From Rhodothermia bacterium (GTDB lineage Bacteria; Bacteroidota; Rhodothermia; Rhodothermales; JAAAOL01): 44,775 nt of DNA. The translations under genes and the position numbers were made by a program. The notes under the pieces were generated by a model, which saw only the letters and a program-made list of their open reading frames with translations, was not told where the DNA came from and did not search any database. This document shows positions 1 to 44,775 of this stretch, in pieces. Location of the stretch: assembly GCA_030428385.1 (NCBI GenBank), contig JAUIDY010000045.1:1-44775 (forward strand), given 5' to 3'. Positions within the stretch are counted from its first letter, which is position 1. Every line of letters starts with the position of its first letter.

Positions 1-1119
1 AACAACCCGAAGGAAACGAACTGCGACACGCAGATCATCAAGGCGGGCGACGCCGACCGCAGCGTTGATGATCAACAACAGATGGCGGTGACAGCAGCGG
101 TGTATCTCTTCGCGCTGACGGGTGCGGCGGAATACAACCAACACGTCGTCGATCACTACTTGGAAGTGGGTCACATGAACTGGTGGGGGCCCTACGGCGT
201 GGAGCGTGGCGATGCCTTGCTTTATTACGCCTCCCTCCCCGCTGCCAACGCCAGCGTTGCCAACGACATTCGCTCCCGCCTCCGTAACGCGGGTCAGTCG
301 TTGGGCGATTTCTACAAGCAAGACGACCGCGACCTGTACCGAGCCCAAATGCCGGACGCTCAGTACCACTGGGGCAGCAACATCGTAAAAGCCAACACGG
401 GCAACCTGAACATGAACCTGCTGATCTACGGGCAAGATGCAGCAAACCACGCAACCTATCTCGAAAAGGCCTACTCCACCTTACATTACATGCACGGCGT
501 TAACCCGATGAACCTCGTGTACCTTTCGAATATGGGGGGCTTTGGCGCTGAAAACTCGGTCGATGAACTTTACCATGGCTGGTTCCGGGGATCAACCTGG
601 GGAAATGCTGAAACATCCGCGTGCGGCCCCGCCCCCGGCTATGTCCCGGGCGGTCCCAATAAGGACTACAGCGGCAGCCAGCCCGGCATCAACAACCAGC
701 CCCCACAGAAAGCCTACCGCGATGGTTATTCTTTCTCCAACTCGTGGGAGCTTACAGAGCCTGCGATCTACTACCAGGCAGCCTACCTGAAACTGCTGTC
801 GCACTTCGTACCTGACCAGAGCGCGGGCGTGGACCGGGAAGACGCACCGCTCTCTCCCACCCTGTATTCGCTGGAGGGTTATCCCAACCCCTTCCGCCAC
901 GGCACCACCTTGTCGTATTCACTCACGCACAACACCCACGCAGAGGTGGCGATCTACGATGTGCTGGGACGGCGGCAGGCCACGTTGATCGATCGCGTCC
1001 AGCGTGCCGGACAGCATGAGGTCTACTGGAACGCATCGGGGCTTCCGGGCGGCGTGTACTTCGCCCGTCTCGTACTGAATGACCATGTGCAGGTTCGTCA
1101 ACTCGTGCTGCTCAAATAA
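1..1119 (+). CDS. Glycoside hydrolase family 9 cellulase, C-terminal part, with type IX sorting domain
   Basis: The frame is open from base 1, so the gene begins outside the window; 372 residues are visible. The stretch HYMHGVNPMN, the GGFGAENSVDELYHGWF block and GYVPGGPNKDY are hallmarks of GH9 endoglucanases, which cut beta-1,4-glucan with inversion. SNSWELTEPAIYYQAAYL matches the family's C-terminal region with the general acid Glu; the catalytic Asp pair would lie upstream of the window. From about base 861 a sorting domain follows (EGYPNPF, then YDVLGR, ending QLVLLK), which in this phylum directs export by type IX secretion and surface anchoring or release. The product is therefore probably extracellular. 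A GH5 enzyme lies 4.6 kb downstream, which suggests glucan breakdown as a local theme. Confidence 0.9.
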   Translation, partial: NNPKETNCDTQIIKAGDADRSVDDQQQMAVTAAVYLFALTGAAEYNQHVVDHYLEVGHMNWWGPYGVERGDALLYYASLPAANASVANDIRSRLRNAGQSLGDFYKQDDRDLYRAQMPDAQYHWGSNIVKANTGNLNMNLLIYGQDAANHATYLEKAYSTLHYMHGVNPMNLVYLSNMGGFGAENSVDELYHGWFRGSTWGNAETSACGPAPGYVPGGPNKDYSGSQPGINNQPPQKAYRDGYSFSNSWELTEPAIYYQAAYLKLLSHFVPDQSAGVDREDAPLSPTLYSLEGYPNPFRHGTTLSYSLTHNTHAEVAIYDVLGRRQATLIDRVQRAGQHEVYWNASGLPGGVYFARLVLNDHVQVRQLVLLK

Positions 1120-1296
1120 ATGCCTCTTCACAAGTCGTTCCGGCGGTTTTTCCCAACGAAAGAATCCTCTCCGTCGCTTCGGTCCGTTTCCAAGGTTGTA
1201 TACCCACAAAAGAGTCGTATCTGGTAAAATACGAATATCTCACAGTATGCGGCGGAAGCCACCTCCCTGAGTTGGGCCTTCTGCCCTATGCATGGA

Positions 1297-1746
1297 TCAT
1301 TGCCTGCCTGCTTCGATATCGCGCAGGCGATTGATCTGGCGCAAGTTCCAGTCGTCGTCGCTGAACGGGGTGCCGAACCACTGGTTGAGGATTTCTTGAA
1401 GGACGGGCTCGGGCGTGGCACGCAGACTCAGTGCCAACACATTGGCGTGATTCCAGATACGCGCGCCGCGTGCGGTCTCCGCATCGATGCACAACGCGGC
1501 CCGGATGCCGGGTACCTTGTTTGCCACGATACTGCACCCCGTCCCCGTCCAGCACAACACGATGGCTTCGTCGGCCTGCTCGCGTGTCACCTGGGTCACG
1601 GCTTCAAGCGTCACCTCGGGCCAGTCGGCGGCGTCTCCACCCGGAGACGGCCCAAAATACAAGACCTCATGCCCGCGCTTCTTCAGCTCGTTTAGCAGCG
1701 TGTCGATTAGATGGGTCCGTTCATCTGTACTCACTGCGACTTTCAT
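1297..1746 (-). CDS. RpiB/LacA/LacB-family sugar-phosphate isomerase
   Basis: The 149-residue product has the usual RpiB length and the signature block CWTGTGCSIVANKVPGIRAA (residues 65-84), where Cys65 sits at the catalytic cysteine position. Classical RpiB interconverts ribose 5-phosphate and ribulose 5-phosphate. Two points separate it from E. coli RpiB: CGTGIG reads CWTGTG, and the HNDANVLAL segment reads WNHANVLAL, so the usual catalytic His position is Trp. The same pattern, as I recall it, marks a subgroup annotated only as sugar-phosphate isomerase, so substrate identity is open. If it acts on ribose 5-phosphate it would complement the pentose phosphate cluster at 23.8-32.5 kb. It is convergent with the GH9 gene and starts at ATG. 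Confidence 0.85.
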   Translation of the reverse strand: MKVAVSTDERTHLIDTLLNELKKRGHEVLYFGPSPGGDAADWPEVTLEAVTQVTREQADEAIVLCWTGTGCSIVANKVPGIRAALCIDAETARGARIWNHANVLALSLRATPEPVLQEILNQWFGTPFSDDDWNLRQINRLRDIEAGRQ

Positions 1747-1812
1747 GCATCAACGGGCGGGGCTTTCCCGCGTGTGTCACCGGATTTTCTCTCTTCCAAA
1801 CTAGGCAATTGT

Positions 1813-1843
1813 AACATTTAATTTCGCCCTTCTATTGCTCAAA
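1813..1843 (-). promoter_or_regulatory. Weak promoter candidate for the RpiB-family gene
   Basis: On the minus strand TTTG (1843-1840) is followed after 19 bp by TAAATGTT (1820-1813), compared with the Bacteroidota pattern TTTG-N19/21-TAnnTTTG. The -33 box is exact and the -7 box is partial. It would place the start of transcription about 60 bp upstream of the ATG. Confidence 0.25.
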
Positions 1844-1996
1844 CTTTCCAGGGCCATAGGCACTATATGCGGCAATTGGGCCAATGCTGTTCTTTCCCAA
1901 TTCCTTAATTGACACCATTTGACTGCCAACCTCCGGTCACTGGTGCACCACACTTCGAGGTGATGCGACTGCTGGCACCTCTGGTTGCCTCCTCAG

Positions 1997-3409
1997 ATGA
2001 AATACGTACTCCAAGTGGCCCTTTTCGTTGGGCTGCTTACCGGAACCGCCACCCAAATCGTGGCACAATCAAACCGCCTTACCATCACCCCTCCGTCTCC
2101 TCCCCGGCTTCTGGAACATATGCAGGCCACGCAATCGGTCCCGCATTATCGACCGGAGCAAATCACCCACCTGACCATGCTCGACGCTGGTTGGATCAAC
2201 GAAACCCGTAACCGCAACCTGTACAGTGGGGGTTTGCTTCAGCGCCGCTATGTGGAAATATGGGAAGGCGATGCCATCGGGGAGTGGCATGAGTTTAGTC
2301 TTATCGAATATGACTACACCGATGGCTACCTCACCGAGACAACCTCCTATGAGCAAAGCCTGGATGGCTGGATAGGCGATACCCGCATACGCTATACCCT
2401 GGAGAACGGAATCTATGCCCAGATCCTCACGCAAGAATTTGTCGGAGGGGCATGGGTTAACTACGAACGGGATTCCTACACCCTGGCCAACAACCAGATC
2501 AGCGGCGGTCTTTCCGAATTCTGGAATGGCACTGCCTGGGCTCCCAGCGAGCGCTTTACCCTCCTCGAAGACGGAGCCGACGTTGTCGAGACGTACCAGG
2601 TGTATACCGGCAGCACCTGGATCAATGCAACGCGCACCTTTTATCCCAACCAAACCATTGCGTCGCTCTACGTCTTTCTCCAACAACTGATTTACGACTC
2701 GACGGACTACGAAGGGCTGTACTTTGCGCTGCGGCTCCCGGATACCGTAACCCAGGAATGGACGGGGACGTGGACCAACGTGTCGCGCCAGGTTACTGAA
2801 CGTTTTTATGACGTTTGGTCCAGTGAATTGGTGGAAGATGTTATTATTTCATCCGACTGGATTGAGGGGGCATGGGTGCCTGGTGTACAAATCAACGTTA
2901 AATATGCCACGAGCAACTCGGTCCCAGCCGAGTTGGTGGGCCTTCCTACCCAAAGCCGCTATCTGCTCTTTGATGGCACCGGATGGTTCGAGTTATTAGT
3001 GGAGAAATACATCCTTCGCAACGACATCCGTCGTATTGTACAGGCCACCACGGAGGTGAACTACGGCGGTGGCTTTCAGGAAGCCACCCAGGTGCGCATT
3101 GACTGGACCGACGTGGCGTCGAGCACCGAGGATGACGAGCTTCCCGCTCACATCGCCCTCGACCAAAACTATCCCAATCCGTTTAACCCGAGCACCCAGA
3201 TCCGCTTTACGCTTTCGGAACTACAGCCCATTCGACTCTCGGTTATCGACCTCCTTGGGCGCGAGGTCGCCGTCTTACGAGAAGGATATGAGGCCGCCGG
3301 AACCCATGTAGCTTCCTGGGAGGCATCCCATATGCCAAGCGGAATGTACCTGTACCGGCTAGAGGCAGGCTCTCAGTCGATTACGCGTCAGATGGTCCTG
3401 CTTAAATAA
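1997..3409 (+). CDS. Secreted repeat protein with type IX sorting domain
   Basis: The frame opens at a TTG at 1985, but the ATG at 1997 begins a clean signal peptide (MKYVLQVALFVGLLTGTATQ, cleavage near AQS), so it is the better start (470 residues). The middle holds several degenerate units of 35-45 residues centred on Trp followed by an Asn/Arg/Tyr pattern (for example WINETRNRNLY, WVNYERDSYTL, WINATRTFYP), which resemble the Trp-rich beta repeats common in surface proteins of this phylum. The last ~85 residues form a sorting domain (LDQNYPNPFNPSTQIRFTL, later DLLGREV, ending RQMVLLK). No enzymatic motif is visible. It is probably a surface or extracellular protein of unknown role. It is a single-gene unit closed by a strong terminator. 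Confidence 0.85.
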   Translation: MKYVLQVALFVGLLTGTATQIVAQSNRLTITPPSPPRLLEHMQATQSVPHYRPEQITHLTMLDAGWINETRNRNLYSGGLLQRRYVEIWEGDAIGEWHEFSLIEYDYTDGYLTETTSYEQSLDGWIGDTRIRYTLENGIYAQILTQEFVGGAWVNYERDSYTLANNQISGGLSEFWNGTAWAPSERFTLLEDGADVVETYQVYTGSTWINATRTFYPNQTIASLYVFLQQLIYDSTDYEGLYFALRLPDTVTQEWTGTWTNVSRQVTERFYDVWSSELVEDVIISSDWIEGAWVPGVQINVKYATSNSVPAELVGLPTQSRYLLFDGTGWFELLVEKYILRNDIRRIVQATTEVNYGGGFQEATQVRIDWTDVASSTEDDELPAHIALDQNYPNPFNPSTQIRFTLSELQPIRLSVIDLLGREVAVLREGYEAAGTHVASWEASHMPSGMYLYRLEAGSQSITRQMVLLK

Positions 3410-3443
3410 GCCCAAACGCTCCAATCGGGATGGAGGATGGTAT

Positions 3444-3480
3444 AAAACGGACTGCCTGCAGTAGGCGGTCCGTTTTTTCT
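3444..3480. terminator. Bidirectional intrinsic terminator
   Basis: AAACGGAC-TGCC pairs with GGC-GGTCCGTTT around a 7-nt loop (one mismatch) and is followed by a T6 run on the plus strand. On the minus strand the stem is followed by TTTT. It closes both the sorting-domain protein (plus) and the erythromycin-esterase-family gene (minus, ending at 3499). Confidence 0.85.
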
Positions 3481-3498
3481 TTTTTAAAGGGGCCGCAG

Positions 3499-4791
3499 TC
3501 AGTAAAGCATTACCCGAGGCGTGACGCGGTTGACAAGCAACACCGCATCGTACTGGTCCCGCACAATTATTGGCAACGCGGTTGTGCCATTAAATCGCGC
3601 GGTGATCGGCTCGTCCATCCATCCGGTTTGGGGGGAGGAAGGCGTTTGCGACACATCCGCGAAAACCGCGTCGGCCTCCTCCCGGTACAGCAACGCTTCG
3701 AGGCTCCCAGGTGCAGCCGGTTCAATCTCGAAAATCTCGCCGCTGTTGTTCATTGCCGTTCCTTCATAGCCATACACTCCTACTGTGTACACTTCGTCCT
3801 CAAAGCGTTCGTGGAGCCAACTACCCATCGTCCGGGCGGCTACGTTGGGAAACATCGTGGAATCCGGGGGAATGGCAAGGTTGTCGTGCCGCAGGTGAAA
3901 GTTGTGCCCCCAAACGATAACCTTTTGGTCGGGATACAGCACGTCGAGGATAAACATCAGGTTCTCGGCCATGCCCTGATCGCGGTATTCGACATAGGCT
4001 TGCGTCGAAGGGGCCGTCTGTTGCCGGATGTACCAAGCCAACGTGGCTGCGGTCTGCCGGGCAACCCGCATGGCTGTTGAAGTAGTATCGGATTCTCGTT
4101 CTGCAAGAAAGACCGCAAGGTGGTCATAGCCCGCCAGCATCTGCTGCCCCTCTTCGCTGCGAAAGTGTGCACGCCGCTCACGCCCGCCTCGGCTATACAC
4201 CTTTAAAAAGGTGGCATCAAGTGCCCGCACCTCTTCGGCGTAGGTTGCATCAAAAGGAGCTACTGCCTTGGCAAGGAAATCGGGTCGGTCGTCTTTGTTG
4301 TTGCCGATCGGCTGCACGTCCATGCCCGCCAGCCGCAACGGGCGATCTTGTTGTTGCGTGGCCCGCAGGTATTCAAAAAGCGGAAGCACCGCCTTGGTGT
4401 GCCAGGTGCCATAGGCACAGCTTGTCAGTGTTTTCATTGCCGACGTTTTTGCCGCTGTCAGGTAGGCATCGTAACACTGGTACAGGTCACTCTCAAACAC
4501 CAACACTTCATAGCCAAGCTCTTGATGCAGGTATTGCACCATGCGGGCTTTTAATTGATTGTATTCGCGGACCCCATGCGTATTCTCGCCCAACTGCACA
4601 ATCCGTTTTCCTTCGAGCAAAGGAGCCAAAAACGACAAGTCTTCAAACCCCATGGCCTCTACCGCCAGCAGGTGGGCATGCTGACTCAGCCACGCCTGCT
4701 GTTCCTCCTCGGTGGTACCCTGCGCATGGAGGCTCCTTGCCTGAAAAAGCAACAGGAAAAGGAGCGAAAGTAGAACTGGCAGACGTCGCAT
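3499..4791 (-). CDS. Erythromycin esterase family protein, secreted
   Basis: This 430-residue product carries an N-terminal signal peptide (first ~24 residues, ending SLHAQ) and then the erythromycin-esterase fold. LGENTHGVREYNQLK (67-81) matches the family's GExTHG motif, with Glu69 and His72 at the catalytic positions; Glu100 (EVLVFE) and His296 in VWGHNFH match the other conserved active-site residues. EreA/EreB hydrolyse the macrolide lactone, but most chromosomal members of this superfamily have no shown antibiotic substrate. A signal peptide on this copy implies a periplasmic or surface esterase, so macrolide resistance should not be assumed. It sits 36 bp downstream of a secreted alpha/beta hydrolase on the same strand, so the two may be co-transcribed. 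Confidence 0.85.
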   Translation of the reverse strand: MRRLPVLLSLLFLLLFQARSLHAQGTTEEEQQAWLSQHAHLLAVEAMGFEDLSFLAPLLEGKRIVQLGENTHGVREYNQLKARMVQYLHQELGYEVLVFESDLYQCYDAYLTAAKTSAMKTLTSCAYGTWHTKAVLPLFEYLRATQQQDRPLRLAGMDVQPIGNNKDDRPDFLAKAVAPFDATYAEEVRALDATFLKVYSRGGRERRAHFRSEEGQQMLAGYDHLAVFLAERESDTTSTAMRVARQTAATLAWYIRQQTAPSTQAYVEYRDQGMAENLMFILDVLYPDQKVIVWGHNFHLRHDNLAIPPDSTMFPNVAARTMGSWLHERFEDEVYTVGVYGYEGTAMNNSGEIFEIEPAAPGSLEALLYREEADAVFADVSQTPSSPQTGWMDEPITARFNGTTALPIIVRDQYDAVLLVNRVTPRVMLY

Positions 4792-4827
4792 AAAGGAGAC
4801 TCAATCGTTGGAAAGACCGACTGTGCG

Positions 4828-5553
4828 TTACAGCGTTTCGGCAAACCAACGAGCAAGCTCCCCGGCAAGTTCGGGCTGTGTCGACAGGAGTTCGGTGGCG
4901 TGCCCGCCGGTCGGATAAGTAGTCACCTTTGCATATCCTCGTTGGGCGACGAGTGCCGTCATCGTCGGGGCCCATGTGTGGTCGTCCTCTGCAACGACGT
5001 GCCACCACGGCACGCCGCTTCGCTCCATATACACCATCGACTCGGGACTGAACAGCCCGGACGCGAGAATTACATATGCCTTCCCAAACGTATACTCGCG
5101 TCCTGCGCGCGCCACCGTCTCGCCGCTATAGCTGGCTCCCAGAAAGCCAATACGGGCAGGGTCGACACCCTCCAGGCTTTCCGCATACCGATGCGCCGCT
5201 ATCACATCGGGCCAAGCACCAAAAACAATTGCCGGGTTGATGTCAGGGCGTTCCAGCTTGCCTCGGTTTGTACTTTCGCCGTGCCCCCGAAGGTCGATCC
5301 GCAGCGAAGCAACGCCATGGGCCGCCAATACCTGCGCCAAGGAATCAAACTGGCTGCGATTGCCGCCCCACATGGTATGGCACAAAATGACCAACGGTGC
5401 AGGCTCCGCTGCCTCGGGTACACGCAGCGTACCCACAATCACCCATTCTCCACTTTGTATTTCTACCCGCCGTTCGTCATCAGGCGCTGCGCTCGCAAGG
5501 GAAGCCGGAAGGAAAAAGCTGAAGGAAATTATCCAAAAAAAGCAGGTACGCAT
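4828..5553 (-). CDS. Secreted alpha/beta hydrolase
   Basis: The ATG at 5553 begins a signal peptide (MRTCFFWIISFSFFLPASLA, then SAAP); a longer reading from 5583 would put ten extra residues in front of it. The 241-residue mature-type fold shows the oxyanion region LVILCHTMWGG (54-64), the strand-helix RIDLRGHGES, the nucleophile elbow GASYS with Ser141 (last Gly of GxSxG replaced by Ser, then Gly144), acid candidates Asp190/191 in VVAEDDH, and His218 in PTGGHAT. It is probably a carboxylic-ester hydrolase of the dienelactone-hydrolase/BAAT type; the substrate cannot be told. It is the first gene of the minus-strand pair with the erythromycin-esterase-family gene, so two secreted esterase-like enzymes are made side by side. 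Confidence 0.8.
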   Translation of the reverse strand: MRTCFFWIISFSFFLPASLASAAPDDERRVEIQSGEWVIVGTLRVPEAAEPAPLVILCHTMWGGNRSQFDSLAQVLAAHGVASLRIDLRGHGESTNRGKLERPDINPAIVFGAWPDVIAAHRYAESLEGVDPARIGFLGASYSGETVARAGREYTFGKAYVILASGLFSPESMVYMERSGVPWWHVVAEDDHTWAPTMTALVAQRGYAKVTTYPTGGHATELLSTQPELAGELARWFAETL

Positions 5554-5756
5554 GGAAGGAAGGCCGTTCGGTCGTGAATGCAAGAAGCCGCCAACCTACG
5601 AATTCGTGATTTGCGTCGAACTGGGACATTCGGCACCGGGAATGTCTGTGTTGTGAACGGTGGTTTCTGCGATCTGAATTGCCCCGTTCCCCCCTTTTTC
5701 CTATCCTGCTTCGCCTTGTTGGCCTGCCAAAACCACCTCGAACCCAATCCTTATAT

Positions 5757-6833
5757 ATGTTTGCACCGAATCGGTACCCGTTGCTTTTTCTGACCGTGTT
5801 CGTTCTCGTGGTTGGTAGCCTCGGATGCGACGGCAGTACCCCGACAGAACCAGACCGAGACATCCCTGATGTCGACCCTTTTGAAATGAATGCACGATTG
5901 GCTCGCGGGGTCAATTTTGGCAATGCGCTGGAAGCACCCCGCGAAGGTGAGTGGGGCATTACGCTAGACGCGAGGCAGTTTCAGCGCGCAAAAGAAGCAG
6001 GCTTCAACACCATCCGCCTGCCCGTGCGCTGGTCTAACCATGCCTCTTCCACTGCACCGTACACCATCGACGCGTCCTTTTTTAACCGGGTAGACTGGGC
6101 CATCAATCAGGCGCTATCGCGGGACATGAACGTCATCCTCAATGTGCACCACTACGAGGAGATGGCATCCAACCCACGCGACCACCGCGACCGCTGGCTG
6201 GGCCTCTGGAAGCAGATTGCGGAGCATTACCGGAATTACGATGAAAACCTCCTCTTTGAGTTGCTCAACGAACCCAACAACCAACTCACCGCCAGCTTGT
6301 GGAATGAGTTTCTCGACGCCTGTATTCAGGAAATTCGCCTGACCAACCCCACCCGCAACCTGATCGTAGGGCCGGTCTTTTGGAACAACACCAATTCGCT
6401 TCCCCAATTGCAGTTACCCGCTGATGACGACAACCTCATTGTGACCATTCATTTCTATGAACCATTTATGTTTACCCACCAAGGGGCCGAATGGGTCAAC
6501 GGGGCAGACGCGTGGCTGGGCACCCAATGGTTTGGCACCACCCAAGACCAAGCCTTTGTGACCAACATTTTGGAACGGGCGGCTGCATGGGGCACTACCA
6601 ACAACCGCCCCCTCTTTTTGGGTGAGTTCGGGGCCTATTCCCAAGCCGATATGTTCTCACGCGTGCGGTGGACGGACTATGTTGCCCGGGAAGCCGAACG
6701 CCTCGGCATGAGTTGGTCCTATTGGGAGTTTATGTCGGGGTTTGGCATTTACAATATTTCAAATGATAGCTGGAACGAGGCGCTCCGCGATGCGCTTCTC
6801 CCTCCAGCGACCACCGCCGTAGCGAAACGCTAA
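5757..6833 (+). CDS. Glycoside hydrolase family 5 endoglucanase-like lipoprotein
   Basis: Starting at the ATG at 5757 gives a 358-residue protein with a short hydrophobic leader ending VVGSLGC (Cys24), a slightly atypical lipobox, followed by a Pro/Asp-rich linker. The catalytic domain begins near residue 47 (LARGVNFGNAL) and shows NTIRLPVRW, NVHHYEE, the acid/base Glu172 in LLNEPN, His232/Tyr234 in IHFYEPF, the nucleophile Glu290 in LGEFGAY and the Trp in SWSYWEF. This is the complete GH5 retaining set; members cleave beta-1,4-glucans or mannans. The lipid anchor suggests it works on oligosaccharides at the cell envelope, complementing the exported GH9 enzyme. It is divergent from the alpha/beta hydrolase. 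Confidence 0.9.
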   Translation: MFAPNRYPLLFLTVFVLVVGSLGCDGSTPTEPDRDIPDVDPFEMNARLARGVNFGNALEAPREGEWGITLDARQFQRAKEAGFNTIRLPVRWSNHASSTAPYTIDASFFNRVDWAINQALSRDMNVILNVHHYEEMASNPRDHRDRWLGLWKQIAEHYRNYDENLLFELLNEPNNQLTASLWNEFLDACIQEIRLTNPTRNLIVGPVFWNNTNSLPQLQLPADDDNLIVTIHFYEPFMFTHQGAEWVNGADAWLGTQWFGTTQDQAFVTNILERAAAWGTTNNRPLFLGEFGAYSQADMFSRVRWTDYVAREAERLGMSWSYWEFMSGFGIYNISNDSWNEALRDALLPPATTAVAKR

Positions 6834-6926
6834 GCCGGTACTGAGAAAGCAACAGGCAGTTCGAACAAGGAGCGATGACGAACACTATCTTGCGTAAAAA
6901 TGCCTATCCTTGCTCCGCGTAACTTT

Positions 6927-7850
6927 ATGCCCCTCCGTTTTGCCGCTTTCCTAAGTTGCCTGTGCCTGTTCGCGTGCCAGCCAGCCACACCTCCACCCCC
7001 ACAAACGGTGGTTGTCACCGACGACCTAGACCGAACGCTGACTGTCGCCCAGCCGGTGGAGCGGGTGTTGACGCTCGCTCCTAACCTTACCGAGTTGGTC
7101 TTTGCTGCAGGCGCTGGTCATCTTGTACCGGCTGTTTCGGTGGTCGATAATTACCCAGTTGCCGTTGATAACCTCCCCCGTTTTGCCGTCCTCCCTGTCG
7201 ATTTTGAAGCGATCGCTGCGTATCGACCTGACCTCGTCTTTGCCGCAGACCAAGTGAACAGCCCAAACGATGCGCCGACCTTCTCCGACCTTGGCATCCC
7301 GGTCTATTTTTTTGCCTATCATGATTTGGCAGGGATGATTAGAAGCCTGCGCACCATGGGCACCCTGTTAGACACCGAAGCCGTTGCCGAAGCCGCTGCG
7401 GACTCCCTTCAAGCCCGCATCGACAGCCTGCAAACACTCACGATGGGCCTGGAACGCCCCCGAATACTTTTTATTATCGGCGACGAAACGCTTTATGCCT
7501 ACGGGAAAGGCGGATACACCAATGATCTGATTTCCCTCGCGGGCGGCGAGAGTGTGACCGAAGTGATCGAGTCGCCTATGCCGGTTCTCAGTGACGAATT
7601 TGTCCTGACAGCCCAACCTGACGTGATCATTGGAGCCTTTGGCGAGGCGTACGACCCGCAACAATTGCTGGAATACCACCCAACCTGGAGAAATCTACCT
7701 GCTATCCAGAACGGGCGGGTGTACAGCCTGCACCCGGACTTGTTGTTGCGGCCCGGCCCCCGGTTGGTTGAAGGCGCTTGGCAAATCGCACAGCGGCTCC
7801 ATCCCGAGGTCTTTGCGATTCAGGAACCCCTGGTTGTATCATCGGATTGA
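6927..7850 (+). CDS. ABC importer substrate-binding lipoprotein (BtuF/FhuD type)
   Basis: The ATG at 6927 gives a 307-residue lipoprotein with a textbook lipobox (LFAC, Cys17), better than the in-frame ATG at 6900. The domain runs VVVTDDLDRTLTVAQPVERV, then LTLAPNLTELVFAAGAG, then PDLVFAADQVNS, the pattern of class III binding proteins that deliver cobalamin, haem or ferric siderophores to a FecCD permease. There are two lobes joined by a long helix, as usual in this family. The permease follows after 39 bp. The ligand cannot be decided from sequence; vitamin B12 or an iron chelate are the likely choices. Confidence 0.88.
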   Translation: MPLRFAAFLSCLCLFACQPATPPPPQTVVVTDDLDRTLTVAQPVERVLTLAPNLTELVFAAGAGHLVPAVSVVDNYPVAVDNLPRFAVLPVDFEAIAAYRPDLVFAADQVNSPNDAPTFSDLGIPVYFFAYHDLAGMIRSLRTMGTLLDTEAVAEAAADSLQARIDSLQTLTMGLERPRILFIIGDETLYAYGKGGYTNDLISLAGGESVTEVIESPMPVLSDEFVLTAQPDVIIGAFGEAYDPQQLLEYHPTWRNLPAIQNGRVYSLHPDLLLRPGPRLVEGAWQIAQRLHPEVFAIQEPLVVSSD

Positions 7851-7889
7851 CTGCGTCTCTTTTCTGCTCATCTACGCCCCACCCCCGCA

Positions 7890-8918
7890 GTGCCCCGCCG
7901 ATCTCCGCTTGTATTCCTTTTGGCGCTGCTCTTTTTATTGCCCTGCTCCGTACTGGTAGCGGTTGCCCTTGGAAGTGAATCCCTGGCATTTCAGACCGTG
8001 ACACAGGCACTCGCCTTTAAGCTGGGGCTCTCCGCAACTGCTCCCGATGAAACGGCGCTGCTCATCGTGTGGAACCTTCGCCTACCACGTGTGCTGCTGG
8101 CTATTCTTGTCGGAGGCGGCTTGTCCGTAGTAGGCGTGGCGATGCAAGCCCTGGTGCGAAACCCGCTAGCCGAGCCGTATATCCTTGGCCTGTCGAGCGG
8201 CGCATCAGCGGGGGCTTCGCTGTTTTACCTGGGCTTTTTGCCGCCGCTGCTTTCCAAAACCCTTTCGATGCCCTTGGCAGCGTTTGCCGGGGGCCTGCTC
8301 ACTTTGGTGGTGGTATATCTGGTTGCCCGTACCAACAGCCGCCTGTCCGTGGCGCGGCTACTGCTGGCAGGTGTGGCAATGTCAGCATTGATGGCCTCGG
8401 TAACAGCATTCGTCACCTTTGCATCGCCGGATCCGAACAAGTTGCGTGCGGTCCTTTTTTGGCTCCTGGGCTCGCTCAACGGAACCCGCTGGTCTGAACT
8501 GTGGATGCCTGGCATCGCTACCGGAGCGGCCCTTTTGGTCCTACTCGGCCTCGCCCGCCCAATGGACGCGCTCCTCATGGGCGAGGAATCGGCCCATAGC
8601 CTCGGCGTACCCGTCGAATGGGTGAAACGGGTGCTTATTGTACTAGCCGCCCTCGTGACGGGCGCGTTGGTTTCGGTGGTAGGAGCCATCGGGTTTGTGG
8701 GCCTCATTGTGCCGCACGCCATGCGGGCGCTCGTTGGCGTGTCGCATCGCCGCCTCCTCCCGCTCAGCTTCGCCGTGGGCGGCCTCTTTTTGCTCTGGGC
8801 CGACCTCGCCGCCCGCTCCCTGCTTGATACTGAGTTGCCCGTCGGGGTCGTGACCGCCCTGTGCGGCGTCCCTTTTTTCCTGATGCTTCTCCGCCGCAGT
8901 TCGTATCAGTTTGGGTAG
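7890..8918 (+). CDS. FecCD-family ABC importer permease
   Basis: A GTG start at 7890 gives 342 residues and about ten hydrophobic segments. Landmarks of the BtuC/FecD family include LRLPRVLLAILVGGGLSVVG, the ALVRNPLAEPYILGLSSGAS coupling region, FWLLGSLNG and the C-terminal GFVGLIVPHAMR motif that meets the ATPase. It forms the inner-membrane channel for the binding protein just upstream; the two are surely one operon. The ATP-binding subunit normally follows, but here the next gene, after 136 bp, is a polyprenyl synthase. The ATPase must be encoded elsewhere or shared. Confidence 0.92.
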   Translation: MPRRSPLVFLLALLFLLPCSVLVAVALGSESLAFQTVTQALAFKLGLSATAPDETALLIVWNLRLPRVLLAILVGGGLSVVGVAMQALVRNPLAEPYILGLSSGASAGASLFYLGFLPPLLSKTLSMPLAAFAGGLLTLVVVYLVARTNSRLSVARLLLAGVAMSALMASVTAFVTFASPDPNKLRAVLFWLLGSLNGTRWSELWMPGIATGAALLVLLGLARPMDALLMGEESAHSLGVPVEWVKRVLIVLAALVTGALVSVVGAIGFVGLIVPHAMRALVGVSHRRLLPLSFAVGGLFLLWADLAARSLLDTELPVGVVTALCGVPFFLMLLRRSSYQFG

Positions 8919-9030
8919 ATGGTAGCAGATTTGTCTAGTCGACGGTCTGCCAGGTCTTTATTCTCTGAATCGATTTGGTGGACCAAAAAATTCCAAAAAC
9001 TCTTTTTCCCACCCGGCGTATATTCGCCTA

Positions 9031-9050
9031 CTTTCAAAAATAATTGAAAG
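9031..9050. promoter_or_regulatory. Short inverted repeat upstream of the polyprenyl synthase
   Basis: CTTTCAA and TTGAAAG form a perfect 7-bp inverted repeat around AAATAA, ending 4 bp before the ATG at 9055. It could be a protein-binding site or a hairpin near the translation start. No further support is visible. Confidence 0.35.
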
Positions 9051-9054
9051 TTTG

Positions 9055-10080
9055 ATGCCTGACGTTACGACTGCTCCTACTCCTACGGATTTGCTTAAGC
9101 GCCCGGCTCCGGTGTCGCTAAAGGACATTCATGCGTCGGTGGCGGAAGAATTGGTGGTGTTTAAGCGCTACTTCCGTGATGCGATGCAGTCGGATATTGG
9201 ATTGCTGGACAAGGTGGTCCAGTATGTCTTGCGGCAAAAGGGCAAGCGCATCCGCCCCACCCTCGTGTTGCTTGCCGCCAATGTATGCGGCGGCATCACG
9301 GAAACCAGCTACCGGGGCGCAGCGCTGGTGGAACTGTTACATACCGCCACCCTCATCCACGATGACGTGGTGGACGAAGCCGACACCCGGCGCGGCGTCT
9401 TCTCGATCAACGCGCTTTGGAAAAACAAAGTCGGCGTACTCCTCGGTGACTATCTGCTAAGCCAGGGATTGCTGCTCTCGCTCAAAAACAACGAGTACGA
9501 ACTGCTGCACATTTTGTCGGATGCTGTGCGGCGCATGAGCGAAGGCGAACTGTTGCAGATTGAAAAGACCCGCCACCTCGACATCGACGAGGCGACGTAT
9601 TACCGCATCATTTCCGACAAAACCGCCTCACTGATCGCAGCCTGTACGGCCTGCGGTGCATACAGCGCCACCGATGACGTGGGCGCCATCGACCGGATGC
9701 GGCAGTTGGGTGAGGAATTGGGGCTGGCGTTTCAGATCCGAGACGACCTGTTCGACTTCGGCGGCGACGACATCGGCAAGCCAATCGGCATTGATTTGCA
9801 GGAAAAAAAGATGACGTTGCCGTTGATTTTTGCTCTCCGCGAAGCCGACGTACCCGAACGCCGTCGCATTCTCAAGATCGTCAAGAAGCGCAAAAAGTCA
9901 CGTGCCGACCTGCACGCCGTGGTGTCTTTTGTGCGCGAACGCGGCGGCCTCACCTATGCCCGTTCGCAAATGGAAGCCCATGCCCGCACGGCCGCCGAGA
10001 TCCTTTCCACGTTCCCGCCAACTCCTGCCCGTGACACGCTCCTCGATCTCATCGTGTACACGGTGCAGCGCAAGAAATAA
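9055..10080 (+). CDS. Long-chain polyprenyl diphosphate synthase
   Basis: The ATG at 9055 (preceded by an in-frame TTG) gives 341 residues. Both aspartate-rich motifs of trans-prenyltransferases are intact: IHDDVVDEAD (101-110) and RDDLFDFGGDD (229-239), with GKRIRP upstream and KTASLI between. They bind the magnesium-chelated allylic diphosphate during chain elongation with isopentenyl diphosphate. The residues four and five before the first motif are small (Thr99, Ala98), which in this family allows long products such as octaprenyl or solanesyl diphosphate for the menaquinone side chain; that product length is inferred. The MBL hydrolase gene begins 15 bp downstream, so the two are likely co-transcribed. 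Confidence 0.92.
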   Translation: MPDVTTAPTPTDLLKRPAPVSLKDIHASVAEELVVFKRYFRDAMQSDIGLLDKVVQYVLRQKGKRIRPTLVLLAANVCGGITETSYRGAALVELLHTATLIHDDVVDEADTRRGVFSINALWKNKVGVLLGDYLLSQGLLLSLKNNEYELLHILSDAVRRMSEGELLQIEKTRHLDIDEATYYRIISDKTASLIAACTACGAYSATDDVGAIDRMRQLGEELGLAFQIRDDLFDFGGDDIGKPIGIDLQEKKMTLPLIFALREADVPERRRILKIVKKRKKSRADLHAVVSFVRERGGLTYARSQMEAHARTAAEILSTFPPTPARDTLLDLIVYTVQRKK

Positions 10081-10095
10081 GTTTCGCTTTTTATC

Positions 10096-10842
10096 ATGCC
10101 TACGCTACACCTCCTCGGAACGGGCGGCGCGGTCTCTGATCCGCATCGCACCACCACCATGCTCACCTTCACCGACGGTCCTTCCACGCTAGTGATAGAC
10201 TGCGGCGGTGATGTGATACAACGTATGCTGGCTGCCAACATCGACCCGGCAACGCTCGAAGCGATGATTATTACCCACGAGCACCCGGACCATGTGAGCG
10301 GTTTCCCACTGTTTATGGAAAAAATCTGGCTGCATGGCCGCCGAGAACCGCTGCCTATTTATGGCATCGCTGCGGCGCTGGACCAGGCAAAGCGCTGTTT
10401 TGACACGTTTGACACTAGCCGCTGGACCGGGCTCCCCGAACGCGATTGGCGTGAGGTCGCCCACGAAGAAAACGCGACTGTAATGGACACCGAACGCTGG
10501 CGCATCACTGCCACACCCGGGAAACACAGTGTGCCTGTCGTTGGACTACGGGTGGAAAGCAAAACCACCGGAGGCGTTGTGGCTTACTCGTGCGACACCG
10601 AGCCCATTCCTGAAATGGCGTGCCACGCCCATCAAGCCGATATTCTCGTTCACGAAGCGAATGGGAAGGGGCCCGGCCACACCTCTATTCCGCAGGCGGC
10701 CGAAATTGCCGTGCAAGCCGAAGCAAAACGGCTCGTACTCGTCCATCTTTCCGCAGGCGACAAGTCTACCGCGCTGGAAGAAGCACAGGCAATTTTTCCC
10801 GCAACAGAGTTGGGCGAGGAACTGGTGACGTTGGCGTTTTAA
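10096..10842 (+). CDS. MBL-fold metallo-hydrolase (RNase Z/AtsA-like)
   Basis: The 248-residue protein opens with LHLLGTGGAVSDPHRTTT and has the zinc-binding motif ITHEHPDH (His61, His63, Asp65, His66), followed later by YSCDTEP, VHEANG and LVLVHLS, which supply the remaining metal ligands. This arrangement fits the RNase Z/arylsulfatase-like branch of the metallo-beta-lactamase fold. At 248 residues it is shorter than true tRNase Z and lacks a clear exosite arm, so tRNA 3' processing is doubtful; a phosphodiesterase or other hydrolase is as likely. The stop codon (10840-10842) directly abuts the stop of the convergent carA gene. Confidence 0.85.
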   Translation: MPTLHLLGTGGAVSDPHRTTTMLTFTDGPSTLVIDCGGDVIQRMLAANIDPATLEAMIITHEHPDHVSGFPLFMEKIWLHGRREPLPIYGIAAALDQAKRCFDTFDTSRWTGLPERDWREVAHEENATVMDTERWRITATPGKHSVPVVGLRVESKTTGGVVAYSCDTEPIPEMACHAHQADILVHEANGKGPGHTSIPQAAEIAVQAEAKRLVLVHLSAGDKSTALEEAQAIFPATELGEELVTLAF

Positions 10843-11988
10843 CTACGACACTGAAACCGTACGATCCGCTGCCACCGCCACGGCGTCTTTGCCTGCAATC
10901 ATCGCCAGGAAGGCGTCGAAAAGGTAGCGACTGTCGTGGGGGCCGGGCGAGGCTTCGGGGTGGTACTGCACGCTCATCCCCGCGAACTGCTTAAACCGTA
11001 GTCCTTCCACCGTCTGGTCGTTCAGGTTGCGGTGTGTCACTTCGGCTTCGTCGGCGGGGATGGCTTCGGGATCAACTGCAAAGCCATGGTTTTGCGTGGT
11101 CACTTCCACATGGCCGGTCTCCAGGTTTTTCACCGGATGGTTCGCGCCCCGGTGACCCACATACATTTTGTACACGCCAATGTCCCGTGCAAGTGCCATC
11201 AGTTGGTGCCCCAGGCAGATGCCAAAGAGCGGAAGCCCCGTAGCCACCGCCTCCTGTACCATCGCAATGGCATCGGGCATCGCGCGGGGGTCGCCAGGGC
11301 CGTTGGACAGAAATATTCCATCAGGATTCCACGCCATTACGTCCGTCAATGGTGTTGCGCCGGGGAAGACACGCACGGCACATCCGCGCTCTTTAAACAT
11401 GCGCAAGATGTTCAGCTTGCAGCCAAAATCGTAGACAGCAATCCGAGCCCCATCGCCCAAGGCATAATCGAACGCGGCGTCTGTTGTTACTCGCGAGGCT
11501 AATTCGAGCCCTTCCATCGAAGGCCACTGCTGCGCCTTGGCAACCAAACTGGCATCATCGAGGTCGACCGACGAAATGATGGCGTTCATCACCCCTTTGG
11601 CTCGGATATGGCGCACCAGCCGCCGCGTATCAACACCCGAGATACCCACCAGGCCGTTGGTTTCCATCCACGTCTCGAACGAGCTATCGGCCAAGGCATT
11701 CGAATACTGGTGGGAAAAGGCACGCACGACCAACCCAGCTACCATCGGCGAGCGGGCTTCCATGTCGGCATCGGTCGCTCCGTAATTGCCAATATGCGGA
11801 TAAGTCATCATCATGATCTGGCCGTGGTACGACGGGTCCGTCATGATCTCTTGATAGCCTGTCATGCTGGTGTTAAAACAAAGCTCGCCACCTACTTCAC
11901 CACGTTTCCCGACGGCAACGCCGGTTACGACAGTTCCATCGGCAAGAGCAAGTTTAGCGGCCTGAGGCGTAGATACAGCAGTGGTCAT
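10843..11988 (-). CDS. carA: Carbamoyl-phosphate synthase small subunit
   Basis: This 381-residue protein is the glutaminase subunit that passes ammonia to the large subunit CarB for carbamoyl phosphate, used in pyrimidine and arginine synthesis. The N-terminal domain has GELCFNTSMTGYQEIMTDPS; the class I amidotransferase domain has LSNGPGDP, the nucleophile Cys258 in FGICLGHQL, and His343/Glu345 in VQYHPEASPGP. The ATG at 11988 is preferred over the GTG one codon earlier. carB is not in the window. A terminator hairpin lies in the leader 50 bp upstream, which suggests attenuation. The 3' end abuts the convergent MBL gene without any spacer. Confidence 0.97.
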   Translation of the reverse strand: MTTAVSTPQAAKLALADGTVVTGVAVGKRGEVGGELCFNTSMTGYQEIMTDPSYHGQIMMMTYPHIGNYGATDADMEARSPMVAGLVVRAFSHQYSNALADSSFETWMETNGLVGISGVDTRRLVRHIRAKGVMNAIISSVDLDDASLVAKAQQWPSMEGLELASRVTTDAAFDYALGDGARIAVYDFGCKLNILRMFKERGCAVRVFPGATPLTDVMAWNPDGIFLSNGPGDPRAMPDAIAMVQEAVATGLPLFGICLGHQLMALARDIGVYKMYVGHRGANHPVKNLETGHVEVTTQNHGFAVDPEAIPADEAEVTHRNLNDQTVEGLRFKQFAGMSVQYHPEASPGPHDSRYLFDAFLAMIAGKDAVAVAADRTVSVS

Positions 11989-12036
11989 CACAAGCGGGGT
12001 GGTTTGAGATTTTGTTTACAACACACAGCCAGATAT

Positions 12037-12093
12037 AAAAAAACCCTCCCGAACCTTTCGGGAAGGCAACACATTAGGCGGCGGTACCTAATG
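12037..12093 (-). promoter_or_regulatory. Probable transcription attenuator in the carA leader
   Basis: Read on the minus strand there is first a perfect 7-bp hairpin, CATTAGG/CCTAATG with an 8-nt loop (12093-12072), then a 10-bp stem CCTTCCCGAA/TTCGGGAGGG with a 3-nt loop (12066-12044) and a T7 run (12043-12037). The second element is an intrinsic terminator. No minus-strand gene lies just upstream to be terminated, and carA begins about 50 bp downstream, so the natural reading is premature termination of carA transcripts. The sensing mechanism (nucleotide, leader translation or a PyrR-like protein) cannot be read from the sequence. Confidence 0.65.
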
Positions 12094-12164
12094 CAACGAA
12101 AGTCTTGAAGCGTCCCGTCACAATCACGTGGAAAGGGGCGGTTGGTAGCTGTGCGTTAACCGTC

Positions 12165-12197
12165 TAAAGATACCACACCAACCCGGTCAACCTCAAC
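12165..12197 (-). promoter_or_regulatory. carA: Candidate carA promoter
   Basis: On the minus strand GTTG (ending at 12194) is followed after 21 bp by TATCTTTA (12172-12165), close to the Bacteroidota consensus TTTG-N19/21-TAnnTTTG. The transcript would start near 12158, leaving a ~170-nt leader that contains both hairpins of the attenuator. The rest of the 11989-12393 gap holds no gene. Confidence 0.45.
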
Positions 12198-12393
12198 GGC
12201 CTTTCACCCCCCTTTTTCGCCAACTCGGCATATTGATTGCAACGATCTGTCCGTTTTCCAGTTATTTAGGCTGCCAAATGGGGCAAGGCTGTACAAAAAG
12301 CGACATTACAGATTCTAACGCCGCTTTTTACCCTGCCCCTTGCAGCTTCGAGACTCATCGTTTTTTCGTTTTTTTAGCCTCGTTTCTGAGCCT

Positions 12394-13080
12394 GTGCGCC
12401 GCACTACCCGCCATCGTTTCCAACTGATTTATGAGGTCCGGATCCAACTCGGCATCATCGCTGCATTGGTGCTCAGCCTTGGTTTGGTACACGGGTGGCC
12501 CACTCCTTCTGGCCCAGACGATGACCGGATCTATACCAGCCGCGTGCAGGATGCCATCAAAATTGAAGAAATCAAACCCACCCGTCAATCAAATCGACCG
12601 CCTCCGCCCCCACCGCCCCCCATTCCGGTGATCGTTCCCAACGACAACATTCTTGAAGAAATACCGCTCGATTTTAATGACACCTTTCTTCAATTGCCGG
12701 ACCTTGCCGACGCGCTCCCTCCGGATGATGCCGAACTGAATGTGCAAGCCACCGCCTTGGAACGGGTAGAAACTGCTGCGCGCCCCGTCCGCATCGTTGA
12801 GCCAGCCTACACGCGTGAAGCCCAGCGCCGCAAGGTACGCGCCGAAGTGGTGGTGGAAGTGCTTGTTGATGAACGGGGCCGCGTGGAAGAAAGCCGCATC
12901 GTTGAGCGGTTTATGCTTGGCAAAGACGACGACGATCCCAAACAGCCCGTAGCCGAACTTGGCTATGGCCTCGAAGAAGCTGCTACCGACGCTGCAGAGC
13001 GCTGGGTCTTCCGCCCCGCCCGTCAGAATGGCCGCCCGGTGCGTAGCTACACCACGGTGACGCTTGTTTTTGGAGTGTAG
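12394..13080 (+). CDS. TonB-family energy transducer
   Basis: The protein has one N-terminal transmembrane helix (QLGIIAALVLSLGLVHGW), a poly-proline stretch (eight Pro in a row) for the periplasmic span, an acidic linker, and a C-terminal TonB domain starting near RPVRIVEPAYTREAQRRKVR with VVVEVLVDERGRV and the final WVFRPARQNGRPVRSYTTVTLVFGV. It would couple the proton-motive force (with ExbB/ExbD, not seen here) to outer-membrane receptors. No ATG is in frame; GTG at 12394 gives 228 residues with a short cytoplasmic tail, while TTG at 12340 would add 18 residues. The GTG start is my preference, not proven. Confidence 0.88.
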   Translation: MRRTTRHRFQLIYEVRIQLGIIAALVLSLGLVHGWPTPSGPDDDRIYTSRVQDAIKIEEIKPTRQSNRPPPPPPPPIPVIVPNDNILEEIPLDFNDTFLQLPDLADALPPDDAELNVQATALERVETAARPVRIVEPAYTREAQRRKVRAEVVVEVLVDERGRVEESRIVERFMLGKDDDDPKQPVAELGYGLEEAATDAAERWVFRPARQNGRPVRSYTTVTLVFGV

Positions 13081-13184
13081 CAGGTTTGCGACTGCGAGTA
13101 TGTGCGTGTGGGCGCAGGAAAGCACCTCCAGATTGCACCGATCAATTTGAGAGCAGCTTTTCTCTCACTCCTCGTTTCTCCATT

Positions 13185-13379
13185 CTACAAATCTACCCAA
13201 CGGGCGTCTTCCACATCTTCCTGGCGGGCGGGTGTCGCAGACGGTGGTTCAAAGGGCGATGGTTGACGGGGCATTTGCGGCGGACCTTGTGGGCCTTGCA
13301 ACACCGCCGAAGCAAGGTTCATAACCGTTTTGCCGATGAAGTAAATCAAAAGGGCAAAAAGAAGCAGCTTTATAAACAT
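13185..13379 (-). CDS. Small membrane protein downstream of the deoxynucleoside kinase
   Basis: A 64-residue product begins with a single transmembrane helix (MFIKLLLFALLIYFIG) and continues with a Gly/Pro/Gln-rich cytosolic tail ending EDVEDARWVDL. It starts 21 bp after the deoxynucleoside kinase stop on the same strand, so it is the third gene of the folK operon. The layout resembles small DUF4834-type proteins of Bacteroidota, an impression from memory rather than a search. Its role is unknown; the acidic tail ending may be a protein contact. Confidence 0.6.
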   Translation of the reverse strand: MFIKLLLFALLIYFIGKTVMNLASAVLQGPQGPPQMPRQPSPFEPPSATPARQEDVEDARWVDL

Positions 13380-13400
13380 AGGACGTAGGTGTCCGTGTTG

Positions 13401-14084
13401 TCAGGAATCAAGAGCGGCTGATGGCGTTGGGTTGAAGTACGTCACCCCGCTATGGGTTACAGTGGCAATCTGCCGAACCAGTTCCTCAAACTCGGCAGGA
13501 TTTTTCACAAAATCGATGGCCACCGCATTAATGATCAGCAGCGGGCTTTTGGTGTAACGGTGGAAATAGTATGTGTAAGCCTCATGAACCGAGGTGATAT
13601 AGGCTGGGTCCATGTTAGTCTCATACGAACGCCCCCGCTGATGGATGTTTGCCATCAAACGCTCCGGGGACGATTGCAAATACACGACCAGATCAGGCTG
13701 AGGCGTGGCAGGCTCCATCAAGGCATACATGGTCTCGTAAAGCTGCAACTCATCACCTTGCAGGTTGAGGTGCGCGAATATGCGGTCTTTGTCGAAAGAA
13801 TAATCGGCCACGGTAACCTGATGAAAGAGGTCGCGTGCGAGCAGGGCTTTTTGCTGCTGAAACCGGCTAGCCAAAAAAGAAAGCTGCGTATGAAACGCCC
13901 AACGCTCCCGGTCAGCATAGAACTGGGCCAAAAAGGGGTTTTCGTCAAAGGCTTCCAGCACCAGTTGTCCCTGAAACCGTGCAGCAAGCATCCGCGCAAG
14001 CGTGGTTTTCCCTGCCCCAATAACCCCTTCGATGACCAGATAGCGCAGGTCGTCGCGCAGTTTATGGGTGTGGCTATCACTCAT
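13401..14084 (-). CDS. Deoxynucleoside kinase
   Basis: The 227-residue protein has the P-loop VIEGVIGAGKTTLA, the substrate-region Glu in LEAFDENPFL, VADYSFDKDRIFA (the DRS-like region), and the arginine-rich LID segment HQRGRSYE. These identify the deoxyadenosine/deoxycytidine/deoxyguanosine kinase family, which phosphorylates deoxynucleosides with ATP for salvage. Base preference cannot be decided. It lies 30 bp downstream of folK and 21 bp upstream of a small membrane protein gene in one operon; a folK-kinase pairing is, as far as I recall, common in this phylum. Confidence 0.92.
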   Translation of the reverse strand: MSDSHTHKLRDDLRYLVIEGVIGAGKTTLARMLAARFQGQLVLEAFDENPFLAQFYADRERWAFHTQLSFLASRFQQQKALLARDLFHQVTVADYSFDKDRIFAHLNLQGDELQLYETMYALMEPATPQPDLVVYLQSSPERLMANIHQRGRSYETNMDPAYITSVHEAYTYYFHRYTKSPLLIINAVAIDFVKNPAEFEELVRQIATVTHSGVTYFNPTPSAALDS

Positions 14085-14114
14085 TCAGATTCTCGCCTCA
14101 GGTCATACCGAAGA

Positions 14115-14642
14115 TTATTCCTTCCAGAGACGCACGGATGTCCGCTGAGGTTCGTCGCCATCCTTGGTTTTAGCAAGAAGAGTTTCTACTGTCGCGTCGA
14201 AGGGAGCGGGTACATAACTGTCGGGCGCCAAATCCGCCAAGGGCTGGAGTACAAACCGGCGCTGTGCCATTCGTGGATGTGGCACCTGGAGTGCATCGGT
14301 AGCAAGGTGAATTTGACCATACATGATCAGGTCGAGATCTAATACGCGCGGTTCCCAACGCCTCGTACGAAGGCGTCCCAGCTGCGCTTCTATGACCTGA
14401 CAAACCCCTAGTAATTCTTGCGCCGTCAATGCTGTGTTTATCTCCACGACGGCATTTAAAAAAGGAGGGTGGACGTCATCGGGAGACAGGGTATGCGCCT
14501 TCGTTTCATACACGGGCGATGCCCGCTGCACAGAAATGCCTGCCTGCCGATGTAGAAGATACACCGCCTTGCGAAGTGCCTTCGCTCGATCTCCTTTATT
14601 GGCGCCCAAGGCAATGTATGCGAGAGACGAATTTTGTTGCAT
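14115..14642 (-). CDS. folK: 2-amino-4-hydroxy-6-hydroxymethyldihydropteridine pyrophosphokinase
   Basis: HPPK transfers pyrophosphate from ATP to the pterin in folate synthesis. The 175-residue sequence has YIALGANKGD at the start, SPVYETKA, FLNAVVEINT, the ATP/metal block RWEPRVLDLDLIMYG with the two catalytic Asp residues, and VPHPRMAQRRFVLQPLADLAP. The length is at the normal family size. It starts at ATG and leads a three-gene operon with the deoxynucleoside kinase and a small membrane protein. folB and folP are not adjacent. Confidence 0.96.
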   Translation of the reverse strand: MQQNSSLAYIALGANKGDRAKALRKAVYLLHRQAGISVQRASPVYETKAHTLSPDDVHPPFLNAVVEINTALTAQELLGVCQVIEAQLGRLRTRRWEPRVLDLDLIMYGQIHLATDALQVPHPRMAQRRFVLQPLADLAPDSYVPAPFDATVETLLAKTKDGDEPQRTSVRLWKE

Positions 14643-14649
14643 TTTCCCG

Positions 14650-14675
14650 ACGTTAAGCAGGGCTGTAATTAACGT
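14650..14675. promoter_or_regulatory. Operator-like inverted repeat upstream of folK
   Basis: ACGTTAA (14650-14656) and TTAACGT (14669-14675) are perfect inverted 7-mers separated by 12 bp, giving 19 bp between half-site centres. The repeat begins 8 bp before the folK ATG in the gap shared with the histidine kinase. The spacing suits a dimeric repressor, but a leader hairpin is also possible. The rest of the 207-bp gap shows nothing clear. Confidence 0.35.
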
Positions 14676-14849
14676 TTTAACTCCGCACCCATTTGCCTTA
14701 CAACTTGCAGAAGGTAAGGGAATGTTGTTATTTATCTGGGCTTCTCCCCCAGCTTAATCGGTGCTCGTTCAGGCCGATATTTGAAACAGTCCCAGCGACT
14801 ACGCACACCTGGTGCGATGGTTGTCTTGTTTCTCGGACCCCCTGCTCCC

Positions 14850-15947
14850 ATGAAAACTCCGTCATTGCGCTTTTACAAACGCCTTGGGCATTGGCGGTGG
14901 CCACAATCCTATGTAGGTAAATTTTGGCTCGTGGCCTGTATCGGGATATTGCTTCCGCCCGTGGGTATCGTAGCGAGCTTGTTTGCAGCAGGCATATCAT
15001 TCGACACTGCTTGGCTCTGGGTCGTTCTGATCGTGACGCTTTTGCTCACCGTAGCCAGTCTGCTGTTCACCCTCCCGATGCTACGAAACCTCCTCGCTCC
15101 GCCACTGCAAACAGCCCTGGCCCTAAAATATTATTCCGAGCGAAACCTTCTCCCTGCGTTACCCACCGATTATCACGATGAAGCAGGCAACCTGATGCGG
15201 CGTTCTCAGGAAACGCTTGCCCGTGTAGATAAATTGGTGTCGTTTCAAAAACGGCTCGTACGGGTTGTGTCACATGATGTCCGCACACCGCTCTCTTCCA
15301 TCTTGATGGCGACCACCACCATCCGTTCCGAGTTAACCCATCTGAACGGGGCGGGCGAGTCGATCCGCGAGATGATGAACATTATTCAGGAAGCGGCCCA
15401 GTATCAGATGGGATTGTTAGAGAGCCTGCTTAATGCCGCCCGTGCCGATACAGCCTCCTTCCAGGTACATGAGGACAAAGTTACGCTGCACACCCTATTC
15501 GACCTGGTCGTTACGGATACCCGTTTGTTGGCGCAGGAAAAAAGCATTCAGTTGGATGTGAACCTGGAGACGACGAAGCACATGATCCTTCAGACCGATG
15601 TGACCAAGCTTCGCCAGGTCATGAATAACCTCGTTTCCAATGCCATCAAGTTTTCCCCTCGCGGGGAGCGGGTAGAAATCGGGGCAACCACCTCAAGCGG
15701 CACCCTTCTCCTGTACGTGGAAGACCACGGCATCGGTATTCCTCCCGACAAACAGCGGCAATTGTTCGACCCGTTTACTGAGGCTCGCAGAAATGGCACC
15801 GAGGCAGAACAGGGATTTGGCCTCGGGTTATGGGTGAGCAAGACCTTCACCGAGTTGCTGGGCGGTTCCCTGGATGTAGAGAGCCGTCCTGGTGATGGGA
15901 GTACCTTTATCGTCCATTTCCCATTGGCGCAGGTACGTGAGGGCTAA
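14850..15947 (+). CDS. Sensor histidine kinase, orphan, intramembrane-type
   Basis: From the ATG at 14850 (upstream TTG at 14781 and ATG at 14817 are also in frame) the product has 365 residues. Two transmembrane helices (about 24-47 and 54-77) are separated by only a few residues, so there is no periplasmic sensor domain. A short HAMP-like linker leads to the H-box VVSHDVRTPLSS (phospho-accepting His142), the N-box VMNNLVSNAIKF (Asn260), DHGIGIP and FGLGLWVSK, so the kinase core is complete. No response regulator is adjacent. Kinases of this shape often sense membrane or envelope state, which is inference here. Confidence 0.92.
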   Translation: MKTPSLRFYKRLGHWRWPQSYVGKFWLVACIGILLPPVGIVASLFAAGISFDTAWLWVVLIVTLLLTVASLLFTLPMLRNLLAPPLQTALALKYYSERNLLPALPTDYHDEAGNLMRRSQETLARVDKLVSFQKRLVRVVSHDVRTPLSSILMATTTIRSELTHLNGAGESIREMMNIIQEAAQYQMGLLESLLNAARADTASFQVHEDKVTLHTLFDLVVTDTRLLAQEKSIQLDVNLETTKHMILQTDVTKLRQVMNNLVSNAIKFSPRGERVEIGATTSSGTLLLYVEDHGIGIPPDKQRQLFDPFTEARRNGTEAEQGFGLGLWVSKTFTELLGGSLDVESRPGDGSTFIVHFPLAQVREG

Positions 15948-15959
15948 CCCCCACGTACC
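15932..15959. terminator. Hairpin between convergent genes
   Basis: GGTACGTG pairs with CACGTACC (8 bp), extended by GGG/CCC with one bulge, and the kinase stop codon sits in the loop. It separates the histidine kinase from the convergent glycogen-binding gene. There is no T-run on either side, so it may slow or protect transcripts rather than act as a classical terminator. Confidence 0.4.
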
Positions 15960-15976
15960 CCACCAACGGAGCGAGC

Positions 15977-16273
15977 CTAAAGTTCAAGCACGCCATTTTC
16001 GCTGAAGTAAGGCGTGGCTTCGTAGCTGTCCGCCTCTTCATCGTTGCGCCAAGACCCATCAATGTAGTAGCGGAATTTGACGGTCTCTCCCGCATCGAAG
16101 GAAATTTCTTTTTTCCATACTTTACGGGTTTTGACGAAGGTCATTACGTCAGCCGAAGGATCCCAATCGTTAAAGGTCCCTACGACCGAGGCGCTTTCTT
16201 TAACTACATCCGCAGGAAGCTCAAAGGTGACCTTCACCGACGTGCCTTTCGCAGTTGGTTTCTTTTTAATCAT
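15977..16273 (-). CDS. Stand-alone glycogen-binding (isoamylase N-terminal/AMPK-type) domain protein
   Basis: Start at ATG 16273 is supported by a good ribosome site (AGAGAGG 7 nt upstream) and gives 98 residues. Nearly all of it is one early-set/CBM48 domain: VTFELPADVVKESASVVGTF, then NDWDPS (35-40), WKKEISFDAGETVKFRYYIDG with Trp53, and SWRNDEEADSY with Trp75. Such domains bind alpha-glucans through exposed Trp residues. No catalytic domain and no signal peptide are present, so it should be cytosolic, perhaps targeting partner enzymes to glycogen or trehalose-type sugars. Its upstream region has two promoter candidates and three LacI-type operator motifs, making it a sugar-regulated gene by inference. 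Confidence 0.88.
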   Translation of the reverse strand: MIKKKPTAKGTSVKVTFELPADVVKESASVVGTFNDWDPSADVMTFVKTRKVWKKEISFDAGETVKFRYYIDGSWRNDEEADSYEATPYFSENGVLEL

Positions 16274-16330
16274 CGAGTTACCTCTCTGGTGAATTGCGTT
16301 TAGAGGATGGTGACATTTATATGTCGGAAT

Positions 16331-16361
16331 AAAAATTAAAGAAGGGTCAAGGTCCGTCAAA
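16331..16361 (-). promoter_or_regulatory. Proximal promoter candidate (P1) of the glycogen-binding gene
   Basis: On the minus strand TTTG (16361-16358) is followed after 19 bp by TAATTTTT (16338-16331), one mismatch from TAnnTTTG. The transcript would start near 16324, about 50 bp before the ATG. Confidence 0.45.
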
Positions 16362-16375
16362 CTTTTTTTCTTTAC

Positions 16376-16389
16376 GCAAGCGCTTTCAA
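16376..16389. promoter_or_regulatory. LacI-type operator motif 1
   Basis: The minus-strand sequence TTGAAAGCGCTTGC contains the palindrome AAGCGCTT, the central core of LacI/CcpA-family operators. It matches the second site at 13 of 14 positions in the opposite orientation. It lies just downstream of the predicted start of the distal promoter P2. Confidence 0.6.
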
Positions 16390-16414
16390 TGCAAAAGCTT
16401 AACACGATTCTCAC

Positions 16415-16447
16415 CAAATGTACACATGGTGGTGAACCGATGTCAAA
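16415..16447 (-). promoter_or_regulatory. Distal promoter (P2) of the glycogen-binding gene
   Basis: TTTG (16447-16444), 21 bp, then TACATTTG (16422-16415): both boxes match the Bacteroidota consensus at every defined position. Transcription would begin near 16408. It is flanked by operator motifs on both sides, which makes it the likely regulated promoter. Confidence 0.65.
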
Positions 16448-16474
16448 TTGAAAGCGCTTCCGGAAGCGTTTCCG
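16448..16474. promoter_or_regulatory. LacI-type operator motifs 2 and 3
   Basis: TTGAAAGCGCTTCC (16448-16461) is followed at once by GGAAGCGTTTCC (16462-16473), two adjacent palindromes with the AAGCG core, centres 12 bp apart. Motif 2 overlaps the edge of the -33 box of P2 within a few bases. The centre-to-centre distance from motif 1 to motif 2 is 74 bp, close to seven helical turns, so a DNA loop between them is plausible. Confidence 0.6.
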
Positions 16475-16548
16475 AAACTACAAGGGCATTGCGGTTGCTT
16501 AAAAGTCTGTGGTGCTAGACGGACTAAAAACAGGAGGATAGTCTTTCT

Positions 16549-17070
16549 TTAAGGGACTCGTTGCTCCTCATCCAGGTGTATCACTTCTGCTTGCTTCAAC
16601 GCCCCTTGTTCGATCACAAGCCGGACCATTGTTTTAACCTGATGAAACCCCTGTCGTCCGGCTGCGCCTGGGTTCAGGAACAGCATCCCACCGAACCCTG
16701 GCACCCGCTCGATTCGCAACAGATGGCTGTGCCCGCAGATAAATACATCAGGCGGTTGCGCTTTTAGACGTGCTCCCATGCCACGTTGCCACCTACCAGG
16801 ACGACCAGCGATATGGGTCATGTAGAATGAGATCCCTGCAATCTCGAACTGCTGATTCTCAGGGACGCGCCTGCGGATAGAAGCTCCATCTATGTTTCCC
16901 CACACCGCACGGGTTGGGGCAAGGGATTCAAGCTGATCCAGGATGCCCTCGTTGCCAATATCCCCCGCATGGAGTATCAGATCGACGGGGGCGAGCGCGC
17001 GAGGCAAGTTAGGGTGAAAATAACCATGGGTATCAGAAAGAATGCCCACGGTCATGCGATCCGATTGCAT
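16549..17070 (-). CDS. YfcE/MJ0936-type metallophosphoesterase
   Basis: The 173-residue protein has the metal-binding series ILSDTHG (Asp13, His15), LHAGDIGN (Asp37), WGNIDG (Asn59) and CGHSHL, followed by NPGA: the complete calcineurin-like phosphoesterase set of the small YfcE family. These hydrolyse phosphodiesters with two metal ions; the natural substrate is often unknown. It starts at ATG 17070 or, five codons later, at 17055. The outer-membrane protein gene ends only 7 bp upstream, so the two are probably translated from one message, though no functional link is obvious. Confidence 0.92.
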   Translation of the reverse strand: MQSDRMTVGILSDTHGYFHPNLPRALAPVDLILHAGDIGNEGILDQLESLAPTRAVWGNIDGASIRRRVPENQQFEIAGISFYMTHIAGRPGRWQRGMGARLKAQPPDVFICGHSHLLRIERVPGFGGMLFLNPGAAGRQGFHQVKTMVRLVIEQGALKQAEVIHLDEEQRVP

Positions 17071-17077
17071 AAATTAC

Positions 17078-18076
17078 TTATCGGAGCATAAAGCGCATCC
17101 CAATATGCAAGCGAGCCACCACAGGCTCGTTCTCATCAGGGTACCATTGCTTGATTGGAGCGGCAATGTACGGGGCCACCTGATAGCTGGGACGATTAAA
17201 TTCAGCCCCGGCCCGCAACCACACGACACCACCCCGATACTCTGTGGTGCTGGCATCCTCATCTGCTTCCAACGAACTGAAATCACCGAACCGGGTAACC
17301 CCGCTGTTCAACTCTTGGTCCAAGAGGTTTTCCACAAGGTCATAGCGCCCCCCTTCGGCAAGGATCGAGGCGAACACGTTACTTCCGGCGGGATCGAAGT
17401 GCATGTTGTAATTCACCATCGCATGTAGCTCTGTTCCCAAGGCCCGGGTAGATAAAATATCAGGCCGTGGCGACACGTACGGCCCACTCAGGTTTTCGGG
17501 AGCATCAACGGGTACATATTGAAAATACCCCATATTCACTCGCCGTACACCCAGCCCGAAATCGGAGGAAAGGATGGGTGACAGTAACGAGGTATACAAA
17601 AAGGCTACATCCACCTGGGGAAAACCAACCCGCCGGTCAGAGGCCGGATCAACGGCGAGACGGAGGGCATAGTCGGCCTCCTCAAGGTAGCGGTAATACT
17701 TAAGGACCACCCAGCTCAGGGTCAGCGACCGTCCGCCTCCCGAGCTAAACGCATCGACAATACCGCTGACGTCAAAGTTGTCGCCCAGTTCATAATCGAC
17801 GCTGAAGCGAAGCCCCAAGGGGTCACTCCCCCCCGTAAGTCCGCCAGACTGACCCAAGCCTTCGGGATGGTACGACACCTCCGTTGTGAACGCCACCTTG
17901 TCATAGAAGGAACGGCGTGCCGTTTCATTGCGATAGAAAGGATCCGCGAGTTGAAAAGGACGCTGGGCTACAGCCTCAAGTGTTGGTGTAGAAAGGAGCA
18001 ACCCCACCAAGAGGACAAACCAGACCTGATGCTGCCGTGCAGCACAAGGAAAAAGGGAATACCTCAACCTGAACAT
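17078..18076 (-). CDS. Predicted outer-membrane protein, family not recognised
   Basis: The ATG at 18076 has an AGAGGAG ribosome site 5 nt upstream and begins a long signal peptide ending LEAVAQ; the frame extends to 18157 without a better start. The 332-residue product is rich in alternating aromatic/polar strands (for example LGLRFSVDYEL, YALRLAVDP, VAFLYTSLL, SNVFASILAEGGRY, VWLRAGAEF) and closes with VVARLHIGMRFMLR, which resembles the last strand of a beta-barrel. It is probably a barrel of the outer membrane, but I do not recognise the family. It lies 7 bp upstream of the phosphoesterase and about 107 bp downstream of the MBL gene. Confidence 0.8.
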   Translation of the reverse strand: MFRLRYSLFPCAARQHQVWFVLLVGLLLSTPTLEAVAQRPFQLADPFYRNETARRSFYDKVAFTTEVSYHPEGLGQSGGLTGGSDPLGLRFSVDYELGDNFDVSGIVDAFSSGGGRSLTLSWVVLKYYRYLEEADYALRLAVDPASDRRVGFPQVDVAFLYTSLLSPILSSDFGLGVRRVNMGYFQYVPVDAPENLSGPYVSPRPDILSTRALGTELHAMVNYNMHFDPAGSNVFASILAEGGRYDLVENLLDQELNSGVTRFGDFSSLEADEDASTTEYRGGVVWLRAGAEFNRPSYQVAPYIAAPIKQWYPDENEPVVARLHIGMRFMLR

Positions 18077-18183
18077 GATTGCTCCTCTAAGGACCTTGGG
18101 ACGTCCGGGAGCCCGAGACGCCTTGCCAGAAGACAGGGCGTAACCTACATAGGGCAACAGATAAAGTATGGCGTGTTACGTCC

Positions 18184-18867
18184 CTAAAAGTCAAGCGTTT
18201 CGCCCGGAACAAGAACTTTTGTTTTTTGCCCCACCTCTGCCATTTGCCGCGCCCACTCATCCGTATCAACCTCAATGTACGGGAAGGTATCAAAATGCAG
18301 CGGAACCGTAAGAGCGGGCTGCACCATTTTTGCCGTACGGACGGCTCCCGTAATGCCCATCGTGAAACAATCACCAATAGGAAGCAACAGCAGATCTATA
18401 TCATAGTCCTCGCCTATCCATGCCATCTCAGCATACGGATCGGTATCCCCGGTATTATATAGGGTTTTTCCCTCGGCTTGCAGAATGAAGCCACTGGGAT
18501 TTCCACCGTAGGTTCCATCGGGGAAGCTGGAGGAATGACGCGCATAGGTTTGTGTCACCTTGCCCCAGGGGAAACGCCAGGACCCACCGGTATTGAGGGG
18601 ATGCCCGTTCGCATGACCGTGTTTGGCCGCATATTGAATAATTTCGTAGCTGGCCACCAGCAAGGCCCCACAGCGCGTGGCAATTTCAAGCGTATCGCCC
18701 CAATGATCGCCATGCGCATGGGTCAAAATAATAACATCCGGAGAAAGGGCGTCCGGCGTGATAACGCCCTCGGTGTGCTTGTTGCCCGTGATAAAAGGAT
18801 CCACCAGTAGCGTCGTTCCTTCCGTTTCAATCTGATAGGCTGAATGGCCGAAATACGTAAGCTTCAT
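18184..18867 (-). CDS. UPF0173-type metal-dependent hydrolase (MBL fold)
   Basis: Starting at ATG 18867 the 227-residue protein opens with MKLTYFGHSAYQIETEGTTL, typical of the YtkL/UPF0173 group, and has DPFITGN, the zinc motif LTHAHGDH, ARHSSS, NTGDTDPYAEM and VPLHFDTFP, so all metal ligands are in place. The length is the family norm. The biochemical substrate of UPF0173 proteins is unsettled; a small-molecule hydrolase is the safest call. The frame extends upstream to 18942, but that segment lacks the family's sequence and is likely leader. Confidence 0.9.
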   Translation of the reverse strand: MKLTYFGHSAYQIETEGTTLLVDPFITGNKHTEGVITPDALSPDVIILTHAHGDHWGDTLEIATRCGALLVASYEIIQYAAKHGHANGHPLNTGGSWRFPWGKVTQTYARHSSSFPDGTYGGNPSGFILQAEGKTLYNTGDTDPYAEMAWIGEDYDIDLLLLPIGDCFTMGITGAVRTAKMVQPALTVPLHFDTFPYIEVDTDEWARQMAEVGQKTKVLVPGETLDF

Positions 18868-19004
18868 GAGTTTGTCTGGAAAACGATAAATAAGGACAAT
18901 TCGACGACCGTGGACCCGTTGCGCAACACAAACGTCCCCCAAACCCCGACGTCTTACACCAACAGCCTCGGGAAAAGGATCATGCTCTGACGTAACGCCT
19001 GCCG

Positions 19005-20459
19005 TTAGGGCTTGGTCTCGGTCGGAACGAGGCGAAGAATGCGGCCAGGGTCATTCTGAACTACATAAATAGCCCCATCAGGTCCTACGACGGCTTCACG
19101 AATGCGCCCCAGGTCTTTCATTACGACTTCATCATGCATCACCTGGGTGCCGTGGATATCAAGAAGGTGTAATTCCTGAAACGCCAGGGAGCCCACGATC
19201 AGCTTGTTCTTCCATCGGGGAAAGAGGTCCCCATCATAAAAGTCGAGGCCGCTCACGGCGATAGATGGTTTCCAATACAGGTTCGGCTGTTCCATCCCGG
19301 GGCGATGGCGGTATTCGGTGAGGGTGGTCCCGTTATAGTTTATCCCGTAGGAAATCACCGGCCAACCGTAGTTGCGCCCCGCCACCACCCGGTTGAGTTC
19401 ATCGCCACCCCGAGGGCCATGCTCTGCGTCCCATATTTCATCCGTCTCGGGATGAACGGCAAGGCCCTGCGGGTTCCGATGCCCATAACTGTAGATCGAC
19501 GGAACGGCGCCTTCGTAGGTGATGAACGGATTGTCTTCAGGGATAGACCCATCCGGGTAGATCCGGTGGATTTTGCCATTCGGACGCGAAATCTCCTGCG
19601 CCTGATCTTGTGCAAAACGGTCACCAACAGAAAAATACAGGTAGCCTTTTTTGTCGAAGACGATGCGGCTTCCATAGTGGATTTGCATGGGGCTATAGGA
19701 CTCAGGAGAAGCCTCATACACCACCTCTTCATCCGTCCAAGTATGGTTCACTATTTTGCCTCGAACAATACGGGTCATGGCCATTGGGTCGCCGCCGCCC
19801 GTGCCAGGCAACGCATGGCTGTAGGCTAGGTAGATCCACCCATTGTTGGCATAGTTGGGATCCACCGCCACGTCCAGTAGCCCGCCCTGGCGCGCATTGA
19901 GCACGTCGGGGGTTCCGGCGACCGGCTCCGGATTCAGCTGCCCATCCACCACCATGCGCAACCGCCCCGGTCGCTCGGTGACCAGCGCCGTGTGTGCATC
20001 CAAAAAGTCAATGGCCCAGGGCACCTCAAGCCCTGATACAAACGCCTCAGCAGCGACGCTATAATCCAGCGTTTCGAGTTGCGCAACCACTTCGGAGTTA
20101 GAGGGTGCAGGAGAAGCTTCCGGAGGCGCTGTCCGCGCAGCGATCCGCTCGGCGCGAAACATGATAAAATCGATGATGTCGTTTACTTCTTGGTCCGTCA
20201 GGGCACCCCCAAAAGGCGGCATCCCACCGGTGATATTGCCTTCTACAATACTTCGTGCAATGTCACTCCGTTCGCCGCCGTACTTGTGCTCATCATCAAT
20301 CAAGTTGGGGCCATCGCCACCTGTGAGGGTGGTCCCATGACAAGGCGCACAGAGTTGCATGTATTTGGTTTGTCCGGGGTGCCGCTCTTGAGCAAGAGCA
20401 CTCCCTGCCGTCAGCAGAAGCGCCAACAAAAAACTTGACCACGTAGAAAAACGCACCAT
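19005..20459 (-). CDS. Cytochrome c / PQQ-type soluble aldose sugar dehydrogenase fusion
   Basis: The ATG at 20459 gives 484 residues: signal peptide (to ALAQ), a class I cytochrome c domain with the haem motif CAPCH (37-41) and axial Met80 in GGMPPFGG, a linker, and then a six-bladed propeller of the glucose/sorbosone dehydrogenase family (LEVPWAIDFLD, ERPGRLRM, GGLLDVAVDPNY, YGSRIVFDKKGYLYFSVGDR, SYGHRNPQGLAVHP, EHGPRGGDELN, YGWPVISYG). These enzymes oxidise aldoses to lactones with PQQ, and the attached haem could receive the electrons. It would act in the periplasm, turning released sugars into respiratory electrons. The upstream TTG at 20474 is less likely as a start. Confidence 0.92.
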   Translation of the reverse strand: MVRFSTWSSFLLALLLTAGSALAQERHPGQTKYMQLCAPCHGTTLTGGDGPNLIDDEHKYGGERSDIARSIVEGNITGGMPPFGGALTDQEVNDIIDFIMFRAERIAARTAPPEASPAPSNSEVVAQLETLDYSVAAEAFVSGLEVPWAIDFLDAHTALVTERPGRLRMVVDGQLNPEPVAGTPDVLNARQGGLLDVAVDPNYANNGWIYLAYSHALPGTGGGDPMAMTRIVRGKIVNHTWTDEEVVYEASPESYSPMQIHYGSRIVFDKKGYLYFSVGDRFAQDQAQEISRPNGKIHRIYPDGSIPEDNPFITYEGAVPSIYSYGHRNPQGLAVHPETDEIWDAEHGPRGGDELNRVVAGRNYGWPVISYGINYNGTTLTEYRHRPGMEQPNLYWKPSIAVSGLDFYDGDLFPRWKNKLIVGSLAFQELHLLDIHGTQVMHDEVVMKDLGRIREAVVGPDGAIYVVQNDPGRILRLVPTETKP

Positions 20460-20554
20460 GATACTATTTGACAAAAGCTAGGGGAATACGGCGGGGGCAA
20501 TCTACGTATCGGAAGCCGCTGTGTCTAGCAGCGGATCGAAACGAATCCGCGTGT

Positions 20555-21607
20555 TTAGTTCAACACTTCGGTTTGAAGATAATGCGCCAAGCGTTCCGCA
20601 TACAGACGGTTTGCCAGGGCACTTGGGTGACTATCATGTGGTCGGTTTGAGTATTCGGGTTGCCTGAGATTAACTGAAATATCGACGCTGGGAATACCCT
20701 GTTCATGGGTAAAATCCAGCATTCGTTCCCCAGCTTGAATGTTTACGAATACGAAGCGCGCTTGCTGGCGGGCAGCAAGTTGCGCCATCTCCTTGATAAG
20801 TTCTTGGGTTACCAAATGGCTTCTTTTTTGCCTTATTTCTACCTCGTTGTATTGTTGTTCGAGAAAATGAGCCAAGGGCAACTTCGTCATTAACGGAAAG
20901 GGCTCGTAGGTAACCTCTTTCATCTGATGCTGCAAGATGCCATTCTCATTGAGTTCCACAAAGGGATGGTGCCGAGACCCCAATGCCAGCCATGGTGCGA
21001 TTTGTTTACCTCGCTTCCGTACGAACGTATTACGCTCGTCGTGAAATCCAGCATAGGCCAACACCACAACATCCGGGCTTTTTTCAAGTACCGCTTCTCG
21101 AAATTGCAAAAGAGAGTGGATGGTCCCGTATCCACTGACACCAAAGTTCACCACTTCATACGAAGGAAAGGCCTCCTGTAACAACCACGGATAAGATTCT
21201 TCATCGTTGAGGGCCCACCCATAGGTAAAGGATCCTCCAAAAACCCACATCTCCTTTTTTCCCACGGAATCGTCAAGGGTATCTGGCGGATGGGTTACGC
21301 GTAAGGCGTTGGCTTGATTGGTTACCTGGAAGGTATACCCCGTTGAGAGAACAATTTTAAAACGACCGGGCAGGTTTGTATACCCCAACACGGGATGGGC
21401 ATGATACAAAGCCCCTCCAGGATGGACCTTCACCTCAAGATTCTGAACATGCCAGGGGCGAATACCCCGATACCGAAGCAACACCTCTGCGCACACGAGA
21501 AACAATACGGTTACCAGAACGAGGTATGCGCCAGAAAAAACGAACTTTTTGCCCCATGTAATTCCTTCACCAGGCTCGGGGGGTGTATGTTCTGGATGCG
21601 GATTCAT
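20555..21607 (-). CDS. Membrane-anchored SGNH/GDSL hydrolase
   Basis: The 350-residue protein has one N-terminal transmembrane helix (about 22-45) and an extracytoplasmic SGNH domain. Block I is VFGGSFTYGW (Ser126), the Gly block is NFGVSGYGT, the third block is read as AYAGFHDERN, and the catalytic Asp/His pair lies in DSHPSALAN. The family removes or transfers acyl groups on polysaccharides or lipids; the AlgJ/AlgX-like arrangement with a membrane anchor suggests exopolysaccharide modification, which is inference. It lies 66 bp downstream of the LamG protein and about 95 bp upstream of the sugar dehydrogenase on the same strand. Confidence 0.85.
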   Translation of the reverse strand: MNPHPEHTPPEPGEGITWGKKFVFSGAYLVLVTVLFLVCAEVLLRYRGIRPWHVQNLEVKVHPGGALYHAHPVLGYTNLPGRFKIVLSTGYTFQVTNQANALRVTHPPDTLDDSVGKKEMWVFGGSFTYGWALNDEESYPWLLQEAFPSYEVVNFGVSGYGTIHSLLQFREAVLEKSPDVVVLAYAGFHDERNTFVRKRGKQIAPWLALGSRHHPFVELNENGILQHQMKEVTYEPFPLMTKLPLAHFLEQQYNEVEIRQKRSHLVTQELIKEMAQLAARQQARFVFVNIQAGERMLDFTHEQGIPSVDISVNLRQPEYSNRPHDSHPSALANRLYAERLAHYLQTEVLN

Positions 21608-21673
21608 TATCGAAGCTGGACAACGTCAACCACCACTCTTTCCAACCGTAAACTGGATGTCTCTCAAACAGAA

Positions 21674-23416
21674 TTATTTCGCAAGAATCATTTTGCGCGT
21701 CTGCGTGCCGGAAGGTGTCTGAAGGCGCACAAAATAGGTCCCACTGGGTAAATCATCGCCCTCAAATTGTACGCGGTAATACCCCGGCTCATGCTCCCGG
21801 CTCACCAGAGAGGCTACCTGTTGCCCCGAGAGATCCCACACGGATATGTGGACCTGCTCCAACTTGCGTACTTCATACCCGATGGTTGTTACTCGAACAA
21901 AGGGGTTGGGGAAATTACCTACCAGCAACGTGCTTTCCGCAGGCACTGGCCCGCGTCCCAACTTAATGGTGCCGGAAAGCCGTTCACTTCCCCCCAGAAA
22001 GCGTTGCCGGATTCGATAAAACACAACCTGATCACGGCTTTCGCTATCCAAAAAGGTATAATACGAAGCCTCGCTGCCCCTGTTTTCCCGACGTGGTCCA
22101 GCTACTTCTCCTACCGGGATAAACGAGGTGCCATCCACCGAGCGTTCAATGATAAACGCTTCGGTATGCACATCGCGGGTGTCCCATGAGAGCAATACGG
22201 CCTGCGTCTCCTCCTCCTCGGCAGCCTGGAGGTGACGGATCGGAAAATAAAAGGTGAGATCGGCAGGGGTGGTACGAAGGGGCTCCGCTCCATGAACAAG
22301 AAGGTTCTCCGGCATCGGCGCATCAAAGTGCAACACCAACCCTCCTCCTACTTCTTCAATCGGCTGATGCATGGAACGACGGATTTCCTGCTGACTACGT
22401 GCCGTAGGCCAAACCCGCAACTCATCTAACATACCACTAAATGTAGCTACGTTGGAAGATGAAGCACGCGTCCCACTGGCCGAAACCCGTCCGCCAAGAA
22501 CAAGCGGTGTCTCCCAAGAAAACGCTTGAGGAACCGGCGCGAACAACGAGTCCATCGCCACCCCGTCAACCAATAAACGCGACCACCCCGATGCCCCATT
22601 ATGGGCAATGGCAATGTGGTGCCATTTTCCATCCGCTACGGGTTGGACAGCGCGCATGGACTGGTGATGCCCAGGTTGACCCCGATAATAGACCAATCGC
22701 CCGGCGGGGTCGACCACTAATTCTAAGGGATAGGGATTGTCTTCATTCCCATCCCATGTAGAAAGGATAATTCCTTCTGTTTGAAGTGTTTTGATCCATA
22801 CTTCGATGGTATACCCTGCCCTTGGATTAAGGTCGGGAACCACCTCCCGCTTCACCTGAACAGGCGTGGCTTCCGAGCCGTTGAACGAGAGGGCCCGGTT
22901 TTCGCCAAGCGGCATGGCCTCATCCTGAATCAGCCGGCGGCTCGCGCGATAGGTTTCACGACGTACCAGGCGGGGCTGGCCTCGGTCCTGTTGAAGCATT
23001 AAAGGCGTTAAGGCCCATTCCAATTCGCCATTATGCCCCCCTGTGGAAACCCGAAAGATCAGATCGTGGGCCCCGAGTGGTCCAGTCGTAGTCTGCACCC
23101 GATAGGTGTTGGGACTTCCATTTACCGCGTTAATGCGCAAGGGCACCCGCTCGACCCCACGCCGGATGGCTTCTCCCTGCAACAACCGCCAACCTGGGGG
23201 CAACTCCAGCCAAACACCATCCAACACCGTACGTCCCTCCCACTGGGCAAACAGGTTTACCGTGTGATTGCTGGCAACTTTTTCTGGACTCCACAGGGCA
23301 CGAAACTGTGCGTTAGCGGGAGCTATCCCTGTAAACAGCATACATCCCGCCACACATAGCCACCAGCGGAGGCTGTTCGTGACAACAGCACAGGTATGAT
23401 TACCAATACACGGCAC
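21674..23416 (-). CDS. LamG-domain surface protein with type IX sorting domain
   Basis: I place the start at GTG 23416: it gives a signal peptide ending ANAQ and lies downstream of a good promoter candidate, whereas the frame runs on to 23596 through that promoter; ATG 23497 is the alternative. The 580-residue product has an N-terminal beta-domain, a LamG/concanavalin-like lectin domain (about 175-360: ALSFNGSEA, YTIEVWIKT, GKWHHIAIAHNG, LLVDGVAMD, FSGMLDELRVW), a fibronectin-like segment with the VDGTSFIPVGEV pattern, and a C-terminal sorting domain (VGNFPNPF, YEVRK, DLSGQQV, ending RKMILAK). It should be secreted or surface-held and bind carbohydrate or protein; no catalytic motif is seen. 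Confidence 0.85.
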   Translation of the reverse strand: MPCIGNHTCAVVTNSLRWWLCVAGCMLFTGIAPANAQFRALWSPEKVASNHTVNLFAQWEGRTVLDGVWLELPPGWRLLQGEAIRRGVERVPLRINAVNGSPNTYRVQTTTGPLGAHDLIFRVSTGGHNGELEWALTPLMLQQDRGQPRLVRRETYRASRRLIQDEAMPLGENRALSFNGSEATPVQVKREVVPDLNPRAGYTIEVWIKTLQTEGIILSTWDGNEDNPYPLELVVDPAGRLVYYRGQPGHHQSMRAVQPVADGKWHHIAIAHNGASGWSRLLVDGVAMDSLFAPVPQAFSWETPLVLGGRVSASGTRASSSNVATFSGMLDELRVWPTARSQQEIRRSMHQPIEEVGGGLVLHFDAPMPENLLVHGAEPLRTTPADLTFYFPIRHLQAAEEEETQAVLLSWDTRDVHTEAFIIERSVDGTSFIPVGEVAGPRRENRGSEASYYTFLDSESRDQVVFYRIRQRFLGGSERLSGTIKLGRGPVPAESTLLVGNFPNPFVRVTTIGYEVRKLEQVHISVWDLSGQQVASLVSREHEPGYYRVQFEGDDLPSGTYFVRLQTPSGTQTRKMILAK

Positions 23417-23843
23417 AAGGTCAGCGTGGTATCTGCACAGAATGGGGTAGGCGTGGTGAGGTACTATAGAGTGGGATTCACGCACTGCCCCTTTCATCAA
23501 CCCTCCAAGATAGCCGGACCCCGCCGGAGATGTCAAATGAATTACGTCGCACGCCCGATTTGTCATGCCCTCCTCCCCACTCTGGGATGGGGTCAATGGC
23601 TACTCTTTCTCAAGGGGTATGAGTACTTATTTTTGAAAAACACCATCCCCTTTTACTCTCCACAGAGGCCCATCTTCTTTATATTTTTTGCTTCCGTTAG
23701 CTTTCTCATTTAGGCTTACCTGAATTTCGCCTAAACTTATTGTGAGAATACAGGAAAGTCTTCATCGTTAAATCCATCTCCACCTTTTCGTATTGTAACT
23801 TGATGATTCCCTCGACCACGTCACCCACCCCGACTACCTGAAC
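23417..23843. other. 427-bp gap between divergent LamG gene and tkt
   Basis: No gene is supported here. Besides the minus-strand promoter at 23505-23537, the plus strand has TATTTTTG at 23628-23635, a full match to the Bacteroidota -7 box, but only a poor -33 partner (TTTC at 18 bp). If used it would give tkt a leader of about 200 nt. No hairpin or operator stood out. Confidence 0.5.
23505..23537 (-). promoter_or_regulatory. Promoter candidate for the LamG surface protein
   Basis: TTTG (23537-23534), 21 bp, then TATCTTGG (23512-23505), one mismatch from TAnnTTTG. The spacing equals that of the carA and P2 promoters in this window. The predicted start near 23498 argues for the GTG start at 23416. 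Confidence 0.5.
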
Positions 23844-25865
23844 ATGCCTACCTCGTTTGGAGACCTTGACCAACGCGTCGTCAACACCATCCGCTTCCTG
23901 GCGGTTGATGCCGTCGAACAGGCCAACTCGGGCCATCCCGGAATGCCTATGGGCGCGGCCCCGATGGCCTATGTATTATGGGATCGGTTTCTGCATCACC
24001 ACCCTGAAAATCCCCATTGGTTTAACCGGGATCGTTTTGTGCTGTCGGCGGGACATGGCTCGATGCTTCTGTATGCGCTGCTCCACCTGTACGGGTACGC
24101 CCTTCCTCTCGACGAATTAAAACGCTTCCGGCAGTTGGGTAGCCTCACACCGGGTCACCCGGAATCGCACCTGACGCCGGGCGTTGAGACCACGACGGGG
24201 CCGCTCGGACAAGGCTTTGCGAATGCCGTAGGCATGGCCCTTGCCGAGCAATACCTGGCTCATTTCTTCAACCGGGAAGGTTTTGACCTGGTCGACCATT
24301 ATACCTACGGCATCTGCTCGGATGGCGACCTCATGGAGGGCGTCTCACAAGAAGCCGCTTCGTTGGCAGGCCACCTCAAGCTGGGCAAGCTGATCTTTTT
24401 GTACGACGACAACAAGATCTCCATCGAAGGCAGTACCGACCTGGCCTTTACGGAAAATGTGCCGCAGCGCTTTGAGGCGTATGGCTGGCAAGTGCTGAGT
24501 GTGAAGGCAGGCAATGACCTCAACGCCATCGCGACGGCGCTTGAAGCCGCCCGTGCGGACACGACGCGCCCCACCCTGATTGCGGTGCGGACCAACATCG
24601 GATACGGCAGCCCGCGTCAGGACACTGAAAAGGCACACGGCGAGCCGCTCGGGGCCGAAAACGTAGAGAAAACCCGGGCGTTTTTGAACTGGCCTGCCGA
24701 ACGTTTCCATATTCCTCCAGAGGTTCAGGCCCACACCCGTGAAGCCATTGCCCAGGGCGCAACCAGCGAAGCAACCTGGAACAACCTCCTCGACAACTAC
24801 CGCACCACCCACCCCGCTCTGGCAGCCCAGTTCGACCAACTTGTGGCCGGTAACTTGCCCGATGGTTGGACCGATGACCTGCCCGTGTTCACAAGCGAGG
24901 CGTCGGGTAAGGTTGCCACGCGGAATGCCTCGGGCACGGTGTTGAATGCCATTGCCAACCATTTCCCCTTCCTCATCGGCGGCTCAGCGGACCTGGCAGG
25001 CTCTACCAAGACGCTTTTAAAGAGTGAAGCCAGCTACATGCCCGACCATGTAGGACGCAACCTGCACTTTGGGGTCCGCGAACATGGCATGGCAGGCATC
25101 GCCAACGGGATGACCTTGAGCGGCTTGCGTCCGTATGTGGCCACGTTCCTTGTCTTCAGCGACTACTGCCGCCCCTCGGTGCGGCTTTCGGCGTTGATGG
25201 AGCAGCCCGTGATCTACATCTTTACGCACGACTCCATTGGCCTGGGCGAAGACGGCCCGACACACCAGCCCGTCTCACAACTGCTTTCGCTGCGGTCCAT
25301 CCCCGGCCTTACGGTCTTCCGCCCCGCCGACGCCAACGAAACCGCCGCCGCGTGGCGCTACACACTGGCGCACACCGACGGTCCGGTCGCCCTCGCCCTC
25401 ACGCGCCAGGGCCTGCCCACCCTCGACCTGGATCGTTATCCCGTTGCCGAAGGCGTGCCGAAAGGCGGCTACGTCCTCGCCGAAGCCGAGGGCGGTACTC
25501 CGGATGTGGTGCTGCTCGCAACCGGCTCTGAAGTAGCGCTGGTGATGGACGCCCAGGCGCAGCTTCAAACCAAGGGAATCGCTGCTCGCGTCGTTTCGAT
25601 GCCTTCCTGCGAGTTGTTCGACGCCCAACCCAACACCTATCGACACAGCGTCCTTCCCCCCGAGGTGCCTACCCTTGCCGTAGAGGCAGGGCTGTCACTT
25701 GGTTGGTATAAATATGTGGGCGCTCAGGGCGACATTTTGGGCCTCGACCGGTTTGGCGTCTCCGCTCCGGGTGCTGAAGCCTTCGAAGCCTTGGGCTTCA
25801 CCGTCGACCATGTCGTCGAAAAAGCCACGGCCCTTGTTGGATCGCCCCTCCACACCGCAGAATAG
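23844..25865 (+). CDS. tkt: Transketolase
   Basis: The 673-residue protein matches bacterial transketolase in length and order: the pyrophosphate domain with [32 protein letters not shown] and [20 protein letters not shown] (ThDP/Mg motif), then the pyrimidine domain with [14 protein letters not shown] and the substrate loop [15 protein letters not shown], and the C-terminal domain. It transfers two-carbon ketol units between sugar phosphates in the non-oxidative pentose phosphate branch. It opens the cluster tkt, tal-pgi, gnd, zwf, pgl, all on the plus strand. The ATG at 23844 agrees with the family N-terminus. Confidence 0.97.
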
Positions 25866-26169
25866 CGGGTCCGTTGATCGGATGCACGGCCAGGAAGAAA
25901 CCAGCAGACACAAAAGAGGCTTTCACTCCAGCGATTTCCTTCGTAGATTGCTCATGCACCTCGCTGCAGTAGCCTCTCTTGCGATTGCTGTTCTCCGATT
26001 GTACCTAGAGGGAAGGTCGTCATGACCGCAAGATTTTACATGCCCTTTATCGGTCGATCCATCCGATGCCCTACGATTCCTTCCTGGATCACGGCGTAAG
26101 CCGTCGTTTGCGACCTTGGGCGCGCCCGCCCTCCTACTGCCCCTGCTCATCATTCAGCTCTTGTTTCGT
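25866..26169. other. 304-bp gap between tkt and tal-pgi
   Basis: No supported gene, terminator or consensus promoter is visible. The frame of tal-pgi is open to 26116, but the residues there have no resemblance to transaldolase. Absence of a terminator leaves read-through from tkt possible. Confidence 0.5.
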
Positions 26170-28938
26170 ATGAATCCGCTAAAACAACTCCTCGACCATC
26201 AGCAGTCCTTCTGGCTGGATTATATCCAACGCAGCCTCTTCACCACCGGCGAACTGAATCGCTTGATCGAAGAAGACGGTCTTCGGGGCATGACCTCCAA
26301 CCCGGCCATCTTCGAAAAAGCCATCGCTGGATCGGATGACTATGACGATATGCTGCGCGATATTCTCGCCCAGAACCCGTATCTCGAACCCGTCGAGTTG
26401 TTCGAAGAACTTGCTATCATTGAAATTCAGAACGCCTGCGATGAACTGCGTCGCATCTATGACGCCTCAGACGCGCTGGACGGATACGTAAGTCTCGAAG
26501 TTGCTCCTACGCTTGCCCGCGAGACGGCAGGCACCATTGACGAAGCACGGCGGCTGTGGGCAGCCGTGGATCGCCCCAACCTGATGATAAAGGTACCGGC
26601 CACCCCCGAAGGCATCCCGGCCATCGAAACGCTCCTCGGCGACGGCATCAATGTGAACGTCACGTTGATGTTCTCGATGGATCATTACGAAGCCGTGGCC
26701 CATGCCTACATTCGCGGCCTCGAAACAGCGCTTACCCATGGGCACGACGTCTCGAAGATCGCCTCGGTCGCATCGTTTTTCGTCAGCCGCGTGGATTCCA
26801 AGATCGACGCCAAACTCACCGCCCTGGGCACGCCGGAGGCGCTGGCGCTCAAGGGCAAAGTCGCCATCGCCAACTCGAAAGTGACGTACAAGCGGTACAA
26901 AGAGATTTTCCACGGCGACGACTTCGCCCACCTCAAAGCCGCGGGCGCGGTCCCGCAGCGCGTCCTCTGGGCCTCCACCTCAACGAAAGACCCGTCGTAC
27001 CCCGACACACTCTACATCGACGAACTCATCGGCCCGGAGACGGTCAACACTATTCCACCTCAAACCGTAGACGCCTTCCGCGACCGGGGCTCGGTGCGCG
27101 GTGATACGGTGGAAGAAAACCTAGAAGAAGCCGAAGCACAACTAGCGCAACTGGCTGCCCTGGGCATCGACCTGGACCAAGCGACGGAAGAATTGCAGGA
27201 TGAGGGCGTGGTGAAGTTCGAAAAGCCCTTCGCCTCGCTGCTTGAAACCCTGGAAACCGAACGGGATCGCCTGCTCAGCGAACTGGCCAACGGGATGACA
27301 CAGTCGCTCGGTAGCGCCGAAGACGCGGTGGATCAGCGGCTGGGCTTGTGGGAGCAGGGTGCTTTTGCGCAGCGTATCTGGGACAAAGACCCCACGCTCT
27401 GGTCAGCGGAGTTTCAGAAAGAGTTGGGCGATCGCCTGGGCTGGCTCGACCTCCCCGACGCCATGCTGTTGCCTGCCCGCGACCTAAAAGCCTTCGCCGA
27501 AGCCACCCGCGACCAGTTTGATCATGTGGTGGTCCTGGGCATGGGCGGCTCGAGCCTGGCCCCGGATGTGTTCCGGCAAACGTTCGGCAGTGAAGACGGC
27601 TACCCCGACCTGCTAATGCTCGACAGCACGCACCCGCAAGCTGTTCACGACATCGAAGCCCAGATTAAGCTGACGCGCACCCTGTTTATCGTGGCCAGCA
27701 AAAGCGGCACGACAGCGGAAACGTTGTCGTTCTACCGCTATTTCTACGACAAACTCAAAACCGCGACCGAAACGCCCGGTGACCATTTTGTGGCTACCAC
27801 GGACCCCGGCTCCAAGCTGGAGTTTATGGCGTACGACCGGGAGTTCCTGCAGCTTTTCTCGGCCCCGCCCGAAGTGGGCGGTCGCTACTCGGCCCTAACC
27901 GTCTTTGGCCTTGTACCGGCTGCCAGCATCGGCATCGACATCAGCAAGCTGCTCGACCGCGCCTGGTTGATTTCGGAATACACCACGGAAGAAACCGCCG
28001 CCTCCGACAACCCCGCCCTGCAACTGGGCGCTTCCCTTGGTGAATTGGCCCGGAGCGGAAAGGATAAGGTCACGTTTGCAGCCTCTCCGGCTCTGGCGTC
28101 GTTCCCGATCTGGCTGGAACAACTCATCGCTGAGAGCACGGGCAAAAACGACACCGGCATCGTCCCTGTTGCCGATGAAGCCCTTGGCGCACCCGGCACC
28201 TACGGCAACGACCGCTTCTTTGTCTATTTCCACCTGGACGGTGATGCCGATGATGCCCAAGTCGCCGCCCTCAATGCGCTGGAAGCAGCCGGACACCCCA
28301 TCGCCCGCATCCGCCTCCGCGACCGCTTCGACCTCGGACGCGAGATGTTCCGTTGGGAATATGCGGTAGCTGCCGCCGGGGAAGCCCTCGGCATCCATCC
28401 GTTTAACCAGCCGAATGTGGAACTGGCCAAAATCCTCGCCCGCGAAGCCATGAAAAACGTGGGCGGCGACGGCGCCAGCCCCGGCGTGGAAGAAGTAAGC
28501 GCCGACAACGGGGCGCTGGCACAAGCCGTTCAAGACTGGCTCTCGAAAACAGAGGGCGGCGACTATCTCGCCCTCCACGCCTACGTGCCGCCGTCCGACG
28601 ACATGACGGAGACGCTCCAGCAATTGCGCCACGCCCTCCGCGACCAGACGAAGCTGGCCACGACGCTGGGCTACGGTCCCCGCTTTTTGCACTCGACGGG
28701 ACAGTTGCACAAAGGTGGTGCAAACACCATCCACGTCCTGCAACTGGTGGATTCCTCGGGCACCGACATTGCGGTGCCAGAAACCGACTTCACCTTCCGC
28801 CAACTGATCAACGCACAGGCACAGGGCGACTACCAGGCCCTGAAACAACGCGAACGGAATGTGCTGCGGATAAACCTTGGCAACGATCCAGCAGCCGGTT
28901 TGCAGCGCCTGCTCGACGCGATGTCGGCTACGGCGTAA
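26170..28938 (+). CDS. tal-pgi: Bifunctional transaldolase / glucose-6-phosphate isomerase
   Basis: One 922-residue reading frame contains two complete enzymes. Residues 1 to ~370 are transaldolase: MTSNPAIFEKAI, the Schiff-base Lys141 in NLMIKVPATPEG, NVTLMFS, SVASFFVSRVDSKID and the SNSKVTYK-like AIANSKVTYKRY. After a short acidic linker, residues ~385-922 are glucose-6-phosphate isomerase: VVLGMGGSSLAPDVF, FIVASKSGTTAET for phosphate binding, VGGRYSALTVFGLVP, and a C-terminal FLHSTGQLHKGG with the catalytic Lys region. Tal moves a dihydroxyacetone unit; Pgi interconverts glucose and fructose 6-phosphate, so the fusion links the product of transaldolase to the substrate supply of Zwf. The fusion type is known from some other bacteria. 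Start at ATG 26170. Confidence 0.95.
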   Translation: MNPLKQLLDHQQSFWLDYIQRSLFTTGELNRLIEEDGLRGMTSNPAIFEKAIAGSDDYDDMLRDILAQNPYLEPVELFEELAIIEIQNACDELRRIYDASDALDGYVSLEVAPTLARETAGTIDEARRLWAAVDRPNLMIKVPATPEGIPAIETLLGDGINVNVTLMFSMDHYEAVAHAYIRGLETALTHGHDVSKIASVASFFVSRVDSKIDAKLTALGTPEALALKGKVAIANSKVTYKRYKEIFHGDDFAHLKAAGAVPQRVLWASTSTKDPSYPDTLYIDELIGPETVNTIPPQTVDAFRDRGSVRGDTVEENLEEAEAQLAQLAALGIDLDQATEELQDEGVVKFEKPFASLLETLETERDRLLSELANGMTQSLGSAEDAVDQRLGLWEQGAFAQRIWDKDPTLWSAEFQKELGDRLGWLDLPDAMLLPARDLKAFAEATRDQFDHVVVLGMGGSSLAPDVFRQTFGSEDGYPDLLMLDSTHPQAVHDIEAQIKLTRTLFIVASKSGTTAETLSFYRYFYDKLKTATETPGDHFVATTDPGSKLEFMAYDREFLQLFSAPPEVGGRYSALTVFGLVPAASIGIDISKLLDRAWLISEYTTEETAASDNPALQLGASLGELARSGKDKVTFAASPALASFPIWLEQLIAESTGKNDTGIVPVADEALGAPGTYGNDRFFVYFHLDGDADDAQVAALNALEAAGHPIARIRLRDRFDLGREMFRWEYAVAAAGEALGIHPFNQPNVELAKILAREAMKNVGGDGASPGVEEVSADNGALAQAVQDWLSKTEGGDYLALHAYVPPSDDMTETLQQLRHALRDQTKLATTLGYGPRFLHSTGQLHKGGANTIHVLQLVDSSGTDIAVPETDFTFRQLINAQAQGDYQALKQRERNVLRINLGNDPAAGLQRLLDAMSATA

Positions 28939-28942
28939 GTGA

Positions 28943-29021
28943 GTGTGGGAGTGCATGAGCAGGGGCGTTCGGGAGGAATCAACTCCCAAACGCCCCCTCT
29001 CCCATACTCCCACACCTTTTT
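28943..29021 (+). terminator. Long two-part terminator hairpin between tal-pgi and gnd
   Basis: The outer stem GTGTGGGAGT/ACTCCCACAC (28943-28952 with 29006-29015) is perfect; the inner stem pairs 28962-28975 with 28983-28996 (13 of 14 bp, GGGGCGTT on the left, AACGCCCC on the right) around a 7-nt loop. A T5 run follows at 29017. It is an intrinsic terminator, unusually long, so gnd probably needs its own promoter or partial read-through. Confidence 0.8.
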
Positions 29022-29095
29022 CAGCACCGAATACTTTATCTAGCTCTCCTGCTAGAATTACTCCTCTTCCTTTTCATCACCCAACCTTGAGCCCC

Positions 29096-30004
29096 ATGAA
29101 ACTCGGCATGATTGGCCTAGGCAAGATGGGCGGCAACATGGCTGCCCGCTTGCTCCGTAACGGACACGAAGTCATTGGATATAACCGAAGCGATGGCCCC
29201 TACGAAGAACTTCGCAGCGAAGGTGGTGTCCCCACCGAAACCATCGAAGAACTGGTCTCCCTGCTCGACGGCCCGCGCTATGTGTGGCTAATGATCCCCG
29301 CCGGTAAACCCGTCGAAGACGCCATCGACAAGCTGATTCCCCTCCTCGACGAAGGCGACGTCATCATTGACGGCGGCAATACGTTTTACCAAGACACCAT
29401 GCGCCGGGCAGAGAAAGTGGCCGCCCACGGCCTCAAGTATGTTGATGTAGGCACCAGCGGCGGCATCTGGGGCATCACTGAAGGCTACAGCATGATGGTT
29501 GGCGGCGAAACCGACGTCGTCGATAACATGCGCCCCATCTTCGAAACGCTGGCTCCCGGTGCCGACCTTGGCTGGGGCCACATGGGACCTAGTGGTTCCG
29601 GGCACTTCGTCAAGATGGTGCACAACGGCATCGAATACGGCATCATGCAGGCCTACGCCGAAGGCTTCCACATCATGCGCGCCAAAGAAGTCTTTGGCCT
29701 CGACCTGCACCAGATCGCCGAGGTATGGCGCTTTGGGTCGGTTGTCCGCTCGTGGCTGCTGGACCTCACGGCCAACGCCCTCAATGAAGACGTGGACCTC
29801 AATGACATCGCGCCGTGGGTGAAAGACTCGGGCGAAGGCCGCTGGACGGTAAAGGAAGCCATCGACCTCGATGTGCCGGCCCCCGTCATCACCGACGCCC
29901 TCATCGCCCGCTTCGATTCTCGCGTGGAAGACTCCTACACACACAAGCTGTTGGCCGCCATGCGCAACCAGTTTGGCGGACACGCGATCAAGAAGGCCAA
30001 CTAG
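29096..30004 (+). CDS. gnd: 6-phosphogluconate dehydrogenase, decarboxylating, short form
   Basis: ATG at 29096 gives 302 residues, the length of the short (GndA-like) class rather than the ~470-residue form. The Rossmann motif is [16 protein letters not shown], followed by GYNRS, where Arg after the second strand favours NADP; then [16 protein letters not shown], and the catalytic region [19 protein letters not shown]. It oxidises and decarboxylates 6-phosphogluconate to ribulose 5-phosphate. The frame is open upstream to 28943, but that stretch is the terminator repeat and not coding. Confidence 0.95.
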
Positions 30005-30195
30005 GCCCGAAAAAATAAGGCACCGACTTTAAATGTACTTGCAGGTATCATGCCTGGGCTTGTTTTCGAATCTCAAGCAGGTTACTCCTCAATGAGATTT
30101 TGAAACAAGTTCAGGCTGACGCCGCTTGTTCAGGTTTCTGGGCCGCTAACGCGTTGTGATTGTTTCACCTCAGCATGATAAAAAACCAGGCTACT

Positions 30196-31647
30196 ATGTC
30201 TCGTGTTGTTGCTCCTCATATCTATGTCATTTTCGGTGCCACCGGCGACCTGACGCACCGCAAAATCTTGCCTGCCCTCTACAACATCGTCTCTCGTAAT
30301 GGCGTGGGCGAGAAATGCTACATTCTGGGGGCTTCCCGGAGTGACTGGACCGACGAGAAGTTTCGTGACGTAGCCCGCGACAGCCTGACAAAAAAAGGGC
30401 TTGATCTGACGTCCTGGAATGACAACCACGTGTTTTATCAAAGCCTGGGCAAAAAGTCGGATGACTTTGCTGGTCTAAAGGCCCGCATCGAAGCGCTGGA
30501 AGCAGAATTCAACTTACCGGGCAATCGGGTTTTCTACTTGTCCATTCCGCCGCAGGTCTACCCCTCCACCATTGAGGCGCTAGGCAACGCGGGCCTGAAC
30601 ACCAGTCCCGGCTGGACGCGGGTGGTGATTGAAAAACCGTTCGGGCATGACCTTGAGTCGGCGAAAGCGCTCAACCACACCGTGCATGCCCATTTCAGCG
30701 AAGAGCAGGTGTATCGGATCGATCACTATCTGGGCAAAGAGACCGTCCAGAACCTGTTGGTCTTCCGCTTCGCGAACGCCCTTTTTGAGTCGCAATGGAA
30801 TCGGGACCGCATCGAGCGGGTGGAGATCACGGTCGCCGAAAACCTGGGCATTGGCGGACGTGCCGGGTACTATGACCGCTCCGGGGCCCTCCGCGACATG
30901 GTGCAAAACCATATCGCCCAGTTGTTCACCCTGATCGCGATGGAGCCGCCCACCTGCTTCGAGGCCGACGCCATCCGGCAGGAGAAAATCAAAGTGCTTC
31001 AGGCCCTGCAACCCATCGATCCATTTGAAGATGTGGTGTTCGGGCAGTATACCGCGGGCGAAGTGGACGGCGAGGCCGTACCCGGCTACCGGGAAGAGGC
31101 CGATGTCCCGTCTGATTCGCGCACCGAAACCTATGTGGGGCTGCGGCTGCACGTGAACAACTGGCGCTGGCAAGGCGTGCCGTTTTATATCCGCACCGGC
31201 AAGCGCATGGCCGAGACCCTCACCCGGATTGCCGTGTGCTTCAACCGCGCCCCCGTCTCCATCTTCCGCAACAATGGCTCCCCCAACCTCAACCGCAATA
31301 TCCTCCTGATCACGTTGAAGCCGGAAGAAGGCTTCGACTTGCGGTTTGAAGTGAAGTCGCCCGGCGAGCCGTTCAACGTAAAAACCCAGCAGTTTCGCTT
31401 CCGCTACGACGACGTGTTCGGGCATGTGCCGGAAGCCTACGAAACCCTCATCTTCGATACGATGGTGGGTGACCAGACGCTGTTTGTGCACGCCGAAGAA
31501 GCTGAGATGTCGTGGAAATACTTTCTGCCACTGCTCACCCAGCATGTGGCCGTCTACCCGTACGCGGCTGGCAGTTGGGGACCGAGCAAAACCCAGACGC
31601 TGAATGAACACTGGAATGCCGGTGGCAATGCCTTAAGCAAAGGGTAA
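30196..31647 (+). CDS. zwf: Glucose-6-phosphate 1-dehydrogenase
   Basis: The protein (483 residues from ATG 30196; ATG 30175 and TTG 30160 are in-frame alternatives) carries IYVIFGATGDLTHRKILPALY for NADP binding, VVIEKPFGHD, the active-site block YRIDHYLGKETVQNLLVFRFAN, and the C-terminal YIRTGKRMAE. It is the first step of the oxidative branch, glucose 6-phosphate to 6-phosphogluconolactone. It lies 191 bp after gnd and 44 bp before pgl, so zwf-pgl form one transcription unit. No consensus promoter was found in the zwf leader. Confidence 0.97.
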   Translation: MSRVVAPHIYVIFGATGDLTHRKILPALYNIVSRNGVGEKCYILGASRSDWTDEKFRDVARDSLTKKGLDLTSWNDNHVFYQSLGKKSDDFAGLKARIEALEAEFNLPGNRVFYLSIPPQVYPSTIEALGNAGLNTSPGWTRVVIEKPFGHDLESAKALNHTVHAHFSEEQVYRIDHYLGKETVQNLLVFRFANALFESQWNRDRIERVEITVAENLGIGGRAGYYDRSGALRDMVQNHIAQLFTLIAMEPPTCFEADAIRQEKIKVLQALQPIDPFEDVVFGQYTAGEVDGEAVPGYREEADVPSDSRTETYVGLRLHVNNWRWQGVPFYIRTGKRMAETLTRIAVCFNRAPVSIFRNNGSPNLNRNILLITLKPEEGFDLRFEVKSPGEPFNVKTQQFRFRYDDVFGHVPEAYETLIFDTMVGDQTLFVHAEEAEMSWKYFLPLLTQHVAVYPYAAGSWGPSKTQTLNEHWNAGGNALSKG

Positions 31648-31691
31648 ACGCCCTGGATGTAGTTTTCCGCTGTGCCCTTCTTTTTTATCCG

Positions 31692-32465
31692 ATGACCCAA
31701 TTTACTAGCACGATCCGGGGGCACAACGCCCACGTTCACCTGTTTCCTGACCGTGAAGCCCTTAGCCACGCTGCGGTTGAATATCTACTCGACGCCATCG
31801 AGGCCACGCTGGCCTCACAGGAACGGTTCTCTTTTGTGCTGACGGGCGGAAGCAGCCCGCTCCGCATGTATGAACTGCTGGCAACCGATTTCCGCGACCG
31901 TATTCCGTGGGACCGTGTCGATTTGTTTTGGGGCGATGATCGCTACGTGGCCCCCGACGATCCCTCCAGCAATCAGGGGGTGGCCTTCGAGACCTTGATC
32001 GATTATGTGCCCATCTCGGACGCCAACGTCTACCCCATGCCCACCGGTACCAAACCGGCGGAAGCAGCCGCAAAACAGTATGCCGAGACGCTAAAGGGCT
32101 ATTTCGGAGACCAGCCCCCGTCGTTCGATCTGATTCTGCTCGGCCTCGGGCCGGATGGACACTTGGCCTCCCTGTTTCCCGAGAATCACCCAGAGCGTCA
32201 ACTTAAAAACCCCGAAGCGGTGCCTTGGATCGAGGCCATTATGGCTCCTGAACGCGTCTCGCCGCGACCGCGCCTCACCATGACGTTTCCGCTGATTAAT
32301 CAGGCCAAACGGGTGCTGTTCATCGTCCCAGGAGCCGCCAAGCAAGACGCCGTCGCCAACATCGTGAAGTCAGGTGAGGCTTCATTGCCCGGTGCCTTCG
32401 TGCATCCCCGAGGCGACCTCACGTGGTACATTGATGCCGACGCCTGGGGCGAAGAATCCGAATAA
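31692..32465 (+). CDS. pgl: 6-phosphogluconolactonase
   Basis: The 257-residue product belongs to the DevB/SOL (NagB-like) lactonases: FVLTGGSSPLRMYELL, VDLFWGDDRYVAPDDPSSNQG, LGLGPDGHLASLFP with the catalytic His region, and RLTMTFPLINQA. It hydrolyses 6-phosphogluconolactone made by Zwf. The length is normal. It is followed after 4 bp by a small open frame, so the two are probably translationally coupled. Confidence 0.96.
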   Translation: MTQFTSTIRGHNAHVHLFPDREALSHAAVEYLLDAIEATLASQERFSFVLTGGSSPLRMYELLATDFRDRIPWDRVDLFWGDDRYVAPDDPSSNQGVAFETLIDYVPISDANVYPMPTGTKPAEAAAKQYAETLKGYFGDQPPSFDLILLGLGPDGHLASLFPENHPERQLKNPEAVPWIEAIMAPERVSPRPRLTMTFPLINQAKRVLFIVPGAAKQDAVANIVKSGEASLPGAFVHPRGDLTWYIDADAWGEESE

Positions 32466-32469
32466 AACG

Positions 32470-32724
32470 ATGCCATTTATCGAGCTTCACGTGCGCACGG
32501 CCCGGATTGTCCACGGCTTCGACGACGCCCATCAAGAAATCGTCGAAGAAGTTAATGAGACCGAGTTTGTCCGTAAACTACTGGCCCTCGAGCGCATCCA
32601 GTCGGTATCGGAGCAATACCTCCTGGTAACATCTTCGCACGGGCGGGTGATGTACTGGGAATACGAGGAATCCCTGGACTACGTGAAACAGAAATTCCAT
32701 CTCCACGACCAGCTGCTCAGCTAG
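32470..32724 (+). CDS. Unrecognised 84-residue protein coupled to pgl
   Basis: ATG at 32470 lies 4 bp after the pgl stop, which supports translation. The product is soluble, acidic and probably alpha/beta: a first strand (MPFIELHVRTARIVHGF), an acidic helix with DDAHQEIVEEVNETEFVRKL, a central strand pair around EQYLLVTSSHGRVMYWEY and a final helix. No signal peptide, cysteine or known motif is seen. Being the last gene of the pentose phosphate cluster, it could be a small regulator or a stabilising partner, but nothing in the sequence shows this. The frame is open upstream into pgl in another phase. Confidence 0.65.
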   Translation: MPFIELHVRTARIVHGFDDAHQEIVEEVNETEFVRKLLALERIQSVSEQYLLVTSSHGRVMYWEYEESLDYVKQKFHLHDQLLS

Positions 32725-32728
32725 CACA

Positions 32729-32748
32729 GGCCCGTTTCCTAGCGGGCC
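32729..32748. terminator. GC hairpin between convergent genes
   Basis: GGCCCG and CGGGCC form a 6-bp all-GC stem with an 8-nt loop, placed between the 84-residue gene and the convergent YceI-TPR gene and overlapping the latter's stop. No T-run follows on either strand. Confidence 0.35.
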
Positions 32749-33773
32749 GCTGCTCTTCGAAGCGCAGCCTCCATGACAAAGGCAGCTGGGTTTAAGGGAT
32801 CGTGATGCTGCGCACGCTGTACCTGCGCCTGGGCGTTTTCTCGCTCATTCTGGGCCCATGCGATTTCTGCCAGTGCCAGATGGAAGTCTGCCCGTTCCAC
32901 CGGCTCCAGGTTTTCTGACATCAACTGAAGCGCGCTTTCAAATACAGCCGTTGCTTCAGCAAACCGTCCTTGTTGGTAAAACAACCACCCCGCCCGGTAC
33001 CATTGCCGAAAGCCAAAATTCCAGTCTTCCGGCTCGTTCGTAAGTAAGGTCTCTACACGTTGCAACGTAGACGCGAGTCCGTCGGCTTCGATGCCATCGC
33101 GCAGCACCGTCCCGATGCCGGAGCGACGCCACGGAAAAACCTCATTGGCGGCGTTGTAGCGGGCGGCACCAAAACTAATGTCGATACGAATAGAGTCCGA
33201 GACGATGGCATTCCAGAATTCGTTATCGTAGACCACCCCAAAGTCATTCCGGTTAATCGTAATTCCTCCTTCGAGGGCAAGGCGGCGATTCCCCCATTGA
33301 TCCACCCCATCCAGCGTCAGCACCGAAAATGGAATCGCAACGCGGCGTGAGACATCTCGTATTTGGAGATCCCCATGCATGACATAGCTTTCTCCGTGCG
33401 CCACGATGTCTGTGCTGCTAAAGGTCAGCTGGGGATGCGCTTCAACAGCAAAAAATTCTGTTTTTAGCAAGTCGTCGCGGCCCGGGTTCTGGGTATCCAG
33501 CGAAGCAATGTCAACCACTACCCGAAACAGCGATTGCGTCAAGTCATCGGGTGTAAAAAAAACGGCTGCCCGGTAGATATTAAACGTCCCTCGGACCCTT
33601 CCAAAACCCAGGTGCTGCGCCGTGAAGTCGAGCAGGGAGTGGCTGGTATCCAGTTCGTAGACCCGCCCTTCCAACGCATCTGCGGGGTCGGGAATGATCT
33701 GAGGCTGTGCCTGGGCACTCACCACGCTAAACGGTATGAGCAAAAGGAAGAGCAACAAGGATTGCATAGACAT
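32739..33773 (-). CDS. YceI-domain protein fused to a TPR-like tail, secreted
   Basis: The 344-residue protein has a signal peptide (to AQAQ), a YceI domain (about 37-203) beginning YELDTSHSLLDFTAQHLGFG with the features DLLKTEFFAVEAHPQLTF and MHGDLQIRDVSRRVAIPFSV, and a C-terminal helical region (about 245-344) with TPR-type pairs such as WLFYQQGRFAEATAVFESAL and DFHLALAEIAWAQNERENAQ. YceI proteins are lipocalin-like barrels that bind isoprenoid or amide lipids; the usual length is ~190 residues. The added repeat tail suggests a protein partner. It is periplasmic by prediction. Confidence 0.87.
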   Translation of the reverse strand: MSMQSLLLFLLLIPFSVVSAQAQPQIIPDPADALEGRVYELDTSHSLLDFTAQHLGFGRVRGTFNIYRAAVFFTPDDLTQSLFRVVVDIASLDTQNPGRDDLLKTEFFAVEAHPQLTFSSTDIVAHGESYVMHGDLQIRDVSRRVAIPFSVLTLDGVDQWGNRRLALEGGITINRNDFGVVYDNEFWNAIVSDSIRIDISFGAARYNAANEVFPWRRSGIGTVLRDGIEADGLASTLQRVETLLTNEPEDWNFGFRQWYRAGWLFYQQGRFAEATAVFESALQLMSENLEPVERADFHLALAEIAWAQNERENAQAQVQRAQHHDPLNPAAFVMEAALRRAAAR

Positions 33774-34023
33774 AGGCCGTTGGGCTCAGATTTTCGATGC
33801 CCACAGAATACACTGGTTGCTTCCTCCTGCCCTGATGAAAGGCTTAAGATTGTTTGAGGCTTTCTTTAGGTGATCCTCAGCGCCGCTGCTTTTTGGCCAA
33901 TGGATGGTGCAAGCCCCCGCATCGGCTTATTGCCCCAATCCGAAAACCCATGCTGCGTCCGAAACCTGAGGAGTTGCGTACTGTTTTTTTGCCCACGCTA
34001 TCCACCGACGGACCGATTCTCCG

Positions 34024-36138
34024 TTGCCTGACTCTTTTTACATCGCCCACTGGCATATTCAGCCGTCCCTCCACCGCCTCTCTAAAGACGGGGAGGTGGT
34101 GCAGATCGAACCCAAGATCATGTCGGTGTTGGTGTATCTCGCCCACCAGGCTGGAAACGTGGTGAGTCGCCCGGAACTCCTTCAGGCGGTGTGGCCTGAC
34201 GTGGTGGTTGGAGACGAGGTGGTCTCCCGGTCTATTTCTGAGTTGCGCAAGGTATTTGGTGATAATCCCCGTGCAGCGGCTTTTATCGAAACCATCCCCA
34301 AGGCGGGCTATCGGTTGATTGCCCCCGTTTCTACAACGCCTCCCACACCAACCGAGGTGCCGGTCACTCCTGTCGCCGCTTCTGATGCTATCCTCGGCAA
34401 CACGGACCCGGAACGGCGACGCATCCCGTGGCTCGCGCTCGCGCTCCTTCTCATCCTGCTTATGCTAGCAGGGACAAGTGTCTGGCGGTTTTCTAAACCG
34501 GCGGCAGTACCAGAACCCACGTACGTCGTCCGCACCATTCCCATCACTACCACCCCTGGGTTTGAGTTTTCCCCAGCGCTCTCACCGGATGGCCGACAGG
34601 CAGCCTTCATCTGGTCGGGTACCGTGGAGAATGGCCCCCTCAACCTGTACGTCTCCTTGATCGGAGTGGGCGATCCGCTTCAACTGACGGACTCACCACT
34701 CTATGAATGGAGCCCCTCTTGGTCGCCCGATGGCAAACACATCGCGTTTGCACGCGCACTGGAAGGAATTATTGTGGTGCCGGCCTTGGGGGGTGCCGAG
34801 CAAAAGCTGGCACCCATTGGCCCCCGAAGCCGCCCCCAGCTTGATTGGTCCCCTCAAGGTGACCTGATTGCCTTTACAGACCGTGTTTCCGCCGATCGGC
34901 CTTATCAGATTTTGCTGCTCTCTTTGGAGACAGGCGCTGTAGACACACTTACGACACCGTCCCCCCATCATTTCGGCGATCAGTTTCCGGTCTTTTCGCC
35001 CGACGGGCAGCAACTGGCGTTTGCCCGAACCACCGATCAAGCCAGCGACCTATTTCTGGTGTCTCGCCGAGGTGGGACTCCCCATCGCCTGACGTCGGAG
35101 CATGGGCGCATTGCGGGACTAACGTGGTCTGCGGACGGGAAGGAAGTGATTTATTCGTCCAACCGAGGCGGGACCTTTGGATTGTGGCGCATGTCCATTT
35201 CCGGAGGTCCTCCCGTAGCCGTTTCGCTATCGGGAATGGGCAACTTGCGGGAGCCGTCTCTGCGCGGCGACCTGTTGGCTTATACCCATGCCTACACCGA
35301 TATGAACCTCTGGAAATATACCCTTGGTGACACTGCATTCGATACGCTGGCGTCACCCTGGCTTCCGTCGACACGTCATGAATCCGACCCCCACTTCTCA
35401 CCCGATGGGAAGCGCGTGGCGTTTACGTCCTCCCGCTCCGGTCACACCGAAGTCTGGGTGGCTGATGCCAACGGTGCAAACCCCGAGCAACGCACCCAGT
35501 TGAACGGCCCTCATGCTGGCAATCCGCGCTGGTCCCCGGATGGTCAATTCTTGGCCTTTGATGCTCGCACGGAGGGCCACGCCGATGTGTATGCGGTGCC
35601 CGCAGAGGGAGGCATCCCCCGCCGACTCACCACCAATCCCGCCAACGATCTGCTTCCTAGCTGGTCGCAGGACGGCTCGGTTTACTTCGCCTCCAACCGG
35701 AGCGGAAGTTGGAATATTTGGAACCATCCGCTTGACGGAGGCGATGCCGTTCAAGTGACCAAAAACGGCGGCTTCCTTGCCCTGGAGGCAGCTGACGGGG
35801 CCTCGCTTTATTACAGCCGCCGGGACACCCTGGGTATCTGGCAAAAGAGACTTCCGGATGAGGAAGAAACCCTCGTGGTAGAGCACCTTGCCGCTTCCAC
35901 CTGGGGATGGTGGTCTCTATCTGAGGAGGCGCTGTATTATCTCCCTGCCGATGCATCGTCTCCCATGATTCATAGGTATGATTTAGCGAGTGGCGACACC
36001 CACGTTGGCCCCACCTTACGTGCGTTCCCCCTTCGAAGCCATGCCAGCCTGGCTGTGCATCCAGCGGGGACTGTGCTGTTGGCTACGCAATTGGATGAAA
36101 GCCATTACGACATCATGGCATCCCCGTATCGTCCCTAG
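34024..36138 (+). CDS. Membrane-anchored winged-helix regulator with PD40 beta-propeller
   Basis: A TTG start at 34024 gives 704 residues in three parts. Residues 1-100 are an OmpR/CadC-type winged helix (IEPKIMSVLVYLAHQAGNVV, RPELLQAVWPDVVVGDEVVS, ISELRKVFGD, TIPKAGYRLI). A Pro/Thr linker and one transmembrane helix (about 135-152) follow. Residues ~175-700 form a propeller of about eight TolB/PD40 blades with the repeated SPDG signature (LSPDGRQAAF, WSPDGKHIAF, FSPDGQQLAF, FSPDGKRVAF, WSPDGQFLAF). The design is a one-component sensor: an outside propeller, an inside DNA-binding domain. Genes for a NIPSNAP protein and a Tat lipoprotein follow on the same strand and may be targets. Confidence 0.9.
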   Translation: MPDSFYIAHWHIQPSLHRLSKDGEVVQIEPKIMSVLVYLAHQAGNVVSRPELLQAVWPDVVVGDEVVSRSISELRKVFGDNPRAAAFIETIPKAGYRLIAPVSTTPPTPTEVPVTPVAASDAILGNTDPERRRIPWLALALLLILLMLAGTSVWRFSKPAAVPEPTYVVRTIPITTTPGFEFSPALSPDGRQAAFIWSGTVENGPLNLYVSLIGVGDPLQLTDSPLYEWSPSWSPDGKHIAFARALEGIIVVPALGGAEQKLAPIGPRSRPQLDWSPQGDLIAFTDRVSADRPYQILLLSLETGAVDTLTTPSPHHFGDQFPVFSPDGQQLAFARTTDQASDLFLVSRRGGTPHRLTSEHGRIAGLTWSADGKEVIYSSNRGGTFGLWRMSISGGPPVAVSLSGMGNLREPSLRGDLLAYTHAYTDMNLWKYTLGDTAFDTLASPWLPSTRHESDPHFSPDGKRVAFTSSRSGHTEVWVADANGANPEQRTQLNGPHAGNPRWSPDGQFLAFDARTEGHADVYAVPAEGGIPRRLTTNPANDLLPSWSQDGSVYFASNRSGSWNIWNHPLDGGDAVQVTKNGGFLALEAADGASLYYSRRDTLGIWQKRLPDEEETLVVEHLAASTWGWWSLSEEALYYLPADASSPMIHRYDLASGDTHVGPTLRAFPLRSHASLAVHPAGTVLLATQLDESHYDIMASPYRP

Positions 36139-36181
36139 CTGCACCGCTAAACTCCTTCCATCACCCCCCTCTTTTCCAACC

Positions 36182-36610
36182 ATGAGCCGCCTCCTCCAAC
36201 GCACCCTTCTGCTTGCCCTTTTTTGTGCGTTTTGTCCCCTCCCCGCCCTCGCCCAAGATGCTGAAACGCCGACGCCGATCTATGAGGTGCGGAGCTATCA
36301 CTTCGAGCCGAGCCTCCTCGACGCGTACAAAACATGGGCCACGGATCACCTCTTGCCTTACCTGCACGAACGCATGGAGGTGGTCGGGTTTTGGGCCGCT
36401 ACAGACCTTCCCGCCGAGGTGAGCGGAGCGCCCTTAGACGACATGGGATCTGCCAATATTACCTGGGTTATTCGTTGGGAGAACAAAGAGATACGCGACG
36501 CCCAAATGCCAGACATCTTCGGTTCATCCGAATGGGAAGCCGTCTTTGCAAAGGGCCCCGGCAACGGCTACCTCCGTGTGGAAGCCCGCTTTATGGAAGG
36601 GTTGGAATGA
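36182..36610 (+). CDS. Secreted NIPSNAP-family protein
   Basis: ATG at 36182 gives 142 residues with a signal peptide (to ALAQ) and a NIPSNAP dimeric alpha/beta-barrel domain: IYEVRSYHFEPSLLDAYKTW near the start, VVGFWAATD, ITWVIRWENKEIRD and WEAVFAKG. The family's biochemistry is poorly known. It begins 43 bp after the propeller regulator and ends 74 bp before the Tat lipoprotein. Confidence 0.85.
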   Translation: MSRLLQRTLLLALFCAFCPLPALAQDAETPTPIYEVRSYHFEPSLLDAYKTWATDHLLPYLHERMEVVGFWAATDLPAEVSGAPLDDMGSANITWVIRWENKEIRDAQMPDIFGSSEWEAVFAKGPGNGYLRVEARFMEGLE

Positions 36611-36684
36611 GGCGTAGCACCCTTGACGCCCCGCTATCCTTCCCGTAGGTTCTTCACTTTATCACCCACCGCATTCCCCCACTG

Positions 36685-38826
36685 ATGGAACGACGCCTTT
36701 TCCTTCAAACCCTCACGGCAGGCTCCCTGGCAGGGCTGCTCCCCAACCTGGCCTGCACGCCCGCTCAAGAACAAGCTGCTTCTGGCATCGACCGCCGGGC
36801 GTTGGTGGCCCGCCACCATCCCGTTGTTCGAGCCGTCGACCCGTTTTCGGTGCTTAGCGTGGGAAATGGCCGCTTCGTCTTCACTGCCGATATAACCGGG
36901 CTTCAGACCTTTCCAGACACTTATACGGATATTCCGCTCGCCACTCAGTCTGAATGGGGCTGGCACACCTTCCCCAATCCCGAAGGATACACGATGGCGG
37001 ATGCGCAGACGCCGTACGATACCTACGGGCGCGCTGTCCCATATGCTGATCAGCATTTCTCCGAGGCCGGGCAGTGGCTCCGACAAAGTCCCCACCGGTT
37101 GTCGCTGGCCCGCCTTGGTTTCGACTTGCGGCGGGCGGATGGCACCGCAGCGACGGCGAGCGACCTGCACGACATGGAGCAACACCTGGACCTGTGGTCG
37201 GGGCTCCTGACCAGCCGTTTTCGCCTTGAGGAACAGGGGATGCGCGTGCAAACGTGTGTACACCCAGCGCGCGATATTTTGGCGGTTCGGATCGAAGGTG
37301 ATCTCGACGCGGCCCGGCGGGCGATTCGGCTTGTCTTTCCGTACGGCGCCCCGGTGCACACCGGAGATCCCGGCGTCTGGGATGCCCCCGATTTACATCA
37401 GACACAATTGATCCGTGAAGGAGCCACAACTGCCCGGTGGCTTCGCACGTTGGATGCTGATACGTACGTTGTGCGCGCCCAATGGGCAGGGGGTACCGTA
37501 GTAGAACAAGAACACGACCACGGGTTTCGCTTGGTGGCCGATGCTGCGGCTCCCCATTTTGATCTCGTGCTTTCATTTGCGGCTGAAGAATCCACTACGC
37601 CTCTCCCTTCATTTGACGACGTTCAAACCGCTGCCACCAACTACTGGGAGCAATTCTGGCAGTCAGGTGGCGCGGTGGATCTGTCGGGCAGTACCGATCC
37701 CCGAGCTTCGGAGTTAGAGCGACGGATTGTGCTTTCGCAATACCTCACGGCCATACAGTGCGCCGGAACACAGCCTCCGCAAGAAACGGGGCTGACGTTT
37801 AATAGCTGGCATGGCAAGTTTCACCTGGAGATGCACTGGTGGCACGCCGTGCACTTTGCCCTATGGAACCGTCTTCCGCTGCTCGAACGCAGCCTGCCGT
37901 GGTATCAGGAGATCCTGCCGATGGCGCAAGAAACGGCACGGCTGCAAGGCTATGAGGGAGCACGTTGGCCCAAAATGGTCAGCCCCGACGGGCGCGATAG
38001 CCCGTCCACCATCGGCGTCTTCTTGATCTGGCAACAACCGCACCCTATCTATTTCGCCGAACTGATCTACCGCGCCCGCCCCGAACCTGCGGTGCTGGAA
38101 ACATATCGCGAGGTGGTCTTTGAGACGGCGGCGTTTATGGCCTCGTATCCGTTCTGGGACGAGGCCGAGGAACGCTACATCCTGGGGCCTCCGCTGATTC
38201 CCGCCCAAGAGTTGCACCCTCCGCGTACGACCTTTAACCCGACGTTTGAACTGGCCTACTGGCGCTTTGGGCTCGAAACGGCGCAGCAGTGGCGCGAGCG
38301 ACTGGGCCTGCCGCGTGAGGAATCGTGGGACCATGTGCTGGACCATCTTTCTTCGTTGCCTACACGGGACGGGCTATACACCAACGCCGAATCCGATCCC
38401 GACACGTTCACCGACATCGAAAAGCGCCGCGATCACCCGACATTGCTCGGTGCGTATGGCTTTGTCGAATCGCCCGACGTGGACCCCGAAATCATGCGCC
38501 GGACGCTCCAACGTGTGATGAGCGACTGGCAGTGGGAAGAAACGTGGGGCTGGGACTATCCGCTCGTTGCCATGACAGCTACCCGCCTCGGCGAGCCTGA
38601 CATTGCCATCGAGGCGCTCCTGATGGAAACCCAGAAAAACCGCTATCACCCCAACGGACACAACTACCAGCGCGAAGGGCTCACCATCTACCTTCCTGGC
38701 AACGGTGGCCTCCTAGCAGCCGTGGCGATGATGGCCGCAGGTTGGGAAGGCGGCCCCGACACCCACGCGCCCGGCTTTCCTGAAGGCTGGGCCGTGCAAT
38801 GGGAAGGGCTTCAGCGGTTTTTGTAG
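36685..38826 (+). CDS. Tat-exported lipoprotein with six-hairpin glycosidase-like fold
   Basis: The 713-residue protein starts with a twin-arginine signal (MERRLFLQTLTAGSLAG) that ends in a lipobox (NLAC, Cys24), so it is folded before export and lipid-anchored. The body looks like GH65/GH95-type proteins: an N-terminal beta-sandwich with SVGNGRFVFTADITGLQTF and WGWHTFPNP, then an (alpha/alpha)6 barrel with FNSWHGKFHLEMHWWHAVHF, EGARWPKMVSPDGRD, ELAYWRFGLETAQQW and WGWDYPLVAMTATRLGEP. The carboxylates EMHW and the Asp/Glu in later blocks could serve catalysis. The exact family and substrate are not clear; alpha-linked sugar removal is the best guess. It is a likely client of the Tat pathway, whose TatA lies at 41.6 kb. 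Confidence 0.8.
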   Translation: MERRLFLQTLTAGSLAGLLPNLACTPAQEQAASGIDRRALVARHHPVVRAVDPFSVLSVGNGRFVFTADITGLQTFPDTYTDIPLATQSEWGWHTFPNPEGYTMADAQTPYDTYGRAVPYADQHFSEAGQWLRQSPHRLSLARLGFDLRRADGTAATASDLHDMEQHLDLWSGLLTSRFRLEEQGMRVQTCVHPARDILAVRIEGDLDAARRAIRLVFPYGAPVHTGDPGVWDAPDLHQTQLIREGATTARWLRTLDADTYVVRAQWAGGTVVEQEHDHGFRLVADAAAPHFDLVLSFAAEESTTPLPSFDDVQTAATNYWEQFWQSGGAVDLSGSTDPRASELERRIVLSQYLTAIQCAGTQPPQETGLTFNSWHGKFHLEMHWWHAVHFALWNRLPLLERSLPWYQEILPMAQETARLQGYEGARWPKMVSPDGRDSPSTIGVFLIWQQPHPIYFAELIYRARPEPAVLETYREVVFETAAFMASYPFWDEAEERYILGPPLIPAQELHPPRTTFNPTFELAYWRFGLETAQQWRERLGLPREESWDHVLDHLSSLPTRDGLYTNAESDPDTFTDIEKRRDHPTLLGAYGFVESPDVDPEIMRRTLQRVMSDWQWEETWGWDYPLVAMTATRLGEPDIAIEALLMETQKNRYHPNGHNYQREGLTIYLPGNGGLLAAVAMMAAGWEGGPDTHAPGFPEGWAVQWEGLQRFL

Positions 38827-38833
38827 AACGAGG

Positions 38834-39073
38834 GTTGGGAGTGTGGGTGTTTGGGTGCGGGAGAAAGATCGTCTTTCCTCCCGGCGAAAATCCTGTCATC
38901 TCGACAAACATGGTGAGGAGAGATCTCCTACCTCGTCGTTAAGCTAGCGCATTTGTCCCAAGGCGTTAGAGCGAATATTCAGGCACTCGTCGCAAGGAGC
39001 TAAATCCAACTGTCGAGATCCCCACCTGCGTTCGGGACGACACAAGTCATCCCCCCAAACACCCATACCCAAC
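38834..39073. repeat. Nested inverted-repeat element
   Basis: The outer arms GTTGGGAGTGTGGGTGTTTG (38834-) and CCCAAACACCCATACCCAAC (39054-39073) are inverted copies with one small gap. Just inside is a hairpin of about 11 bp (38858-38883). An inner unit, 38894-39042, has imperfect inverted ends: TGTCATCTCGA...GGTGAGGAGAGATCTC and GAGATCCCCACCTGCGTTCG, then GGACGACA. The inner unit resembles the dispersed GTCATCTCGA...GAGATCTC repeats I recall from many Bacteroidota genomes. No open frame is supported. The rest of the gap between the Tat lipoprotein and sucD shows nothing else. Confidence 0.65.
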
Positions 39074-39089
39074 AACGCCCACGCCCGAA

Positions 39090-39965
39090 CTACGCGGCTG
39101 CAAAGTGATCCGCCACCGTCTCGCCGATGAGGGCGGGGTTTTTCACGACGATGGCCCCGGCATCTTCGAGCGCGGCGAACTTGTCGGCGGCGGTGCCTTT
39201 ACCGCCGGAGATAATCGCCCCGGCGTGGCCCATGCGGCGTCCTGGAGGCGCGGTGCGCCCCGCAATAAACGCAAAAACAGGCTTGGTCATGTGTGCCTTG
39301 ATGTAGGCGGCGGCTTCCTCCTCTGCCGTTCCTCCGATCTCGCCGATCATCACCACGGCTTCGGTGTCGTCATCGGCTTCAAAGAGTTGGAGCGCGTCAA
39401 TGAAGCGCGTACCGATGATGGGGTCGCCGCCGATGCCAACGGCTGTGCTCTGTCCAAATCCCTGGCGCGTGAGTTGGTCCACGGCTTCATACGTGAGCGT
39501 GCCCGAGCGGGAGACCACGCCGATGTTGCCTTCCGAAAAAATCATGGCGGGCATGATGCCAACCTTGGCCTGACCGGGCGTGAGCACACCGGGACAGTTC
39601 GGCCCGACAAGCCGCGCGCCCTGTTTCTGCACAAAGGCATAGGCCGGGATCATGTCTTGCACCGGAATGCCTTCGGTGATGCAAATGATCACCTTGATGC
39701 CTGCGTCGGCGGCTTCCATGATGGCATCGCCTGCGAAGGGAGGCGGTACAAAAATCACCGAGGTGTTAGCCCCTTCCTGTTCCACCGCCTCGGCGACGGT
39801 GTTAAAAACAGGACGGTCGAGGTGCGTCTGCCCGCCTTTTTTGGGCGTTACGCCGCCGACGACGTTGGTACCATATTCCATCATCTGACCGGCGTGGAAG
39901 CTGCCCTCCTTTCCGGTAAAGCCCTGAACCACCAGCCGGGTATTCTTATCTACAAGGATGCTCAT
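39090..39965 (-). CDS. sucD: Succinate-CoA ligase alpha subunit
   Basis: The 291-residue protein is the CoA-binding subunit that makes or uses succinyl-CoA in the citric acid cycle. [20 protein letters not shown] opens the CoA-binding domain, followed by [59 protein letters not shown] and the phosphorylated His in [11 protein letters not shown]. Start at ATG 39965 matches the family. The beta subunit gene sucC is not adjacent on either side. Confidence 0.97.
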
Positions 39966-40003
39966 GCGCGTTTCGCAAGACTAGATTGGGTAAAAGTGTA
40001 GGC

Positions 40004-40034
40004 AGAAGATAAACGGATCGGTGTTAACCTGAAA
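40004..40034 (-). promoter_or_regulatory. Weak promoter candidate for sucD
   Basis: TTTC (40034-40031), 19 bp, then TATCTTCT (40011-40004) on the minus strand, each box with one or more mismatches to the Bacteroidota consensus. The TATCTT core is shared with the carA and LamG candidates. Confidence 0.3.
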
Positions 40035-40049
40035 CCATCAAGAAGAAAC

Positions 40050-41495
40050 CTACACAAGCTTCATCACGGCATCGCCTACACGCAGCAGTTGCGCCTCCTC
40101 AAACGGCCGCCCCAAGAGTTGCAGCCCTACCGAGAACTGCGGCTGGGTGGGATGCGCTCCGGCGGGCACCACCAATCCCGGCACACCCGCGAGGTTGGCC
40201 GTCACCGTATAAATGTCACCGAGGTACATGGCGAGCGGATCGTCGGTTTTTTCGCCCAGCTTAAACGGGGGCGTGGGTGCAGCCGGCGTGAGTAACATAT
40301 CCACGTCCTCAAACGCTCGGTCGAAATCGCTACGGATGAGCGTACGCACGCGTTGCGCCTTGCCGTAGTAGGCATCGTAATAGCCCGACGATAAGACGTA
40401 GGTGCCTAGCATGATGCGGCGCTTCACCTCATCGCCGAAGCCTTCGGTCCGGCTTTCGACGTAGAGGTCGGTGAGGCTGGCGCTGCGTCCCAGCTTACTG
40501 AGGTCCGCCCGATAGCCGTAGCGCACCCCGTCGAACCGCGCTAGGTTGCTTGACGCCTCGGCGGTAGCGAGCACATAATACGTGGCGACACCGTAGGGCG
40601 TGTGCGGCATCGTGACGGGTTTGATGGTTGCCCCCGCCTGTTCCAGCGCATTGATGGCGTTTTGAATCACGGAGCGGATGCCTTCGTCCAGCCCATCAGC
40701 AAAGTATTCTTCGGGTAACCCAATCCTCACGCCCCGCACGTCGCCGGTGAGGGCCGGGGTATATTCAGGCACGTCTACTGGGGCACTGGTTGCATCCCAG
40801 CGATCGACACCTGCCATGGCTTCTAGCACCTCGGCCATGTCGTGCACCGAATGACCGATGGAACCAATACAATCAAACGACGACGCATAGGCTACCAACC
40901 CGTAGCGGCTCACGCGTCCGTAGGTGGGTTTGAGGCCCACGACACCACAAAAGGAAGCGGGTTGCCGAATCGAGCCGCCCGTGTCTGAGCCCAAAGCCGC
41001 ATGACACAGGCCCGCTGCCACCGCCGCTGCCGAACCACCCGATGACCCACCGGAGACATACGCCTCATCCAGCGGATTTTTCACCGGACCGAAGTACGAA
41101 TTCTCATTCGACGAGCCCATCCCGAAGGCATCGCAGTTGGTCTTGCCGATCACAATGGCCCCCGCATCAACCAACTTTTGCACCGCGGTGGCATCGTACA
41201 AAGAAGTGAAGCCTTCCAGGATGTGCGAACCACACGTGGCCTGCCAGTCCTTGATACAAATATTATCCTTTACGCCCAACACCAACCCGGCAAGGGGCAG
41301 ATGTTCACCGGCAGCGCGACGCTGATCCAGTTCGCGCGCACGCGCGGGCGCACCTTCTTGGTCCACGAACAGGAACGCATTGAGCCGGGGGTTTTCGGAA
41401 GCAATACGATCTAAAAAAGACGAGACCAGTGCTTCGCAACTGGTCTCGTTGTTTTCCAACGCCGTGCGGGCGTCAGCAAATGTTGAAAAGGCCAT
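40050..41495 (-). CDS. gatA: Asp-tRNA(Asn)/Glu-tRNA(Gln) amidotransferase subunit A
   Basis: The amidase-signature domain is complete: the catalytic Lys in GVKDNICI, the Gly/Ser-rich VSGGSSGGSAAAVAAGLCHA with both Ser residues of the triad, LGSDTGGSIRQPASFCG, and GLKPTYGRVSRYGLVAYASS, the last block being typical of GatA rather than of general amidases. Subunit A releases ammonia from glutamine for GatB to amidate misacylated tRNA. ATG 41495 gives 481 residues; a TTG at 41552 is in frame. gatB and gatC are elsewhere. tatA begins upstream, ending 59 bp before it. Confidence 0.95.
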   Translation of the reverse strand: MAFSTFADARTALENNETSCEALVSSFLDRIASENPRLNAFLFVDQEGAPARARELDQRRAAGEHLPLAGLVLGVKDNICIKDWQATCGSHILEGFTSLYDATAVQKLVDAGAIVIGKTNCDAFGMGSSNENSYFGPVKNPLDEAYVSGGSSGGSAAAVAAGLCHAALGSDTGGSIRQPASFCGVVGLKPTYGRVSRYGLVAYASSFDCIGSIGHSVHDMAEVLEAMAGVDRWDATSAPVDVPEYTPALTGDVRGVRIGLPEEYFADGLDEGIRSVIQNAINALEQAGATIKPVTMPHTPYGVATYYVLATAEASSNLARFDGVRYGYRADLSKLGRSASLTDLYVESRTEGFGDEVKRRIMLGTYVLSSGYYDAYYGKAQRVRTLIRSDFDRAFEDVDMLLTPAAPTPPFKLGEKTDDPLAMYLGDIYTVTANLAGVPGLVVPAGAHPTQPQFSVGLQLLGRPFEEAQLLRVGDAVMKLV

Positions 41496-41554
41496 AGGCT
41501 CGATAACAATCGGGCGTTCGATTTTTGATGCGGGCTCCTTCCCGTTTGCCAAGT

Positions 41555-41821
41555 CTACGCTTCAGCGGGTGGCTCCGCTGGTTGCTGCTGGGCAGGCGGC
41601 GGCGTATAGCTCTGGCGCGGCGCGGTGCTCTGACGCGGCGGCTGGATCCGCTGGGAATTGTCATCCACCGTTAACTCACGCTTGATGTCGCTGGTGGCAT
41701 CCTTAAACTCGCGGATGCCCTTGCCCAGGCCACGTGCAATTTCGGGGATACGTTTGGCCCCAAAAATGAGCAGGATGACCAGAAATATCAGAATAATTTC
41801 GAAAGGACCTAGACTACCCAT
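41555..41821 (-). CDS. tatA: Sec-independent translocase subunit TatA/TatE
   Basis: ATG at 41821 gives 88 residues: a short outside tail, one transmembrane helix (FEIILIFLVILLIFGAKRIP), the hinge FGAKRIPEIARGLGKGIREF, an amphipathic helix and a Pro/Gln-rich tail. This is the standard TatA layout; TatA oligomers form the pore for folded twin-arginine substrates such as the lipoprotein at 36.7 kb. TatC is not in the window. It shares the strand and probably the transcript with gatA. Confidence 0.93.
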   Translation of the reverse strand: MGSLGPFEIILIFLVILLIFGAKRIPEIARGLGKGIREFKDATSDIKRELTVDDNSQRIQPPRQSTAPRQSYTPPPAQQQPAEPPAEA

Positions 41822-42062
41822 CTCCGTTACCTCGGGGTACAATAAAAAGGGGTGGTGGTGAAAACGCGCAGGGCGTTGTGGTTTCTTCCAAACGAACCGT
41901 GTAAAAGCGTGTTCCTAGGAAGGAAGACCGCAACGTATGGCAAGGTACACAATTTCTTGCAATGTCACTCTCCCTGCATTGACGGCCAAGCCTTGGTGCC
42001 TGAAACAGCATCTTCGTCCGGTGGTTCAGCTACTCCTTTATTCAAAATGAACCGTTATAAAT

Positions 42063-43124
42063 ATGTCTGCTCTCACCCAAGAGGCCGTCTTCGCATGGCC
42101 CAAAGCTGAATTACATTGTCACCTCGATGGCTCGTTGCGACTGTCAACCATGCTGGAACTGGCGCGCCAACAGGGCAAAACGAGCCTTCTCCCTGCCGAC
42201 AGCGAAGCCGGATTACACGACGTCTTGCTTCAGATTGACCACTCCGAGACGCTGGAAGCCTTCCTTGCGTGGTTTCGGTACTCCATTCCATTGATGCAGT
42301 CAAAAGACGCCCTGCGGCGAATCGCTTACGAACTGGCCGAAGATAACGCCAAAGAAAACGTGCGGTATCTGGAAGTGCGTTTCGGCCCCATTTTGCACAC
42401 TGAGGAAGGTCTCACGTTGGAAGAAGTACTCAACGCTGTGCTAGACGGTCTACGCGCCGCCGAGCGAGACTTTAACATCCGTACCGGGCTCATCGTATGT
42501 GGCCTGCGTGACCGGTTCGAAAGCGCCTCGCTACGACAAGCAGAACTAGCGGTGGCTTACAAAGACAAAGGCGTGGTGGCGTTCGATCTGGCTGGAGGCG
42601 AAGCGGGCAATCCTTCAAAACACCACCTGCACGCCTTCTACTATGCCCGGAATAACCTCCTCAACCTGACGTGCCACGCAGGCGAAAACTGGGGACCCGA
42701 TTCGATCAAACAAGCCATTTTTTACTGCGGGGCCCACCGCATTGGGCATGGCATCACGTTGCGTCAGGACCCCGCGTTGATGCAGTACGTGGTTAATCAT
42801 CAGGTCCCGCTCGAAATTTGCCCGACGAGTAACGTTCAAACACACGTGGTGGAGAGCTTCGAGGCGCACCCCGTAGCCACCTACGTAAACGCGGGTATCC
42901 CGGTCACCATCAACACCGACAACCGCTTGTTCAGCCGCACCACCGTCACAGATGAGTTGTGGCGTGTGCATCAGCATTGTGGCATCAGCGAGCCGCAGCT
43001 TCGAAAAATCGTCCACAATGGATTTCGCCATGCGTTTCTGCCGTGGCATGAAAAGCAGGACTTGCTCGCCGCTATTCGACAAGATTTACCGGAAATAGCG
43101 TCCACATCGAAATCTACGACCTAA
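42063..43124 (+). CDS. add: Adenosine deaminase
   Basis: The 353-residue sequence has ELHCHLDGSLR (first zinc-binding His pair), YLEVRFGP, LTCHAGENWGP, HRIGHGI, LEICPTSNVQT and INTDNRLFS. These include the zinc ligands and the catalytic Glu of adenosine deaminases, which convert adenosine or deoxyadenosine to inosine forms. The usual NTDDP reads NTDNR, a variant I recall in other bacterial members. Start at ATG 42063. It is divergent from tatA across a 241-bp gap with no clear promoter. With the deoxynucleoside kinase it belongs to nucleoside salvage. Confidence 0.95.
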   Translation: MSALTQEAVFAWPKAELHCHLDGSLRLSTMLELARQQGKTSLLPADSEAGLHDVLLQIDHSETLEAFLAWFRYSIPLMQSKDALRRIAYELAEDNAKENVRYLEVRFGPILHTEEGLTLEEVLNAVLDGLRAAERDFNIRTGLIVCGLRDRFESASLRQAELAVAYKDKGVVAFDLAGGEAGNPSKHHLHAFYYARNNLLNLTCHAGENWGPDSIKQAIFYCGAHRIGHGITLRQDPALMQYVVNHQVPLEICPTSNVQTHVVESFEAHPVATYVNAGIPVTINTDNRLFSRTTVTDELWRVHQHCGISEPQLRKIVHNGFRHAFLPWHEKQDLLAAIRQDLPEIASTSKSTT

Positions 43125-43234
43125 CCAAGCGCTATCTTGCTGCGTCGCTAACCGTGTAGCCTTACTCTGATCAGGCGTGCTCCGTGCACACCATCCACAC
43201 CGACAAACCAGAGACTGCTTGACACCGGCTTGAC

Positions 43235-43275
43235 GACCTGAAAGACTTATGACTTGAACGACCTGTGACCTGAAA
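43235..43275. repeat. Short degenerate direct repeats before aroA
   Basis: GACCTGAAA appears at 43235-43243 and 43267-43275, with GACTTAT, GACTTGAAC and GACCTGT between. The run of GACYTG units ends 7 bp before the aroA start. It could be slipped-strand remains or a binding array. Confidence 0.4.
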
Positions 43276-43282
43276 TCCCCCC

Positions 43283-44566
43283 GTGAACCAGACCATCCAC
43301 CAGTCCCCTACCCTTGTTGGCACGGTTGTTTTGCCGGGCGACAAATCCGTGGCGCTGCGCTCCGCCCTGTTTGCTGCCCTGGGCGAGGGCGCTTCGCAGG
43401 TTGTGAATTACCCCACCTCCGCCGACCCCCAGTCGATGCTGTCGTGCCTGCGGCAGTTGGGCGTGGAAATCGAAGAAGAAGACGGGATTTTGTACATCGA
43501 GGGCGTGGGCCTTCATGGACTAAAAGCGCCCGATGCCCCCATCGACTGTGGCAACTCGGGCACGGCGATGCGGCTGCTGGCAGGTGTATTGGCCGGACAG
43601 CCGTTCGAAAGCACCTTGGTCGGCGACGCTTCGCTCAGCAGTCGCCCGATGGCGCGGATAGCAAATCCGCTGCGCGAGATGGGCGCGGAAATAGCGATGA
43701 CCAACGGGTTTGCACCCCTCCATATTCGCGGCAACCCCATCCTTCAAGGCATCACCTACCGCCTCCCGATGGCATCGGCGCAGGTTAAGTCGTGTGTGTT
43801 GCTGGCGGGATTGTATGCGGCGGGCGAAACAACCGTTATCGAGCCCACCCGTACGCGTAATCATACGGAGCAGATGTTGGGACTGGACCATGTCGATATC
43901 GGCACGGACCGCTATTTGACCATCCAGCAGGGACAGCGTATTCCGGCGCAAACGTATTCGGTGCCACGTGATTTCTCGGCGGCGGCGTTTTTTCTGGTAG
44001 CGGGCACCATTGCCCCCCAGGCCATCATCGACCTGCCGAGCGTGGGCCTCAACCCGTCGCGGAGTGCCTTGCTGGACGTGCTGCGGCTGATGGGCGCAGA
44101 CATCGCCATCGAAAACGAACGAGAGCGGGGCGGCGAACTCCTGGGCGAGTTGACGATCCGCTCCAGCAAGCTCCACGGCGTGCGCATCGACGGCGACATT
44201 ATCCCGAACCTGATCGATGAGATCCCTATCCTTGCTGTTGCGGCCACCTGCGCCGAAGGACGTACTGAGATTCGCGAGGCCGAGGAACTGCGCGTCAAAG
44301 AAACCGACCGCATTGACGCAATGGTGAAGAACCTACGGGCGCTGGGCGCTGAGGTGGAAGAGTTCGACGACGGCCTCGCCATCAACGGCGGCGCTCCGCT
44401 TAAAGGCGCGACGGTACCCAGCTACGATGACCACCGCATCGCGATGGCGATGGGCGTGGCGGGCCTTGTTGCTGAAGGCAGCACCACCATCACCGACGCC
44501 GACGCGGCCAACGTAACCTTTCCCGACTTCTGGGAACAGCTAAAACGCTGCGCCGCGCAAGATTGA
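43283..44566 (+). CDS. aroA: 3-phosphoshikimate 1-carboxyvinyltransferase (EPSP synthase)
   Basis: A GTG start gives 427 residues. The two-domain enzyme shows LPGDKSVALRSALFAALGEG (substrate Lys and Ser with Arg four residues later), DCGNSGTAMRLLAGVLAGQP for phosphoenolpyruvate binding, SSRPMARIANPLREMGA, ASAQVKSCVLLAGLYA, VPRDFSAAAFFLVAG, LIDEIPILAVAA, the RVKETDRI motif and YDDHRIAMAMGVAGL. It makes EPSP from shikimate 3-phosphate. The common SHR/SNR triplet after KS-V is replaced by ALR, and RDHTE reads RNHTE, both small departures from the family. The gene stands alone. Confidence 0.95.
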   Translation: MNQTIHQSPTLVGTVVLPGDKSVALRSALFAALGEGASQVVNYPTSADPQSMLSCLRQLGVEIEEEDGILYIEGVGLHGLKAPDAPIDCGNSGTAMRLLAGVLAGQPFESTLVGDASLSSRPMARIANPLREMGAEIAMTNGFAPLHIRGNPILQGITYRLPMASAQVKSCVLLAGLYAAGETTVIEPTRTRNHTEQMLGLDHVDIGTDRYLTIQQGQRIPAQTYSVPRDFSAAAFFLVAGTIAPQAIIDLPSVGLNPSRSALLDVLRLMGADIAIENERERGGELLGELTIRSSKLHGVRIDGDIIPNLIDEIPILAVAATCAEGRTEIREAEELRVKETDRIDAMVKNLRALGAEVEEFDDGLAINGGAPLKGATVPSYDDHRIAMAMGVAGLVAEGSTTITDADAANVTFPDFWEQLKRCAAQD

Positions 44567-44616
44567 AGCAGTGCACCCGTTGCCTTCTCATGGTTGAGCT
44601 ATACGCCTAAAATCCG

Positions 44617-44775
44617 TGTCATCCTGAGCGTAGGCTTAAGAAACGGTATGGTACGGGGGTTGGCAGGCGAGCCGAGGCGATTTTCGAGACCAGCGTCGTC
44701 CGATTTCGAGGCTCGTAGCAACGCTACGGGCCGAGAAACCGAAGGCGGAGCCGCAGGGCATCGGGCGGCGATGGG
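44617..44775. repeat. Structured repeat-like sequence at the right edge
   Basis: The segment begins TGTCATCCTGAGCG, resembling the dispersed GTCATCCTGAG-type repeats of Bacteroidota. Further in, GATTTCGAGGCTCGTAGC (44701-44718) faces GCTACGGGCCGAGAAACC across a 3-nt loop with a strong inner 10-bp stem. No reading frame is supported. The element continues past the window end, so its identity is unsettled. Confidence 0.45.

Follow-up and report, generated by a model that had tools for sequence, protein, structure and literature searches.

In a Rhodothermia bacterium, carA, encoding the small subunit of carbamoyl-phosphate synthase, is preceded by an intrinsic terminator that is conserved in relatives and, in Rhodothermales, carries a carA-specific stem at which predicted leader ORFs recurrently end. 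On balance, we lean towards reading this leader as a translation-coupled attenuator resembling those of E. coli pyrBI and pyrE, with the supply of pyrimidine nucleotides as its most likely signal. The features concerned lie in the window, that is, the whole stretch of 44,775 nucleotides that was analysed, and are listed below.

10843–11991, minus strand: carA, carbamoyl-phosphate synthase small subunit, 382 aa from GTG (Pfam CPSase_sm_chain and GATase).
12037–12067, minus strand: intrinsic terminator with stem GCCTTCCCGAA/TTCGGGAGGGT, a 3-nt loop and T7, identified by scan and fold, conserved in relatives with paired stem changes.
12127–12074, minus strand: putative leader ORF with a GTG start, 17 codons and a TAA stop, product MIVTGRFKTFVALGTAA*, its position matching that of relatives' ORFs.
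12072–12093, minus strand: predicted hairpin of 7–9 bp, CATTAGG..CCTAATG, overlapping the end of the leader ORF, lineage-specific.
12164–12196, minus strand: candidate promoter TTG-N21-TATCTTTAG, Bacteroidota-like −33/−7, from a sequence match only.
12340–13080, plus strand: divergent gene with a TonB C-terminal domain, start about 12340.

The terminator hairpin (12067–12043, minus strand) reads GCCTTCCCGAA-AGG-TTCGGGAGGGT and comprises 11 pairs, six of them G-C, followed by T7. It was predicted to fold stably on its own, and 12067–12037 was the sole terminator-like site scored in 10400–13600. A distance of 46 nt separates the end of the T tract, at 12037, from the carA GTG at 11991, which is followed in frame by a possible ATG start at 11988, and the TonB-domain gene upstream of carA runs divergently, so that no upstream gene on the minus strand needs the terminator. 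A sequence-only reading of this DNA, which had placed a terminator hairpin about 50 bp before carA and had seen no upstream minus-strand gene in need of it, was borne out on these two points. carA stands alone in 10096–11991, with a convergent metallo-beta-lactamase-fold gene ending at the carA stop; carB of the same genome lies on a different contig, C56, whose end truncates it, and in most relatives it lies directly 3' of carA.

The leader before the terminator is about 90 nt long. By inspection, the candidate promoter consists of TTG at 12196, a 21-nt spacer and TATCTTTAG at 12172–12164, and similar boxes also occur upstream of some relatives' leaders; the candidate was not picked by a sigma-70 scan. 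The perfect 7-bp hairpin CATTAGG/CCTAATG (12093–12072), which folding extended to roughly 9 pairs, is possibly a pause hairpin. The sequence-only reading had listed it beside the terminator stem as part of a likely attenuator. The hairpin itself is present, but no equivalent was generally conserved, as the 55 nt upstream of the terminator stem had no general structure in 83 relatives (mean z −0.33), which excluded it as a conserved switch element.

To define the conservation of the terminator, carA loci were gathered from Rhodothermales (102 after redundancy removal), and the 300 nt upstream of carA were searched on the coding strand, with the reverse strand and dinucleotide shuffles as controls. 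A terminator was found at 83 of the 102 loci, compared with 2 on the reverse strand and a mean of 0.3 in shuffles. The 5' arm was all-pyrimidine in 78 of these 83 terminators, most commonly CCTTCCC (51). The stem CCTTCCC..GGGRAGG showed two-sided pair changes, CG to TA and CG to GC, plus many G-U variants. The loops varied in length and sequence, and leaders of different families had no alignable structure in common.

The exact pattern CCTTCCCN3-10GGGRAGGYTTTTTT was then sought in 60 relatives' genomes. It occurred once per genome in 20 of them, and comparison of coordinates located all 20 sites at carA, which excluded a generic terminator. Elsewhere in the phylum the pattern was found in a few genomes, and the one compared (G128) did not have it at carA. 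The stem sequence, not its pairing alone, is conserved beyond what a plain terminator needs, which counts against the translation-coupled reading. As expected of an intrinsic-terminator attenuator, the terminator lies between a candidate promoter and the first codon, and is conserved before the same gene.

Several loci departed from this arrangement. The carA terminator was decayed in the L013-type lineages L012 (e.g. GGCCTTTCTGAATTTCGATAGGATCCTTTTGAGG), L024 and L025, compared with the intact one in L013, an apparent loss of the attenuator. In genus g15 and near relatives (L009, L019, L029, L031 and L039), carA had no terminator, and a conserved promoter-like TTGAGACCGGGCGCAARRATGCCTAATTT was located near the start codon. 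One genome (G144, contig C1) contained two carA copies, near 19000 and 3742000, with an identical leader terminator; they lie close to opposite ends of a single contig and are possibly an assembly-end duplication.

We also analyzed families f16–f21 of the same class, which we infer to be Balneolales. A leader terminator was detected by scan at 16 of 20 carA loci and was visible by eye in most others. Its stem, AATCCGRC..GTCGGATT, differs from that of Rhodothermales; this pattern was present in 51 genomes of f16–f21 at 52 sites, all at carA, and was absent from Rhodothermales. Since both groups have a terminator at carA with different stems, its position is conserved class-wide and its stem sequence is not. 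Ahead of the sister-family terminator, the sequence is rich in pyrimidines and poor in G (44% T, 26% C, 5% G), and the leader ORF of this sister order gave no codon signal. Sister-order leaders (L288–L296, L300, L393–L412) also had a recurring hairpin before the terminator, e.g. CATCAACTACG..CGTAGATTGATG with the loop often ACCCAAAAATGGAGGTC, which matched nothing in Rfam; an ATG roughly 31 nt ahead of the stem recurs together with it.

In the window, 7 nt separate the TAA stop of the leader ORF (12127–12074) from the stem of the terminator. ORFs of at least 8 codons, starting with ATG, GTG or TTG (a permissive choice) and with the stop ending at −12 to +3 of the stem, were present in 45 of the 83 Rhodothermales leaders, compared with 12.9 ± 2.9 in shuffles (maximum 21). 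Any stop codon within 12 nt of the stem was observed in 53 of 83, against 26.2 ± 4.1. By the same criterion 38 leaders had no ORF ending at the stem, and some ORFs read through it. Codon change in the ORF frame was biased toward synonymous in clades A, B, D, E2, F and I; the overall syn/nonsyn ratio was 0.32 in this frame versus 0.15 and 0.19 in the others, from protein-guided alignments that favour the predicted ORF frame. Synonymous changes in the ORF frame and the other two numbered 26 versus 7 and 3 in g4, 56 versus 16 and 12 in g14, and 33 versus 19 and 11 in g31, whereas in clades E_f12 and G the codon signal was absent from the predicted frame. These tests apply within relatives' clades, the window's own ORF being without a close relative. 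The predicted ORFs thus reach or overlap the terminator, as in leaders of the pyrBI/pyrE type. An ORF ending at the terminator, overlooked in the sequence-only reading, is a recurrent companion feature and, as judged from these alignments and counts, points to a translation-coupled mechanism.

From the observed terminator, its conservation and carA-specificity and the ORFs ending there, we infer both that leader translation may control the terminator and what the signal would be. Transcription would start about 90 nt upstream of the terminator, and the polymerase would cross the short leader ORF. If the ribosome were close behind and at the leader stop, it would cover the 5' arm (CCTTCCC), the hairpin could not form and carA would be transcribed; if the polymerase were ahead of the ribosome, the hairpin would form and transcription would stop. 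As at E. coli pyrBI and pyrE, a shortage of pyrimidine nucleotides would hold the polymerase back while it transcribes the pyrimidine-rich leader. When a stop codon was relocated in E. coli so that it lay 5 bp ahead of a terminator, termination fell from ~90% to <10% (PMC4824070), and a near-terminator stop nearly abolishes termination when translation is coupled (PMC4824070, PMC5021804). The anatomy matches this stop-near-terminator/pyrBI group, and we therefore favour a ribosome that halts at the leader stop and itself masks the 5' arm. Two features speak for a pyrimidine signal: both the leader and the 5' arm are rich in pyrimidines, and 43 nt separate the stem from the only Arg codon of the window's leader ORF. 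With regard to the U-rich pause of the pyrBI/pyrE type, the upstream tract is pyrimidine-rich but mostly C in Rhodothermales, and U-rich in the sister families.

carA feeds arginine synthesis too, and we gave some weight to an unlikely but serious alternative, an arginine-sensing leader-peptide attenuator in which scarce arginine would stall the ribosome at Arg codons near the terminator and thereby mask the 5' arm. Several leaders have Arg-rich ends (RRFRGG* in genus g4, PRRR*, RLRR(S/F)R and IRFRI*), and Arg was the commonest residue in the last 7 leader codons (14.9%). However, its share in open frames (0.111) was no higher than in closed ones (0.118), which leaves Arg-codon control unsupported as a general rule. 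The majority of clade A and three members of clade D had no Arg, and the Arg codon of clade C was replaced by Leu or Gln. In the window's leader ORF, the only Arg codon (12112–12110) ends too far before the stem for cover by a stalled ribosome. One frame across the sister-family stem reads IRRGFRSR, but the ORF frame is not fixed relative to this stem and shifts, so that this is probably a by-product of stem conservation. Leader terminators occur at argG in many genomes and, by contrast, none of this kind at pyrB, pyrE or pyrR; this does not favour a general pyrimidine circuit, and the point for arginine is not dismissible. From the sequence, pyrimidine supply suits the window anatomy better than arginine does, and arginine may be the signal in g4 and f12, clades whose leaders have Arg-rich ends.

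The argG leader terminators of Rhodothermales were detected at 7 of 30 and 13 of 19 loci (L203, L206, L208, L209, L215, L220, L224, L366–L375, L381, L382 and L384). Their stems were mostly GCGCTGATCC..GGATCAGCGC or GCGCCGATCC..GGATCGGCGC; translated in one of its frames, the 5' arm often gave K/Q-R-R-S or ..QR*, but this frame frequently lacked a start codon.

Control by a protein, PyrR or another RNA-binding regulator that would recognise the stem or leader and govern terminator formation, appears improbable. It would suit a stem whose sequence is conserved and carA-specific, and PyrR is encoded in the same genome as carA, next to and upstream of pyrB, and in 57 of 60 relatives. However, the attenuator persists (L044, L004) in family f11, in which PyrR was not found (G011 and G022, one a complete genome), and PyrR is therefore not required; conversely, PyrR is encoded in genus g15, where carA lacks a terminator. 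The variable loops also argue against such recognition. No PyrR element was detected by Rfam at carA or pyrR, in agreement with the sequence-only reading, which had seen no known PyrR-binding motif. PyrR control was thus unsupported. We assign a similarly low probability to the idea that the two unrelated carA stems, CCTTCCC/GGGRAGG in Rhodothermales and AATCCGAC/GTCGGATT in the sister families, are recognition elements for an undescribed regulator, or are read with the ribosome in an undescribed way, sensing the demand for carbamoyl phosphate in the synthesis of both arginine and pyrimidines.

That the terminator has no part in carA regulation and instead ends the transcript of an upstream gene or a separate small RNA is very improbable: the terminated leader would itself be a short RNA of roughly 110–120 nt, but the upstream gene in the window is divergent, the longest upstream ORF was on the opposite strand in 54 of 81 relatives by a rough ORF criterion, and the terminator stays with carA across families. 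A metabolite-binding riboswitch is hardly to be expected either, although Polynucleobacter has a riboswitch candidate upstream of carA (PMC8632094), since no conserved fold lies upstream of the terminator, no structure could be aligned between the leaders of different families, and Rfam 15 gave no gathering-score match in carA leaders (best sub-threshold 13.6 of 56 bits) and nothing at carA, pyrR or sister leaders, and hence no Rfam riboswitch.

The translation-coupled reading offers a class-wide regulatory hypothesis for the enzyme at the branch point of arginine and pyrimidine synthesis, in bacteria in which attenuation is hardly described; a 2010 survey of premature terminators across genomes placed the leader peptides known until then in Proteobacteria and Actinobacteria alone, and added Firmicutes (PMC2965389). 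A search of the open-access literature for carA or carAB leader attenuation gave the Polynucleobacter carA motif as the only described carA leader RNA. The Rhodothermales carA attenuator was not found described there, and the kind of system is itself already known. Of the "likely novel attenuator" of the sequence-only reading, the conserved, carA-specific leader terminator thus stands, and the second hairpin as a conserved part does not. The natural series of leaders, with the stop at the stem, read-through or loss, provides a test bed for direct masking of a terminator by the ribosome.

The E. coli pyrE attenuator presumably has the same translation-coupled likeness to the carA leader as that of pyrBI. 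Like pyrBI, whose terminator lies inside the leader ORF (PMC4824070), the carA leader has a strong intrinsic terminator before a pyrimidine-pathway gene and an ORF ending at or crossing it, and proximity of the ribosome would give read-through (PMC4824070, PMC5021804). Unlike in pyrBI and pyrE, the gene is carA with a conserved, carA-specific stem, the leader ORFs are shorter and unrelated in sequence, and Rhodothermales have no clear U-rich pause tract; the likeness to these UTP-sensitive systems is one of anatomy. Bacillus-type PyrR attenuators share the leader terminator before a pyrimidine gene and a PyrR encoded in the genome, and differ in that the carA leaders have no detected PyrR element, with an attenuator lacking PyrR in f11 and PyrR lacking the attenuator in g15. 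The Polynucleobacter motif SRC-12-1 of Betaproteobacteria is likewise a conserved RNA upstream of carA, but is an extended hairpin beside the ribosome-binding site with a proposed translational action (PMC8632094), whereas Rhodothermales have an intrinsic terminator and a leader ORF. The trp and his attenuators also combine a leader ORF with a terminator; unlike them, the carA leaders had no conserved run of a single amino acid and no antiterminator was found in them, and their stop abuts the stem, whereas in classical amino-acid attenuators the terminator is >20 bp from the stop codon (PMC4824070).
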